Positions 1-64,000 of a stretch of 64,000 nucleotides of DNA are shown piece after piece. Made by a program: the position numbers and the translations under genes. How positions within the stretch are numbered: position 1 is the first letter of the stretch; the number at the start of each line of letters is the position of its first letter. Below the pieces are notes generated by a model. That model ran no database searches. It was not told the origin of the DNA and saw only the letters and a list, made by a program, of their open reading frames with translations. Source of the stretch: Vagococcus jeotgali (lineage in GTDB: Bacteria > Bacillota > Bacilli > Lactobacillales > Vagococcaceae); NCBI RefSeq assembly GCF_035918315.1, contig NZ_CP142146.1:1054001-1118000 (forward strand), read 5' to 3'.

Positions 1-660
1 TGGAAGTACTTGGGTAGGATCAGCACCTTCACTGACAATAAAAGAGATAACTGACCCTTTTTTAAGTTTTTTACCTGCAGGTACTGATTGACTAATGACA
101 TTATTAGGATCAACTTCTAAAGAAAATTCAGATTTACTCTCTGTCTTCATTTTATTTTCTGAAGACCAGCTTTTAACCTCCACAATGCTTTCATTCGTAA
201 AGTTTGGTACAACAACTCTAGTCATTTGAAAATAAACAAGATAGAAGATAATCAAAATAATAAAGACAATACCTCCATAAAGCAATCTTTTCTTCAATTG
301 TTTATTCTTATAAGTTGAATCAATCACTACGTCATCATCAGTAGTTTCTTCTTCCACTTGAGTAGGAGGATTTTGATAGATCTTAGTTGAAATGATAGTA
401 TCTGCCTCTTTAGAGTGAGTGTATTCAGTGATTTCTTCTTCAAGCTTAGGAGAAGACTTTTTTCTTTTTCTACGCTTACGAATCATAGTAGGAGCCACAG
501 CTGTGTTTTTTTCGTTTGATGTCTTTAAATCATCAGTCACTACCTCACTCGTTTCTAGATGATTTTTTGGTTCAGGTTCTATTTTATTTTTCAACTCTTT
601 TTTTTCTTCTAACGTTTTTTGATAATTTTTTTTATCAAAATTAGATAAAAAATCACTCAT
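1..660 (-). CDS. Membrane-anchored PASTA-domain protein (3' end outside window)
   Basis: Reading leftward from ATG at 658-660, the frame is open for 220 codons to the window edge, so the C-terminus is missing. The first ~100 residues are hydrophilic, rich in Lys/Glu, and include a basic run (RKRRKRKK). One hydrophobic segment follows (about residues 109-124, GIVFIILIIFYLVYF), then an outside part that starts VVVPNFTNES and has the PASTA pattern VISQSVPAGKKLKKGSVISF. PASTA domains bind peptidoglycan stems or muropeptides. No kinase domain precedes it, so this is not PrkC/StkP itself. The start overlaps the end of the upstream ABC ATPase gene by 8 bp, so the two are translationally coupled. A role in envelope sensing with the ABC transporter is inference. 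Confidence 0.8.
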   Translation of the reverse strand, partial: MSDFLSNFDKKNYQKTLEEKKELKNKIEPEPKNHLETSEVVTDDLKTSNEKNTAVAPTMIRKRRKRKKSSPKLEEEITEYTHSKEADTIISTKIYQNPPTQVEEETTDDDVVIDSTYKNKQLKKRLLYGGIVFIILIIFYLVYFQMTRVVVPNFTNESIVEVKSWSSENKMKTESKSEFSLEVDPNNVISQSVPAGKKLKKGSVISFIVSEGADPTQVLP

Positions 661-1327
661 AATGACTTAAAACTCCTTTTTTCAATAGAAAAGAGATATC
701 AGATTGCTCTGCGATTTCCTGAGAATGAGTCACTACAATAACACATTTATTATGTTCGTGAGCTAATAATTTGAAAATATCAATAATCTCTTGTTCCATA
801 TCTTCATCTAAATTACCAGTAGGTTCGTCGGCTAAAATAACATCCACATTAGTAGCCAAAGCTCTAGCAATCGCAATCCGCTGCTGCTCACCACCTGAGA
901 GTTGGTTAACTAATCTATTTGCTTTATCATTTGTAATACCTATATAATCTAATAAATTCAGTGCAACATCTTCTTGATCACTTGGTATCTCATTATTTGT
1001 AATAGACATAGGTACCATCACATTTTCTACTGCTGTTAAATAAGGAATTAAATTATAATGTTGAAAAATAATACTGATATCATTACGTCTATAAGCGTCA
1101 TAACCAATCTGTTTAATATTTGTTCCTTCAAATAGAACTGACCCTTCTTTAGGAGCATCTAAGCCTCCTAAAAGAGAAAGAAAAGTTGTTTTTCCTGATC
1201 CAGATTGACCAACAATACTATAAAATTTTCCTTTTTCAAATTTTACTGATGCTTTTTTTAGAATATATCGCCTTCTATCACCATCTTGATAAAAATAATC
1301 TAAATGTTCTGCTTTTAAAATTGCCAT
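653..1327 (-). CDS. ABC transporter ATP-binding protein (MacB/LolD-like)
   Basis: This 224-residue nucleotide-binding subunit has Walker A GQSGSGKTT (residues 40-48), the signature LSGGEQQ (143-149), Walker B VILADE (163-168) and the H-loop histidine in VVTHS. Length and motifs fit the MacB/LolD/FtsE-type ATPases that work with FtsX-like permeases. It sits 12 bp after such a permease and overlaps the PASTA gene, so the three form one operon. Such complexes usually act in peptide export, lipoprotein handling or mechanical signalling across the membrane rather than ordinary import. The substrate cannot be read from the sequence. Confidence 0.9.
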   Translation of the reverse strand: MAILKAEHLDYFYQDGDRRRYILKKASVKFEKGKFYSIVGQSGSGKTTFLSLLGGLDAPKEGSVLFEGTNIKQIGYDAYRRNDISIIFQHYNLIPYLTAVENVMVPMSITNNEIPSDQEDVALNLLDYIGITNDKANRLVNQLSGGEQQRIAIARALATNVDVILADEPTGNLDEDMEQEIIDIFKLLAHEHNKCVIVVTHSQEIAEQSDISFLLKKGVLSHYE

Positions 1328-1339
1328 GTGATAACCTCC

Positions 1340-2860
1340 CTACATCATTATTGTCTTCGGATTGAGTCGCATAATATAAATCAGCGGTACAATTGTTGAT
1401 AATAAAATAACAATCAAACCAACTAAATAAAAAATAGCAATGTATGATGGTGTTAAATGAATTTCATAAGCCTCGATCACGTCTTCTTCTGTCACATTTT
1501 CCTCATTTAGCATGCCACCCATAGATATCACGCTATCCATCATCATACCGTCATCAACAGTTTGCTGTGTTCTAATCAATGAATCAGAAAATCCTTTAGC
1601 AAGATAATTACCACTAAAAACAGATAAAGTCATAGCTACAAGCGAGACAATTAAGACCTCTATGACAATTTGTCCAATTATTTTTTCTCGTTTTTCTCCT
1701 AATGCTAAATAGATCCCCAACTCATGTTTTCTATCACGTAAGAATAGAATGGTCACTAAACTAATGATGAAGATGGAAACAATAATAGATACAATCAAAA
1801 CAACCTTAGCAATTTTTGACATACCTTGAATGGGACCTGCAACTGAATCAAATTGATCTGAGCTAGCAACGATTTTGGAGTAGTCTAATTTATTTTCCTT
1901 TAAGATTTGATCTCCTAAAAGTTTAAAATCTTCTACATCTTTTGGATCATTTAAAATATAAGTAGCCATGATATTTTTATAAGAAAAGTCCTTCATAACC
2001 TCATCTTTTTCTAATTGTTTACCTTCCTCATCCATATACATACCAGGAAATGTATCATAACTAAATTCTAGCATTTCAACATTTGTCTTTTCAATATAAT
2101 TATTTGGCAAATAAATCACATTTAACCTGTCGTATAAATCAATGGTATTATTCATTTGTTGTTCATCATTTTGTTTCTCTGATTTTTTACCTACTTCATT
2201 AACTTTATAAACACCAATAATCTCAATTGGATAATCTTTAGATTCTTTTTTAATGTCATCACTTACGCTACTATAATCTTCAACAACCCTATCCAAAACC
2301 ATTTTATCCCCGACATGAAGATTATTTTCTTTAGCTACTTGATCAGAAATCAAGCCAACCGCTGATCCTTTTTTGATTTCTTCCTCACTAAAGGTTCTGC
2401 CATCACTAATAGTTATTTTTTTCAATTGCTCATCTAAGGTGTCAACTCTACTTGCTCCTCTTAAATCAAAATAATTAGAGCTACCATCACCACGCATATA
2501 AGAGCCATCAGGTACATTGACATTTTTTATTTTTATCGTTTGAGCAAAATCATTAATAGAGTAGTCTGAAATTTTTACTTGAGGAAGCTCCCCAATTTTT
2601 TGGTAAACTTCTACGCTAGGCTCCTCCATAGTAAACTCTACGCCACTATTGATTGCCTCTTCTAATTTTTCATCATCATAGCCAACTGTTGCTGTCGCTC
2701 CAAGTTGATTTTTGATTGTTTTTTCAACACCTTTAGTACCTTGCTCAATCGCAATTGCTCCTGCCATTAAATTACCTAAAATAAAAACAATTAAAAATAA
2801 AATAATTGATTTTCCTTTACGTCGCTTGATACTAAGTAATGCCCTTTTAAAAAAATTCAT
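1340..2860 (-). CDS. FtsX-like ABC transporter permease
   Basis: The start is set at ATG 2858-2860 (MNFFKRALLSIKRRK) because AAAGGGGTGAG precedes it. The frame stays open upstream but has no ribosome site there. The 506-residue product has the FtsX/MacB layout: one N-terminal membrane helix (SIILFLIVFILGNLM), a large outside domain of roughly 330 residues, then three C-terminal helices ending in IYIMRLNPKTIMM. It pairs with the ATPase just downstream. The IS1202-like element is inserted 76 bp upstream of the start, so the native promoter arrangement is disturbed. Confidence 0.88.
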   Translation of the reverse strand: MNFFKRALLSIKRRKGKSIILFLIVFILGNLMAGAIAIEQGTKGVEKTIKNQLGATATVGYDDEKLEEAINSGVEFTMEEPSVEVYQKIGELPQVKISDYSINDFAQTIKIKNVNVPDGSYMRGDGSSNYFDLRGASRVDTLDEQLKKITISDGRTFSEEEIKKGSAVGLISDQVAKENNLHVGDKMVLDRVVEDYSSVSDDIKKESKDYPIEIIGVYKVNEVGKKSEKQNDEQQMNNTIDLYDRLNVIYLPNNYIEKTNVEMLEFSYDTFPGMYMDEEGKQLEKDEVMKDFSYKNIMATYILNDPKDVEDFKLLGDQILKENKLDYSKIVASSDQFDSVAGPIQGMSKIAKVVLIVSIIVSIFIISLVTILFLRDRKHELGIYLALGEKREKIIGQIVIEVLIVSLVAMTLSVFSGNYLAKGFSDSLIRTQQTVDDGMMMDSVISMGGMLNEENVTEEDVIEAYEIHLTPSYIAIFYLVGLIVILLSTIVPLIYIMRLNPKTIMM

Positions 2861-2908
2861 ACGACTCACCCCTTTTAAAATTATGGTGTTATTAACTGTA
2901 ATTTTATC

Positions 2909-2936
2909 ACTTTTTAATGAAAATATCACTGTTTAT
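2909..2936. repeat. Left copy of 28-bp target-site duplication
   Basis: These 28 bases recur without mismatch at 4525-4552, on the other side of the insertion sequence. The length fits the unusually long (24-29 bp) target duplications known for IS1202-group elements. The boundary may shift by one base because the tip of the element is not certain. Confidence 0.85.
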
Positions 2937-4524
2937 TGTCAATCGAACATAAAAATGTCCCAAAATGAGGGCTCACATTAGCGCAATCTTTACTGCGTAA
3001 AACTTGCACTAATGTGACCATTATTGGTAAAATAAGGTACTTTTTGTTTCAGGCTGTTTTTTCAGCCTCATATTCTTCGATAGTACGGTCAATACTTTGA
3101 AGATACCTTTTGAAAGACTCAAGTTTCCACGGATGTGACTGTGGTGGAATGTACTTGCGTCTTTCTTTTTTTATATCTGAAGAAACCCCATCAAACTCTT
3201 TTGAATAGGTCTCGTGGGTTTTTAATCGTCTAGTAGGATAAATTTTTTCTGCTATATTAACATAAATCTCCCCGTTAAAAGCTTTTATAATTAATGCTTT
3301 TGTTTTTCTTGTAAAATATTTGTCGCTACTACCTTCCATTGGAAGATAAAATTTATTTTGATACTTAATATGATGGCCATTATCGACTATACGATGAGAG
3401 ACAGTAGCTAGTAATAAATTAATTTCAGCTGTTGTAGGAGAAGTTTCATAAACACTTTCTGCAGTTTTGTGACCAAATTGTCGATTAAACTTTCGAATCC
3501 ATACAGATAGAAATTGATTAGCCTCCTCTATAGAATGTATATTTGCTATCTCAAGATCAACAGGCAATCTTGATTGCACTGTCCCATTTAAACGTTCTAC
3601 ACGACCTTTCGCTTGAGGAATAGAGGATGTTTTTATGTCAATACCTAATTGATGACAAGCAAACCCAAACTGCGTGAACGTATCTTCTTCTACAGCTTTT
3701 GTTGATTTTCTGTTGTACTCAAAGACGGTTCGTTTATCTGTTAGAAAAGTGGCAGGAATCCCTTGTTTTGTCAGAATTTGATGAAGAACATGGTAATAAC
3801 CATTGAGCGTTTCCTGTTGGTCAAAATAAGCGCCAACAATATTACCTGATGCGTCGTCAATAGCTAAATGAAGATGAGTTATTTGATTTCCAAACCAATT
3901 ATATGAACTAGCATCTAATTGAATTAATTCTCCTTTGTATTTTTTTCTAGGTCGACTAGGATGGGTCTTTTCAGGGAGTTCTAGGTAGTCTTCAGCTCTT
4001 GGAACCAATAGGTTCTCTGATTGTTTGGTTTGTTGACCTTCTTGCTTTATTAATTGTTTGAGTCTTCTTTTTGTCTTTTTTTGAGCCTTTGGTGAAAGTA
4101 TTTTTGCTTTGTACAGGATGCTTCTAATTGTAGTATCTGTATAACAGATATGATGGTCGTTTTTCAGTATTTCAGTAAAATGCCTAATATTTGGTTTAAT
4201 ACTAAACGATTGATAACTAGTGATTATTTGTTGTTTTACTTTTTCAGGCACAGAGTGCTTATTTTTTCTCCCTCGATTTTTATGGACAAATGCTGATTTA
4301 CCATTTTCCCTGTATGATTTCACTAAACGGTTAATTTGTCGTATAGATAAATTAAGTTCAACACTAGCTCTCTTTTTTTGTTTTTTATTTTCAGCGACAG
4401 CTTTAATAACTTGATACTTTTTGGTTTCATTCATTGTTAGATTTATCCTTTTCATAAAGTTATTTTATCATTTTGGGACATTTTGTCTTTCGACCTACTT
4501 AGGACATTATCACTTTCGAATGAT
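2937..4524 (-). mobile_element. IS1202-like insertion sequence
   Basis: An element of about 1.59 kb lies between two perfect 28-bp direct repeats. Its ends are imperfect inverted repeats: the left tip contains TCGAACATAAAAATGTCC and the right tip, read inward, TCGAAAGTGATAATGTCC. A second inner copy (TCGAAAGACAAAATGTCCC) lies at the right end. It carries one transposase gene. The assignment to the IS1202 group (ISNCY in older schemes) rests on the long target duplication, the element length and the DDE transposase. The perfect repeats suggest a recent insertion. Confidence 0.85.
3049..4434 (-). CDS. DDE transposase of the IS1202-like element
   Basis: A 461-residue transposase. The start is placed at ATG 4432-4434 because AAAAGGAT lies about ten bases before it; an in-frame ATG at 4455 has no ribosome site. 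The N-terminal ~110 residues form helix-turn-helix domains (RASVELNLSIRQINRLVKSY). The catalytic core follows the rve/DDE pattern: Asp in LIQLDASSYNW, Asp in ATFLTDKRTVF and Glu in KGRVERLNGT. The frame is intact from start to stop, so the element may still be active. Confidence 0.9.
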   Translation of the reverse strand: MNETKKYQVIKAVAENKKQKKRASVELNLSIRQINRLVKSYRENGKSAFVHKNRGRKNKHSVPEKVKQQIITSYQSFSIKPNIRHFTEILKNDHHICYTDTTIRSILYKAKILSPKAQKKTKRRLKQLIKQEGQQTKQSENLLVPRAEDYLELPEKTHPSRPRKKYKGELIQLDASSYNWFGNQITHLHLAIDDASGNIVGAYFDQQETLNGYYHVLHQILTKQGIPATFLTDKRTVFEYNRKSTKAVEEDTFTQFGFACHQLGIDIKTSSIPQAKGRVERLNGTVQSRLPVDLEIANIHSIEEANQFLSVWIRKFNRQFGHKTAESVYETSPTTAEINLLLATVSHRIVDNGHHIKYQNKFYLPMEGSSDKYFTRKTKALIIKAFNGEIYVNIAEKIYPTRRLKTHETYSKEFDGVSSDIKKERRKYIPPQSHPWKLESFKRYLQSIDRTIEEYEAEKTA

Positions 4525-4552
4525 ACTTTTTAATGAAAATATCACTGTTTAT
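4525..4552. repeat. Right copy of 28-bp target-site duplication
   Basis: Identical to 2909-2936. It marks the right junction of the IS1202-like element with the region downstream of glyS. Confidence 0.85.
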
Positions 4553-4570
4553 CTTAATAAAGTGTTTTGA

Positions 4571-4608
4571 CAAATAAAAAAAGATAACTGAACTTAATCA
4601 GTCATCTT
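4571..4608 (-). terminator. Rho-independent terminator of glyQS
   Basis: On the minus strand the stem AAGATGACTGA / TCAGTTATCTT (11 bp with one G-U pair, 6-nt loop) is followed by a run of seven T. It begins only a few bases after the glyS stop codon. Confidence 0.85.
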
Positions 4609-4615
4609 TATCTTT

Positions 4616-6691
4616 TTACTTAACGATTAAACGATCTAAACTAGCAAATGATAATGCCATATCTGATATTTGTTTTAATAAATTCAAGCGATTCATTCTT
4701 ATAGCTTCATCATCTACCATAACCATTGTGTTATCAAAGTAATCTTCAATTAATGGATTAAGAGCTTTAAGTTCATCAAATGTTTGGTTCAATGTTAAAT
4801 CACCAGCACGTTTATAGATTAAATTCATAGCATCATATAAGCGTCTTTCTGAATCATTTTCAAATAAATCTGGATTAACTTCAGTCATATTTGTATCTAA
4901 CAATTTAGCAGATAAATTAATAACGCGTGTCAATGATTCAATTGTTGATTTGAAATCTTTTTCTTCTGCTTGTTTTTCTAAAATATTTGCAACCTCAAAC
5001 ATCTCACTTAAGTTTTCTTGGTCACTCTCAAGAACAGCCTCGATAATATCATGACGTAAATTTTTACCAGAGAACCATTGTTTCATACGGCCTTTAATAA
5101 ATTCAGCTAACAATGTTGGCTCATCATCCATTGATAAACCAAAACGCTCAATATCAGCATTAATCATATCCTGAATATCATTTTGAAGCTGCTTGATTTT
5201 AAAATCCCAACCCTTATCTTCAACAATTCGTATAATACCATAAGCTTGACGTCTTAAAGCATATGGGTCATTTGATCCTTTTGGTGCTAATCCTGCTGAG
5301 AAGAAGGATAATAATGTATCAGATTTGTCAGCAATAGCTAAAACTGCCCCAACTTTACTCTCAGGTAGTACCCCGTCACTTGAAATTGGTAAATAATGTT
5401 CTCGAATAGCCTGAGCAACTACCGGGTTTTCATCCTTTTCAATAGCATATTTCTCTCCAATAATACCTTGTAATTCAGGAAATTCATCAACCATTAATGT
5501 CACTAAATCAAACTTGTAAATTTGACTAGCTCGCTCTAATTGAATTAATTCTTCTGGAGTTAGACCAACTTGTTTTCCGATTGCTTGAGCAATTAGATGA
5601 ACGCGTTGCATTTTTTCATACATTGTGCCAATTTTTTCATGGAAAGTGACATGTTTTAATTTCTCTACATAATCAGCAATAGATAGTTTTAAATCTTCTC
5701 CGTAGAAAAATTCTGCATCTTCTAAACGGGCTTGAAGAACTTTTTCATTACCTTTAATAACATTTTCAATATAATCAGCATTCCCATTACGAACCCCAAT
5801 AAAGTAGTTAATTAATTGATTATTTGAATCTAACACCTCAAAATAACGCTGATGCTCTTTCATTGATGTAATAAGAACTTCAGAAGGTAGTGTTAAATAA
5901 TTTTCTTTAAAATCGCCCACAAAAGCTGTTGGATACTCTACTAAATTATTAACCTCTTCTAATAGATCCTCATCAATTGGAATCACCCAATTATTTATTT
6001 TTTCAATTTCTTCAATCTGTTCTTTAATTATTTCTTTACGCTTTGTAGGTTCAACTATTACAAATTGTTCTGCTAATTCTGCTTCATAAGTAGCTGAGGA
6101 ACTAATCGTCAGATCAGAGCCTAAGAATCTGTGGCCTCTTGAATTTCGTCCACTTTCAATACCAAATAAAGTCATTGGTAAGACAGTGCTATCAAGAATA
6201 GCCACTAGCCAATGTACTGGACGAATAAAACGATACTCTCCCTCACCCCAAGTCATACTAATTGGAAAAGTTAACTGAGTAACAATATCAGCAATACCTG
6301 GAAGAATAGTTTCAACTTCTTTACCTTCGATAAATTTATTAACAAAAATGTACTCCACACCTTTGACTTCTTCAAAAAATATATCTTCAACATTAGCCCC
6401 TTGCCCACGAGCAAAACCAATAGCTGCTTTTGACCAGTTACCATCTGCATCTTGAGCAATTTTTTTAGCTGGGCCTTTAGCTTTTTCCTCAATATCATCT
6501 TGTTTATCTGCTAATCCATTAATTCTAAGAGCTAGTCTTCTTGGCGTTGAAAATACCTCAATATCATCAAAGCTTATTCTATTTTCTGTTAAATAAACAG
6601 CTACTTTTTCAGCAAATTGATTAGATGTTGGTGTCACTAATTTTGCTGGTATTTCTTCTAAACCTACTTCAATTAAAAATTGTTTACTCAT
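4616..6691 (-). CDS. glyS: Glycine--tRNA ligase beta subunit
   Basis: GlyS is the large subunit of the alpha2-beta2 glycyl-tRNA synthetase, which charges tRNA-Gly in the cytoplasm. The 691-residue product starts [19 protein letters not shown], the typical GlyS opening. ATG 6689-6691 is chosen because GGAGG lies nine bases upstream; the six-residue longer form has no ribosome site. It overlaps the end of glyQ by 8 bp, so both subunits are translated together, under the T-box ahead of glyQ. Confidence 0.95.
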
Positions 6692-7592
6692 GACTATCAT
6701 CCTCCACACTATGAGACTTTAGTAATGGGAAGCCTAATTTTTCACGTTCTTCCACAAAACCTTTAGCTAAACTTCTCGCCATATTTCTAATTCTTGCTAA
6801 ATAACCAGCCCTCTCTGTCACGGAAACAGCACCTCTTGCATCAAGTAGGTTGAACATATGACTACATTTTAATACATAATCATAAGCTGGATGAATTAAG
6901 CCTAAATCAATAGCACGTTTGGCTTCTTTTTCATAACTATCAAATAATGACAATAATAAGTCTTGATCACTTTGCTCAAAAGAGTAGACTGAGTGTTCAT
7001 ACTCAGGTTGAACAAAAATTTCTCCGTATTTAACCCCATTAGTCCACTCTAAATCATAGACACTCTCTACTTCTTGAATATATGAAGCTAAACGCTCTAA
7101 ACCATAAGTAATTTCAGAAGTTACTGGTTTACACTCCAATCCACCTACTTGTTGGAAATAAGTAAACTGTGTGATTTCCATGCCGTTTAGCCAAACTTCC
7201 CAGCCAAGACCAGCACAACCCATTGATGGGTTTTCCCAGTTGTCTTCAACAAATCTAATATCATGCTTTAAAGGATCAATTCCTAAGACTTTTAAACTAT
7301 CTAGATATAGTTCTTGAATGTTTTCTGGAGATGGTTTCATGACAACTTGAAATTGGTGATGTTGATATAATCTATTTGGATTATCCCCGTAGCGACCATC
7401 AGCAGGACGTCTTGATGGTTCCACGTAAGCTGCATTCCACGGCTCAGGTCCAATGGCTCTTAAAAAAGTATAAGGGCTCATCGTTCCAGCACCTTTTTCT
7501 GTATCATATGACTGCATTAACATACAACCTTGTTCTGACCAGTATTTTTGTAATGCGACAATCATTTCTTGAATGGTTAATTTGTGACTCAT
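6684..7592 (-). CDS. glyQ: Glycine--tRNA ligase alpha subunit
   Basis: GlyQ is the catalytic class II subunit that activates glycine and partners GlyS. The 302-residue protein begins [18 protein letters not shown], and motifs such as [16 protein letters not shown] and [10 protein letters not shown] are characteristic. The start at 7590-7592 has an AAAGGAGG site; an upstream in-frame extension would run into the T-box leader and is rejected. It is first in the glyQS operon and regulated by uncharged tRNA-Gly through the leader. Confidence 0.95.
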
Positions 7593-7611
7593 TCTATTTC
7601 CTCCTTTTTTG

Positions 7612-7815
7612 CATAGAAAAATCCCTATGCTTGACAAAATCAAACATAGGGACGAATAGTTTCGCGGTTCCACCCTACTTCCGTAAATTACGGCAGCTTC
7701 ATTAGATATACTCCAGAATGCCTTCAATTATCTTTATTTATTTGGCTCACACTCTCCCAAACTCGCTTTAAAATAAACTGACAACTTACTTAGTTCCTTC
7801 AACGTATGTTTATTG
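7612..7815 (-). promoter_or_regulatory. Glycine T-box leader of glyQS
   Basis: The T-box sequence AGGGTGGAACCGCG lies at 7663-7676 (minus strand). A terminator stem CCCTATG/CATAGGG follows (7623-7650) with a T run. The stem I distal loop GAGTGTGAG and a likely specifier codon GGC (7720-7722, in GAAGGCATT) fit glycine. Uncharged tRNA-Gly would stabilise the antiterminator and allow glyQS transcription. Confidence 0.9.
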
Positions 7816-7820
7816 ACTTC

Positions 7821-7849
7821 ATTTTAAATCTTAACGTTTCATTTGTCAA
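7821..7849 (-). promoter_or_regulatory. Promoter of glyQS
   Basis: TTGACA (7844-7849), a 17-bp spacer and TAAAAT (7821-7826) read leftward. The -35 box overlaps the recO stop codon. Confidence 0.85.
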
Positions 7850-8628
7850 TTTTTGTTTTCACTATCTTTTAAGACATGCTGCCACTTGGTCATATCATCA
7901 ATGAACTTTTTACTTTTTAAATTGATACCTACATAATTATCAAAGATATAATCTAGAGCCTCACGAATTTGTTGTTTGGTTTCAGGAGTCAGGTCAATAC
8001 TCTGAATCTTTTCTGTTTTAATTTGACTAAACAATCGTAAAAAGTGAACTGCTCTTGGGTGGAAATGACATCTATTTTCATCTTTGTACCAATGTTTTTC
8101 ACACAACACCCCATTATAGACTTCTGAAAAATCAAATGCTCCTTTTGATTCCTGGCAAATAGGACAGCGTAGCCAATTATATGATAAACCAAATCGTTTT
8201 AGAATTTGAACTTCAAAAATATTAGTCATAATTTCTGCATCATACCCCTCATTTATATAAGCTAACATCTGTTTAGTGAATCCATACAATAAAGGGTCAT
8301 ATATCCCATCTTCAACCGAAGCATCAGTCAAATTTAAAATATATGTCGCATAAGCAGATAAGAAAATATCTTTTTGAATATTAAAAAAAGGGGTCACATC
8401 TTTACTTGCTGTTAAAAAAGATAAGCCATCTTCTTTTATCTGACCAATATAAATAGATTGAGTGAAGGGCTGAATACTTGATATGATCTGACTGTTTTTT
8501 TTATTTGCGTGCCTAACAAAAAACATTTTTTTACCGTATTGTTCTGTAAATATTTTAACTAGTTTATCTTTTTCTTTAAAATTTTTAGAAAATAAAACAA
8601 GCCCTTCAAATTCTTGGGGTTCTCTCAT
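7846..8628 (-). CDS. recO: DNA repair protein RecO
   Basis: RecO loads RecA on SSB-coated DNA with RecR in recombinational repair. The 260-residue product has the N-terminal OB fold (FEGLVLFSKNFKEKDKLVKIFT) and the zinc-binding cysteines CPIC and CEKHW around residues 156-180. It follows era, as in many Firmicutes, but a hairpin lies between the two genes. Its last codons overlap the glyQ promoter. Confidence 0.93.
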   Translation of the reverse strand: MREPQEFEGLVLFSKNFKEKDKLVKIFTEQYGKKMFFVRHANKKNSQIISSIQPFTQSIYIGQIKEDGLSFLTASKDVTPFFNIQKDIFLSAYATYILNLTDASVEDGIYDPLLYGFTKQMLAYINEGYDAEIMTNIFEVQILKRFGLSYNWLRCPICQESKGAFDFSEVYNGVLCEKHWYKDENRCHFHPRAVHFLRLFSQIKTEKIQSIDLTPETKQQIREALDYIFDNYVGINLKSKKFIDDMTKWQHVLKDSENKN

Positions 8629-8647
8629 ACAAACTCCTCTCTAGAAC

Positions 8648-8683
8648 AAAAGAGGCAAAACCTAATCTAGGTCAGCCTCTTTT
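8648..8683 (-). terminator. Hairpin between era and recO
   Basis: The nine-base arms AAAAGAGGC and GCCTCTTTT flank a weaker inner stem, and the structure ends in TTTTG. It would at least reduce read-through from era into recO. No clear separate recO promoter was identified. Confidence 0.65.
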
Positions 8684-8699
8684 GAACTATACTAATAAT

Positions 8700-9605
8700 T
8701 TAATAATCTGATTTCTTATAACCATAGTTTAATAAATCAGTTCGTTTATCTCGCCAATTTTTTTGAACTTTGACCCATAATTCTAAGAATACTTTATCAC
8801 CTAACATGTTTTCAATATCTTTACGTGCCTTTGTTCCGATATTTTTCAACATTTTACCGCCTTTACCGATGATGATGCCTTTTTGACTATCGCGCTCTAC
8901 AATAATCGTTGCTTGAATATGGATTTTATCACCATCTTCACGTTTCATACTCTCAGTCACAACAGCTACAGAGTGAGGAACTTCTTGTTCAGTTAACTCT
9001 AATACTTTTTCACGAATTAATTCAGCCACAATGAAATATTCTGGGTGATCTGTGACTTGATCGGCTGGGAAGAATTGAGGCCCTTCTGGCATATCTTCTG
9101 TTAATGTTTCTAAAAAGCGCTCAACATTACTACCTTCTGTTGCAGAAATTGGAAAAATTTCTTTAAAATCAAACTGCTCTTTATAATCATCAATGATTGG
9201 TAATAAATCATCTTTTCTAACTGTATCAATTTTATTAATCACAAGTGACACAGGTGCTTTTGCCTCTTTTAAATGTTCAATAATAAAGTCATCGCCCTTA
9301 CCTCTTGGTTGATCAGCACTAACCATAAATAAAATAGAATCAACTTCGCGTAAAGCACTATAAGCTGTTTCCACCATGAAATCACCTAATTTTGTTTTAG
9401 GTTTATGAATACCTGGTGTATCAATAAATACAATTTGAGCATCCTCAGTTGTATAAATCCCTTGAATTTTATTACGTGTTGTTTGAGCTTTGTCACTCAT
9501 AATAGCAATTTTTTGCCTCACAATACGATTTAATAACGTCGATTTTCCAACATTTGGACGTCCTACAATTGCTACAAACCCTGATTTATGATTTTCATTT
9601 GTCAT
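8700..9605 (-). CDS. era: GTPase Era
   Basis: Era is an essential GTPase that binds the 3' end of 16S rRNA in 30S maturation. The 301-residue protein has G1 GRPNVGKST near residue 15, the switch region and G3 DTPGIH, G4 NKID, and a C-terminal KH domain with [16 protein letters not shown] lies upstream of the start. It belongs to the phoH-pgpH-ybeY-dgkA-era block. The cdd gene often found between dgkA and era in enterococci is absent. Confidence 0.96.
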
Positions 9606-9620
9606 ATTAAATATCCTCCA

Positions 9621-10019
9621 TTAAAAACTTCCTAGTAGTTGTAAAAACTTTGGTAAAAATATAATTAAACCAACAATAACAGCAAAGCATGTACTAAGTA
9701 AAACCGAACCTGCCGCAATATCTTTAGCTTTTTTTGCTAAAACATGATATTGATTGCCAGTAATTAAATCTACGGTATTTTCAATCGCTGTGTTTATCAT
9801 TTCTACAATCACCACTAAAAAGATTGATAGACATAACCATAGCCACTCCGTTACTTTTAGTCCCATTAAAAAGCCTAGTATCACAACCAAAACTGTCATA
9901 AGCAGTTGAATTCGTAAATTACGCTCTTCTTTAAAGCTAACCTTGATACCTATCAAGGCATGAATAAGCGCTTGATGAAAGTGTTTATTTTTAAATGTTT
10001 GTTTATCTTTTAAGTCCAT
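9621..10019 (-). CDS. dgkA: Undecaprenol kinase / diacylglycerol kinase family
   Basis: A small integral membrane kinase that in Gram-positive bacteria phosphorylates undecaprenol, feeding the lipid carrier for cell-wall synthesis. About 132 residues with three membrane helices and the family motif EMINTAIENTVDLI, whose glutamates bind metal. ATG 10017-10019 is preferred; a GTG two codons upstream is possible. The start lies inside the ybeY 3' end (17-bp overlap), showing coupling. Confidence 0.9.
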   Translation of the reverse strand: MDLKDKQTFKNKHFHQALIHALIGIKVSFKEERNLRIQLLMTVLVVILGFLMGLKVTEWLWLCLSIFLVVIVEMINTAIENTVDLITGNQYHVLAKKAKDIAAGSVLLSTCFAVIVGLIIFLPKFLQLLGSF

Positions 10020-10479
10020 AATCACTTAATATCTTTCTTTGTAAATCAAACATCTCAATTTCATCAGTTTCAGTCATATGATCATAACCATTTAGATGTA
10101 GAAAACCATGTAACGTTAAGAAAGCTAATTCTCTGTCAAAGGAGTGATTATACTCCTTTGCCTGTGATGTTACTTTATCAATTGAAATAAATATATCTCC
10201 AATATTTCTAGGCATTCCAAGTTCTTCTAAATCAAAATCAAAACCATCTACTGAATCTTCTTCAAGAGCAAAACTGATAACATCTGTTGCCCTGTCTTTA
10301 TCACGATGTTCTCTGTTAATCACACGAATTTCGTTATCATCAACAACTGTTACTGACATCTCAGTATCTTCAGGTAAATTGATGTTAACATCTTGAGCAG
10401 CAAATTCAATCACACTGACGATCAGCTCTTTTTGAGACTCAGTTAATTGATTTGTTTCATCTGTTACTAATAAATCCAT
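10003..10479 (-). CDS. ybeY: Endoribonuclease YbeY
   Basis: A single-strand-specific RNase needed for 16S rRNA 3' maturation and ribosome quality control. The 158-residue product carries the zinc motif HxxxHxxxxxH as HGFLHLNGYDH near the C-terminus and the family stretch DKATDVISF-like RDKDRATDVISFAL. It lies 2 bp after pgpH and overlaps dgkA. Confidence 0.95.
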   Translation of the reverse strand: MDLLVTDETNQLTESQKELIVSVIEFAAQDVNINLPEDTEMSVTVVDDNEIRVINREHRDKDRATDVISFALEEDSVDGFDFDLEELGMPRNIGDIFISIDKVTSQAKEYNHSFDRELAFLTLHGFLHLNGYDHMTETDEIEMFDLQRKILSDYGLKR

Positions 10480-10481
10480 CG

Positions 10482-12617
10482 CTAAACCCTTCTTCCTTCC
10501 TGTTCTTGTTTCATTTTTTCCGCTTCAGATTTCATTTTGGGATATTTAATCCTTGAGTGGAAAGTCGAACATAACCCATTAATCAGTGATTTTTCGATAA
10601 TGGCAATCTCATCAAGTGTTAACCCACTTTGATTTAGTTGCCCATCTTCTAATCTTGTTTGAATTAGATTATGAACGAAAGCCTTAATCTTATCATTGGT
10701 CGGGTGATCCATTGCCCTAACTGCTGCCTCAGCACTATCGGCTAAATTAATAACACCAGCTTCTCTTGATTGAGGCTTTGGACCAGGGTATCTAAAAGCT
10801 TCTTCGTCAGTATCTGGATTTCTTTCTTGCTCTTTAATGAAAAAGTATTTCATTAAAGTTGTACCATGGTGTTGTTTACAAACATCAATGACAAATTGAG
10901 GCATATCTGCCTCTTCTAGTATTTTAACACCTTCTGTGACGTGACTAAAAATTATTTCTTTACTATCAGACGGCAATAAAAAGTTGTGAGGGTTTTCAGC
11001 CCCTTCTGGTAAGTTCTCTACAAAGAAATTAGCATGTTTGATTTTCCCAATATCATGGTAATAACTTGCTACACGTGTCAACAGAGAATTCCCACCAATT
11101 TCAGCGACAGCATTAGCACTAAGACTTGCAACCATCATACTATGATGATAAGTACCTGGTGCTTCTTCTAACAACTGTTTTAGTAATGGCTGGTTTGGAT
11201 TACTCAGCTCATTTAAAACAATCACACTCTCATCACTTAAAATCAATTCAATATATGGATACAAACCAATGGAGAGGATGAAAGAAAAAATACCGCTCCC
11301 TGTTGCAATAAAAATTGTTGTTAGTGCCTTACTATCTCCAATAGTAAACCCTTGATAGATTACTAATATTGACATAAATAAAACTGGTAGCACAATAAGT
11401 AAAAAGAACGCTGATTTTAACTGCTCACCTATTCTATTTTTAGACAAGAACATAGCTAGAAAGGCTGAGAAAGTATAAAATAGTGAAATCACTAGTAAAG
11501 AAGTCGTTCCAGCTAAATTGTAATAGATAAAAATTGAAAAAACTGCTTGGAACATCGTCATTAACTGTCCCCAACGTTTATCAGAAAACATATACAATAC
11601 AAGTGGTGAAAATGCTGCTGGAAATAAAAATAACACATTACTAAAACTATCTTTTTGGAAGAAATATAAAAACTTCATAAATAAAATACTAATTAACAAG
11701 AATACAGCATATAATAAAACACTTCTTCCATGAGTAGTTGGATCTGTTCGTTTTAAAATAAAATACATAATCACAAGTTGTAAAAGTATTGCTAAAATCA
11801 TTGAAATCATTGGTGACTTGGATGTCGCTTGATTAGTTAAACCAAGTAGTTTAATCTTTTCCATAGACTTCGTATCAATTTGTTCACCTTCACGAACAAT
11901 GATTTCACCTTGATAAATCATGACAGGTAACACATTATTTTTAGCACTCTCACGCATTGCTTCTGTCGCTTTTTCATTAGCTACTTCATTTACCACGATA
12001 GCACGATCAAAAATCATATTTACAAGTTGTTGCTCTTTTGGATCAAGATCATCATATTGAAGCGAGTCCTTTAGAGATTGCTTCTCCATTTGTAAATTGG
12101 AATTTCTAATGTGTTTTGATAAGACACTCTGTAATTTAGGTAGGGCTACTTTTTCCATAAGATTCAGATTATTATTTGAAATACCTAATAATTGTTCATA
12201 AAATGTATCAGGAAAAGATTGAAAAAAGCTAATGTCTGTTTCATTAAATTTTTCAAACTTTGATTTTAACATTGGTAATTTTTCTTCCACTGTTAATTCA
12301 ACAGGTGTTTTATCCTTATCTTTGTCTTTATTAGTACTTTTAGCTTCTTTACTAATATTGGCAGCCTCATCATTGACTTCTTTTACTAATGAAAAAATAG
12401 TTTCGACTAAACTGACTTGTTTTTTCTCAATATCACGATTAAAAGTGTACTCTGGTGTTACACTTTCCATAGCTAATTTTTGCTTTTCTTTTGTTTCAGT
12501 CTTATTTTCAATCGTTTTATTAGCTCTAATTGTCTCTTCTGCTAATTGCCCAACCTTAAACGTCACCTGTTTTTGTCTGACACTACTAAACATAATAACA
12601 AATAATAAAATTGACAT
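10482..12617 (-). CDS. pgpH: Cyclic-di-AMP phosphodiesterase PgpH (5' end interrupted by a stop codon)
   Basis: A 7TMR-HDED/HD-domain phosphodiesterase that hydrolyses c-di-AMP to pApA. The open part has 711 residues: an outside HDED domain (~30-260), a row of membrane helices (~265-465) and a cytoplasmic HD domain with HHSMMVASLS and YYHDIGKIKHANFF. The expected start is ATG 12684-12686 (MNKKIKQIPQ) with GAGGTGAG ahead, but codon 11 is TAA (12654-12656), and the same frame then continues FGKYYIPTIVIVMSILL. The coordinates given begin at the first ATG after that stop, which lacks a ribosome site and cuts the first membrane helix short. Confidence 0.85.
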   Translation of the reverse strand: MSILLFVIMFSSVRQKQVTFKVGQLAEETIRANKTIENKTETKEKQKLAMESVTPEYTFNRDIEKKQVSLVETIFSLVKEVNDEAANISKEAKSTNKDKDKDKTPVELTVEEKLPMLKSKFEKFNETDISFFQSFPDTFYEQLLGISNNNLNLMEKVALPKLQSVLSKHIRNSNLQMEKQSLKDSLQYDDLDPKEQQLVNMIFDRAIVVNEVANEKATEAMRESAKNNVLPVMIYQGEIIVREGEQIDTKSMEKIKLLGLTNQATSKSPMISMILAILLQLVIMYFILKRTDPTTHGRSVLLYAVFLLISILFMKFLYFFQKDSFSNVLFLFPAAFSPLVLYMFSDKRWGQLMTMFQAVFSIFIYYNLAGTTSLLVISLFYTFSAFLAMFLSKNRIGEQLKSAFFLLIVLPVLFMSILVIYQGFTIGDSKALTTIFIATGSGIFSFILSIGLYPYIELILSDESVIVLNELSNPNQPLLKQLLEEAPGTYHHSMMVASLSANAVAEIGGNSLLTRVASYYHDIGKIKHANFFVENLPEGAENPHNFLLPSDSKEIIFSHVTEGVKILEEADMPQFVIDVCKQHHGTTLMKYFFIKEQERNPDTDEEAFRYPGPKPQSREAGVINLADSAEAAVRAMDHPTNDKIKAFVHNLIQTRLEDGQLNQSGLTLDEIAIIEKSLINGLCSTFHSRIKYPKMKSEAEKMKQEQEGRRV

Positions 12618-12653
12618 GACAATGACAATCGTAGGAATATAATATTTCCCAAA

Positions 12654-12686
12654 TTATTGAGGGATTTGTTTTATTTTTTTATTCAT
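12654..12686 (-). pseudogene. Separated 5' end of pgpH with in-frame TAA
   Basis: ATG at 12684-12686, with the site GAGGTGAG, encodes ten residues (MNKKIKQIPQ) and then TAA. The downstream reading is in frame with pgpH. A CAA-to-TAA change is the simplest explanation. Confidence 0.8.
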
Positions 12687-12712
12687 GTTATGACTCACCT
12701 CTATCTGACATG

Positions 12713-13672
12713 CTACTGAGCCGCATATGCTTTGATAATATCTGCTACTACTGGATGTCTTACTACATCATCTGCTGAAAACTCAACAAAAGATATTTTT
12801 TTAATACTCTTTAAAATTTGCTCAGCTTGAATTAACCCACTTTGAACACCTTTTGGTAAATCAATTTGTGTTTTATCCCCGTTAACAATCATCTTAGATT
12901 GACTTCCTAAACGTGTTAAGAACATTTTCATTTGAGCATTTGTTGTATTTTGTGCTTCATCTAAAATAACAAAGGCATTTTCTAAAGTTCTACCACGCAT
13001 ATAAGCAAGCGGTGCAATTTCAATAACCCCTCTATCCATTAATCTTGATGTATGCTCCATACCTAATACTTGGTACAAAGCGTCATAGACTGGTCTTAAA
13101 TAAGGATTAACTTTTTCTTGTAAGTCCCCAGGTAAAAACCCAAGATTCTCCCCTGCTTCGACTGCTGGCCTAGTTAAAATAATTTTTTCAACCTCACCTT
13201 TTTTGAGCGCACTAACAGCCATGACCACTGCTAAAAATGTTTTTCCAGTCCCAGCTGGTCCAATACCAAACACAATATCATTTCTCTTTATAGCTGACAC
13301 ATAATCTTTTTGCCCGGCATTTTTAGGTCTAATCGCATTACCTTTTGAATCTTTGATAATCGCATTTTCATACAAACTAAAAAATGAATCTAATTGATTT
13401 TTTTTAGCAAGTTGAATGGCTGTAACGACATCACTACTTGTTAATTGATGTCCTCTTAGTTGTAATTGTTGCAAATATTCGATAATAGCTTTCACTTGTC
13501 TTGTCTTTTCTTTATCTCCAGTTAAATGGACTACCTCACCACGAGTCGCAATGGATACACCTAAATAATCTTCTAATAGAGCCAAATGTTTGTCTTGTGC
13601 CCCAAAGAGTAAACTACTCTCTACTTCTTTATCTAAAGTAAATACTAATGTATCTTCTGTTTCGTTTGTCAA
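12713..13672 (-). CDS. phoH: PhoH-family ATPase
   Basis: A 319-residue PhoH-like protein with an N-terminal KH-like region and a P-loop ATPase core: Walker A GPAGTGKTFLA near residue 138 and Walker B FVILDEAQNTT. It starts at TTG 13670-13672 with AAGGAG nine bases upstream. It is the first gene of the block phoH-pgpH-ybeY-dgkA-era. Its exact role is unknown in the family; an RNA-related function (ribosome maturation) is inferred from its constant link to ybeY and era. Confidence 0.92.
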   Translation of the reverse strand: MTNETEDTLVFTLDKEVESSLLFGAQDKHLALLEDYLGVSIATRGEVVHLTGDKEKTRQVKAIIEYLQQLQLRGHQLTSSDVVTAIQLAKKNQLDSFFSLYENAIIKDSKGNAIRPKNAGQKDYVSAIKRNDIVFGIGPAGTGKTFLAVVMAVSALKKGEVEKIILTRPAVEAGENLGFLPGDLQEKVNPYLRPVYDALYQVLGMEHTSRLMDRGVIEIAPLAYMRGRTLENAFVILDEAQNTTNAQMKMFLTRLGSQSKMIVNGDKTQIDLPKGVQSGLIQAEQILKSIKKISFVEFSADDVVRHPVVADIIKAYAAQ

Positions 13673-13736
13673 ATATGTACAGCTCCTTCATTATATAACA
13701 TGATTAAATAATAACACATATTTAAAATAAAAAAAA

Positions 13737-13762
13737 TAAGCAGTGATTATAATCACTGCTTA
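13737..13762 (-). terminator. Terminator after yqeY
   Basis: A perfect 12-bp stem (TAAGCAGTGATT and its complement) is followed on the minus strand by eight T. It ends the rpsU-yqeY transcript ahead of phoH. Confidence 0.88.
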
Positions 13763-13768
13763 CATGAA

Positions 13769-14212
13769 TTAAGATATTAACTCTTTGACTAAAGCATTAA
13801 CCTGTTGGCCATCTGCTTTACCTTTTGTTTGAGGCATAACTATTCCCATGACCTTACCGAAGTCTTTCATAGAAGTAGCATTGGACTCATCAATGGCCTT
13901 TTGAATGATGTCACGTAATTCTTCTTCTGATAATTGTTGTGGCATGTATTTAGATACAATCACAATTTCACCATTTAACTTTTCAACCAAATCTACTCGA
14001 CCTGCTTGATCAAATTCATTTAAAGAATCCTTACGCTGTTTCATCTCTCTAGAGAGCACTGTTAATTCTTCATCAGCTGATAAAGAATCGCCTTTTTTGA
14101 TTTCTTCATTTTGGATAGAGGCTTTCATCATTCTAAGAACTGACAAAGTTTCTTTATCCTTTGCTTTCATCGCTATTTTGATATCATCATTTAACCGGTT
14201 TAATAGTGTCAT
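13769..14212 (-). CDS. yqeY: GatB/YqeY-domain protein
   Basis: A 147-residue protein of the YqeY family, related to the tRNA-binding tail domain of GatB. It may interact with tRNA or amidotransferase complexes but its role is not settled. The start MTLLNRLNDDIKIAMK at 14210-14212 is chosen because it matches the family N-terminus; an in-frame ATG six codons earlier overlaps nothing useful. It follows rpsU directly and shares its promoter. Confidence 0.88.
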   Translation of the reverse strand: MTLLNRLNDDIKIAMKAKDKETLSVLRMMKASIQNEEIKKGDSLSADEELTVLSREMKQRKDSLNEFDQAGRVDLVEKLNGEIVIVSKYMPQQLSEEELRDIIQKAIDESNATSMKDFGKVMGIVMPQTKGKADGQQVNALVKELIS

Positions 14213-14235
14213 AATATCAGATCCATTCATTCAAA

Positions 14236-14412
14236 CTAGAATTTTTTACGTTTTCTTGCAGCTTCAGATTTTTTCTTACGCTTAACACTTGGCTTTTCGT
14301 AGAATTCGCGCTTGCGGTACTCTTGTAAAGTACCAGTTTTTGAAACGGAACGTTTGAAGCGACGTAGAGCGTCATCTAATGATTCGTTTTTACGAACAAC
14401 AGTTTTTGACAT
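14236..14412 (-). CDS. rpsU: 30S ribosomal protein S21
   Basis: A 58-residue, very basic protein ([19 protein letters not shown] at the start, EAARKRKKF at the end), typical for bS21. The start at 14410-14412 has GGAGGGAGGG upstream. It lies behind a consensus promoter and ahead of yqeY. Confidence 0.97.
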
Positions 14413-14484
14413 TTGAATCCCTCCCTCCAAACTTTGGTAACCGTTTTTCATCAAATATATAAAACAAAAAACTGTTCACCATAC

Positions 14485-14513
14485 ATTATATCTAATTGAC
14501 ATTTTACAGTCAA
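14485..14513 (-). promoter_or_regulatory. Promoter of rpsU-yqeY
   Basis: TTGACT (14508-14513), a 17-bp spacer and a perfect TATAAT (14485-14490), read leftward. Confidence 0.9.
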
Positions 14514-14530
14514 CTATTCTGGAGTTTTTT

Positions 14531-14947
14531 TTAACAATTTTCGCATTTACCGAAAATTTCAAACCGATGACCTTCAATAACACACCCTGGTAGTTGTTCT
14601 TTAAACATATCCATCGGACACATATTAATTTCTTTTGTTGCCCCGCAAACTGTACAAATAAAATGATGATGGTGATCTTGGTTCACATTACAAGAAAATC
14701 TGTATTTTTTCTCGCCATGAAATTCTGTTTCTTCCAATAAGTTTAAATCTGAAAAATCTCTTAAATTTCGGTAAACAGTGTCATAGCTCATACCTTGATA
14801 ACGCTCACTCATAAATTCAAACACATCAAGAGCAGATAAATACCTATTCTCTTCAATCAAAAATGATAAAATTTCTTTTCTTCGCTTCGTTAACTTTAGA
14901 CCATTTTCCTTTAAAATAGCCATAGCTTGATTTAATTTTTCACTCAA
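14531..14947 (-). CDS. zur: Fur-family metal regulator, probably Zur
   Basis: A 138-residue Fur-family repressor: an N-terminal winged helix (LKLTKRRKEILSFL, YDTVYRNLRDF) and a C-terminal dimerisation domain with the metal ligands HHHHF and two CxxC pairs (CTVC, CENC) that hold structural zinc. The start is TTG 14945-14947, preceded by AAGGCGGTG at good spacing. The assignment as Zur rather than Fur or PerR comes from its place beside rpsU and ppsR, resembling the B. subtilis yqf region where zur lies; the sequence alone does not settle the metal. Confidence 0.75.
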   Translation of the reverse strand: MSEKLNQAMAILKENGLKLTKRRKEILSFLIEENRYLSALDVFEFMSERYQGMSYDTVYRNLRDFSDLNLLEETEFHGEKKYRFSCNVNQDHHHHFICTVCGATKEINMCPMDMFKEQLPGCVIEGHRFEIFGKCENC

Positions 14948-14984
14948 GTTATTCACCGCCTTGTTAAGCTCACTAATTGAAGAC

Positions 14985-15001
14985 TATTATATGATATAAT
15001 A
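14985..15001. promoter_or_regulatory. 17-bp palindrome between divergent zur and ppsR
   Basis: A perfect palindrome, TATTATAT-G-ATATAATA, contains a TATAAT on each strand. Likely overlapping -10 elements of the divergent genes, or an operator. It does not match the known Zur box. Confidence 0.4.
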
Positions 15002-15035
15002 AAGCCAAAGTAAAAAAAAGTTAAGGATGGATAAT

Positions 15036-15869
15036 ATGACCCAAAATCGTTTATGTATTTTTGTGATCTCTGACTCTGCTGGTGAAACAGCTTCCAAGCT
15101 AGCTCAAGCAGCTATCGCCCAGTATGAAGGAGAACAAGTAAAAGTACAAATTGTAAAACATACCTTTATTTCAAGCGAAGAGGAACTACTACTTGCTCTA
15201 GAGGAAGCAAAAGAACGTAATGCCATTGTCATTAATACATTAGTATCGAAGGAACTCGTTGATATTACTAATGAATTTGGTTTATTGAACCATGTTTATA
15301 CAATAGATTTGTTATCTAGTTTACTAAACGAAATAACAAATAGAACTGATCTTGAACCAAAACGTTTACCTGGTGCTATGCACTTTTTAAACAAAAATTA
15401 TTTTGAGAGAATTAGCGCTATGGAGTTTGCTGTAAAATATGATGATGGTAAAGACCCTAATGGTTTTTTAGAAGCTGATATCTTGCTTCTAGGTGTGTCA
15501 CGTACCTCTAAGACACCTCTTAGTTTATTTCTAGCTAATAAAAATTTAAAGGTTGCCAATCTACCTTTAATTCCTGAAGCACACATTCCTCAACAATTAT
15601 GGGAAGTTGACTCTAGAAAAATCGTTGGTCTAACTAATGACCCCAAAATATTAAATTCTATTAGACAAGAAAGAATGAAAGCTTATGGTCTAAATCCAGA
15701 AACTGCTTATTCAAATATTAACAAGATTAAAAAAGAGTTAGCCTTTGCAACTGATTTATATGATAAATTAGGTTGTCTTGTGGTCAATGTTGCCCAATTA
15801 TCTATCGAAGAAACAGCATCGATTATTTTAACCGAGCTAGGTTTAGAAGATCATAGCTATTATAACTAA
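15036..15869 (+). CDS. ppsR: Pyruvate, phosphate dikinase regulatory protein
   Basis: A DUF299/YqfL-type bifunctional kinase and pyrophosphorylase that inactivates and reactivates PPDK with ADP/Pi. The 277-residue protein has the nucleotide-binding motif GVSRTSKTPLS near residue 150 and the opening FVISDSAGETASKLA. ATG 15036 is chosen over 15027 because AAGGATG sits six bases ahead of it. It is one of few plus-strand genes and is divergent from zur. No PPDK gene is in this window. Confidence 0.9.
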   Translation: MTQNRLCIFVISDSAGETASKLAQAAIAQYEGEQVKVQIVKHTFISSEEELLLALEEAKERNAIVINTLVSKELVDITNEFGLLNHVYTIDLLSSLLNEITNRTDLEPKRLPGAMHFLNKNYFERISAMEFAVKYDDGKDPNGFLEADILLLGVSRTSKTPLSLFLANKNLKVANLPLIPEAHIPQQLWEVDSRKIVGLTNDPKILNSIRQERMKAYGLNPETAYSNINKIKKELAFATDLYDKLGCLVVNVAQLSIEETASIILTELGLEDHSYYN

Positions 15870-15882
15870 ATACAATAACATC

Positions 15883-15926
15883 AAAAGCTTTATCTACCTC
15901 GTGCGTACAAGATAGATAAAGCTTTT
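15883..15926. terminator. Bidirectional terminator between ppsR and alaS
   Basis: A 14-bp stem (AAAAGCTTTATCTA and its complement) has T-rich sequence on both sides. It can end ppsR on the plus strand and alaS on the minus strand. Confidence 0.85.
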
Positions 15927-15934
15927 TATGATTT

Positions 15935-18583
15935 TTATTTATTTTGTTCCTCAATCCATAACTTCACAGCATCAAGTGCTTCTTGCATGCCTTCAGGTTT
16001 TTTACCACCTGCTTGTGCCATATCAGGACGACCACCACCGCCGCCGCCAACTAGTGGTGCAATTGACTTAATTAAATCACCTGCTTTTAATCCTTTGTCA
16101 TTCATCTGTTTAGTCATACTCACTAAAAGATTTACCTTGTCACCTTGAACAAGCCCTAATACTAAAATGTCTGATAATTCTTTTTGCTTCCACTGATCAG
16201 CTAATTGACGTAACTGATTCATATCTTTAACAGCTACTTGTGAGGCAATAAAAGTAATCCCTTCAACTGTTTGAATATTTTTAAAGACATCATCTGCCTC
16301 AGCGTTAGCTAACTTAGCAGATAATTGCTCGTTTTCTTTTTGCATAGCTTTTAGTTGTTCTTGTAACTGCTCCACACGAGTCACACTATCTTTAAGTTGC
16401 GGTGCTTTAACCATTGCACTAATATCACGTAAGTAACCTTCTTCTTTATTAAGTAATTCATAGGCTTCCTTACTTGTCACAGCTTCAATACGTCTAACAC
16501 CTGCGCCAATACCTGATTCTGATACAATTTTAAAAATACCAATATCAGAAGTATTCGTTACATGAACACCACCACATAATTCAATAGAATAATCTCCCAC
16601 ACTTACAACACGAACATCATCACCATATTTTTCTCCAAATAAAGCCATAGCACCCATATCTTTTGCAGAATCAATATCTGTTTCAACAGTGACTACTGGA
16701 ATACTTGCCCAAATTTTTTCATTAACTTTCTTTTCCATCTCTTTTAACTCATCAGGTGTAGCTTGTTCAAAATGAGTAAAATCAAAACGCAAGTAGCCTG
16801 GTGCTACTAAAGATCCAGCTTGGTTAGCATGTTGACCAAGAACTTCTTTTAGAGCTTTATGTAGCAAATGAGTAGCGGTATGGTTTTTTATGATTTTATT
16901 TCTCACTTTGCTATCAATAACCAATTGATAAGATTCTCCCTCAACAAGTTCTCCGTATACTTCCACTTGGTGTAGTGATTGACCATTAGGTGCTTTTTTA
17001 ACTTTCAATACTGTTGCTACTAGATCACCAGCTGTATTGAAGATGTTACCTTTATCAGATAACTGCCCTCCCATCTCAGCATAAAATGGTGTTTGACCAA
17101 AAATTAATTGAGCTTCCCCAGATGATACTTGTTCTCTTAGTTCATCTTCTTGGATAATCACCATTAATCTAGCATCAACTGATTCTTCTGTGTAACCTAT
17201 AAACTCACTAACAACTTTGATATCTGTTAGAAGTGATGATTGAACACTCATAGATTCTTCTTTTGAACGAGCCGCACGAGCACGCTCTCTTTGAGCTGTC
17301 ATTTCGGTTTCAAAGCCTTTATGATCAACACTTAACCCTTCTTCCATGGCTAATTCTTCTGTTAATTCAACTGGAAACCCATATGTGTCATATAATTTAA
17401 AGATATCTTTACCAGGTAAAATCGTCTCACCTTTAGTTTTTATATCAGCTATTAAATTAGAAATAATCGCTAAACCATCATTGATTGTTTCATGAAAACG
17501 CTCTTCTTCTGATTTCATAATTTTTTGAATGAAATCTTGTTTTTCAACAACCTCAGGATAATAACTCTCCATAATTTGCCCTACAACTGGTACTAAATCA
17601 ACTAAAAAGGCTTTATCAATTCCTAATTTTTTACCATGACGTACAGCACGGCGAATCAAGCGGCGTAATACATAGCCACGTCCCTCATTTGAAGGTAAGG
17701 CCCCATCACCAATAGCAAATGACACAGCACGAACGTGATCTGCAATGACTTTAAATGATGTATCTAAATCAGCATCTTTACCATAAACAATCCCATCACT
17801 CATTTTTTGAGTTGCTTCAATAATCGGCATGAAAAGATCTGTTTCAAAATTAGTTGGCGCATCTTGAAAAATTGATACCATACGCTCAAGTCCCATGCCT
17901 GTATCAATATTTTTATGCGGTAGTGGTAAGTATTCATTGTTTTCTGTGTGATTAAACTCTGAAAAGACTAAATTCCAAATCTCAAGATATCTCTCATTTT
18001 CTCCACCTGGAAAATTTTCTGGATCATCTTCAGCGACATCATTGTACTCTTGACCTCTATCATAAAAAATTTCAGAGTTTGGTCCACATGGTCCAGCTCC
18101 TATATCCCAAAAATTTTCTTCTAGACTAATAATTGATTCTTGAGGTAATCCGATTTCTTCATGCCAAATACGTCTTGCTTCACTATCATCTGGGTGAACT
18201 GTGACATATAAACGATTTTTATCTAAGGCAAACCATTCTTTGGAAGTTAATAATTCCCAAGCCCAGTGAATAGCATCTTTTTTAAAATAATCTCCAATTG
18301 AAAAGTTACCTAACATTTCGAACATAGTATGATGTCTGGCTGTTTTCCCTACATTTTCAATGTCATTTGTTCTGATACTTTTTTGGGCGTTTGTTATTTT
18401 GGGATTTTCAGGCACAACAGATCCATCAAAATATTTTTTTAATGTGGCTACACCTGAGTTAATCCACAAAAGAGTTGGATCATCAATTGGTACTAGGGAT
18501 GCACTTGGTTCAATTGAATGTCCCTTTGACTCATAAAAATCTAAAAACATTTGTCTAACTTGGCTACTACTTAGTTCTTTCAT
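15935..18583 (-). CDS. alaS: Alanine--tRNA ligase
   Basis: An 882-residue class II synthetase with the full layout: catalytic core ([20 protein letters not shown] opening), editing domain with zinc ligands HTATHLLH and CGGVH, a coiled-coil (about 730-765) and the C-terminal C-Ala domain ending in a glycine-rich [21 protein letters not shown] lies before the start. Its expression is controlled by an alanine T-box leader. Confidence 0.97.
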
Positions 18584-18603
18584 TTATAATTTCCTCCTAA
18601 AAA

Positions 18604-18822
18604 TAAAAAGGCACCTTGCAGTCAAGGACGTCTACACGCGGTACCACCTTGATTGCAATGATGCCTATAAAGTCTCATTACCTCTTAAATTTTCTGTAAC
18701 GCCGAAAAAGCGTGATAGTTTGATATCAATAAAATAAGGTAGCATTTTCACATATTTTCCTCTCTCAGCTAATGAAGAAATCTCTGGCAATTGATTATGT
18801 TAAAATTTGTCCTTAAGTGCAT
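18604..18822 (-). promoter_or_regulatory. Alanine T-box leader of alaS
   Basis: The T-box CAAGGTGGTACCGCG is at about 18637-18651. A terminator follows (GCACCTTGCAGTCAAGG region, stem CCTTGACTGCAAGG plus T run). Stem I with AGAGAGG and GTGA elements is present. The specifier is tentatively GCT at 18709-18711; this codon call is weaker than the T-box call itself. Confidence 0.88.
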
Positions 18823-18827
18823 ATAAA

Positions 18828-18856
18828 ATTATAAAGAATTATAAGATTAATGTCAA
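18828..18856 (-). promoter_or_regulatory. Promoter of alaS
   Basis: Perfect TTGACA (18851-18856), a 17-bp spacer and perfect TATAAT (18828-18833). The -35 box overlaps the stop codon of the upstream hydrolase gene. Confidence 0.92.
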
Positions 18857-19767
18857 TCCTTCATAACAAAGTACTTGTCTAAAAATACTGAAATAGCTTT
18901 GTCATATTTTTTGGGAGCATCACTTAAAGACGTTGCATGGCGACTTCCTTCAAATACAACAAGTTCTTTGTCTCCTTGAGTAGCTTCATAAACATTATAA
19001 ACCATATCAAAAGGAACAAACCGATCCTTATCACCATGAATAAATAAAGTCGGTAATTGATTTTTTTTTAGTTGTCTCACGCAATCTGCTTCTGAAAATT
19101 TAAATCCTATTTTATGCTTAGTATACCAAGAGGCAACTGGTATTAATGGGTACTTTGGTAGCTTAAACATTCTTTTTAGTTGATAGGATAACTGATTTTC
19201 AACAGAATCATACCCACAATCTTCAATGATACATCGCACTTGTTTAGGTAAATCCTCTCCACTGAGCATCATCGCAGTCGCAGCTCCCATACTAACGCCA
19301 AAAAGAACAATATTAATATCTTCTCCGTATAACTCAATCATCAGTTCAACCCATAATAAATAATCAAGACGATCAGACCAACCAAAACTAATATAATCGC
19401 CCTCACTCTCACCATGTGCCCTATTATCTGGTAGAAGAACATCTAATCCTTTATCATAAAATAATTTAGCATAACGAGCCATATCAAAGGCCTCTCCCAT
19501 GTAACCGTGAATAACAATAGCCAGTTCTTTGTTTTCCTTTTTGTGTTTGATGAGCCTTCCTACTAGAGTTAACTGATCATGGCTTTTTATCTTTAGTTCT
19601 TCTTCTTTACCATAACTAAACTCCCAAGCCTTTTCTAACTCTTTTGAGTTATCTATATTATTTAAAAAAACTTTTTTCCCTGGTATAAAAGCTACTTTAA
19701 ATAATAATAATGTACTAATTATTATTAAGAATAAGAAAAAAATGATGATATATAATAAGATTGTCAA
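18853..19767 (-). CDS. Membrane-anchored alpha/beta hydrolase
   Basis: A 304-residue alpha/beta hydrolase with an N-terminal membrane helix (residues ~1-25), the nucleophile elbow GVSMG, an HGYMGEAFD oxyanion region and the closing histidine in GSRHATS. The active site should face outward or lie at the membrane surface. It starts at TTG 19765-19767 with AAAGGAGAGG upstream. Similar to the YqkD/YfhR-like hydrolases of Firmicutes; substrate unknown. Confidence 0.82.
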   Translation of the reverse strand: MTILLYIIIFFLFLIIISTLLLFKVAFIPGKKVFLNNIDNSKELEKAWEFSYGKEEELKIKSHDQLTLVGRLIKHKKENKELAIVIHGYMGEAFDMARYAKLFYDKGLDVLLPDNRAHGESEGDYISFGWSDRLDYLLWVELMIELYGEDINIVLFGVSMGAATAMMLSGEDLPKQVRCIIEDCGYDSVENQLSYQLKRMFKLPKYPLIPVASWYTKHKIGFKFSEADCVRQLKKNQLPTLFIHGDKDRFVPFDMVYNVYEATQGDKELVVFEGSRHATSLSDAPKKYDKAISVFLDKYFVMKD

Positions 19768-19837
19768 AAAACCTCTCCTTTTTACTTGTTAATTTGTGAT
19801 ACACTTTAATTAAATACAAAGGAAAGGATGATCTACC

Positions 19838-20308
19838 ATGATACAAAAAGAATACGGAAACACTCCTTGGATAAGAGCAGCATCATGTTATATGCGCACT
19901 TTAATCTTTGTTCAAGAGCAAAAAATCTCTCCAACAAAAGAATTTGATAGCTTCGATACAGATACTACCAATTATTTAGTTGCCTACTATAATCAAAATC
20001 CAATAGCGACTGCTCGTTTTTATCATAAAGACCATCTTCTTTTCCCAGGTTGCTTATGTGTTCATAAAAATTGGCGATATAAAGGACTTGGTTCCAAATT
20101 ATTAATGGAACTTGAGATACGAGGAAAGCTTGCTAATTGTCACACGTCGATCATTTCCTGTCAAAAACAAACCATTCCTTTTTTTGAAAAACTGGACTAT
20201 CAGGTATTTGGACATCCGTATATTGATAGTGGACATATTTGGTTTACGTTAAAAAAAGAACTTACCAACTACCAATTAGAAAAAATATACCAACTAGAAC
20301 ACATATGA
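19838..20308 (+). CDS. GNAT-family N-acetyltransferase
   Basis: A 156-residue acetyltransferase with the acetyl-CoA loop WRYKGLGSKLL (motif R/Q-x-x-G-x-G/A) around residues 80-90, and FFEKLDYQVFG as the C-terminal strand/helix. AAAGGATG precedes ATG. It resembles the small ElaA-like group. Its 3' end overlaps that of the convergent small membrane gene by 47 bp. Substrate unknown. Confidence 0.82.
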   Translation: MIQKEYGNTPWIRAASCYMRTLIFVQEQKISPTKEFDSFDTDTTNYLVAYYNQNPIATARFYHKDHLLFPGCLCVHKNWRYKGLGSKLLMELEIRGKLANCHTSIISCQKQTIPFFEKLDYQVFGHPYIDSGHIWFTLKKELTNYQLEKIYQLEHI

Positions 20309-20534
20309 CGGAAAAGCCCTGACTGAGACGATTTAACCATTTTGACCATCTCTTTTCTTTTTTTGTTAAACCATCAGATTTACTTCGTGTTTTATCATCA
20401 GATAAAGAGATTAAAAAATTAATAATACCAAAGAAAATAAAAGATAATCCGTATTGAAATTCATTATCAGAGACAATAAATCCAACTAGAGCTACTACTA
20501 GTAAAACATATAACCACATTATTTTTGTATTCAT
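20262..20534 (-). CDS. Small hypothetical membrane protein
   Basis: A 90-residue protein starting MNTKIMWLYVLLVVAL at ATG 20532-20534, with three hydrophobic segments (about 5-22, 28-45, 70-88) and a charged loop DDKTRSKSDGLTKKEKRW. An in-frame upstream extension has no ribosome site. I do not recognise a family. It overlaps the end of the convergent acetyltransferase gene. Confidence 0.6.
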   Translation of the reverse strand: MNTKIMWLYVLLVVALVGFIVSDNEFQYGLSFIFFGIINFLISLSDDKTRSKSDGLTKKEKRWSKWLNRLSQGFSVICVLVGIFFLIGSW

Positions 20535-20590
20535 AAAAACTCTCGTCCCCTCACTTTTAATTTTTATATAACCTAGAAAGGATAGTATAT

Positions 20591-20622
20591 AAAAATCGAG
20601 GTCGACTCCATTAGCCGACCTC
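20591..20622 (-). terminator. Terminator of the DEAD-box helicase gene
   Basis: The stem GAGGTCG / CGACCTC is followed on the minus strand by GATTTTT. Confidence 0.75.
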
Positions 20623-20659
20623 AAACTTATTATAATATTTTAGATTCAATCAAATCAGA

Positions 20660-22006
20660 CTAGAAATCTTGTTTTCTTGCTTTACGTTTTGTTCTATTAG
20701 ATTGTCTTTGCTCTAATTTACGTTTTTGTTTTTGATCATCAGCCAAGGCATATTGTATTTTTTTCTTATATCCAGGCTTAACTTTTTTCTTCTGTTTTTT
20801 GACCATACCAATCATGCTTGGATCTAATTTTTTCTGTGTACGTGTACGTTGTTCACGGCGTTTACGGTCATAATGATCAACAATTTCACCTTTACGAATG
20901 GCTTTTGATTCAAATTCAATGCCTAATTTTTCAAGCTCATTTATCAAAACCTCATCTTGAGGTTGATATAATGTAATGGCAATACCAGGTAATCCATTAC
21001 GTCCAGTTCTTCCCACTCGGTGAATAAAGAATTCTAAATCACTTGGAATCTCAGCATTAATGACATGTGAAACTCCTTCAATATCAATACCACGAGCAGC
21101 TAAATCTGTCGCGACAACAAATTGATAATCAAGATTTTGGATGTTTTTCATCACACGTTTACGTTCTCTAGGTGGAATGTCTCCGTGAATTTTAGCAACT
21201 TTTAATCCTTTAGATTTTAAGTAGTCAGTAATTTCATCAACACGTTGTTTTGTATTAGCAAACACCATGGCTAAAAAAGGATGCCCGATTGTCAGTAGTT
21301 CATAAACGACATTATCAACATCTTGACCTTTTGTTGAAATTAACCAGTTATCAATCGTATCAGAGATAATTGACTTTGGTTGAATGTGTTCCACAACAGG
21401 ATTTTCCATATATTTTTTCAAAAATGGTTTTAATTTTTCTGGAATGGTTGCACTAAAAACTAACATTTGTAGGTGACTTGGTAGTGTTGCTGCAATTTTA
21501 TCAACATCTTCTAAAAATCCCATATCAAGAGTCATATCTGCTTCATCAATAACAAAAGCAAATGCTGTATGTGTTTTTAATGAATGACTTTCAATCAAAT
21601 CAAGTATGCGACCAGGTGTCCCAATAACCATATGTGGTTGTTGGTTTTTTAATTTTTCCACTTGTCTTTTTTTGTCAGTCCCACCAACATAATTAGCAAC
21701 ACGTAATTCTACAGGAGACGCCTCAGCTAGTTCAGTTGCTGCTTTATAAATTTGTTCTGCCAATTCACGACTTGGTGCTGTAATAATGACTTGGACCTCA
21801 TCTTTACTTGCATCAATTTTATTCATCAATGGTAATAGGAATGTATGTGTTTTACCAGATCCTGTTTGAGATTGACCAACCACACTTTTCCCCTTCATAA
21901 TAACAGGAATTAATTTTTCTTGTACTTCAGTAGGTTGTACAAACCCTTTTTCATTTAGAGCTTCTAATAAAAAATCTTTTAAGCCAAATTGACTAAATTT
22001 TGTCAT
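20660..22006 (-). CDS. cshB: DEAD-box RNA helicase (CshB-like)
   Basis: A 448-residue RNA helicase with Walker A SQTGSGKT, DEAD (here FVIDEADMTL), SAT (VFSATIP), and motif VI HRVGRTGRNG, followed by a basic tail (QRTRTQKKLD...RQSNRTKRKARK). The start MTKFSQFGLKDF at 22004-22006 has GGAAGGTGAG. The position near zur/ppsR-type genes and the short basic tail fit CshB (YqfR) of B. subtilis, which acts in cold adaptation and mRNA turnover; the paralogue assignment is less sure than the family. Confidence 0.88.
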   Translation of the reverse strand: MTKFSQFGLKDFLLEALNEKGFVQPTEVQEKLIPVIMKGKSVVGQSQTGSGKTHTFLLPLMNKIDASKDEVQVIITAPSRELAEQIYKAATELAEASPVELRVANYVGGTDKKRQVEKLKNQQPHMVIGTPGRILDLIESHSLKTHTAFAFVIDEADMTLDMGFLEDVDKIAATLPSHLQMLVFSATIPEKLKPFLKKYMENPVVEHIQPKSIISDTIDNWLISTKGQDVDNVVYELLTIGHPFLAMVFANTKQRVDEITDYLKSKGLKVAKIHGDIPPRERKRVMKNIQNLDYQFVVATDLAARGIDIEGVSHVINAEIPSDLEFFIHRVGRTGRNGLPGIAITLYQPQDEVLINELEKLGIEFESKAIRKGEIVDHYDRKRREQRTRTQKKLDPSMIGMVKKQKKKVKPGYKKKIQYALADDQKQKRKLEQRQSNRTKRKARKQDF

Positions 22007-22063
22007 GTTACTCACCTTCCTTTGCAAACTTATGCATTCTCATGCATTATAGCATAGTTTTAT

Positions 22064-23005
22064 TTAAAAAAATATTGATAAAATAATGAAGATAAAGATA
22101 AAGTACCCTAAAATAGAGTATGTTAACGCTGACGTTGCAAATTTACTATCGGCTCCGTAACCTCTTGCTAAAATCGGCATCGCATTTTGTACTGGCATGG
22201 CTGACTGTAGGATAAATACTTTTAACATTAAACTTGGCACAGGTATAATAAATGATAAACCAAAAACAACAAGAGGTGAAATAATATAGCGACCAATTAA
22301 GACACCTGCGACATCTTTATCCATTTGTAGCTTTTTAAAACCTGTTTGATAAATAATAATCCCAATAACAAATAAAGACAGTGCTGTTGTCATACCACCT
22401 ATGTATGAAGCAAAATCATTTATTGGTTTTGGTACAGGTATATCTGTTAACATCCACATAATCCCTACAATAAACCCCATAATAGCTGGTGATAATAACT
22501 GTTTAGCTAATTTTTTAAAACTAAAAGAAGCTGGATTTAAATGATTTTCTGGGTTATCACTACTAATCATCATAATTCCTATCGTAAAGAAAAAAGTTGT
22601 GTTACAAATATAGTAAAGTAGGGCAAAAGGTATCGCTTTTTCTCCAAATATTGCCATATTAACAGGTAATCCCATAAAAATAGTATTGGCTGCTGTAAAC
22701 ATTGTTTGAAAAGAGCCTCGTCTTGTTCGCTCTACTTTAGTGATTCTTGAATAAGCTAAACTAATGAAAAACGTGACGATGATAGAGACAAAGGGTAGCA
22801 AAATACCTGAAAAAAGTTCTAAGAAGTCATGACGATTAAATTTTTCAGTCATATTTAAAAACATACTTAACGGCAACGTCACATTTAAAACGAGTTTAGA
22901 GAACAGATCTGCTGTTTTATTATCAAACCACTTTACTTGGGTCAGTACATAACCAACTAAAATAATAGCAAAAACAACTAAAATATTTAAATAAGCTGCA
23001 ATCAT
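22064..23005 (-). CDS. AEC-family transporter
   Basis: A 313-residue integral membrane protein with about ten helices, of the auxin-efflux-carrier family (opening AYLNILVVFAIILVGYVLTQ, conserved NVTLPLSMFLN). Bacterial members carry malate, other organic anions or amino-acid-like substrates; no specific call is possible. It lies 3 bp downstream of alr with its own GGAAGGA site, so it is probably co-transcribed. Confidence 0.85.
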   Translation of the reverse strand: MIAAYLNILVVFAIILVGYVLTQVKWFDNKTADLFSKLVLNVTLPLSMFLNMTEKFNRHDFLELFSGILLPFVSIIVTFFISLAYSRITKVERTRRGSFQTMFTAANTIFMGLPVNMAIFGEKAIPFALLYYICNTTFFFTIGIMMISSDNPENHLNPASFSFKKLAKQLLSPAIMGFIVGIMWMLTDIPVPKPINDFASYIGGMTTALSLFVIGIIIYQTGFKKLQMDKDVAGVLIGRYIISPLVVFGLSFIIPVPSLMLKVFILQSAMPVQNAMPILARGYGADSKFATSALTYSILGYFIFIFIILSIFF

Positions 23006-23008
23006 TTA

Positions 23009-24148
23009 TTAATTTCCTTCCACTTGTCTATAAATTCTTGGTAAACGATCAGACAACCCACAAATAATTTCATAATTAATCGTCCCAACGTATTCAGCAG
23101 CATCCTCGATGCTATTGTTTCGTTTTTGATTTTCCCCAAAAATGGTAACAGGTGTCCCTATCGGTAATTTATGTGGTAACCTAATCATACACTGATCCAT
23201 ACATACCCGGCCGACAATTTCAGCTAATTGCCCATCAACAATGACTTCATAACCTTGAAAACGACGCAAAAGACCATCTGCATACCCAATTGGTAGCGTT
23301 GCTATCCACTCATCACCTCTAGCTTCATAAGTTGCACCATAACCAATTTTTTCTCCTTTTTTAACCTTTTTCACATGAATAATTTTAGATTCGAGCGATA
23401 AGGCTGGTTTTAATTCATAAGGTAATTCCAATTCCTTACCTGATGGATTCAAACCATACATAGCATCACCAAAACGAATTAAATTACTCTTCCAAGCACC
23501 GTGCCATAAGGCTGTTGCCGAATTTGATGTATGAATGTATGGAATGTTCATATCAGAAAATACTTGCAGAGCTTTATCAAATCTAGATTGTTGTAACAAC
23601 ACATAAGACTCATCTTGACTATCTGCTGTAGCGAAGTGTGTAAATAAACCATTTAATTCAAAATAAGGTTGGGTTGTTAATAGTGACTTTGCTTTTAGCC
23701 ACTCTGTTTCTTCTCGTAATCCGATTCTTCCCATACCTGAATCAATTTTCAAATGAATCACACATGGCTTATTCGTTTTTGCTTTAGACAACACATCACT
23801 TGCTTCTTCTAACCAACTTAGAGAGGATGCTGTTAACATAATATTATATTCGTTAGCAAGTGGAATGAAATTTGGATTAACATAACTCAGTACTAAAATA
23901 GGCAAACAAATCCCTGCATCTCTCAACTCAATAGCTTCATCTAGATTAGACACACACAAGCCATCTACAATATTTGAAGACTCTGCTAATTTAGCTACTT
24001 CAATTGCTCCATGACCATATGCATTAGCTTTTACGACTGCAAATAAATGTTGATCCTTATCTAAACGAGCAACTTCTTGAGCTAAATTGTAACTTATAGC
24101 ATCTAAATCAACGATAATTCGACTCGGTCTATGAATACTCTCAATCAT
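23009..24148 (-). CDS. alr: Alanine racemase
   Basis: A PLP enzyme converting L- to D-alanine for peptidoglycan and teichoic acids. The 379-residue protein has the PLP lysine in AVVKANAYGHG (K40), the second catalytic base region YGATYEARG and substrate loop VGRVCMDQ. The acpS gene commonly found before alr is not present here; a TraX-like gene is upstream instead. Confidence 0.95.
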   Translation of the reverse strand: MIESIHRPSRIIVDLDAISYNLAQEVARLDKDQHLFAVVKANAYGHGAIEVAKLAESSNIVDGLCVSNLDEAIELRDAGICLPILVLSYVNPNFIPLANEYNIMLTASSLSWLEEASDVLSKAKTNKPCVIHLKIDSGMGRIGLREETEWLKAKSLLTTQPYFELNGLFTHFATADSQDESYVLLQQSRFDKALQVFSDMNIPYIHTSNSATALWHGAWKSNLIRFGDAMYGLNPSGKELELPYELKPALSLESKIIHVKKVKKGEKIGYGATYEARGDEWIATLPIGYADGLLRRFQGYEVIVDGQLAEIVGRVCMDQCMIRLPHKLPIGTPVTIFGENQKRNNSIEDAAEYVGTINYEIICGLSDRLPRIYRQVEGN

Positions 24149-24203
24149 TTTGACTCCTTCTTTCTTTAACTTAATACTAGCTCTAGAACTTGACTAAATT
24201 TAA

Positions 24204-24974
24204 TTAAAAAATGGTAGCTAAAATATAGAGAATAACAATATGGGCAGGATAAAAAATATAGAAGAATGACAGTAAGTTTTTCCCTGGTTCATCATTATAT
24301 AACCCAATTGGAATAATCGCCAAAAACATCATCCAACTTGTACTACCATTAATTAGTTGACTCAAATCAAACTGAATCGTGACTAAAGATATAACACCTA
24401 AGACAATAGCTATCATTGGCAGATTTTTTCTAAACACATAAAATAACACACCTAAAATAACAGCATATACGCCACCTTCAACAGTTTGAAAACTTGGAAA
24501 AGCATAATACAAGAATAAACCAAACTTTCTTGTAGACTCGCTCATAATAAGTAAATTCAAAACAAATGAATAAACAGTTAAACCAGCAAGAATAGTAAAA
24601 CCTTTCATAGGTGCTTTTTTATTTTCTGATTGAAAACTATCAAAGATTAACATCAATAAACCAGATAACAAAAATGTCCCAAATAGGTTATTAAACATTA
24701 AAACAGTGGGATTAATAAGTAACTTAGGCAAAGCATAATTAATGACTGACATCACCCAATAACTAATTATCACGCCTTTTAATAAACCTAAACGATTTTG
24801 ACTATGAAAGTACACTTCTGATCCTAAAAATAAAAAAATCGGTAAACTTAAATGGCCAACCATATTTAACCACTGCGGAGCACCTTGGAATAACCACATG
24901 GAATAAACATGCTGGAATATCATACATATCATCCCAATAATAGCTAATTGACCTCTATTTAAAACTTTTGGCAT
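24204..24974 (-). CDS. TraX-family membrane protein
   Basis: A 256-residue protein with about eight membrane helices in the TraX/YfbR-like pattern (opening LNRGQLAIIGMICMIFQH, LSLPIFLFLGSEVYFHS). TraX of F plasmid acetylates pilin; the chromosomal relatives are acyltransferase-like and of unknown role. It is the likely first gene before alr and the AEC transporter. Confidence 0.72.
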   Translation of the reverse strand: MPKVLNRGQLAIIGMICMIFQHVYSMWLFQGAPQWLNMVGHLSLPIFLFLGSEVYFHSQNRLGLLKGVIISYWVMSVINYALPKLLINPTVLMFNNLFGTFLLSGLLMLIFDSFQSENKKAPMKGFTILAGLTVYSFVLNLLIMSESTRKFGLFLYYAFPSFQTVEGGVYAVILGVLFYVFRKNLPMIAIVLGVISLVTIQFDLSQLINGSTSWMMFLAIIPIGLYNDEPGKNLLSFFYIFYPAHIVILYILATIF

Positions 24975-25002
24975 AACAACACATCCTTTTATTAGTTTAT
25001 AT

Positions 25003-25042
25003 ATAAAAAAATAAGGAGGGTGACTCTTTTATGTCACCCTCC
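25003..25042 (-). terminator. Terminator after degV
   Basis: A perfect 10-bp GC-rich stem (GGAGGGTGAC and complement) is followed by TTATTTTTTT on the minus strand, between degV and the TraX-like gene. Confidence 0.9.
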
Positions 25043-25074
25043 CACTTACTATCTAAACACACGATAATTGTCAT

Positions 25075-25932
25075 CTATAATCCTTTTGGGATAACTCCGA
25101 TACCTATCGATTTGTCTCCTAAATGCGTCCCTATAACTGGGCCAAACTCACAAAGGTGAACGTCAATAGTTGGATCTTTTTTTAATAAATCATCTCGTAC
25201 CTTTTTAGCCGTTTCTTCATTGTTACAGTGAATCACGTAAAACGTACTATCTTTAGGTTGACTAGGGATTTCTGTTAAGACAATATCTTCTAATCTAGAT
25301 AAAGCCTTTTTTTGTGAACGGATTTTTTCACTCAAAATAATATCACCATCTTGAAACTTAAGAATCGGTTTAATTTTTAATAAAGTACCAATAATTGCTT
25401 GCCCATTCCTTAAACGACCACCTCTAACAAGATGATTTAAATCATCTACAACAATGTAGCCTTCTACCTTTTCACGCATCACATCTAACCTAGCTAAAAT
25501 TTCTTCAGGAGTGACATCAGGATTTTGACTCATCTCCAAAGCAACTTCTACCATTTTCCCCATAGGTCCACTTGTAATAAGCGAGTCAAAGGGAAATATT
25601 TGGATGGTGTCTATTTGATTAGATAAAGAGTTTAGGTTAGTAACAAATCCTGATATACCAGAAGATAAATGAATACTTATAACAGCATCATATCCTTCTT
25701 CAGCAAGTTTATTATATAACTCAAGAACTTCTCCAATAACTGGTTGACTTGTTTTTGGAAATTCTTCAGCTTGTTTTAATGTGTCATAAAAACCATCTGT
25801 TGTAATATCAATTCCTTCTTGATAAACCTTATCATCAATAATCAAAGGAACAGGTATTATAAATAAGTTCTCATATTGTTTAAAATCGTCTCTTAAAAAA
25901 GCTGTACTATCTGTTACAATTGCAATCTTCAT
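25075..25932 (-). CDS. DegV-family fatty-acid-binding protein
   Basis: A 285-residue DegV (FakB-like) protein: MKIAIVTDSTA opening, TSQP motif, SSGISG loop and the RGGRLRNGQA motif. The family binds a single fatty acid and hands it to the FakA kinase for phosphorylation. It is monocistronic between two intergenic gaps. It may link with the fatty-acid cluster at 53-63 kb in lipid metabolism, but that is only functional inference. Confidence 0.9.
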   Translation of the reverse strand: MKIAIVTDSTAFLRDDFKQYENLFIIPVPLIIDDKVYQEGIDITTDGFYDTLKQAEEFPKTSQPVIGEVLELYNKLAEEGYDAVISIHLSSGISGFVTNLNSLSNQIDTIQIFPFDSLITSGPMGKMVEVALEMSQNPDVTPEEILARLDVMREKVEGYIVVDDLNHLVRGGRLRNGQAIIGTLLKIKPILKFQDGDIILSEKIRSQKKALSRLEDIVLTEIPSQPKDSTFYVIHCNNEETAKKVRDDLLKKDPTIDVHLCEFGPVIGTHLGDKSIGIGVIPKGL

Positions 25933-26025
25933 TTTTGTAAGTCCTCAATTCTGTTAACTTCCACTCAAACACCCTAGATAATATTATAAATATCTCATAG
26001 TATAAAGTAAAGAAAGATTAACACA

Positions 26026-27060
26026 TTATTTACTAAAAAACTGTTGAATCGCTTGTTTATTAGCGGCTTCATCAATCTCTAACACACTTCCTGCATGATC
26101 ATAATAAGCATCCTGCCATGATCCTTCAACTGGAATAGTTAAAATACTTAAAGGCTTATGGAAACTAAAAGTATAACTTAAACCTGTTTTTGTATAAAAG
26201 GAAAAAGGTACGTTTGATTCTATATAACCATCAATTGCGCCAAGAGTCTCAGGAATTCGCCACGAATTAAGTGGATTTAGAGCTTGTTTTGTTAAAGCTG
26301 TCATCACCTGTTGCTGGCGTCTAACTCTCCCAAAGTCCCCTTCTTCATCTTTTCTAAATCTGGCATATTGTAGTGTTTCTAATCCACTAAGTCGGTTAGG
26401 ACCTTTAGCTATGTTTAATCCTTCAACTTCTAAATCCTTTTCGGCATTAATTTTTAAACCTCTTGGTGATATCGTGTCAATTATTTTAGGAAAGGAATCA
26501 AAATTAACAATGGCATAATATTGAATAGGTATATCGAAATTTTGTTGAATGGTTTTTCTGACTAATTCTGGACCGCCATAAGAATAAGCTGCATTAATTT
26601 TATTATACTCCAAACCATCTTGAGTCGGAATACCAACAAAAGTATCACGCATAATAGAGACAATCTTTGGTTGCTTATCACGTTTAGAATAATGAGCAAT
26701 CATAATTGAGTCAGATCTACCCTGATCCTCACCTCTTGAATCACTTCCTAAGAGTAAAATATTAGTTGAACCATCATGTGCTTTTTGCCCATTGAACTCA
26801 TTGACCTCTATGGAAAAATTATTTTTATCTTGTTTAGCTTTAAAAAAACCAATTCCATACCCTACAGCGCTTAACAAAATAATAGCTAGAACAAATACCC
26901 CAACAATCTTTAAGCAACCACCTCTTCCTTGCTTTCTTTTTTTATCTCTTTTTTTAAAAAAAGAAGGTTGTTTTTTGGGTTTAGGTTGAGAGTTATTTTC
27001 TTGATTTACTTGTGGTTCTACCACTTGTTTATGCCGATCCATCCTTGACATTCTAGACAA
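26026..27060 (-). CDS. LytR-CpsA-Psr family wall polymer ligase
   Basis: A 344-residue LCP protein: a basic cytoplasmic head (~60 residues), one membrane helix (GVFVLAIILLSAVGYGIGFF), and the LCP catalytic domain with LLLGSDSR, DSIMIAHY and IMRDTFVGIP, whose arginines and aspartates bind polyprenyl-phosphate. LCP enzymes attach teichoic acids or polysaccharides to peptidoglycan. It starts at TTG 27058-27060 with AAAGGAAG upstream. It closes the aro operon 16 bp after aroK, an arrangement like psr beside aro genes in enterococci. Confidence 0.88.
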   Translation of the reverse strand: MSRMSRMDRHKQVVEPQVNQENNSQPKPKKQPSFFKKRDKKRKQGRGGCLKIVGVFVLAIILLSAVGYGIGFFKAKQDKNNFSIEVNEFNGQKAHDGSTNILLLGSDSRGEDQGRSDSIMIAHYSKRDKQPKIVSIMRDTFVGIPTQDGLEYNKINAAYSYGGPELVRKTIQQNFDIPIQYYAIVNFDSFPKIIDTISPRGLKINAEKDLEVEGLNIAKGPNRLSGLETLQYARFRKDEEGDFGRVRRQQQVMTALTKQALNPLNSWRIPETLGAIDGYIESNVPFSFYTKTGLSYTFSFHKPLSILTIPVEGSWQDAYYDHAGSVLEIDEAANKQAIQQFFSK

Positions 27061-27076
27061 ATTATCGCTTCCTTTT

Positions 27077-27619
27077 TTATCTTTTATGTTGCTGACGATT
27101 TTTCTTTTTATTAAATTTATTTAATTCTCTTATAATATCTTTTACAATAACAAACATCGGTTTATTATCAACAAAAATTGTAATATCAGCAACTTCTTTA
27201 TAAAGATGCTGACGACTCATATATAAATCATTTAATTCGTTAATTGTTTTCTTTTCTGCTAAAGGACGTTTTCTTCCTCTACTATTTTGAATACGGTGAT
27301 ATAACAAATCAATAGAACCTTTTAAATAAATCACAGTGTCGTGCTCTTTTAGCCAATGAAAGGAATCCTCATAAGTCACAATTCCACCTCCAGTTGACAT
27401 AATAATAGGATGTTTAGTTTGTGTTTGTAGTACTTCATACTCTTTTTTTCTAAAAAAATCTTCGCCATGTTCTTCAAATATATGAACTACACTATCATTG
27501 AGTACTTGTTCAATATATTTATCTGAATCAATAAAAGGAATTTTTAATTGTTTTGATAGTTTTTTTCCAATAGTCGTCTTACCAACACCCATAAACCCCA
27601 CTAAAATAATTCTCTCCAT
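27077..27619 (-). CDS. aroK: Shikimate kinase
   Basis: Phosphorylates shikimate at O3 with ATP, the fifth step to chorismate. The 180-residue protein has P-loop GFMGVGKTT (residues 8-16), DSDKYIE for shikimate and Mg binding, and the GGG loop STGGGIV. Its start directly abuts the aroA stop. A basic tail (KFNKKKNRQQHKR) is longer than usual. Confidence 0.93.
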   Translation of the reverse strand: MERIILVGFMGVGKTTIGKKLSKQLKIPFIDSDKYIEQVLNDSVVHIFEEHGEDFFRKKEYEVLQTQTKHPIIMSTGGGIVTYEDSFHWLKEHDTVIYLKGSIDLLYHRIQNSRGRKRPLAEKKTINELNDLYMSRQHLYKEVADITIFVDNKPMFVIVKDIIRELNKFNKKKNRQQHKR

Positions 27620-28906
27620 TTAACCCTCCATCAATTCTTTTAAATCTTTAAAAAAATTCGGAAAAGACACAGAAACAGCTTGACTTTCTTTTAATATCAC
27701 TGTTTCACTGATTGGCATAGTCAACGCTGTTATTTGTAGCATCATGCCTATACGATGATCACCATGACTAGTTACATTCCCGCCATGCAAAGATTCAACA
27801 CCTTGAATCACCATACCATCTTCTCTTGTTTTTATATTTGCTCCAAGTAAATTTAATTCTCTAGCTACACAATCTATTCTATCTGTTTCTTTTACACGTA
27901 ATTCTTTAGCATCTTTAATCACCGTTTCACCAGTAGCTAAACTTCCTAGTAAAGCAACTAAAGGTAGCTCATCAATAAGACTTGGAATAATATCCCCTGA
28001 AACCTCGATACCTTTTAAAGTACTAGATTTGACTCTTATAGTAGCTGACTCATCCTCAGCTTGATAATCTAATACTTCAATATTGCCACCCATTTTTTTT
28101 ATAACATCAATCAAACCTGTTCTTGTCTTATTCACTCCTACATGTTTGATAATTAAATCACTATCAGGAACTAAAAGTGCTGCTGTGATGAAAAATGCTG
28201 CTGATGAAAAATCCCCTGGCACATGGATTGTTGTACCTTTTAACGCCTGATTACCTGGTATTAAAATTTGGTGGTTTAAATAAGAAATTTTACCACCAAA
28301 TTGTGTTAGCATCACTTCAGTATGATTTCTTGTTGGTTTTTTTTCACTAATGGTAGTAACACCATTAGTGAAAAGGGCAGCAAAAATTATAGCAGACTTT
28401 ACTTGAGCACTAGCTACTGGCATATGGTAGTCTATTGGAGTTAAATTATTTACACCTTTTATTATAATAGGGGCAAATTCAGAATTATCATACCCAAAAA
28501 GAGTTGCACCCATTTCTTCAAGCGGAGTCATGACTCTTTGCATTGGTCTTTTTTGAATCGAGTTATCACCAGTTAAGATATAATTGTAGCCTTGTCCAAC
28601 AAGAATCCCCATAATTAGACGAATTGTCGTTCCTGAATTTCCAACATCAAGAGGTAGCTCTGAAGAAACTAACCCCCTTAACCCAACACCTTCAACTACA
28701 ACCACATCACCATCATCATAGATGTTGACGCCTAGTTGTTTGAAGATAGACAGAGTACTTAGACAATCATCAGCCCTTAGAAAGTTATGTATCCTAGTTT
28801 CACCTTGAGCCAGGCTACCCAACATAATACTTCTATGAGAAATTGATTTATCCCCAGGTACCTCAATAACTCCTACTAGCGGATTTGTTGCTTTTAATAA
28901 TTCCAT
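27620..28906 (-). CDS. aroA: 3-phosphoshikimate 1-carboxyvinyltransferase (EPSP synthase)
   Basis: Condenses shikimate-3-phosphate with PEP. The 428-residue protein has PGDKSISHRSIML near the N-terminus, GNSGTTIRLIMG, and the C-terminal KESQAVSVSFPNFF. The sequence around position 95 (LDVGNSGTT) and the overall pattern fit the class II enzymes common in Gram-positive bacteria. It lies between aroC and aroK. Confidence 0.95.
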   Translation of the reverse strand: MELLKATNPLVGVIEVPGDKSISHRSIMLGSLAQGETRIHNFLRADDCLSTLSIFKQLGVNIYDDGDVVVVEGVGLRGLVSSELPLDVGNSGTTIRLIMGILVGQGYNYILTGDNSIQKRPMQRVMTPLEEMGATLFGYDNSEFAPIIIKGVNNLTPIDYHMPVASAQVKSAIIFAALFTNGVTTISEKKPTRNHTEVMLTQFGGKISYLNHQILIPGNQALKGTTIHVPGDFSSAAFFITAALLVPDSDLIIKHVGVNKTRTGLIDVIKKMGGNIEVLDYQAEDESATIRVKSSTLKGIEVSGDIIPSLIDELPLVALLGSLATGETVIKDAKELRVKETDRIDCVARELNLLGANIKTREDGMVIQGVESLHGGNVTSHGDHRIGMMLQITALTMPISETVILKESQAVSVSFPNFFKDLKELMEG

Positions 28907-28920
28907 GCTTACCTCCTTCT

Positions 28921-30087
28921 TTAGAATTGTCTTGTGTACTCACGATAGTTTTTTATCTCAACAACTAATCTTTCAAATGAATCATGGTCAAATTTATCTA
29001 AAATAGCTTTAGCAACTTCAATTGCAACCATAGCTTCAGCGATAACACAAGCAGCTGGTACAGCTGAGCTGTCTGAGCGCTCTACGCTTGCTTTATAAAT
29101 TTCCTTTGTATCAATATCAACTGATTCTAAGGGTTTGTATAAAGTAGGGATAGGCTTCATCACTCCGCGAATAACAAGAGGCATACCGTTAGTCATCCCA
29201 CCTTCAAATCCACCTAGATGATTACTTTTTCTTGTATATCCTGTTGACTTGTCCCAAATAATTTCATCCATAACTTCACTGCCAAGTTGTCTAGCAACTT
29301 CAAAACCCATACCAAACTCAACACCTTTAAAAGCATTAATACTGACGATAGCTTGGGCTATTTTACCATCTAATTTGCTATCCCACTGATTATAACTTCC
29401 TAAACCTATGGGAACACCACCGACAATAACTTCTACAACCCCACCGATTGTGTTACCAGCTTTTTTAGTCTCATCAATTTTTTCCTTCATAGCTTTTTCA
29501 GTTGTTAAATCAACACACCTCACTTCTGAGGATTCGGCTAACCTTTTGATTTCTTGAATACTCATATTTTCTGGGACATAACCTTTGACTCCACCTATTT
29601 CTAAAACATGACCTACTACATCTATGTCTATGTGTGATAAAAGTTGTTTACATATAGCACCTATTGCCACACGCATAGTTGTTTCTCTAGCAGATGAACG
29701 TTCCAAAACATTACGTAAATCTCGGTGTCCATATTTAATGCCACCGACTAAATCAGCATGACCTGGTCTTGGTTTTGACACTCGTCTCATTTTTTTCATT
29801 TTATCGGGAACATCTTCAACACCCATGACACTCTCCCAATTTTTAAAATCATCATTATTAACGACTAAAGTTACTGGAGATCCAAGTGTTTGACCATGCC
29901 TAATTCCTGAAGTGATTTCTATAGTATCTGTTTCGATTAACATACGCCCGCCTCGGCCATATCCACCCTGACGTCTTTTAAGTTCGTGATTTATCTCTTC
30001 AATAGAAATTGGCATCCCCGCTGGTAAACCTTCAATAATAGCTGTGAGTTGCGGCCCGTGAGATTCACCTGATGTCATATAGCGCAT
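28921..30087 (-). CDS. aroC: Chorismate synthase
   Basis: Converts EPSP to chorismate using reduced FMN. The 388-residue protein has the three family signatures: [21 protein letters not shown] and the RSDSSAVPA stretch. It is in the middle of the aro operon. Confidence 0.96.
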
Positions 30088-30102
30088 GTTGCATTCTCCT
30101 TT

Positions 30103-31161
30103 TTATAAATAATCTTTAAATTTGCTTAGTGGTATTTCCTTCACATAAGCCATACCAATTTCATGTAATAACACTATTTTTATACGATCACCTGTGACTT
30201 TTTTATCATGTAAAATAACATCATACAATCTCTTTGAATTAATGGTTGGTAATTGTATTGGTAAACCAAACTTTGTAAGTAGTTCTGCCAAAGCCGTACT
30301 CGTTTTATGACCCATGTTATGCAATAGTTCATTTTGTCTTGTTATTGTTACCATACCAATTGATACAGCCTCACCATGTGTCACAACACCATAACCTTTA
30401 ATTTGTTCAATCCCATGAGCAATTGTATGTCCAAAATTTAACAGCAAACGCTCTCCGTGGTCAAATTCATCTGCTATAACAGCCGATTTTTTTATTTGAC
30501 AGCACTCATAAATCAACTCATCAGCAACAAGAATACAATCATCTAAACTCTCTAGCTTGCCTAACTTGTCCCAAAGCCTTTTGCTTTTAATAGCAGCGCT
30601 TTTAATTATTTCAGCCAAGCCTTCTTGAATACGCCTGCTATCTAAAGTATTTAAAGTCAACGGATCAATAAATACAGCATCTGGCTGGTAAAAAGTTCCT
30701 ATTAAATTTTTAGCAAAAGTCGTGTTTACTGCTGTTTTACCACCGATGCTACTATCTACCTGGGCTAGGAGTGTCGTTGGTATTTGAATAAAAGATATAC
30801 CCCGCATATAAGTTGATGCTACAAAGCCAGCTAAATCACCTACAACACCACCACCAAGTGCGATGATACCATCAGACCTGGACATATTAATTTGGGCTAA
30901 ATATTCGTATATGGCACTTGCCTGATCTAAAGATTTGCTATTCTCTCCTGGTACAACGGAAAAAATATAAACATCAAATCCTGATTTCTCTAAACTTTCT
31001 TTAACTTCTCTACCGTACAAGGAATCCACTAATTCATCTGTTATGACGACAACTTTTCTATCTCCCCAGATACTTAGCACTCTTTCGCCAATTGAAGATA
31101 AACAATCTTTTTCAATAAGTAAATCATATTGATGATGAGATAAGTCTACTGAAATATTCAT
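30103..31161 (-). CDS. aroB: 3-dehydroquinate synthase
   Basis: Cyclises DAHP to 3-dehydroquinate with NAD and a metal ion. A 352-residue protein with GGGVVGDLAGFVASTYMRG and GGKTAVN; the metal ligands are in the E of EGLAEIIK and the histidines of NFGHTIAHGIE and THGEAVSIG. Second step of the pathway. Confidence 0.96.
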   Translation of the reverse strand: MNISVDLSHHQYDLLIEKDCLSSIGERVLSIWGDRKVVVITDELVDSLYGREVKESLEKSGFDVYIFSVVPGENSKSLDQASAIYEYLAQINMSRSDGIIALGGGVVGDLAGFVASTYMRGISFIQIPTTLLAQVDSSIGGKTAVNTTFAKNLIGTFYQPDAVFIDPLTLNTLDSRRIQEGLAEIIKSAAIKSKRLWDKLGKLESLDDCILVADELIYECCQIKKSAVIADEFDHGERLLLNFGHTIAHGIEQIKGYGVVTHGEAVSIGMVTITRQNELLHNMGHKTSTALAELLTKFGLPIQLPTINSKRLYDVILHDKKVTGDRIKIVLLHEIGMAYVKEIPLSKFKDYL

Positions 31162-31172
31162 AAATTTAACTC

Positions 31173-32207
31173 CTATATATCATTTTGAATGGGCTTAATA
31201 GTTTTCATCGTATCACTTAACACGTCGACCTGAGCCATCATATTTAAATAACGCTTTTCATTTAATGATTGTTGACCATCTGACCACGCTTTTTGAGGTT
31301 CTGGATGAATTTCAACAATCATCCCTGAAGCTCCTGAAGCCACACCTGCCAAAGCCATCGGTGCCACATAATCCCACTCACCAACACCATGAGAAGGGTC
31401 AACAATAATTGGAAAATGACTTAATTTTTGAATGACAGGAACAGCACTTAAATCAAAAGTATTTCGAGTCGCAGTTTCATAGGTGCGTATACCACGCTCA
31501 ACGAAGATTATATTAAAATTACCCTCAGCAACAATATACTCAGCCGCATTTAACCACTCATCAATCGTTCCAGCAATACCACGCTTTAAGGCAACAGGCA
31601 TGCCTGTTTTACCAACGGCTTGCAGTAATTTGAAATTTTGCATATTTCTAGCCCCAATTTGTAAAATATCTGTATATCTTGCAACCAGAGGTAAATTAGC
31701 CTCATCCATTACCTCAGTAATAACTTTTAACCCGTAGTGATCTGCAGCTTTTCTAATATAAATTAAGCCCTCTTCTCCTAAACCTTGAAAGGCATATGGT
31801 GAGGTTCTTGGCTTAAAGGCTCCGCCACGTAGCACTTTAGCGCCACCTTCTTTAGCAATTCTAGCACACTCCATAATTTGTTCTTGACTCTCAATAGAGC
31901 ATGGACCTGCCATAGTAATAAAAGGTTCATTACCACCAATTTTTAATCCAGACACATTGACAATAGAATCGTCAGCTTTAAAATCACGACTGGTCAATTT
32001 ATAAGAATTTTGAGTATGCACAACGTGAGACACTGATTCATACCTTTCAAAAGGAACATCTTTAATTAAACGCGTGTCTCCAATTATACTAATGATAATC
32101 TGCTCGTCCCCTCTAATAACATGATAAGGAAAACCTTCTGATTTGATTCTGTCCTGAACTGCCTTTATTTCTGAGCTTTCTGCTTGTTCTTCCATTATTA
32201 TGATCAT
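31173..32207 (-). CDS. aroF: 3-deoxy-7-phosphoheptulonate synthase
   Basis: Joins PEP and erythrose-4-phosphate, the first committed step. The 344-residue protein is a type I-beta DAHP synthase: an N-terminal ferredoxin-like regulatory part (~1-75, which in relatives gives feedback control by aromatic amino acids) and the barrel with AGPCSIES, KPRTSPYAFQG and DPSHGVG. It overlaps the aroE stop by ATGA. No separate chorismate mutase domain is seen. Confidence 0.94.
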   Translation of the reverse strand: MIIIMEEQAESSEIKAVQDRIKSEGFPYHVIRGDEQIIISIIGDTRLIKDVPFERYESVSHVVHTQNSYKLTSRDFKADDSIVNVSGLKIGGNEPFITMAGPCSIESQEQIMECARIAKEGGAKVLRGGAFKPRTSPYAFQGLGEEGLIYIRKAADHYGLKVITEVMDEANLPLVARYTDILQIGARNMQNFKLLQAVGKTGMPVALKRGIAGTIDEWLNAAEYIVAEGNFNIIFVERGIRTYETATRNTFDLSAVPVIQKLSHFPIIVDPSHGVGEWDYVAPMALAGVASGASGMIVEIHPEPQKAWSDGQQSLNEKRYLNMMAQVDVLSDTMKTIKPIQNDI

Positions 32208-33100
32208 GATGTTGACCCCTCTTTGTATAGTTTTCTCTTCACTGTCTCTTCAATATTACTTACTGACATATCACTACCAGTCCATATGTTAAAAGCCTCA
32301 GCTGCTTGATACAAAAGTATACCTAAACCGTTTATTGTGTGACAGCCTCTTTTTTTAGCTCCCTTTAGAAAAAGAGTTTCTTGTGGTTGATAAATCAAAT
32401 CAACTACTACTTGGTTTTTCTCTAAAATGGACAAGTCATTAATCGGCATCGCTTCTTCTAAATGTCCCATTCCAATATTTGTACAATTCACAATAATATC
32501 ACTGTTTTTTATTTTATGATTCAGATTTAAATGATCTTCATAAGGAAAAACACGAATAGGAATATGACATTTTTCTGACATACCTTTAAAATAGTTACAT
32601 ACTTCTTGAAAAGTTCTATTTTTTCTTTTAAAAATGATAATCTCTTTAACATGATTTTGACACAGCTGGTAAGCAACTGCTTTAGAGGCACCACCTGCAC
32701 CTAGTAAAACCACTCGTTGATTAGCAAGCTGTATATTCTCTGCTTCTAAACTCCTAACAAATCCAATACCATCTGTGTTGTATCCAATTAACACATCATC
32801 TCGGTTCAAAATAGTATTAATTGCTCCTATAAACTCAGCTTCTGGCGATAACTCATCCATATAACTTAAGGCTTTTTCTTTATACGGCATTGAAAGATTA
32901 AGACCACCTATATTTAAAGCTTGAATACTCTTCATAGCAGCATCAAACTCATTTGGCTCTACATCAAAAGCTAAATACCTAGCATCAATATCATTGTCTA
33001 AAAATGATTGATTATGTAAAAATGGTGACAAGCTATGCTTAATCGGATGAGCAAAAATACCATAAAGTTGTGTTCTACCACCTATTTTTTGTGTTTCCAT
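32204..33100 (-). CDS. aroE: Shikimate dehydrogenase
   Basis: Reduces 3-dehydroshikimate with NADPH. The 298-residue protein has the substrate motif FAHPIKHSLSPFLHN, catalytic lysine in LNLSMPYKEKAL and the nucleotide fold VVLLGAGGASKAVAY. First gene of the aro operon, following the attenuator-like leader. Confidence 0.94.
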   Translation of the reverse strand: METQKIGGRTQLYGIFAHPIKHSLSPFLHNQSFLDNDIDARYLAFDVEPNEFDAAMKSIQALNIGGLNLSMPYKEKALSYMDELSPEAEFIGAINTILNRDDVLIGYNTDGIGFVRSLEAENIQLANQRVVLLGAGGASKAVAYQLCQNHVKEIIIFKRKNRTFQEVCNYFKGMSEKCHIPIRVFPYEDHLNLNHKIKNSDIIVNCTNIGMGHLEEAMPINDLSILEKNQVVVDLIYQPQETLFLKGAKKRGCHTINGLGILLYQAAEAFNIWTGSDMSVSNIEETVKRKLYKEGSTS

Positions 33101-33120
33101 TTATTTATCCTATCACCTTT

Positions 33121-33295
33121 CCATAAAAAAACGACGATTTATGAGAAAAAACTTCTCTCACACTATCGTCGTTAAAAACTTAAACTCTATCACAAAGTAA
33201 TATTTAATTAACTAACCCTTTAACGACCTGTCAAGTCTTACTTTGCCTACTACTATTTACTTTAATAACTGTCTTTATCAAAGATTATATGATTG
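33121..33295 (-). promoter_or_regulatory. Structured attenuator-like leader of the aro operon
   Basis: About 190 nt separate the promoter from aroE. The transcript ends in a strong terminator: stem AACGACGAT/ATCGTCGTT (33165-33173 with 33130-33138) with an inner TGAGA/TCTCA stem and seven T. Upstream, GTCGTTAAA (33219-33227) is complementary over nine bases to TTTAACGAC (33168-33176), which overlaps the terminator's 5' arm, so the two pairings exclude each other. A further pairing, CAAAGTAA (33238-33245) with TTACTTTG (33193-33200), encloses the antiterminator strand. No T-box motif and no leader peptide rich in aromatic codons were found. A ligand or protein sensor is inference. Confidence 0.7.
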
Positions 33296-33300
33296 CTAAA

Positions 33301-33329
33301 ATTATAGCTATAAAATCAAGCTATGTCAA
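33301..33329 (-). promoter_or_regulatory. Promoter of the aro operon
   Basis: Perfect TTGACA (33324-33329), a 17-bp spacer and perfect TATAAT (33301-33306). Confidence 0.92.
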
Positions 33330-33368
33330 ACACGACCTACATTTTAGCCATAGGAAACCAATAAAAAA

Positions 33369-33389
33369 AGCACTCTTTAAGAGTGCTTT
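33369..33389 (-). terminator. Terminator of efp
   Basis: The stem AAGCACTCTT / AAGAGTGCTT is followed by seven T on the minus strand, directly after the efp stop codon. Confidence 0.9.
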
Positions 33390-33394
33390 CATAA

Positions 33395-33955
33395 TTATTT
33401 TGCACGGCGAACATAGTCACCATTTGACGTGTTGATTTCTAGTTTTTCTCCTGTTTCAATAAAGTCAGGAACACTTACAACTAAACCTGTCTCCATCACT
33501 GCTGGTTTACCAGAGCCTGACACAGTAGCTCCTTTAATTGAAGGTTGAGTTTCAGCAACTGTCAAAATAACTGTTGTTGGTAAAGAAACACCTACAACTT
33601 CTGATTCGTAAAATTGAATTGATACTTCCATATTATCCAATAAGAATTTTAATTCTTCTTTAATAACTTCAACTGGAATTTCATATTGTTCATACGTCGT
33701 TAAATCCATAAAAGTAGCTACATCATCTTGAATATATAGATATTGAACATCTTTTGTATCAATATGTGCTTTTTTTACTTTTTCATCAGGTCTCATAGTT
33801 GTTTCAGTAGTTGCACCTGAGCGTAGATCTTTTAATTTCATACGCATAACTGTATTACCTTTACCTGGCTTATGATGACTAGCATCTAAAACTTTAATTA
33901 GTTTACCATCTTTTTCAAATGTCATTCCTGCTCTTAAATCTCCAACTGATATCAT
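33395..33955 (-). CDS. efp: Elongation factor P
   Basis: Relieves ribosome stalling at polyproline. The 186-residue protein has the modification-loop region [15 protein letters not shown] with lysine at the tip, as in Firmicutes EF-P. AAGGGAG precedes the start. It is monocistronic with its own terminator. Confidence 0.96.
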
Positions 33956-34174
33956 TTGGCATATCTCCCTTATCTTTTCTACACTTCATAATATCATAAA
34001 ATAAGAAAGAGGGAAACTTTCAACTTTAAAATATCAATCTAGTAAAGATAAGTAATATAGGTGACAATAAAATTTCCTTAATTTTCGAACTGATATTTAG
34101 TAAAAATGGAAGTTTGTATGATATTATTTTATATATAAATTACTTTCTCGCAAGAGATAATTGGAGGATTATGT

Positions 34175-34753
34175 ATGAAACATATCAAATTAGTTAGTAT
34201 TCTGAGTTTAACTTTATTGACACTTGGAGCTTGTGGAGCTTCAAATCAAGAAGGGACAGATACAAATACAAAACAAGAAACAACGAGTAAAGAATCTAAT
34301 AATGACGATAAAAAGGCTGTCAAAGACATAAAAAAAACCACTTTCAATACAAATGATTCTAAAGAGTTAAAAACAAATGCTTATAACATAAAAATTACAG
34401 ATCATAAAGTTATCCCAGCAGGAGAAGAAGGTAATGAGTACGGTAAAGAAGCGATTATTGCTTTTTGGTATGAAACAACAGCTTCTAAAGATGAAGATGA
34501 AAGTGATAATTTAACACCTATGAAGGCCTGGATGTCTAGTTTTATAGCAACACAAGGAAAAGACAAAAATTTAAGTATCGCACCTTTGAATGATGACAGT
34601 TTTGATGAAACTCAAAAAGAAACCATTAAACCTGGTGAAACCATTAAAGGAGCTACTGCATATAAATTGATTAATGAAGAGACTCCAGTTGAACTGACAG
34701 CTCAGAATATCTCTGGAGAAACATTTGGCTCTCTAACCTTTGATGTCAAATAG
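34175..34753 (+). CDS. DUF5067-type lipoprotein
   Basis: A 192-residue exported protein: signal peptide (KHIKLVSILSLTLLTLGAC) with a lipobox ending at Cys20, then a Ser/Thr/Asp/Lys-rich linker (~21-60) and a compact beta domain (NAYNIKITDHKVIPAGEEG ... SGETFGSLTFDV) in the style of DUF5067/DUF4352 proteins. TGGAGGA precedes the ATG. It stands alone on the plus strand. Function unknown; such proteins often have immunoglobulin-like folds at the cell surface. Confidence 0.78.
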   Translation: MKHIKLVSILSLTLLTLGACGASNQEGTDTNTKQETTSKESNNDDKKAVKDIKKTTFNTNDSKELKTNAYNIKITDHKVIPAGEEGNEYGKEAIIAFWYETTASKDEDESDNLTPMKAWMSSFIATQGKDKNLSIAPLNDDSFDETQKETIKPGETIKGATAYKLINEETPVELTAQNISGETFGSLTFDVK

Positions 34754-34825
34754 GATATTAAATAACTTTTTATCTCATATTCTTCATTATTCCAAAATAT
34801 CTACTACTCATTAATAAATTAAAAA

Positions 34826-34860
34826 AACACTTGCTAAACATTGATATGATAGCAAGTGTT
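34826..34860. terminator. Bidirectional terminator between the lipoprotein gene and glnA
   Basis: The stem AACACTTGCTA / TAGCAAGTGTT has T7 on the plus strand and a long A/T run on the other, so it can serve both convergent genes. Confidence 0.88.
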
Positions 34861-34867
34861 TTTTTAA

Positions 34868-36205
34868 TTAATACATCTCTAAATATTGCTGACGTTCCCA
34901 CTCAGATACTTGCTGACGGTAAGCATCCCATTCCATACGTTTTGATTCAATAAAATTATTATAAATATGAGAACCAAGTGCTTCTTCTACAACTTTATCT
35001 TTTCTCATAGCTTTTACTGCATTATGTAGGGTTGATGGTAGATCTGTGATTTGAGCCTCTGCGCGCTCTTCTTCTGTCATCACATAAATATTACGATCCA
35101 CAGCTTTTGGTGGCGTTAACTGACGCTTTACCCCATCAAGCCCTGACTCAAGAAGTACCGCCATAGCAAGATAAGGATTAGCTGTCGGGTCAACAGAACG
35201 TAACTCTAAACGAGTAGACATCCCTCTTGAACTTGGAACACGAACTAAAGGTGATCTATTTTTCCCACTCCATGCCACATAGACCGGTGCCTCATATCCT
35301 GGAACCAAACGTTTATATGAATTAACAATTGGATTACAAACAGCAGTATACCCTCTAGCATGCTCTAAAAGCCCACCTAGGAAATGATAAGCTGTTTGAC
35401 TTAATTCTCCTTCACCATTTGGATCATAAAAAGCATTACCATCAGAATTAAACAAAGACATATTGATATGCATTCCACTACCAGCAATACCATACAACGG
35501 TTTTGGCATAAATGTTGCGTGTAACCCATGTTTTCTAGCAATAGTACGAACGACTAATTCAAAGGTTTGAATATTATCGCAAGCTTCAATCGCATCAGCA
35601 TATTTAAAATCAATTTCATGCTGACCAGGAGCGCACTCATGATGACTTGCTTCAACTTCAAATCCTAAGCTCTCTAATTCTAGCACGATATCACGACGAC
35701 AGTTCTCTCCTAAGTCAATCGGTGCATAATCAAAATAACCACCTTGATCATTTAATTTATTCGTTGGTTGTCCATCTTCATCTAACTTAAATAGGAAAAA
35801 TTCTGGTTCTGGCCCAATGTTAAATTCAGTGAAACCTAATTCTTCCATCTCTTTCATCACGCGTTTTAAATTACTTCTAGGATCTCCCTTAAAAGGTTTA
35901 CCATCAGTTCCGTACACATCACAAATTAGTCTTGCAACTTTTCCTTTTTCACTCTCCCACGGGAATACCATCCAAGTTGAGACATCTGGGTATAGGTACA
36001 TATCGCTTTCTTCAATACGGACAAACCCTTCAATAGATGAACCATCAAACATCATTTTATTATCTAATACTTTATCTATTTGACTGATCGGTACCTCAAC
36101 ATTTTTTAAACGTCCTAAAATATCTGTAAACATTAGTCTTAAAAACCTAACATTTTCTTGCTCAGCAACTTGCTTAATTTGTTCCTTTGTTGAATACTTT
36201 TTCAT
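34868..36205 (-). CDS. glnA: Glutamine synthetase
   Basis: Makes glutamine from glutamate, ATP and ammonia. A 445-residue type I-alpha enzyme, the Gram-positive short form: [18 protein letters not shown], the ATP-binding [10 protein letters not shown] and [16 protein letters not shown]. No adenylylation tyrosine insert is expected for this class; control is by feedback and GlnR. It is downstream of glnR in one operon. Confidence 0.96.
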
Positions 36206-36246
36206 CTTTTCCCGTCCCTTACATATTAAATTTATATTGTTAATTA

Positions 36247-36591
36247 TTAATGAAATTGTTGAGTATCTGTCATGCCACTTTGTTTCATTAAATCACCATA
36301 CAAGGCAATTCGTATTTTCTCCTCTGAGAGCATCTCTTCTTCTCGTTTTTGCTTTTCAAAAAATGATTTTATTTCTTTAATGGTATACCCGTCATCTAAA
36401 AATTCTTTGATGTCTAAAAGTAGGTCGATATCATGTAAAGAAAACAGCCGATTATTGCCATCATTTCTTTTAGGATGTATTAATTTTTGTTCCTCATAAT
36501 ATCTTATCTGTCTTGCTGACAATTCAGTTAACGTCATGACAGAGCCTATTGGAAAAACTGCTTGTTCTCTTTTTAATGCTCTGTTTCTCAT
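36247..36591 (-). CDS. glnR: Nitrogen regulator GlnR
   Basis: A 114-residue MerR-family repressor with a helix-turn-helix ([21 protein letters not shown]), dimerisation helix and a short C-terminal tail that senses feedback-inhibited GlnA. The start [10 protein letters not shown] at 36589-36591 has AAGGGAGAG. It is the first gene of glnRA, behind a GlnR operator. Confidence 0.94.
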
Positions 36592-36655
36592 AATACTCTC
36601 CCTTCTCAAAGGATGAATTTAGCTTATCACGTCAAAAAAAAAAGTCAACAATCCA

Positions 36656-36672
36656 TGTTAGATTATCTAACA
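36656..36672 (-). promoter_or_regulatory. GlnR operator within a larger palindrome
   Basis: TGTTA-N7-TAACA fits the TGTNA-N7-TNACA consensus exactly. It is the centre of a 29-bp palindrome (36650-36678) with perfect 13-base arms. A TTGACT and ten T follow on the minus strand, so the same hairpin may also terminate hflX. Confidence 0.88.
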
Positions 36673-36716
36673 TGGATTGTAACTTTTAATTAAATTTAAT
36701 TTTTATTTAAAATGGT

Positions 36717-37961
36717 CTAGTCTTTATTAGCCAAGACTTCTGGCTCTCCCTTATCCCATTTTTGAATATTTTTAGCATAACCAACCATATGATATTGATT
36801 TGTCTCCTCATTATAATCATAACTTAAAAGTAAAGTATGTTCTTTCAATTGATTAAAATACTGCATATCCCTTGGACTATAGTATAGATTATATTTTGTT
36901 AAAGTTTCCTCTAAAAATGTCACTATATCACGGGTTAGTACTTCCTTATCAGAAGCTTTATTGGCAGATATCAGGCAATTAGGAAATAGAGTTGGGACAA
37001 AAGGTTCTGTTAGTAAATCAGCTTTATTATAGACTGTCAGCATTGGAATATCTTCCATCTCTAAGTCTTTCACTAATTTCATAACGGTTTTTTCTTGTTG
37101 ATCACGATTTTCACTAGTAGCATCTACCACATGTAATAAAATATCCATATTTTTACTTTCTTCAAGTGTTGATTTAAAAGCTTCGATTAACTGGGTTGGT
37201 AAATCTTGAATAAACCCAACTGTATCTGTCAAAGTTGTTTGCATTCCTGTTGGTAATTCCCATTTTTTAGTCAATGGATCAAGTGTGGCAAACAATTTAT
37301 CTTCTGAATAAGTTTTAGCATCTGTTAGTAAATTTAAAATGGTCGATTTTCCAGCATTAGTATAACCAATTAAACCAATTTGTAAAATATCAGCTTCTTT
37401 ACGTTTTTGGCGACTAACTTCTCTATGTTTTTCTAAATCTTTTAATTCGTGCTTGATTGCTGTCATTTTAGATCTAATATGACGACGGTCTGTTTCAAGT
37501 TTTGTCTCCCCTGGACCTTTAGAGCCAATACCAGCGCCAAGACGTGATAAATCTACACCTTGTCCACTTAAGCGTGGTAACATATAACTTAATTGAGCCA
37601 GTTCTACTTGTAGTTGTCCTTCTTTAGATGTTGCTCTTGCAGCAAAGATATCTAAAATTAGTTGAACACGATCTATCACTTTGGCATCAATAACTTCCTC
37701 AATAACTGTTGTTTGACGTGCTGTTAATTTATGGTTAAAAATAACAGTATTGGCTTCTTTTGAAGCAACAAGAGCTTTTAATTCTTCAAGTTTCCCTTTC
37801 CCTAAAATTGTTTTTCTATCAACTGTTTGGCGCTTTTGAGTTAGCATGCCAACCACTTCACCATTAGCAGTTTCTGTTAAATTACCTAATTCTTTCATCG
37901 ATTCATCAAAAAATTGATAGTTCGTCTCTGTTTCTGCTCCAACTAAAATCACTTTTTCCAT
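36717..37961 (-). CDS. hflX: GTPase HflX
   Basis: A ribosome-splitting/rescue GTPase. The 414-residue protein has the N-terminal HflX domain (RLGAGIGSKGPGETKLE and a coiled linker) and a G domain with G1 GYTNAGKST, G3 DTVGFI and G4 NKADL. Located between miaA and glnR. Confidence 0.94.
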   Translation of the reverse strand: MEKVILVGAETETNYQFFDESMKELGNLTETANGEVVGMLTQKRQTVDRKTILGKGKLEELKALVASKEANTVIFNHKLTARQTTVIEEVIDAKVIDRVQLILDIFAARATSKEGQLQVELAQLSYMLPRLSGQGVDLSRLGAGIGSKGPGETKLETDRRHIRSKMTAIKHELKDLEKHREVSRQKRKEADILQIGLIGYTNAGKSTILNLLTDAKTYSEDKLFATLDPLTKKWELPTGMQTTLTDTVGFIQDLPTQLIEAFKSTLEESKNMDILLHVVDATSENRDQQEKTVMKLVKDLEMEDIPMLTVYNKADLLTEPFVPTLFPNCLISANKASDKEVLTRDIVTFLEETLTKYNLYYSPRDMQYFNQLKEHTLLLSYDYNEETNQYHMVGYAKNIQKWDKGEPEVLANKD

Positions 37962-37977
37962 ATAAAAACCTCTCTCT

Positions 37978-38919
37978 TTATCCTTTATACCATGCTTTTA
38001 ATTTTTCTTCTAACCTAGATATTGACTTAGGATATTCAACAAAATTCCACCAGCTAACAGTCATCCGGTTATTAAACCATGTTAACTGTCTTTTAGCATA
38101 TCGCCTAGAATTTTGCTTAACCTGTTGACTAGCTTCTTCCAGATTTATATTTCCTTTAAAATAAGGGAAAAATTCCTTATAGCCAATTCCTTTACTACTT
38201 TGTGTTTCTCCTAAATCGTAAACGAACTTCGCCTCTTCTATCAAACCTGCCTCAATCATCATATCTACACGTTGATTAATTCGTTGATACAATACATCTC
38301 GGTCAGTGTTTAATCCAATCAACATCACATCATAAATACTTTGATCAAGATCTAAAAAATCAACTTTTTGCTGATTGGTGATACTGACACCAGTTAATTC
38401 AATAACTTCTAACGCCCTTAGTACCCGTCTTTGATTGTTAGGATGAATCACTTTGCTAGCTGCAGGGTCCACCTTATCTAATTTTTCCCATAACTCTTGT
38501 TTCGACAAATTTTTAGCTATCATTTCCCATTTGTTTCTAACTAATAATTCTTCATCAGTTATAGTATTTGAACCTAAATTAAAATCATACAAAAGAGCTT
38601 GGATATACAAGCCAGTTCCACCAACGATAATGGGTAACTTTCCCTCTTTGCTTAATCTATCAATAATTTTAGTTGCTTCTTGTTTGAATTCGTAAACAGA
38701 ATAATCTTCTGTTGGCTCAATGATATCAATCAAATGATGTGTCACACCCATGGTTTCTTCTTTGGTAACTTTAGCAGTCCCTATATCTAGACCTCTATAG
38801 ACTTGAAGAGAATCACCACTAATAACTTCACCATTAAAATCTTGAGCTAATTTTACACCTAGTGCTGTTTTCCCAACAGCTGTAGGACCTACAATGACGA
38901 CAACTTGTTGCTTTTCCAT
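37978..38919 (-). CDS. miaA: tRNA dimethylallyltransferase
   Basis: Adds an isopentenyl group to A37 of tRNAs reading UNN codons. The 313-residue protein starts MEKQQVVVIVGPTAVGKTALG at 38917-38919 (GAGGT upstream) with the P-loop GPTAVGKT and the DSLQVYRGLDIGTAK motif. The start lies inside the 3' end of the phosphodiesterase gene (31-bp overlap), so a much longer form is rejected. hflX follows, a common pairing. Confidence 0.94.
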   Translation of the reverse strand: MEKQQVVVIVGPTAVGKTALGVKLAQDFNGEVISGDSLQVYRGLDIGTAKVTKEETMGVTHHLIDIIEPTEDYSVYEFKQEATKIIDRLSKEGKLPIIVGGTGLYIQALLYDFNLGSNTITDEELLVRNKWEMIAKNLSKQELWEKLDKVDPAASKVIHPNNQRRVLRALEVIELTGVSITNQQKVDFLDLDQSIYDVMLIGLNTDRDVLYQRINQRVDMMIEAGLIEEAKFVYDLGETQSSKGIGYKEFFPYFKGNINLEEASQQVKQNSRRYAKRQLTWFNNRMTVSWWNFVEYPKSISRLEEKLKAWYKG

Positions 38920-39641
38920 ATACGTTTTACCTCGATTGCTTTTCTTGGAAAATCTGTGAAAAAACCAGAAAGATGGTGATTCAAACACCATCTCATATCT
39001 TCTTCTTTATTAACCGTCCAAGGACGTACTTCTTGATTTAACTCACACAACCATTTTTCACGTCGTTTAATCCAGCTAAGCTTTGGATGATATCCTGTTA
39101 TTTCTTTTTCTCTAGACAGATATCTCTGGTCGCTAAGCCAACCATGGGAAATAAAAGCTTTAGCACCATTTAAATGTAGTGCTTCTAAGTTAGCAATTGT
39201 CTTTTTTGAAAAGGATGAAAAAATAACTTTATTTTCAAACTTAGTATCTTCTAGCTCTTTTATAACTAATTTTTCTATTCCTTCATATTGAATTTTATCT
39301 GTCTTAAACTCAATATTCAAAAAGCCATTAAAATCCAACTCTTTTAGTAATGTCAACACCTCTTTAAACAAAGGTATTCTCTCATTTTTATAGTCAGGAG
39401 AAAACCAACTTCCTGCATCAAGAGATTTTATTTCGTGTAACATCATTTGTTCAACATAGCCAACTCCATCAGTCGTTCGGTCTACCTTCTCATCATGAAT
39501 GACAACTACCTGTTTGTCTTTTGTTAACTGAACATCAAGTTCAATCCCATCAACCCCACACTCACTAGCTTCCTTAAAAGCCAAAAGTGTATTTTCAGGT
39601 CTTGTGCCTTTGCTTCCTCTATGAGCTATAATATCAGTCAT
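38889..39641 (-). CDS. Glycerophosphodiester phosphodiesterase
   Basis: A 250-residue GDPD-family enzyme that splits glycerophosphodiesters to glycerol-3-phosphate. Motifs: IAHRGSKGTRPENTLLAF (catalytic His and Arg), GIELDVQLTKD and VVIHDEKVDRTTDG. There is no signal peptide, so it should be cytoplasmic. It precedes miaA with overlap. Confidence 0.92.
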   Translation of the reverse strand: MTDIIAHRGSKGTRPENTLLAFKEASECGVDGIELDVQLTKDKQVVVIHDEKVDRTTDGVGYVEQMMLHEIKSLDAGSWFSPDYKNERIPLFKEVLTLLKELDFNGFLNIEFKTDKIQYEGIEKLVIKELEDTKFENKVIFSSFSKKTIANLEALHLNGAKAFISHGWLSDQRYLSREKEITGYHPKLSWIKRREKWLCELNQEVRPWTVNKEEDMRWCLNHHLSGFFTDFPRKAIEVKRIWKSNKLSSL

Positions 39642-39774
39642 TTATCCACTTCCTTATACAGCTAATTCTAACACTTTTCAGAAATTTTAACACTTTTTAA
39701 CTTAGTTATTACTAGATTTTTATTAATAAATCAGTCATAATGGGATTATAATTAAATATGAGGAAGTGAAACTG

Positions 39775-39942
39775 ATGAACAAATTTACTAAAGGTTTTTT
39801 AGTAGGAACAGCTGTAACAATTTCTGCTCTTGCTGGTGCTGTTCTAGGTGTTAAAAAAACAGTCATCGACCCAATCGAAGAAAAAGAATTAATCGCAGAA
39901 GACAATCGTAAAAAAGCGATGCGTAAAAGTAGAGCTAGATAA
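39775..39942 (+). CDS. DUF3042-family small protein
   Basis: A 55-residue protein starting MNKFTKGFLVGTAVTISALA, with one N-terminal hydrophobic segment followed by a charged helix (PIEEKELIAEDNRKKAMRKS). This is the pattern of the DUF3042 family found widely in Lactobacillales. GAGGAAGTG precedes the ATG. An open frame on the other strand over the same region is a shadow. Confidence 0.85.
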   Translation: MNKFTKGFLVGTAVTISALAGAVLGVKKTVIDPIEEKELIAEDNRKKAMRKSRAR

Positions 39943-39951
39943 TTCATATAA

Positions 39952-39978
39952 AATAAGTCCATTTGGGCTTATTTTTTT
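39952..39978 (+). terminator. Terminator of the DUF3042 gene
   Basis: AATAAGTCC pairs with GGGCTTATT (one G-U) and is followed by seven T. Confidence 0.82.
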
Positions 39979-40131
39979 ACCATAAAATTGGTTTTTCTCA
40001 TCATATTATAAAATAAAACATAATATCTTATTTATGACGTAATGAGTCCGATTACAAAAAATTAGAGGTACTTAAATTTATTTTTTGGTCTGTTTTCTAG
40101 TAATTTTTATACTATAAAAAACTTATTTTTT

Positions 40132-40160
40132 TTGACTAATACTTATTTTACAAGATAAAT
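40132..40160 (+). promoter_or_regulatory. Likely promoter ahead of the small ORF and ATPase pseudogene
   Basis: TTGACT (40132-40137) and ATAAAT (40155-40160), 17 bp apart. The rest of 39980-40187 is AT-rich with no other feature that I can name. Confidence 0.5.
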
Positions 40161-40193
40161 TAGATACTCCAAGTCAAGTTAAGGAGTATGAAA

Positions 40194-40292
40194 ATGACAT
40201 GTGTCTCACTCACTGAACGAAAAATCAGTTTTATTGAAAACAGATTTTCTTGCTTCATTAAATCTTCCATTAGTTACGTTGATTTAATTTAG
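40194..40292 (+). CDS. Possible 32-residue small ORF before the ATPase pseudogene
   Basis: ATG 40194 has AAGGAG seven bases before it and encodes MTCVSLTERKISF...YVDLI (32 residues). Its TAG overlaps the ribosome site of the ATPase gene (TTTAGGAGG). The placement suggests a leader peptide or a small transport-associated peptide. I recognise no family. Confidence 0.4.
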   Translation: MTCVSLTERKISFIENRFSCFIKSSISYVDLI

Positions 40293-40303
40293 GAGGAAGA
40301 AAA

Positions 40304-41812
40304 ATGAACAATCAGAAAAAATCTAATCATAAAGGCTTAACAATAGATGAAGCATAAAAAAACAAGAGCAGTTTGGAAAAAACAGATTAACAGCTGAAAA
40401 AAAGGAATCATTTATACTGAAGATTATACAAATTTTAATAGAACCCATGTTTCTACTTCTTATTATTGCTTCAGTAGTCTATTTTATTTTAGGTGAACCA
40501 ATTGATGGTAGCATTATGCTAATTTTTGTTTTAGTTATCATCACAATAGAGGTCATTCAAGAATGGAAAACAGATCAAACTCTAAATGCACTGAAAGATT
40601 TATCAACCCCCAAAGTAAAAGTACTAAGAGATAATCATATCCAAAACTATATTAAGTGAAGAGTTAGTTCCAGGTGATATGATGTATGTTGAAGAGGGCT
40701 GTAAAGTTCCTGCTGATGGGTTTATCATTAAAGCAAATGACTTACGAATTGATGAATCTTCACTAACCGGAGAAACTCTAGCTGTTTTTAAACAAGTTAA
40801 TAATGAGCTAGATACTGATGATTACTGGCGTAATGATTATTGTTATACAGGTACGCTTGTAACGACTGGAAGTGGGACTATTTTAGTAGATAAAATAGTA
40901 CTTGAAACAGAGTACGGTAAAATTGGATCTCACCTTGCTAAAGCTATAGACACTCCTACCCCGCTTGAAATACAAACTAACAAAATTGTAAAAATCAGCG
41001 CTGTTATTGCAACGATATTATTCATTATGGTCAGCGTCTTTACTTTCTTAAACGAATCACATTTAGAACTTAAAGAATAGAATGATTCAAAGTATTTTAT
41101 CAGGTGTCTCCCTTGCTATGGCTATGATACCAGAAGAATTTCCAGTTGTATTAACTGTATTTTTATCAATGGGGGCATGGCGATTAGCTAAGAAAAAATC
41201 TTTGATTGGAAAATTAACTGCTGTTGAAACCATGGGAGCTGTTTCTGTTCTTTGCGTTGATAAAACAGGCACAGTTACAAAAAATGAAATGACTGTCATC
41301 CAACTAATTTCTTCAACAACCAATGATAGTGAATTAACCGAATTAATGGGATTAGCCTGTGAAACTGATCCATATGATCCTATGGTAATCGCGATGCTAA
41401 ATTATTGTGAACATCATAATATGACTAAAAAACAACTGTTTAGCGGGGAGTTAATCACTGAATATCCTTTTACTGATGAATTAAAAATGATGGGACATGT
41501 TTGGAAAAAACAAGACAATATTACTATATCTATCAAAGGGTCTCCTGAGAGTGTTTTAGGTATTTCAAATCTGTCTAAAGAAGGAAAATCAAAAGTTCTC
41601 AAAGATATTGAATTATTATCAAAACAAGGTTTAAGAGTCATTGCTGTAGGTTCAATGGATGTAGATAATATTGAGAACATCCCTATTGATATTGAATCTT
41701 GCCACCTTAAATTTGTAGGATTAGTTGGCCTAGAAGACCCACCTCGTAAAAATGTTAGAGAACATATTACCCAGTGCCAAAGTGCAGGTATTCGTGTAGT
41801 CATGATAACAAG
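40304..41812 (+). pseudogene. Cation-transporting P-type ATPase, multiply frameshifted and truncated
   Basis: ATG 40304 (AGGAGGAAG ahead) opens a P-type ATPase that needs at least three frame changes: near 40350 (TAA at an A-run), near 40645-40660, and near 41078. Recognisable parts in order: the N-terminal motif QEQFGKNRLTAEKKES, helices M1-M2, the actuator loop DESSLTGETLAV, helix M4 with MIPEEFPVVL, the phosphorylation site CVDKTGTVTKNEM and GSPESVLG in the nucleotide domain. The reading stops at VVMIT, just before the GDN-type hinge, where the sequence jumps to an esterase remnant. The C-terminal half is gone. The metal or ion is unknown. Confidence 0.9.
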
Positions 41813-41851
41813 GGAGTATTGAACCTTTTTGTGACGAAACAGAAATTTATG

Positions 41852-41859
41852 TCCACCGC
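41852..41859. repeat. Left 8-bp target duplication of the IS256-type element
   Basis: TCCACCGC here and again at 43382-43389. Eight to nine bases is normal for the IS256 family. Confidence 0.88.
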
Positions 41860-41873
41860 GAGAGTGTAATATA

Positions 41874-41927
41874 AACCGTGTAAGTAACCTACCATCCTAG
41901 GTAGTGGGTTGCTTCGCGGTTTTTCTT
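41874..41927 (+). terminator. Hairpin terminator inside the left end of the IS
   Basis: A long imperfect stem runs from AACCG (41874-41878) to CGGTT (41917-41921), with inner pairs AACCTACC / GGTAGTGGGTT, followed by TTTTTCTTTTTTT. It would stop outside transcription from reaching the transposase. Confidence 0.72.
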
Positions 41928-41958
41928 TTTTTACAATAGATTAAAGGAGTGGTAAGTC

Positions 41959-43200
41959 ATGACAAAAAAGAAAAAAGATCAAAAATCAGCGAAGTTAGCT
42001 CAATCAATTATTGATGCCTATCAACCAGAATCGGTTGAAGACATGCAAGAAGCCCTAAAAGATGTTTTTGGACCGATGTTTGAAGCAATGCTTCGTGGAG
42101 AATTAGATAATCATTTAGGTTATGAGAATCAGTCAAGACAAGAAAAAGAAACTCAAAACAGACGGAATGGATATGGAAATAAAAAATTAAAAACAAGTTT
42201 TGGTGAATTAGACATTCAGGTTCCTAGAGATAGAGACGCTTCTTTTGAGCCAGAAATTATTCCTAAAAGAAGCAGAGACGTTTCAAGTATTGAAGGAAAA
42301 GTTCTTTCTATGTATGCCAAAGGCATGAGTCAACGAGATATTGCCTCGACAATTGAAGATATTTATGGTTTTACTATTTCTCATGATATGGTGTCGGATA
42401 TCACAGATCAAATATTACCAGAACTTGAGGAATGGCAAATCAGACCTCTGGCCAAATGCTATGCCTTCTTGTTTGTCGATTGTATGTATGTCACTCTAAG
42501 AGAAAATTATGAAGTGAAAGAATGTGCGGTGTATACAATTCTTGGTTATGATTTAAAAGGAAATAAAGAAATTCTAGGTCTTTGGCTAAATCAAACAGAA
42601 TCGAAAAATAGATGGATGCAGATTTTTGATGAGATTAAAGAGCGTGGCGTTGAAGATATTTTGTTTATTTCAATGGATGGTGTATCAGGGCTTGAAAATG
42701 GAGCCAAAGCTATTTTCCCAGGTGTTGTCGTTCAACGTTGTCTGGTCCATTTAGTTAGAAATGCCCTTCGTTATGTGCCAAGTAAAAGTTATAAAGAGGT
42801 TTGTAAGGATATGAAGTCTTTTTACAGTGCCTCCTCTTTAAAAGCGGCTCAAACAGCTTTTGATACCTTTCAAACAAAGTGGGCAGTCTATCCTGGAGCT
42901 ATTGATGTTTGGAAAAGAAATTTCCACCATGTCGAACAATTATTTGATTACGGCTCAGCTATTCGAAAAATAATGTACACGACAAATGCTGTAGAAAGTG
43001 TTCACTCTAGTTTCCGCAAGGTAACTAAAAAAGGAGCTTTCCCTAATGAGAATGCCCTTCTTAAGCTATTATATCTTCGAGTGAAAGAACTTCAAAGTAA
43101 ATGGGAAGGTGGGCATGTTCATAATTGGGCTATGGTGCTTAACCAATTAACGGTCAACGACTCTTTTTCAAAACGTGTCGAAAAATATAATCGTTACTAA
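41959..43200 (+). CDS. IS256-family transposase
   Basis: A 413-residue mutator-type DDE transposase with AAAGGAGTGG before ATG. It has the N-terminal ALKDVFGPMFEAMLRGELDNHLGY, the first Asp in LFVDCMYVTL, the second in ISMDGVSGLE, the conserved C/H motif VVQRCLVHLVRNALRYV and the Glu in TTNAVESVHSSFRKVTK. The frame is intact, so it may be active. Confidence 0.96.
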   Translation: MTKKKKDQKSAKLAQSIIDAYQPESVEDMQEALKDVFGPMFEAMLRGELDNHLGYENQSRQEKETQNRRNGYGNKKLKTSFGELDIQVPRDRDASFEPEIIPKRSRDVSSIEGKVLSMYAKGMSQRDIASTIEDIYGFTISHDMVSDITDQILPELEEWQIRPLAKCYAFLFVDCMYVTLRENYEVKECAVYTILGYDLKGNKEILGLWLNQTESKNRWMQIFDEIKERGVEDILFISMDGVSGLENGAKAIFPGVVVQRCLVHLVRNALRYVPSKSYKEVCKDMKSFYSASSLKAAQTAFDTFQTKWAVYPGAIDVWKRNFHHVEQLFDYGSAIRKIMYTTNAVESVHSSFRKVTKKGAFPNENALLKLLYLRVKELQSKWEGGHVHNWAMVLNQLTVNDSFSKRVEKYNRY

Positions 43201-43222
43201 TCAAAATAAGTGAGACATATAA

Positions 43223-43330
43223 AATTTGACAACGAGTCTCTCGTCCTGCGATTTTTTATCGGGACAAGAGGTTTATTAAAAATACCCTCTTATTCCTAGA
43301 GATTATCACAGGACGACTCATTGTCAAATT
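43223..43330. repeat. Long inverted repeat downstream of the transposase
   Basis: Left arm 43223-43253 and right arm 43305-43330 pair over about 26 bases (AATTTGACAA, then GAGT, CGTCCTG and GAT blocks) with two mismatches and one 4-base gap. The loop is about 50 bases. It may be a terminator, a protective structure, or the trace of another small element. Confidence 0.75.
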
Positions 43331-43381
43331 GAGTTTCTATTTTTATTTTTAAGGAATTTACACACTTAACTTGACAAACCC

Positions 43382-43389
43382 TCCACCGC
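43382..43389. repeat. Right 8-bp target duplication of the IS256-type element
   Basis: TCCACCGC, identical to 41852-41859. Confidence 0.88.
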
Positions 43390-43553
43390 TTAAAAATCGC
43401 TGGCGTACCAGTTCATTTTAAAGTATATGAAGGCTGTTACCATGCGTTTGATCTCATTGATAGCCAAGCAGATATCTCAAAAGAAGCCACTACATTCTTA
43501 AAAGATAGCTATATTTATGCGCTAAACAATTACTTTGCTGAACAACCCAAATA

Positions 43554-43585
43554 AAAACACGACTGGAAATTCCAGTCGTGTTTTT
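43554..43585. terminator. Terminator at the end of the beta-glucoside operon
   Basis: A perfect stem of about 14 bp (AAAACACGACTGGA and complement) has T5 on either strand. It ends the GH1 gene on the minus strand and could also end plus-strand transcription from the esterase remnant. Confidence 0.88.
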
Positions 43586-43591
43586 ATTTTA

Positions 43592-46895
<3,304 letters not shown>

Positions 46896-46934
46896 TTTTC
46901 TTCCTCCAATATGATAATAAAATAATATTACTGA

Positions 46935-46962
46935 AGGTGTAGCCAACTTAATGTAACTATCC
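46935..46962 (-). promoter_or_regulatory. Second RAT-like antiterminator site, before the PTS gene
   Basis: GGATAGTTACATTAAGTTGG then CTACACCT has the same frame (GGATAGTTA...GCTACACCT) as the RAT ahead of the antiterminator gene. The sequence after it has no T-run terminator but could fold so that CCTTC pairs with the GGAGG of the PTS ribosome site. Confidence 0.65.
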
Positions 46963-47017
46963 AAGGATTAATACGTCTATCCTCCTTTATTGTTTAATTT
47001 ATAATATAGGGATTGAT

Positions 47018-47859
47018 TTACACATCAGATGTATAGATCAACCGCTCAATATGAATAATTAAATACAACATCTCGTCTTTTGATAAAGCATATTGATACT
47101 TATCTTGTAATAATTTATCAATTAATGTCACACACTCATAAGAATTAATATATTTATCTTTTAAGATTTCAAATAAATCTCCCTGATTTTGACTATCAGC
47201 TTGTTTATTTTCAAATAATCGTTGGCTAAAGAACTTAAGATGTGTAATAAAACGATAGTAGTAGATAGATTCTTCATCAAAATCTTTTTTAAAATGATAT
47301 TTTATGATTGTAGAAATTTCTTGGATGAGAGTCATGACGCTATATATTTCGTCTGGCTTATCATACATTGTGGCATTTACAAAATAAACTGCAATAAAAC
47401 CTACCTCATCTTCTGGAAGCGATATTTCTGTCTTCTCCTCTATGAGCTCTAAAGCTTTTTTCCCCACTAAATACTCATCAGGGTAGTAACGTTTAATTTC
47501 CCATATATTAGGGTTAATAATGGTCATACCATCCTTCATTCTTTTTAAAACAGTATGGATATGATCACTTAAAGATAGAAGTAAACTATCACTCACATCT
47601 TTATTTAATAATACTTTACCGTACTCAATCACATCATTGGTTATCTCAAAAATTTCTACTGGGATTTCTTCAAGTAATTTGTCAATATTTTTAGAATCTG
47701 CATAATCCTTTGTATGGAATATTTTTTCGATGCGATCAGTTTCTATTTCCATACCGATTTTTTTTGAAAAGCAATTCCCTTTCCAGCTACAACAATCTCT
47801 TTTCCCGATTTATCTTTTGAAAAAACAACATTATTGTTTATGATTTTTTCAATAACCAC
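47018..47859 (-). pseudogene. BglG/LicT antiterminator, frameshifted at an A8 run
   Basis: The gene begins at GTG 47857-47859 (GGAGG eight bases ahead) with the RNA-binding CAT domain VIEKIINNNVVFSKDKSGKEI and GKGIAFQKK. The frame breaks at eight A (47758-47765): one more A would restore FQKKIGMEIETDRIEKIF and give a 280-residue protein of normal length. The rest (two PRDs, 47018-47752) is open and has conserved histidines in LSDHIH, THLKFFSQR and IIHIERL, but the usual His of the GFIALH motif appears as Tyr (GFIAVYFVNA). As it stands, only the PRD part lacking the CAT domain could be made by internal start. Confidence 0.88.
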
Positions 47860-47886
47860 AACTATATCCTCCTTTAAAATAGAAAA

Positions 47887-47942
47887 ACACCTATATATCC
47901 CAAATTTTTTCACAACAAAAAAATTTAGGTATATATAGGTGT
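47887..47942 (-). terminator. Leader terminator of the beta-glucoside operon
   Basis: A long stem (ACACCTATATA with TATATAGGTGT and an inner A/T stem) ending in T5 lies between promoter and antiterminator gene. Its 5' arm overlaps the RAT. Confidence 0.88.
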
Positions 47943-47967
47943 AGCTTGCACGTGCAATAACTATCCT
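47937..47967 (-). promoter_or_regulatory. RAT antiterminator site for BglG/LicT
   Basis: GGATAGTTATTGCACGTGCA followed by AGCTACACCT matches the LicT/BglG RAT plan: an imperfect hairpin of ~30 nt that overlaps the following terminator, so protein binding blocks the terminator. Confidence 0.85.
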
Positions 47968-47973
47968 GAATTA

Positions 47974-48002
47974 ATTGTACAATAACCAAATAAATTTTAC
48001 AA
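47974..48002 (-). promoter_or_regulatory. Promoter of the beta-glucoside operon
   Basis: TTGTAA (47997-48002), a 17-bp spacer and TACAAT (47974-47979). Confidence 0.8.
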
Positions 48003-48011
48003 CTACTTTTT

Positions 48012-48025
48012 TGAAAACGTTTCAT
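48012..48025. promoter_or_regulatory. Near-consensus cre site
   Basis: TGAAAACGTTTCAT differs from the CcpA consensus TGWAARCGYTWNCW at one position and lies about ten bases upstream of the -35 box. Catabolite control of the operon is expected. Confidence 0.6.
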
Positions 48026-48088
48026 TATTTAAACAAATCATTAAATAACTCACAAGCTAATATCAAGGGCAGTTTTCCATACTAATAT

Positions 48089-48539
48089 TCATTTATAAAC
48101 AACTTGAAAGGTTTCGTATACAATTTTAGTATCATTATTAAACACTAAGCCTAGATCTTGATAAATAGGTTGTAAAAAAGCTTGATGAGCTTGTCTCCAA
48201 AATGAAAGAGATAAGTCTCCTTCTTGTTTTGCCTGCTTAGCACTAACATTGCTAAAATCAAGAATCTCTACTGTCTTTGTTTGAATAACACAAATAGGTT
48301 CGCCATGGCTATTTAATATTACAGCATAATCATCAATTTGAGGCAAATCATCACCTTCTATCTCATAAAGAGCTAAACCTGAACTTGTGGCTGTCTTTTT
48401 TACCTCTTAATACTAAATCTGCTAACTTATCAGCTAAGATTGGAGAATTACCAAAATTATAAGCTTCAAAATCTAACTCGTCATGAATTTCATTCTTACG
48501 ACAAAATTCTTGCTAATAATTAAAAATCGGATCACTCAT
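48089..48539 (-). pseudogene. ASCH-domain protein, broken by a stop codon and a frameshift
   Basis: ATG 48537-48539 (AGGAG ahead) opens a frame that has TAG at codon 9 (MSDPIFNY, stop, QEFCRKNE...), then reads LDFEAYNFGNSPILADKLAD to a frameshift near 48399 (AAAAAAG), after which the ASCH core continues: TATSSGLALYEIEGDDLP, DDYAVILNSHGEPICVIQT, and the tail FWRQAHQAFLQPIYQDLG. The length would be ~150 residues, normal for YqfB-like ASCH proteins, which are thought to bind RNA or nucleotides. Confidence 0.85.
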
Positions 48540-48557
48540 TCTTCACAACTCCTAACT

Positions 48558-49085
48558 TCAAATTTTCTGTTTACCATGTCCATCTAACTGATTTAACATG
48601 GCGATAAAATGTTGAAATTCCTCTCCATTATGTATTTCTATTTTCTCCTCTTCTGCAGCATCTATTAAAGTTTGACCCAGACCTAAACTAGTATCTGTTA
48701 AAGCCTCTTCAATCATTACAGGAGATACTTCTTTTAACTCTTTCAATAGAGCTTGAGCATTTTTTATTTTACCTATTTTATCTAAAAATAAAAAATATTG
48801 AGTTAAAACCGGTTCTACATTTTCAAAAAATGTTCTTCCAAAAGCTAATTGAGCTGGAAATAAATCTATTAGCACATATTTAAGTGAGGCCTTTGTCCAC
48901 TCTCTTGGACGCCTAGAATCAAACGTATAATGCCATTCTGTGAACATTTCAATAATAAATTCACTGTCTTCTTGCTCAGATGTCGATAAACTAGTATACC
49001 CCTCATCTTTCTTAAACAAGTTTAGCCAGTCCTCTGTATTATTCATAATATTATCTAATACTTTTACCGAAAATTCTTTAGCCAT
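48558..49085 (-). CDS. Unrecognised protein, paralogue of 51507-52013
   Basis: A 175-residue soluble, acidic, helical protein; no signal peptide or membrane segment. Start MAKEFSVKVLDNIMNNTEDW at 49083-49085, chosen because it aligns with the start of its paralogue. Shared with the paralogue are EMFTEWHY (there EMFTELHY), RRPREWTKAS (there RKPREWTRNS) and VLTQYFLFL...GKIKNAQALL (there GKIKNARVLI). The pattern resembles small hypothetical proteins of Listeria/Enterococcus. I do not know its function. It follows no clear promoter that I could define. Confidence 0.72.
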   Translation of the reverse strand: MAKEFSVKVLDNIMNNTEDWLNLFKKDEGYTSLSTSEQEDSEFIIEMFTEWHYTFDSRRPREWTKASLKYVLIDLFPAQLAFGRTFFENVEPVLTQYFLFLDKIGKIKNAQALLKELKEVSPVMIEEALTDTSLGLGQTLIDAAEEEKIEIHNGEEFQHFIAMLNQLDGHGKQKI

Positions 49086-49104
49086 GTTTTGCACCATCCT
49101 CATA

Positions 49105-49540
49105 TTTTAACCAACACTATTTCTTCATTGAAACATTCCTATTAGTTATTTTTTAGCATCATTGCTTTAAAATCATCTAGTCTAATATTTTCGTGTGGTT
49201 ATCCTTCTACAAAATAAAATTTCTATTTTATTATATCATATTCTATAAAAGTTCGTTCAATAAAAATAACACGTTTGTTTAAATTACACAATACTAGTTA
49301 AATTTTGATGCCATTTTCATCTACAGATTTACTAAAAATATACAATAGATACATAAACTTAATACTGTCCTATTCAACTTATTCATAACTTTATATAAAA
49401 TATATTTTATATAAAAAATAAAAACTTGTTAATTCATCACTTGTCATATCCTTTTACTTATTACTTTGCTTTCCTTTTATTCAAGATTGAATAATTCTTA
49501 AATAGATATAAGGAATAATGGGAGATAAAATTTGGGTGAT
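49105..49540. other. AT-rich intergenic stretch with a possible coding trace
   Basis: About 440 bases with no intact gene. On the minus strand at 49142-49220 a short reading FVEG-stop-PHENIRLDDFKAMMLKNN-stop looks like the eroded end of a protein gene. The rest is AT-rich with no recognised motif. Confidence 0.35.
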
Positions 49541-49544
49541 CAAA

Positions 49545-49573
49545 GAAGAGGGGGCCGTTAAGCCAACCTCTTC
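49545..49573 (-). terminator. Terminator of the 2-hydroxyacid dehydrogenase gene
   Basis: GAAGAGG / CCTCTTC with further GGC/GCC-type inner pairs, followed by TTTG on the minus strand. Confidence 0.65.
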
Positions 49574-49588
49574 TCATAATAACTACTA

Positions 49589-50557
49589 TTATTTGACAAC
49601 ATATTCTAAAGGCTCACCTTTAGTAAAGTGAACTGCTTGCATCACAGCATCCATTGCCATTTCTTTTCTTGCCTCAACTGTAGCATTCCCCCCATGAGGA
49701 GTTAAAACTGTATTAGGAATCTCAGCTAACGCATCACTGACTTCTGGTTCGAATTCATAAACATCAAGAGCAGCTCCGGCGATTTTTTTATCTTGAAGAG
49801 CAGTCACTAAGTCCGCTTCTTTAACTAGTGGACCTCTAGCACAATTAATCCAGTAAGCTGATGGCTTCATCAAATTAAACGTATCAAGAGTAAACATATG
49901 ATAATTATCCGCATTCAAATCACAATTTAGCGTCACATAGTCTGCTAAAGCCAGTCCTTCTTCTAAGGAAACTCGTTTGATGTGATTTGCTTTTTCAAAT
50001 TCATTATCTGCTTTAATTGGATCTACGTAATACAAATCCATATTAAATGGTTGCATCATTTGAGCGACCATTTTCCCTACCCGTCCAAGTCCAATGATCA
50101 CCATTTTCTTACCATAGACTTGATCCCCGCCTAAATAGCCGGTTACACTCCAACCAGGAAAAGCATGATTGCGCATCATCTTATCTCCTGCCAGAATTTG
50201 TCTTGATAAGGCAAGTAGTAGAGTCACTGTTTGCTCCGCAGTTGAAGCAATGGAATCAATGGTTGGTGCATTTGTCACAGTGATACCTTTTGCTTTGGCC
50301 ACATCCATATCAATATTGCTATATCCATCTCCAACATTGGCGATTAATTTTAAATTTGGAGCACTTTCTATGACTTCTTGGGACACATTCACACTCACAC
50401 TGCTAATTAAAACAGTCACATCTTTTACTTTTTCACATAACTGATCCTCTGTAATATGGTCTAAACTATCCCAAATAGTATAGGATAACTTATTCTCTTT
50501 TAGAACATTGATTGATTCTTCCGGTAATGGCATAGCAATAAAAATAGATGTCATCAT
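49589..50557 (-). CDS. D-isomer 2-hydroxyacid dehydrogenase family
   Basis: A 322-residue NAD(P)-dependent dehydrogenase. It has the N-terminal catalytic domain, the Rossmann motif VIIGLGRVGKMVAQ, and catalytic Arg (NCARGPLV), Glu (YEFEPE) and His (TPHGGNATVEARKEM). The start is one of two adjacent ATGs (50555-50557 or 50552-50554) after AAGGAGAG. Substrate likely glyoxylate/hydroxypyruvate or a related 2-oxoacid; the exact one cannot be read. Stands alone with its own terminator. Confidence 0.88.
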   Translation of the reverse strand: MMTSIFIAMPLPEESINVLKENKLSYTIWDSLDHITEDQLCEKVKDVTVLISSVSVNVSQEVIESAPNLKLIANVGDGYSNIDMDVAKAKGITVTNAPTIDSIASTAEQTVTLLLALSRQILAGDKMMRNHAFPGWSVTGYLGGDQVYGKKMVIIGLGRVGKMVAQMMQPFNMDLYYVDPIKADNEFEKANHIKRVSLEEGLALADYVTLNCDLNADNYHMFTLDTFNLMKPSAYWINCARGPLVKEADLVTALQDKKIAGAALDVYEFEPEVSDALAEIPNTVLTPHGGNATVEARKEMAMDAVMQAVHFTKGEPLEYVVK

Positions 50558-50757
50558 CTTATCTCTCCTTAAGTATTTATTCAGTACACTACTGTACTGC
50601 TTATCTATATAAAAGTGTATCATCTTTTTAACTATTTGTAACTTAATGTCCTTTATTTAGAACAAAGGCTATTTTTATACTGCTTGCTTTCATATATTAT
50701 GATACACTACGAGAAGCTTATAAGGCCTGAAATCACATGTTAGAAAGGATACATAGT

Positions 50758-51402
50758 ATGAAGCAACCCATGACTTACCTTAGAATATATTTTTTGATCT
50801 ATTGTTGTTTAATTTTTCCATTTTTTTATCTAAATTTGCCTATTCATTTTTTATTTATTGATTCTATATTGGCTTATGTTCCTATTGAATTATTTTTTTT
50901 ATATCAGAAAAATAGCAAGCATAACAGCGCTTTGATTGTTGCATTCTTTTATTTAATTTTTTTACCAAATAATTTATATTTGATGACAGACTTGATTCAC
51001 TTAAATCGAATTAATTTTTACCCTTTGACAAGTGGGATTATGACTGAAAAAAGTATTGTTTGGGTCATGTTTACTTTACTTGTGATAGGTATTTTGAGCC
51101 TTTTAATGATAGGATTTAAAACTGAATTTGTTATGCTAGATAAATTAAGGAACACATACCAATGGTCATCTATTTGGGTATTTATTTGGTACTTTTTAGG
51201 ATTTATTGTATTAAGTACTGGTGTATTTTTGGGAAGATTCTTAAGATTAAATAGTATTGACCTTATTACAGAACCATCTAAAATTATAAATACGCTAGGT
51301 GGTTTGTTTTCAGTTAAAGCATTGATTTTCATTATATTATTCTCAATTATTCAAGCAGTAGCTTATGGTACTTTTAAACTTAGTCAGGCATTATTTAAAT
51401 GA
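50758..51402 (+). CDS. DUF1361 membrane protein
   Basis: A 214-residue integral membrane protein with about six helices and the DUF1361 motifs LAYVPIELFF, FLPNNLYLMTDLIHL and GRFLRLNSID. ATG 50758 is preferred because AAAGGA lies eight bases ahead; an ATG at 50737 is possible. Function unknown. Confidence 0.85.
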   Translation: MKQPMTYLRIYFLIYCCLIFPFFYLNLPIHFLFIDSILAYVPIELFFLYQKNSKHNSALIVAFFYLIFLPNNLYLMTDLIHLNRINFYPLTSGIMTEKSIVWVMFTLLVIGILSLLMIGFKTEFVMLDKLRNTYQWSSIWVFIWYFLGFIVLSTGVFLGRFLRLNSIDLITEPSKIINTLGGLFSVKALIFIILFSIIQAVAYGTFKLSQALFK

Positions 51403-51404
51403 AT

Positions 51405-51446
51405 AAAACCACGTAAGATCAGTATTTCCTGACCTTACGTGGTTTT
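51405..51446. terminator. Strong terminator after the DUF1361 gene
   Basis: A 13-bp perfect outer stem (AAAACCACGTAAG and complement), extended by inner GATCAG/CTGA pairs, ends in T5. Confidence 0.92.
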
Positions 51447-51506
51447 TAAATTGTTTAATCAACTACCCTTATATGTCTTCTACTTATAAGAAATCATGTC
51501 TAATTA

Positions 51507-52013
51507 TCAAGTATTGTCTAATGGATTTTCGAGCCGGATAAACACTTCAAATTCATCTAAGCCTTCCATCTCATACCCTAGAGGACCATCAATTCCTATT
51601 GGAGAATTCGTTGATTCTAAAACAAATTCTCCAAAATTAATCATCATAGGAATCAACTCATTAATAGTATTAATTAAAACTCGTGCATTTTTTATTTTTC
51701 CTAATCCGTTTAAAAATAAAAAATATTGTGTTAACACAAGCTGTGTCTGTTTAAGAAATACTTGACTAACCCCTTCTTTTTCAACAAGTGGACCAGTTAT
51801 AATATCCTCTACTGAATTTCTCGTCCATTCTCTTGGTTTTCTTATTTCATGATTATAATGTAATTCTGTAAACATTTCGACAATAGTTTGTGCTTGTTTT
51901 TTTTCAGATTCAGATAGTTCTTGATAATAAGCCGATTCCTTAAAATCATTTAACCATTTTTTTGTATCATTCATAACATTTTCATATGCTCTAATCGAAT
52001 ATAGTTTCGGCAA
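51507..52013 (-). CDS. Unrecognised protein, paralogue of 48558-49085
   Basis: A 168-residue protein starting at TTG 52011-52013 (PKLYSIRAYENVMNDTKKW), preceded by AAGGGA. It matches the gene at 48.6 kb along its length, with conserved EMFTELHY, KPREWTRNS and VLTQYFLFLNGLGKIKNAR. The C-terminal third differs more. No known domain is recognised. The pair probably comes from a duplication, with dehydrogenase and DUF1361 genes between. Confidence 0.72.
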   Translation of the reverse strand: MPKLYSIRAYENVMNDTKKWLNDFKESAYYQELSESEKKQAQTIVEMFTELHYNHEIRKPREWTRNSVEDIITGPLVEKEGVSQVFLKQTQLVLTQYFLFLNGLGKIKNARVLINTINELIPMMINFGEFVLESTNSPIGIDGPLGYEMEGLDEFEVFIRLENPLDNT

Positions 52014-52094
52014 AATAACATATCCCTTCATTTTTCAGAAAAAATTATATACTAAAAATATATTTAATCACATAATTTAAGATGAATCACTAAA

Positions 52095-52430
52095 CTACCT
52101 TATCCCAAGCGAAATCCTTGCATATCGGCTCATTCTATCTGTCGTCCATGCCGGGTACCAGACAAGTTGAACATCTACTTTTTTGACTTCTTCAACTTCA
52201 CTGACTGCTTGGTGGATTTGTTCGGTGATGACATCTGCTAATGGGCATCCCATTGTTGTTAGTGTCATTTTAATCACACAAAAACCATCTTCATCTAATT
52301 CTACTTCATAAATTAAGCCTAAATTTACAATATCAATCCCTAGTTCTGGGTCAATTACTGTTTCTAATGAGGCTAATATGTCTTCTTGAATTGTTTTAAT
52401 TTCTTCTTCTGTCCATTTTTTTTCACCCAA
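52095..52430 (-). CDS. DUF59 metal-sulfur cluster assembly factor
   Basis: A 111-residue MIP18/SufT-like protein with the family core SLETVIDPELGIDIVNLGLIY and the reactive cysteine motif TTMGCPLAD. It helps mature iron-sulfur proteins. The start TTG 52428-52430 is chosen because AAAGGAG is eight bases ahead; a longer form would begin at a TTG inside that ribosome site. No suf genes are nearby. Confidence 0.88.
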   Translation of the reverse strand: MGEKKWTEEEIKTIQEDILASLETVIDPELGIDIVNLGLIYEVELDEDGFCVIKMTLTTMGCPLADVITEQIHQAVSEVEEVKKVDVQLVWYPAWTTDRMSRYARISLGIR

Positions 52431-52576
52431 AGAAAAAGCTCCTTTCAAAATAAGGTCATCTATATCTTAACTGAGAATAAGACATTTGTAAATGAGAAAG
52501 AAGGCGTGTAAAGAAACATTTAACAAATATTATGTTAGACTAAATAGACACAATATTTTAAAAAGGAGAGACATTT

Positions 52577-53116
52577 ATGACACCTCAAGATGTATTAAAT
52601 TTTTGGTTTAAAGAATTAACACCAAACCAGCATTTCGAAAAAAATGAAAAACTAGATCAAGACATTAAAGAACGTTTTTCAGAAATCCATAAGGCTATTG
52701 TAGCTGGTGAAACATATACTTGGCGCGATACGATCCATGGTAGACTTGCTGAGATTATTGTCTTAGATCAATTTTCAAGGAATATGTACCGCGGGGAAAA
52801 AGAAGCTTTTGCTTATGATTCACTGGCACTCATATTAGCTGAAGAAGCCATTCGTCAACCTGATATAGATGAGCTGACTACTCAAGAAAAGGCCTTTTTA
52901 TACATGCCTTACATGCATTCTGAATCTGATTTAATTCACCAACAAGCAGAAGTCTTATTTTCAGAACCAGGTCTTGAAACATATCTTGATTTTGAAAATC
53001 GTCACTATGAGATTATCAAACGCTTTGGTCGCTATCCTCATCGAAATAACATTCTAGGACGCCAGTCAACACCTGATGAAATAGCCTTTTTAAAAGAACC
53101 TAATTCATCATTTTAA
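52577..53116 (+). CDS. DUF924-family protein
   Basis: A 179-residue helical protein with the DUF924 patterns VLNFWF, ILVLDQFSRNMYR-like EIIVLDQFSRNMYRG and HSESD/RFGRYPHRN. AAAGGAGAG precedes ATG. The family has a tetratricopeptide-like helical fold; its role is unknown. It is convergent with the fatty-acid cluster. Confidence 0.88.
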   Translation: MTPQDVLNFWFKELTPNQHFEKNEKLDQDIKERFSEIHKAIVAGETYTWRDTIHGRLAEIIVLDQFSRNMYRGEKEAFAYDSLALILAEEAIRQPDIDELTTQEKAFLYMPYMHSESDLIHQQAEVLFSEPGLETYLDFENRHYEIIKRFGRYPHRNNILGRQSTPDEIAFLKEPNSSF

Positions 53117-53127
53117 ATAGAAAAAAT

Positions 53128-53160
53128 AGACAGTTTTAAGCCTCTTACTTAAAACTGTCT
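53128..53160. terminator. Terminator of the fatty-acid cluster, containing the accA stop codon
   Basis: A perfect 13-bp stem (AGACAGTTTTAAG and complement) followed by TATTTTTT on the minus strand. The TAA of accA is inside one arm. The DUF924 gene may use it from the other side. Confidence 0.85.
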
Positions 53161-53937
53161 AAACCTTTTATATCTTTCTGATTTTATGTCATCAACTGAT
53201 TTTGATTTATAAATACCTAGCTGGTTGATAATATCACTTTTTAACTGTTCTAATATCGTTTCATGAGATAACAGACCCTCATCACTTCTTTCAGAAATAA
53301 TTTTATCTATCACATGTAACTCTTTTAAGTCTGGAGCTATTAGTTTCATAATATCACTGGCCTCACTAGCCCTCAAACTATCTTTCCATAGAATGGATGC
53401 AAAACCTTCTGGGGAGAGAACCGAATAAATACTATGTTCTAGCATCCACACATCATTAGCCACAGCAAGTGCTAATGCACCACCACTACCCCCTTCACCA
53501 GTCATAATAGAGAGAATCGGTACACCTAACTGGCTCATCTCTAATAAATTTCTAGCAATCGCCTCACCTTCACCACGCTCTTCTGCTTCTATTCCACAAT
53601 AAGCACCAGGTGTGTTAACTAGTGTAATAATTGGTCGATTAAATTTTTCAGCCTGTTTCATTAAGCGTAATGATTTTCTATACCCTTCAGGACTAGGTGA
53701 ACCAAAATGAGTATCGATATTTTCTTCCAAAGTCTGACCCTTTTGGATACCGATTAAGGTAACAGGTTCCCCAGAAATCAAACCAATACCACCAATAACA
53801 GCTGAATCGTCTCCGTAATACCTATCTCCGTGACACTCTATAAAGGAGTCTGTGATATAATCAATAATTTCTATCGTCCTTAACCTCTTACTACTTCTTG
53901 CTAGTTGAACCACATCATGGGCATTTAGTTTAGTCAA
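53149..53937 (-). CDS. accA: Acetyl-CoA carboxylase carboxyltransferase subunit alpha
   Basis: With AccD it moves CO2 from biotin to acetyl-CoA. About 262 residues with [21 protein letters not shown] and [16 protein letters not shown]. The start TTG 53935-53937 follows AAGGTGGTG by six bases and overlaps the accD stop by 8 bp; a GTG four codons upstream is possible. Last gene of the cluster. The N-terminal coiled region of long AccA forms is lacking, as is usual in Lactobacillales. Confidence 0.93.
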
Positions 53938-54796
53938 TATATTCACCACCTTGATGCATCATAAGTAATAAACCCAATCTATTTCTTAATTCTTCTCGTT
54001 TGATAATTTGATCTATAAAGCCACGTTTTAAAAGAAATTCTGCTTTTTGAAAATCATCTGGCAATGTTTGATTAATCGTTTGTTCAATCACACGTCTACC
54101 AGCAAAACCTATCAAAGCTTTAGGTTCTGATAAAATAATATCTCCTTGCATCGCAAAACTAGCCGTGACACCACCTGTTGTAGGATCTGTTAGAACTGTT
54201 ATATATAATAATCCTGCCTCACTATGTTGTTTTACAGCACCTGAAATTTTAGCCATTTGCATTAAAGAGATAATTCCCTCCTGCATCCTAGCTCCACCAG
54301 ATGCAGTGAATAAAATCACAGGTAACCCTTCTTTTGTAGCCTCTTCAAAAAGACAAGTGATTTTCTCCCCAACAATTTGACTCATACTTCCCATAATAAA
54401 ATGACTATCCATAATACCAATGTAAGTCTTATGACCTAAAATAGTTCCTCGTCCAGTGACAACAGCCTCATCCAGTCCTGTTTCTTTTTTAGTTTGTTCT
54501 ATCTTATCTGTGTAACCTGGAAAATTCAAATGGTTTTTAAAAGGCAAGTCTTTAAAAAGCTCAAAAAATGAATTGTCATCAAGTGTCACCTCAAGTCTTT
54601 CTGCTACACTCATTCTAAAACCATAATTACAATGGCTACATGTTTTAAAACGACTTAATTCTTTTTTATGATGAACTCGTTTACAATTCGGACATTTTTC
54701 CCACAAACCATCTGGTACTATGGGTTTTAAATGATCAGATGATGCAGGTGCTAATGGAGTGATACGTATGTAATCTCTTTTTTTAAATAACCCCAT
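53930..54796 (-). CDS. accD: Acetyl-CoA carboxylase carboxyltransferase subunit beta
   Basis: A 288-residue subunit with the four-cysteine zinc ribbon [20 protein letters not shown] at residues ~35-57, and the crotonase-like core [18 protein letters not shown]-type ([12 protein letters not shown]). Overlaps accA; 11 bp after accC. Confidence 0.95.
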
Positions 54797-54807
54797 TTTT
54801 CTCCTCC

Positions 54808-56172
54808 TTAATCTTCTGTACTAACCCAATCCTTTAAAAATAAATCTTGTAAAAATGCTGTGTCATAATCTCCTACAATCATATTTGGGTGAGATAATAA
54901 ATCCATTTGAAAAAATTGGTTTGTGATTACCCCTTCAATACTCAACTCATGTAAAGCCCGTCTCATCTTAAGTAAAGCTTCCTCTCGTGTACTCCCATGA
55001 ACAATCACTTTGGCAATCATGGAGTCATAAAAAGAGGGAATCATATAATTTTGATAAACAGCACTATCGATTCTAACACCTAATCCTCCGGGAAAATGAA
55101 GCTTAGTAATGACCCCAGGTGAAGGTGCAAAATTAAATTGTGGATTTTCAGCATTAATTCGGCATTCTATAGCATAACCAGTAAACTCAATTTCAGCTTG
55201 ATTAATATTTAAAGGTTTGCCTTGAGCAATATCTAGTTGCCATTTAACAATATCCACTCCTGTAATCATTTCAGTTATAGGGTGTTCCACTTGAATTCTA
55301 GTATTCATCTCCATAAAATAAAAATGACCACTCTCATCTACTAAAAATTCAATCGTTCCAGCACTTTCATAAGATACAGCAAGACTAGCCTTTACCGCTG
55401 CTTGAGCTATTTTTTGTCTTAAATTATCACTTAAAGAAAAAGCTGATGCTTCTTCTAAAACTTTTTGATTTTGCCTTTGCAAAGAACAATCTCTTTCTCC
55501 TAAGTGGATGACATGACCATACTTATCCCCTAATACTTGAACTTCAATATGTTTAGCTGGGTAAATAATTTTTTCTAAATACATTTGATCATTCCCAAAA
55601 GCAAGTCGGGCCTCTGATTGAGCTGATAGAAATTGCTCTTGTAACTGACTTGCATCAAATACTTTTCTAATTCCCTTACCACCACCACCAGCAGCAGCTT
55701 TTAACATTAAAGGATAACCAATTTCCTTAGCGATTCTTGTTGCTTCAGCTAAATCAGATACCTCCCCGTCACTACCTGGAATAACAGGAACCTCTGCTTC
55801 TATCATTAGCTTTCTAGCATTAATTTTATTCCCCATGGCTTCAATTATTCGAGATGATGGTCCGATAAATTCAATGGAGCATTCTTCACACATCTCTGCA
55901 AATAAACTATTTTCTGCTAGAAAACCAAAACCTGGATGAATAGCCTGAGCACCGGTTGTGATAGCTGCACTTAAAATATGATGCATATTTAAATAAGAAT
56001 CACTCGCCTTATCAGGACCGACACAAACCGATTCGTCAGCTAGCTGAACATGTAGAGCATCTTTATCTGCTTCTGAGTAAATAGCAACTGTTTCAATCTC
56101 CATCTCCTGACAAGCTCTAATAATTCTAACTGCAATTTCTCCTCTGTTGGCAATCAACACTTTATTAAACAT
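54808..56172 (-). CDS. accC: Acetyl-CoA carboxylase biotin carboxylase subunit
   Basis: Carboxylates biotin on AccB with ATP and bicarbonate. About 454 residues starting [19 protein letters not shown], with ATP-grasp motifs [14 protein letters not shown] and [15 protein letters not shown] 56170-56172 is chosen; it begins 1 bp after the fabZ stop, against an upstream GTG that would overlap fabZ. Confidence 0.95.
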
Positions 56173-56173
56173 A

Positions 56174-56602
56174 TTAAGCACCAATAATAAAAGTCATTAG
56201 AGCTTCACACACTTTTTTACCCTCAACAGTAGCTGTCGCTCTACCAACCCCAATATTCCCTTTTTGCTTGATAATTTCCATCTCCATAATCAACACGTCT
56301 CCAGGAACAACTTTTTGACGGAATTTCACCTTATCAATACCACCTAAATAGCCTGTTTTACCAACAAATTCTTCACTCTTTAATAAGGGAATAGATCCTG
56401 TTTGAGCTAAGGCTTCTAAGATTAAGACACCAGGCATCACAGGCTCACCTGGAAAATGTCCCGGGAAAAATTGTTCATTATAAGTCACATTTTTAATTGC
56501 CTTCACATATTTTCCAGGTTCTAACTCAACCACTTTATCCACCATCATAATTGGGTATCTGTTTGGAATGATTTCCATAATTTCTTGTACATTTAATTGC
56601 AT
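56174..56602 (-). CDS. fabZ: 3-hydroxyacyl-ACP dehydratase FabZ
   Basis: A 142-residue hotdog-fold dehydratase with the active-site His in FFPGHFPGEPVMPGVL and Glu in LILEALAQTG. In Enterococcus-type genomes one of two FabZ-like enzymes can act as isomerase (FabN); this copy sits with acc genes and fabF and is taken as the standard FabZ. Confidence 0.94.
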   Translation of the reverse strand: MQLNVQEIMEIIPNRYPIMMVDKVVELEPGKYVKAIKNVTYNEQFFPGHFPGEPVMPGVLILEALAQTGSIPLLKSEEFVGKTGYLGGIDKVKFRQKVVPGDVLIMEMEIIKQKGNIGVGRATATVEGKKVCEALMTFIIGA

Positions 56603-56615
56603 TTATTTCTTCCTG

Positions 56616-57077
56616 CTAAACAATGGTTAATAAAGTTTGACCAAACTCAACCATATCTTCATTACCGACTAAAATATCTTGTACTATACCTGCTTTATCA
56701 CTTTTAATTTCATTCATAATTTTCATCGCTTCAATAATAAATAACGTATCACCAACTTCTATCTTGTCACCTTTTTTCACAAATTCAGGGTCTCCTGGTT
56801 GATTCTGAGTATAGATCACACCCACAATAGGAGAGGTAATGCTTTGTACCTCAACGAAATCTTCTGATTTTTCCTGATTAAGCAGTATTTCTTTATTTGA
56901 AATAGGGACTTCCTCTTGTTGTATTAGAGGTTGCGTCACCACAGTATTTCCAGTTATTTTTTTTGGTTCATTATGCTTACTTAAATAAAGGGATAATTCA
57001 GGAATAGAAAGGTCCATTTCATTAATATCACTGTTTTGAAACTGCTCTATTAATTTTTTTATTTCCTCAATTGACAT
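56616..57077 (-). CDS. accB: Biotin carboxyl carrier protein of acetyl-CoA carboxylase
   Basis: A 153-residue BCCP. The C-terminal biotinyl domain carries the motif EAMKIMNEI with Lys119 as biotin site; the N-terminal helix and a Gln/Glu-rich linker precede it. It directly abuts fabF. Confidence 0.95.
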   Translation of the reverse strand: MSIEEIKKLIEQFQNSDINEMDLSIPELSLYLSKHNEPKKITGNTVVTQPLIQQEEVPISNKEILLNQEKSEDFVEVQSITSPIVGVIYTQNQPGDPEFVKKGDKIEVGDTLFIIEAMKIMNEIKSDKAGIVQDILVGNEDMVEFGQTLLTIV

Positions 57078-58316
57078 CTACTCACCTCGCCATTTTTTCA
57101 TCGCAATGACTGCATTATGTCCACCAAAACCTAAAGAGTTACTCAATGCGTATTCCACTTCTGTTTTTCGACTATTAGTTGGGACATAATCTAAATCACA
57201 CGTTTCATCTGTTTCTTCTAAACCAATCGTTGGTGGGATGACATTATCTCTTAAGGCACTTAAACAAGTAATAGCCTCAATAGCACCTGCTGCACCAAGT
57301 AAATGTCCGACCATGCTTTTTGTACTTGATATAGGAATATCTTTAGCATACTCCTTCATCGCATACTTAATCGCTGTCGTCTCAGCCCCATCATTAGTAG
57401 GTGTACTTGTCCCATGAGCATTGATATAACTAACCTCGCTTGCAGTAATACCAGCTTCTTCCATAGCTAAAGTCATACATTTTCCAGCACCAGATCCATC
57501 TGGATTAGGACTTGTGATATGAAAAGCATCACAATTACTCCCGTAACCTACAACTTCTGCATATATATTAGCCCCACGATCTTTAGCATGTTCTAATTCT
57601 TCTAAAACTAACACACCACTACCTTCACCCATAACAAAACCATTACGTTCTTTATCAAATGGAATGGAAGCTCTATTTGGATCATCACTCGTTGATAAGG
57701 CTGTTAAAGAGGCAAAACCTGAAATACCAATTTCACAAATCGTTGCCTCAGCACCACCTGCTAAAATAATATCTGAGTCACCATGCTTGATATTTCTAAA
57801 AGCTTCTCCAATAGCATTTGTAGAAGAAGCACAAGCTGTGACAACTGAAGTACAAATTCCTTTAGCGCCAACTTTAATCGCAATATTTCCTGCCACCATA
57901 TTACCAATTGACATAGGAACAAAAAAAGGTGCTACGCGTTTTGGACCTTTTTGATTCATACGAATGACTTGATCTTGGATGGTTTTCATACCCCCAATAC
58001 CTGAGCTGACTATAACACCAAATCGGTCAGCATCTATGTCATTAATGTTAATATGGCTATCCTCAACAGCCTGAACAGCTGCTGCAATACCATAGACAGA
58101 AAACATATCCATTCGCTTGACTTCTTTTTTCTCCATATATAAAGTGGGGTCAAAATCTTTTACTTGAGCTGCCACATGAATACCAGTTTGTGTGGCATCA
58201 AAGTTTGTGATTGGACCAATACCGTTCACACCACATTTTAAATTTTTTATAAAATCATCTGCTGTGTTGCCAATTGGCGTGACTGCCCCAATACCTGTAA
58301 TAACGACTCGTTTCAT
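57078..58316 (-). CDS. fabF: 3-oxoacyl-ACP synthase II
   Basis: The elongating condensing enzyme. About 412 residues starting MKRVVITGIGAVTPIGN (58314-58316, AGGAGG ahead), catalytic Cys in VTACASST, and His residues in NAHGTSTPTND and VGHLLGAAG. Confidence 0.96.
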   Translation of the reverse strand: MKRVVITGIGAVTPIGNTADDFIKNLKCGVNGIGPITNFDATQTGIHVAAQVKDFDPTLYMEKKEVKRMDMFSVYGIAAAVQAVEDSHININDIDADRFGVIVSSGIGGMKTIQDQVIRMNQKGPKRVAPFFVPMSIGNMVAGNIAIKVGAKGICTSVVTACASSTNAIGEAFRNIKHGDSDIILAGGAEATICEIGISGFASLTALSTSDDPNRASIPFDKERNGFVMGEGSGVLVLEELEHAKDRGANIYAEVVGYGSNCDAFHITSPNPDGSGAGKCMTLAMEEAGITASEVSYINAHGTSTPTNDGAETTAIKYAMKEYAKDIPISSTKSMVGHLLGAAGAIEAITCLSALRDNVIPPTIGLEETDETCDLDYVPTNSRKTEVEYALSNSLGFGGHNAVIAMKKWRGE

Positions 58317-58326
58317 CTTGTTCCTC

Positions 58327-58383
58327 CTAAGCATTCATTACCATACCACCATCAATATTGATAACTTGACCTGTGATATATGG
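58327..58383 (-). pseudogene. Separated 3' end of fabG
   Basis: In frame with fabG after the premature TAG: PYITGQVINIDGGMVMNA and TAG. This matches the conserved C-terminal strand of FabG (YITGQV...DGGMVM). Confidence 0.85.
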
Positions 58384-59061
58384 CTATTTTGCTAAAAATA
58401 ATACCGCTTCGGCTACATCACTTGTTTTCCCTAATTTTTTTAATGGAATATGGGCAAGTGTATTATCTATAACAATATTAGATAACCCATGTGTCATATC
58501 TGTTTCAATAAATCCCGGAGCAACGGCATTACATGTAATACCTCTTGGTGCTAACTCTTTAGCTACAGATTTAGTTAGTCCAATAACGCCAGCTTTACTA
58601 GCAGCATAATTTGATTGACCAATATTGCCAGTTAAACCGATCACACTTGATACATTAATAATGACACCTGAACGTTGTTTTAGCATGATTTTAGATGCAA
58701 AATGAATAGTGTTAAATGTCCCTTTTAGGTTAACATTTATCACATCATCAAAATCTTTTTCACTCATTCTCATAATAAGATTATCTTTGGCAATACCGGC
58801 ATTGTTAATCAAAATATCCACAGAACCAAATACCTCTTTTGTTGTTTCAATTAACTCTTTTGCAGTATCAAAATGACTCACATCACCCAATACAACTAGG
58901 ACTTTTGATCCAGATTTTTCTAATTCTTGAATAATATCTTGAGAAATATCTTTTCTAGCATTTGATACGATATTGGCTTTTTCACGAGAAAAATATTTTG
59001 CAATATCTAAACCGATACCTCTTGAACTTCCTGTTATAATGACTGTTTTATTGTGTAACAC
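58384..59061 (-). CDS. fabG: 3-oxoacyl-ACP reductase FabG, C-terminus cut by an amber codon
   Basis: An SDR-family NADPH reductase: TGSSRGIGLDIA, the NNAG motif (LINNAGIAKDN), and catalytic Ser (NVSSVIG), Tyr and Lys (YAASKAG). It starts at GTG 59059-59061, overlapping the fabD stop by one base. The frame stops at TAG 58384-58386 after AEAVLFLAK. Beyond it the same frame continues PYITGQVINIDGGMVMNA to a TAG at 58327-58329, the normal FabG end. So 19 residues (the stop position and 18 after it), needed for subunit contacts in the tetramer, are cut off. Product as it stands is ~225 residues. Confidence 0.88.
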   Translation of the reverse strand: MLHNKTVIITGSSRGIGLDIAKYFSREKANIVSNARKDISQDIIQELEKSGSKVLVVLGDVSHFDTAKELIETTKEVFGSVDILINNAGIAKDNLIMRMSEKDFDDVINVNLKGTFNTIHFASKIMLKQRSGVIINVSSVIGLTGNIGQSNYAASKAGVIGLTKSVAKELAPRGITCNAVAPGFIETDMTHGLSNIVIDNTLAHIPLKKLGKTSDVAEAVLFLAK

Positions 59062-60008
59062 TATGACACCCACTTTTCTAGTTTTTTCTTCAATTGCTCA
59101 AAACTTTTAACACTATCAACATGTTGTACATGAATAGAAGCATCAATTTTTTTAATAAATTGACATAAAGACTTTCCAGCGCCGACTTCAATTAATATAT
59201 CCACACCTTGCCTCTTCATCTCATTGATACACTCTTCAAAATAAACAGGTGATTGCATTTGCATATTTAAATGTTCTGCTAAATCAATGTGTTGATCTAA
59301 TATTTTTCCGTTAATATTAGTTATTAGTGGTATACTCATATTCTTGATTTCTTTTTTCCTAACTTCTTTTTCAAAATCATTAGCTGCTTGACTCATTAAT
59401 GATGTATGAAAAGGGCCACTTACATTTAAGCGAATGACACGTTTAGCACCATTTTTACTAAGATATTGTTCAGCTTTTTCTACAGCTTTAGTGTGTCCTG
59501 CAATCACTGTTTGAGCTGGCATATTGTAATTAACTGCTTCAACAAGACAGTTAGGTTGACTTATTTCTTGGCAAATGTTGTCAATTAACTGCCTATCTAG
59601 TCCCAAAATAGCACTCATTGCTCCAACACCATCTTCAACTGCTGTTTCCATTAATTCTCCACGTTTTTTTACTAATACTAAAGCATCTGAGAAAGTTAAC
59701 ATGTTACTTTCAACTAAAGCACTGATCTCCCCTAAACTTAAACCAGCTACTATTCTTGGCGTTAAATTAAGTTCCTCACGCATCATGCGAGATATACCAA
59801 TACTCATTGTTAAAATAGCTGGTTGTGTATACTTTGTCTGATGAAGCCTATCATTTTGAGTAAATAATAACTCAAGCATATCCAGATTCAAAATACGACT
59901 TGCTTCATTTATCGTTTCTTTAAAGACATCTGAATACTCATATAAATCTTGACCCATACCATTAAACTGACTACCTTGACCACTAAATACAAATCCTATT
60001 GTCATCAT
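59061..60008 (-). CDS. fabD: Malonyl CoA-ACP transacylase
   Basis: Loads malonyl groups on ACP. About 315 residues starting at one of two adjacent ATGs (60006-60008 or 60003-60005) after AGAGG; TIGFVFSGQGSQ opening, active Ser in GLSLGE, His in GPFHTSLM. Overlaps fabG by one base and the fabK end is just upstream. Confidence 0.95.
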   Translation of the reverse strand: MMTIGFVFSGQGSQFNGMGQDLYEYSDVFKETINEASRILNLDMLELLFTQNDRLHQTKYTQPAILTMSIGISRMMREELNLTPRIVAGLSLGEISALVESNMLTFSDALVLVKKRGELMETAVEDGVGAMSAILGLDRQLIDNICQEISQPNCLVEAVNYNMPAQTVIAGHTKAVEKAEQYLSKNGAKRVIRLNVSGPFHTSLMSQAANDFEKEVRKKEIKNMSIPLITNINGKILDQHIDLAEHLNMQMQSPVYFEECINEMKRQGVDILIEVGAGKSLCQFIKKIDASIHVQHVDSVKSFEQLKKKLEKWVS

Positions 60009-60016
60009 GTTAACCT

Positions 60017-60979
60017 CTATACCCACTCAAAGTACCTTTCTTTTAATACTTCTTTTGTTTCTAACATTAGTTCTTGAATAATATCACGACAGCTTTGTTG
60101 ATCTGTTTTTATCATTCCAGCAATTTGACCTGCCATCATAGAGCTATTTTTTGTCTCCCCATCTATCACTGCTCTTTTTAGGGCACCTTTTCCAAGATCT
60201 TCTAAACGATCAAAATTAGGATTTTCTTTGCCACCTTCTTCACGTTCTGCTTTTTCAAATGTTTTCGTTAGCCTATTTCTTAATCCGCGGACAGGGTGTC
60301 CTGTTAAAAGTCCTGTCACAACAGTATCAATGTCTTTAGCTTTTACAACTTTCCCTTTGAAATTATCATGAGCAATGGATTCTGTAGAAACTAAAAACCT
60401 TGTCCCAAGCTGAACAGCATCAGCACCTAGCATCAAAGCAGCCGCAACACCGCGTCCATCTCCAATTCCTCCAGCAGCAATAACTGGTATACTGACAGCA
60501 TCAACAACTTGTGGCACTAAGGTCATTGTCGTTGATTTACCAATATGACCGCCACCTTCCATTCCTTCAACAACAACAGCATCAGCACCCTCTTTTTCCA
60601 TTCTTCTAGCTTGAGCTACTGAGGCGACAACGGGTATGACAATAATTCCCGCTTCTTTAAATCGTTTCATATATTTTCCAGGAGAGCCAGCACCGGTTGT
60701 TATCACCTTAACTTTTTCTTCAATGACTAAATCCACAATGTCCTCAACAAAAGGTGACATTAACATGATATTGACACCAAAAGTGTTTGAAGTCATCCCT
60801 CTTGCTAAATCAATTTTTTCTTTAATAATGTATTTAGGAGCATGTCCTGATGCAATTAATCCTAAACCACCTGCGTTAGAAACAGCACTTGCTAATCCTT
60901 CTTCTGCTACCCATGCCATGGCACCTTGAAAAATTGGGTATTTAATATCTAATAATTGACATATTTTTGATTGTTTCAT
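60017..60979 (-). CDS. fabK: Enoyl-ACP reductase II (FMN-dependent)
   Basis: A 320-residue flavoprotein of the nitronate-monooxygenase/FabK fold: YPIFQGAMAWV opening, VVVEGMEGGGHIG, PVIAAGGIGDGRG and GADAVQLGTRFL. It is the enoyl reductase type of streptococci and enterococci and does not depend on FabI. Confidence 0.95.
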   Translation of the reverse strand: MKQSKICQLLDIKYPIFQGAMAWVAEEGLASAVSNAGGLGLIASGHAPKYIIKEKIDLARGMTSNTFGVNIMLMSPFVEDIVDLVIEEKVKVITTGAGSPGKYMKRFKEAGIIVIPVVASVAQARRMEKEGADAVVVEGMEGGGHIGKSTTMTLVPQVVDAVSIPVIAAGGIGDGRGVAAALMLGADAVQLGTRFLVSTESIAHDNFKGKVVKAKDIDTVVTGLLTGHPVRGLRNRLTKTFEKAEREEGGKENPNFDRLEDLGKGALKRAVIDGETKNSSMMAGQIAGMIKTDQQSCRDIIQELMLETKEVLKERYFEWV

Positions 60980-61003
60980 TGGCTCAACCTTTCTCTTTTA
61001 AAA

Positions 61004-61040
61004 AAATAGCTAGAGTAATTAACATTACTCTAAGCTATTT
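61004..61040 (-). terminator. Hairpin between acpP and fabK
   Basis: AATAGCTTAGAGTAAT pairs with ATTACTCTAGCTATT (one bulge), followed by T7 on the minus strand. It likely ends a share of transcripts after acpP, raising acpP over later genes. Confidence 0.82.
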
Positions 61041-61286
61041 TTATTTATTATTTGCTATTTGATTGTCCACAAAAGTTACTAAATCTTGAACAGTCACTAA
61101 CCCCTCGTCAGTTTCAATTTTAACGTTATCATCTTCAAAGGCGTCCTCAATATCGTTTAGTATTTGGAATAAATCTAAGCTATCTGCTTCTAATTCTTCA
61201 CGAAAGTTTGTGGTTAATTGTACCTCGTCTTCTTCTTTACCTAATTGATCCACAATAATTTCTTGAATTTTTACAAAGGTTGACAT
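61041..61286 (-). CDS. acpP: Acyl carrier protein
   Basis: An 81-residue acidic four-helix protein with the phosphopantetheine site Ser36 in EADSLDLFQ. It carries the growing fatty-acyl chain. The sequence around the site (DSLD in place of the more common DSLDxVEL) shows FQILNDIEDAF in helix II. Lies between fabH and fabK. Confidence 0.95.
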   Translation of the reverse strand: MSTFVKIQEIIVDQLGKEEDEVQLTTNFREELEADSLDLFQILNDIEDAFEDDNVKIETDEGLVTVQDLVTFVDNQIANNK

Positions 61287-61320
61287 AATAATTCCCCCCG
61301 ATAATTTTAAATTTTTCTGT

Positions 61321-62292
61321 TTAAATATTAATTAATAAGCTCCCCCAAGTCAGCCCTGCTCCGTAACCAGTGAAAAGGATTTTTTGATTCCTACCTAGCA
61401 CTAACTCTTTCTTATCTACTGACTCTGATAAGAGTAGAGGAACAGAGGCTGATGAGGTATTACCGTAATATGCCACATTGGATAAGAATTTTTCTTTAGG
61501 CATATTTATTTTTTTGGCTAATGCATTTAACAAGCGCTGATTAGCTTGGTGGGCTAATACAAAATCAATGTCTTCATGTTCCAAGCCACTTTCTTTTAGT
61601 GCTTGTAACATGTTTTTTGATACGTCTCTTAATACAAAGTCAAAGATTTGTTTACCATTCATCAATAAATATGGAGATTGGTTGTGAACTATTTTAAAAG
61701 GATTAGACCTATTACTACTTAATCCGTGTAGAGCTTCATACCTATTACCATCAGACTGTATTAGTTCACTGATAAAATTAGGTGTAGATGATATATTTTC
61801 AACTAACACACCAGCTGCTCCGTCTCCAAATAAAACAGCAGTTCCTCGGTCTGAATAATCTATTAGATTAGACATCACATCGACACCAATAACCATTCCT
61901 TTTTGATATTTCTGACTTAATAAAAATTTTTCAGCCACAGATAAGGCATAGATAAATCCAGAGCATGCAGCATTAATATCAAAACAAAATGCTTGAGTTA
62001 AACCCAGCCCATCTTGTACTAAACAAGCAGTCGATGGTGTCGCCTCATCTGAGGTCATAGTAGCTACAATAATAAAATCAACATCCTTTGTATTTGCTTT
62101 TTGAAGTAGAATCTTGCCTACTTCAGTAGCTAAACTAGAAGTGCTCTCATCTATAGCTACTCGTCTTTCTTTAATACCTGTTCTGGAATAAATCCATTCA
62201 TCACTCGTATCTAAAATGGCTTCTAAATCACTATTGCTGACTACCTTAGTCGGTAGAACATGTGCGACTTGTGTGATTTTAGGATAAAGCAT
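61321..62292 (-). CDS. fabH: 3-oxoacyl-ACP synthase III
   Basis: Starts fatty-acid synthesis from acetyl- or branched acyl-CoA and malonyl-ACP. The 323-residue protein has catalytic Cys in AACSGFIYAL, His in LAHQANQRLL and Asn in YYGNTSSASVP. Directly downstream of fabT. Confidence 0.96.
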   Translation of the reverse strand: MLYPKITQVAHVLPTKVVSNSDLEAILDTSDEWIYSRTGIKERRVAIDESTSSLATEVGKILLQKANTKDVDFIIVATMTSDEATPSTACLVQDGLGLTQAFCFDINAACSGFIYALSVAEKFLLSQKYQKGMVIGVDVMSNLIDYSDRGTAVLFGDGAAGVLVENISSTPNFISELIQSDGNRYEALHGLSSNRSNPFKIVHNQSPYLLMNGKQIFDFVLRDVSKNMLQALKESGLEHEDIDFVLAHQANQRLLNALAKKINMPKEKFLSNVAYYGNTSSASVPLLLSESVDKKELVLGRNQKILFTGYGAGLTWGSLLINI

Positions 62293-62308
62293 GCTGTTAC
62301 TCCTAACT

Positions 62309-62749
62309 TTAATAGTATTGTTTCAAGAACTTATGAAGGCTACCTAACCCTTTCATTAAAGCCTCTTTCTCATCTTGGCTCATCTCTTCTAATGCTGCTT
62401 TTACCATACTTTTGTGAAAATGTTGATGCGCCCGGTAAAATAACCTTCCTCGGTTAGTTAATTGCAACCTGACAATTCGTCTATCTTCTTCACTCCTAAC
62501 ACGTTCTACATAACCTTTTTTAACCAAATTATTGATTGCCACAGTCAAAGTTCCTACAGTGATTGACAGTGATTTTGCTACTTCACCAGTTGTTCTTTTT
62601 TCCCTCATACCAATTGCTTCGATAGTATGCATTTCTTTAATCGATAAATCTGAAAAGTCACCTTTTTTTAATTCCGTTTCTTCAATCGTCAAAATATCAT
62701 TAAATACCCTGATTAATTGATCGTTAACTAAATCTATGTGCTTATCCAT
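62309..62749 (-). CDS. fabT: Fatty-acid synthesis repressor FabT (MarR family)
   Basis: A 146-residue MarR-type regulator: winged helix TTGEVAKSLSITVGTLTVAI and wing RVRSEEDRRIVRLQLT. FabT binds DNA with acyl-ACP as corepressor. As first gene, it controls its own cluster through two palindromes just upstream. Confidence 0.93.
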   Translation of the reverse strand: MDKHIDLVNDQLIRVFNDILTIEETELKKGDFSDLSIKEMHTIEAIGMREKRTTGEVAKSLSITVGTLTVAINNLVKKGYVERVRSEEDRRIVRLQLTNRGRLFYRAHQHFHKSMVKAALEEMSQDEKEALMKGLGSLHKFLKQYY

Positions 62750-62774
62750 TCTTATATACCTCTTTCTCGAATTG

Positions 62775-62787
62775 TTTGATAATCAAA
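62775..62787. promoter_or_regulatory. FabT operator, proximal copy
   Basis: TTTGATAATCAAA, a palindrome fitting the FabT consensus TTTGA-TATCAAA type, 26 bases upstream of the fabT start and downstream of the promoter. Confidence 0.82.
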
Positions 62788-62790
62788 TCA

Positions 62791-62803
62791 TTTGATATTC
62801 AAA
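62791..62803. promoter_or_regulatory. FabT operator, distal copy
   Basis: TTTGATATTCAAA, a second palindrome with its centre 16 bp from the first, overlapping the expected transcription start and touching the -10 box. Confidence 0.82.
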
Positions 62804-62831
62804 CTATATACAAAACTCATTTTAAATGCAA
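62803..62831 (-). promoter_or_regulatory. Promoter of the fab/acc cluster
   Basis: TTGCAT (62826-62831), a 17-bp spacer and TATAGT (62803-62808). Confidence 0.82.
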
Positions 62832-62901
62832 GCCTTTTTTAAATTAATTTTTTCTAATATTGACAAAAACATGTGATAACCCTTGATTTAACAATAAAAA
62901 A

Positions 62902-62933
62902 AAAGAAAAGAAATTAACTCATTTCTTTTCTTT
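62902..62933 (-). terminator. Terminator of the YitT-family gene, spanning its stop codon
   Basis: A 13-bp stem AAAGAAAAGAAAT / ATTTCTTTTCTTT with a 6-nt loop, followed by more than eight T. The last codons (ERKEMS) form the 5' arm. Confidence 0.82.
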
Positions 62934-63822
62934 CAGCTTTAAATTTCTTCTGATCATCCTGACTCCAAAACTGTCCATAAACATTTTGAGTCGGTAAAAT
63001 ATTAATAAAAGCATTAGCATCTGCATTATAGACAGCCTGTTCTAAATCATATAATTCATAACGAGAAATCACCATCATAATAACTGAGACATCTTTTCTT
63101 GTATAAACACCTTTACCAGGCAACATCGTCATACCGCGAACAATTTCCTGTTGAATAGAAAAAATAACTTCTTCTGGTTTTCCAGTCATAATAAAAGCAG
63201 TGACTTTTTGGTGACTTGTGTGAATTTTATCCACCACTTGAGTCGTACAAAAAATTGAAATAATGGTATAAAGAGCAGATTCCCAACTAAAAATAAAGCC
63301 GGCAGCTGCAATAATGAATAAATTAATCATAAACATTAAAGAACCCACTGAGCGCCCTGTCGTTTTTGACAATACTAAAGAAACAATATCCATACCACCA
63401 GTACTAAATCCATATTTCATCGTCATACCAACAGCAATACCTGTTAATACCCCACCAACAATAGCATTCATTAAAGGATTATCGGTCACTTGGGACTCAG
63501 GTATAAAAATTGTCATAATCGTTACAGATAGCACTGTCAATAAACTTAAAATCGTAGAAGATTTACCAAGCTTAATCCAACCTAAAATGGCAATGGGGAT
63601 ATTTAAAATGAAGATTAAAATCCCTGTCCCAATATTAATACCAAACATCTCACCTAATGTACTAGAAATTAACTGAGCGATACCATTGACTCCAGCTGAA
63701 AAGACATTAGCTGGGATTAAAAACATATTTAATCCAACGGCAATTGCCAAACCTGTAAAAATTATAATTAAAATTTGCTTAAATAATTCATTTTTACGAT
63801 ATGCTTCTGTAATATTCCCCAC
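62914..63822 (-). CDS. YitT-family membrane protein (DUF161/DUF2179)
   Basis: A 302-residue protein with five to six N-terminal helices (LIIIFTGLAIAVGLNMFLIP, TGGMDIVSLVLSK) and a C-terminal cytoplasmic DUF2179 domain (VTAFIMTGKPEEVIFSIQ ... GRGMTMLPGKGVYTRKD-type: GMTMLPGKGVYTRKDVSVI). The family is widespread in Firmicutes, function unsettled. It starts at GTG 63820-63822 after AAGGAGGATG. Confidence 0.88.
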   Translation of the reverse strand: MGNITEAYRKNELFKQILIIIFTGLAIAVGLNMFLIPANVFSAGVNGIAQLISSTLGEMFGINIGTGILIFILNIPIAILGWIKLGKSSTILSLLTVLSVTIMTIFIPESQVTDNPLMNAIVGGVLTGIAVGMTMKYGFSTGGMDIVSLVLSKTTGRSVGSLMFMINLFIIAAAGFIFSWESALYTIISIFCTTQVVDKIHTSHQKVTAFIMTGKPEEVIFSIQQEIVRGMTMLPGKGVYTRKDVSVIMMVISRYELYDLEQAVYNADANAFINILPTQNVYGQFWSQDDQKKFKAERKEMS

Positions 63823-63848
63823 AAAAACATCCTCCTTACCTTCACAAC

Positions 63849-64000
63849 TTATTTTGTCATAAACCCTTGAGATTCAATATCTTCTTTAGCTCTCATACGT
63901 TTTAATGGTTTTCTATTCATAGATTGACTCACTTGATTAGTGAAAGAATCGACTCTTTTACTTGTATCTCGTAAATCATAATACTCAGTTACTGATGCAT
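63849..64000 (-). CDS. Unrecognised protein, C-terminal part only
   Basis: The last 49 codons are open from the window edge to TAA 63849-63851: EYYDLRDTSKRVDSFTNQ, then VSQSMNRKPLKRMRAKEDIE and SQGFMTK. The charged, helix-forming tail could belong to a small membrane or YtxH/DUF948-like protein, but this is a guess. The gap to the YitT-family start is only 26 bases, so the two are probably one operon. Confidence 0.55.
   Translation of the reverse strand, partial: ASVTEYYDLRDTSKRVDSFTNQVSQSMNRKPLKRMRAKEDIESQGFMTK

Follow-up and report, generated by a model that had tools for sequence, protein, structure and literature searches.

A probable on/off RNA leader before the shikimate operon of Vagococcus jeotgali, and the Phe/Tyr peptide leaders of its relatives

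Introduction

What kind of control acts on a shikimate operon whose leader carries a switchable terminator with neither a T-box nor a leader peptide? The window, that is, the whole 64-kb stretch of DNA analysed here, carries such an operon on its minus strand, composed of aroE (shikimate dehydrogenase, 32204..33100), the DAHP synthase gene aroF (31173..32207), aroB (30103..31161), aroC (28921..30087), aroA (27620..28906) and aroK (27077..27619). An earlier note on this DNA had proposed that the stretch upstream of aroE could be an undescribed riboswitch or a protein-controlled attenuator. Firmicutes leader peptides are known, and so is the replacement of one sensing system by another upstream of a given gene (PMC2965389, in excerpt). 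In this work, judging from sequence and predicted folding, we find that a genuine RNA switch, turning the shikimate genes on or off, probably lies in front of them, and ask what it may have descended from and what, if anything, it may sense.

Results

Architecture of the leader

The leader lies upstream of aroE on the minus strand and measures about 170 nt. It is preceded by a sigma-70-type promoter at 33301..33329, in which the -35 box TTGACA (33329-33324) and the -10 box TATAAT (33306-33301) are separated by a 17-nt spacer, and ends with a strong intrinsic terminator at 33125..33173, the arms of which (33173-33165 and 33138-33130) are followed by a T run to 33125. Between them, folding places a 5′ hairpin P0 (33260..33283), a stem P1 (33192..33246; arms 33246-33238 and 33200-33192, with an 8-bp core of 33245-33238 and 33200-33193), and an antiterminator, whose 5′ strand (33217..33227) is enclosed by P1 and whose 3′ strand (33168..33178) overlaps the terminator 5′ arm. 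The antiterminator core joins 33227-33219 to 33176-33168 through nine Watson-Crick pairs, and the fold lengthens it to 33227-33217 and 33178-33168 with two G-U pairs included. The sequence and the fold therefore bear out what the earlier note had said of the consensus promoter, of the mutually exclusive terminator and nine-base antiterminator, and of a third pairing, P1, that encloses the antiterminator strand in an a-b-a′-b′ order. With a promoter and mutually exclusive antiterminator and terminator before a gene, the leader can be classed, on sequence and computed folds alone, as a general transcription attenuator.

No ATG-led open reading frame was found in the leader, and the earlier statement that no ATG-led peptide with Phe, Tyr or Trp codons is present thus holds. 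An ATT-led frame with Tyr and Phe codons, (I)KYYFVIEFKFLTTIV*, does exist at 33158..33208 on the minus strand behind a weak Shine-Dalgarno (SD) sequence, and from its reading frame and a match to the relatives' leader model R2 it may be a remnant of a peptide-coding stretch or a chance occurrence.

Folding and chance

The whole leader folds better than all of 200 dinucleotide shuffles (z -3.3), a score to which the terminator alone contributes. When the 121 nt preceding the terminator arm were shuffled 2000 times with dinucleotides preserved, the arm could form at least nine Watson-Crick pairs with the shuffled sequence in two cases; some self stem of 8 bp, the length of P1, arose in 277, and both pairings in crossing order in none. 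Among 365 natural terminators from the window and 80 loci, a 9-nt upstream match was present in four, the window's own included, and a looser energy test of the window antiterminator gave p = 0.045 (200 shuffles). Therefore, the antiterminator is credible, and P1 by itself is weak, such stems being common in shuffles. The energy tests were mixed for the antiterminators of other peptide-less leaders, with p from 0.02 to 0.48 in the family of the window's genome (f1) and from 0.07 to 0.70 in an Enterococcus genus code (g33); a new antiterminator is therefore no general rule.

In nested folds, the antiterminator state (-22.1 kcal/mol) outcompetes the P1 state (-18.9 kcal/mol) for the RNA ending at 33165, and the terminator state (-39.5 kcal/mol) outcompetes the antiterminator state (-33.4 kcal/mol) at full length. 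With pseudoknots left out of the computation, the best fold of the growing RNA has P1 at first, the antiterminator at an intermediate length and the terminator at the end. During transcription, P1 would form first, the antiterminator would displace it, and the terminator would then compete with the antiterminator.

Searches in databases and relatives

At gathering scores no Rfam family matched in the window, and relaxing the threshold to E 10 yielded 11 weak matches in the leader stretch, to no plausible family. The T-box model (RF00230) found nothing in the leader stretch at either setting, which agrees with the absence of a T-box consensus claimed before. RF02863, the family that is taken up below, did not match the leader stretch even with E values as high as 10 admitted, nor the window's own genome under strict filters.

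The earlier note had named a lack of conservation in relatives as refuting its proposal. By that criterion the result goes against the proposal, since the leader is in no relative among the 148 genomes searched by DNA or the 60 searched with a covariance model, although this sample includes no close relative. By DNA, 145 of the 148 genomes matched somewhere at E 1 or below; beyond the own genome all matches were short pieces, none spanning the leader, and the best of them (E 2.7e-4) covered 41 bases around the aroE start. A covariance model of the leader, run with strict filters, matched its own locus alone. No second copy turned up in the own genome in DNA or model searches, the leader was not found in viral contigs, and the peptide-less leaders of other groups, read by eye, lack the structure of the window leader. 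The nearest named AroE is 49% identical to that of the window, and AroE from the genus code's 13 remaining genomes is 42-47% identical.

The Phe/Tyr peptide leader of the relatives

A different aro leader is present in 20 of the 29 f1 genomes, among them every other member of the genus code (13 genomes). Its peptide terminates with NNYYFSYFR or something close to it, its strands, an antiterminator among them, can pair in alternative ways, and it has two terminators; this peptide type precedes aroE in 34 of 80 named AroE loci, many of the others being from distant bacteria. In an alignment of 41 of the 56 peptide-type leaders found, aro and transporter copies together, standard pairing holds in 34 to 41 rows for A:B (in 41/41 for 8 of 11 pairs), 33 to 41 for B:C, 30 to 41 for C:D and 24 to 41 for D:E, and the peptide-coding stretch keeps its pairs with C in 30 to 41 of the 41 rows. 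These conserved pairs are consistency more than covariation, as there is little variation and the helices were picked by eye from the same sequences. If this is a classic attenuator, a ribosome stalled on the Tyr/Phe codons would leave A free, so that A:B forms, C:D pairs and no first terminator arises, while a ribosome at the stop codon would cover A, so that B:C pairs and the terminator is made. The two terminators would be coupled if the first, through its 3′ arm, binds the 5′ arm of the second, and before aroE in peptide-bearing loci (L032-L059, L174-L193) they may act as a relay.

The relatives' leader resembles RF02863 (‘Enterococcus sRNA 2410’, sRNA_2410), which is filed as an sRNA and which we read as a Phe/Tyr leader-peptide attenuator. 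RF02863 scores over cut-off at two of nine loci and, counted by genome, in 32 of 118. With the threshold at E 0.01 this rises to 70 of the 118, the own genome not among them. Of 20 RF02863 places fetched, 16 lie ahead of ABC-transporter substrate-binding proteins of a single kind (classed by eye), three precede aroE and one another transporter-like protein (L178). Its source paper describes a putative E. faecium sRNA with two transcripts on Northern blots (PMC5593968), and among the open-licence papers that literature searches turned up, none describes it in its title or abstract opening as an aro-gene attenuator. These observations suggest that RF02863, filed as an sRNA, may be a leader-peptide attenuator before aro operons and an ABC transporter gene. 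Related-looking aroE leader peptides that contain Trp as well are seen in lactobacilli (L097, FYYYWFMK*; L115, RFSYYWLK*; L130, RFSYYWSK*).

Traces of descent in the window leader

Against a profile of 16 relatives' aro leaders, which leaves out one locus (L059) with no promoter found, the best match of the window is 33329-33284 with E 0.46, which is not significant; CAAT five bases past the -10 box is common to the window and 12 of the 16. The leader model R2, run against 33000-33450 with filters off, gave a best local match of 18 bases (7.8 bits, E 0.048), and also a similar chance-like match on the other strand (E 0.24). Judged by eye, the window terminator resembles the second terminator of the relatives, of which it may be a descendant. 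Position, promoter and CAAT, and the 18-base resemblance at E 0.048 hint at a possible descent from the old peptide leader, against which stand the non-significant E 0.46 of the whole profile and the chance-like match on the other strand.

Peptide leaders go with tyrA and pheA

Where relatives carry the peptide leader, the genes run aroE-aroF-aroB-aroC-tyrA-aroA-aroK-pheA. The window operon has aroC-aroA and aroK-lytR junctions instead, without tyrA after aroC and with a LytR-family gene in the place of pheA after aroK, and tblastn found no match to tyrA or pheA within the 64-kb window; elsewhere in the genome, one dehydrogenase-like match reaches 24.8 bits, below the cut-off of 26.5.

The same association holds across f1, where prephenate dehydrogenase (PF02153) is over cut-off in 20 and prephenate dehydratase (PF00800) in 19 of the 29 genomes. 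The peptide-bearing genomes have PF02153 in 20/20 and PF00800 in 19/20, the exception (G018) being a draft of 82% completeness with a contig that stops roughly 1 kb beyond tyrA, whereas all nine peptide-less genomes (the own genome, G016, G017, G019, G021, G023, G024, G026 and G027) lack both over cut-off. One genome (G010) has a second aroE copy (L041) without leader or operon and was scored by the operon copy.

Outside the family, tyrA and pheA are in the operon at 15/15 loci with the peptide and at 0/18 without, absence here meaning absence within the 8-12 kb fetched per locus. These 33 loci, from 32 genomes, remain of 40 fetched after seven that repeat the family, and were drawn from AroE matches with E up to 1e-70 (68 of 395 genomes), minus 13 f4 genomes and G057, plus four genomes picked by RF02863; 4 of the 15 peptide-bearing loci were accordingly chosen for RF02863 matches. 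The 18 peptide-less loci include four aroE copies without a full aro operon behind (L229-L232) and eight g33 loci in which aroE and lytR are the sole ones found of the queried genes. At these eight Enterococcus loci (L204-L208, L212, L213, L216) a predicted terminator is kept before aroE.

An AroE tree needs four changes among 58 rows, or five with the off-operon copies; on well supported branches it yields only one independent pair, and two forced changes with all 63 rows. The tree is too weak for safe loss counting, and the counts that link the peptide to tyrA/pheA are uncorrected for kinship; a Fisher value for the association was set aside for the same reason. Both states occur within each of the genus codes g1, g4 and g5, and all 14 fetched g33 genomes are peptide-less, which suggests four or more peptide losses if those genera are natural. 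A predicted terminator stands before aroE in all peptide-less leaders examined of f1 (9/9) and g33 (14/14), while in genomes further removed many aroE loci without the peptide have none.

Other leaders in the own genome

The sole R2 match in the own genome (G000:C1:461323-461447, L195; 68 bits) is a damaged leader with the peptide MIKSNLYKPTQLNNFFFSFFR* and without the antiterminator strand C, behind which a transporter operon lies in fragments, as judged by eye. RF02863 missed it under strict filters and R2 found it. The genome also carries an intact-looking trpB motif (RF04312, 62.8 bits against a cut-off of 59; L194) upstream of G000:C1 895634-896494 on the minus strand, before a PF04392 transporter protein (family by eye). 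This Trp-type leader has a peptide ending in KAWQPWRR* with an ATG start and a strong SD, and it gave a weak R2 match of 33.9 bits in one search and was unlisted in the genome-wide R2 search. T-boxes (RF00230) have 14 matches in the own genome (L061-L074), seven of them over cut-off; by eye they mostly precede aminoacyl-tRNA synthetases, and none was seen before aro or trp genes.

Discussion

Based on these findings, we lean, by a little more than an even judgement, towards a rebuilt attenuator that replaced a Phe/Tyr sensor lost together with Phe/Tyr synthesis, in which the promoter and terminator were kept and the antiterminator is new. Since tyrA and pheA have been lost in this lineage, Phe/Tyr control of the operon would be useless; the peptide and the first terminator would have gone, the promoter and the terminator next to aroE would have been retained, and the new antiterminator would offset the retained terminator. 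How much of the RNA is read through would then depend for the most part on folding and on the timing of the polymerase, with no dedicated sensor of aromatic amino acids. It speaks against this reading that P1 has no obvious use in a device that is purely passive.

A ligand or a protein might instead stabilise P1 or the pseudoknot and thereby tip the choice between the antiterminator and the terminator. Such a new riboswitch or protein-bound switch would account for the a-b-a′-b′ order, the three-state folding, the lack of any Rfam match and the crossing of both pairings in none of 2000 shuffles; it is distinctly unlikely, as no homologue was found in 148 genomes by DNA or 60 by the strict model, nor a second copy in the own genome, P1 alone is common in shuffles, and no conserved loop is demonstrable. 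Of the earlier proposal, the switchable terminator in the aro leader is supported, and the undescribed riboswitch or protein-controlled attenuator is not, the leader occurring in no searched relative. That a new pseudoknotted switch senses another chorismate product, for instance a folate or menaquinone precursor, the sensor having been swapped before the same operon, we hold to be quite improbable. It is unlikely, if worth serious thought, that the leader is vestigial, with promoter and terminator as leftovers, the antiterminator as a chance match and the operon living on partial readthrough. The damage in the one R2-matched leader of this genome, the p = 0.045 of the looser energy test and the weakness of P1 fit such decay, but the antiterminator match arose in just 2 of 2000 shuffles, and predicted terminators persist in 23/23 peptide-less f1 and g33 leaders, whereas many distant loci have none.

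The ATT-led frame invites the further reading of a leader-peptide attenuator with a rare start, in which a ribosome stalled on the Tyr/Phe codons of (I)KYYFVIEFKFLTTIV*, located on the P1 3′ arm, would open P1. It has an SD-like AAAGGG at a fitting distance and resembles the relatives' peptide-coding stretch at E 0.048. We nevertheless regard it as very improbable: ATT start codons are rare, the Trp leader of the same genome has ATG and a strong SD, frames in these leaders often have four aromatics within eight codons, and the antiterminator would need to bridge the stalled ribosome.

The lack of both T-box and leader peptide is simpler to explain in the light of the relatives, because loss of the peptide accompanies loss of tyrA and pheA; an absent T-box and an absent ATG-led peptide are by themselves no evidence for a riboswitch. 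A regulatory leader may thus be lost or rebuilt when the branch that it served goes, the same pattern being seen in several genus codes, and a testable rule follows, namely that the peptide leader is present where tyrA and pheA are present.

Among known systems, the RF02863-type aro leader of Vagococcus and Enterococcus shares with the window leader the site before aroE, a similar promoter and the competition of antiterminator and terminator, although the window leader lacks an ATG-led peptide (having only the ATT-led KYYF frame), the conserved strands and the first terminator. The T-box (RF00230) is likewise an antiterminator/terminator switch upstream of amino-acid genes, but its model has no match here. 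The a-b-a′-b′ strand order is that of H-type pseudoknot riboswitches, e.g. preQ1-II and SAM-II; the window leader shares this order, with about 18 nt between its stems and no Rfam match. By their published descriptions, as far as the excerpts go, two further motifs invite comparison. The uORFC-13-1 motif before aroF in Acholeplasma is also a candidate attenuator with a terminator before a shikimate-pathway gene, and has an upstream ORF with Phe codons (PMC8632094). The opuB motif riboswitch, whose ligand is said to be relevant to shikimate or aromatic amino acid use, is alike in possible shikimate-related RNA sensing and differs from the window leader in occurring mostly in Enterobacteriaceae and acting at the SD (PMC11109978). 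The trpB motif (RF04312) is, like the window leader, an antiterminator/terminator leader of the same genome, but the window leader has no match to it and the trpB copy has a Trp-coding peptide. The published description presents this motif as a strong candidate for a riboswitch and also allows a classic attenuator (PMC11109978); its copy in the own genome overlaps the Trp-codon leader, and may be a Trp leader-peptide attenuator, not a riboswitch.
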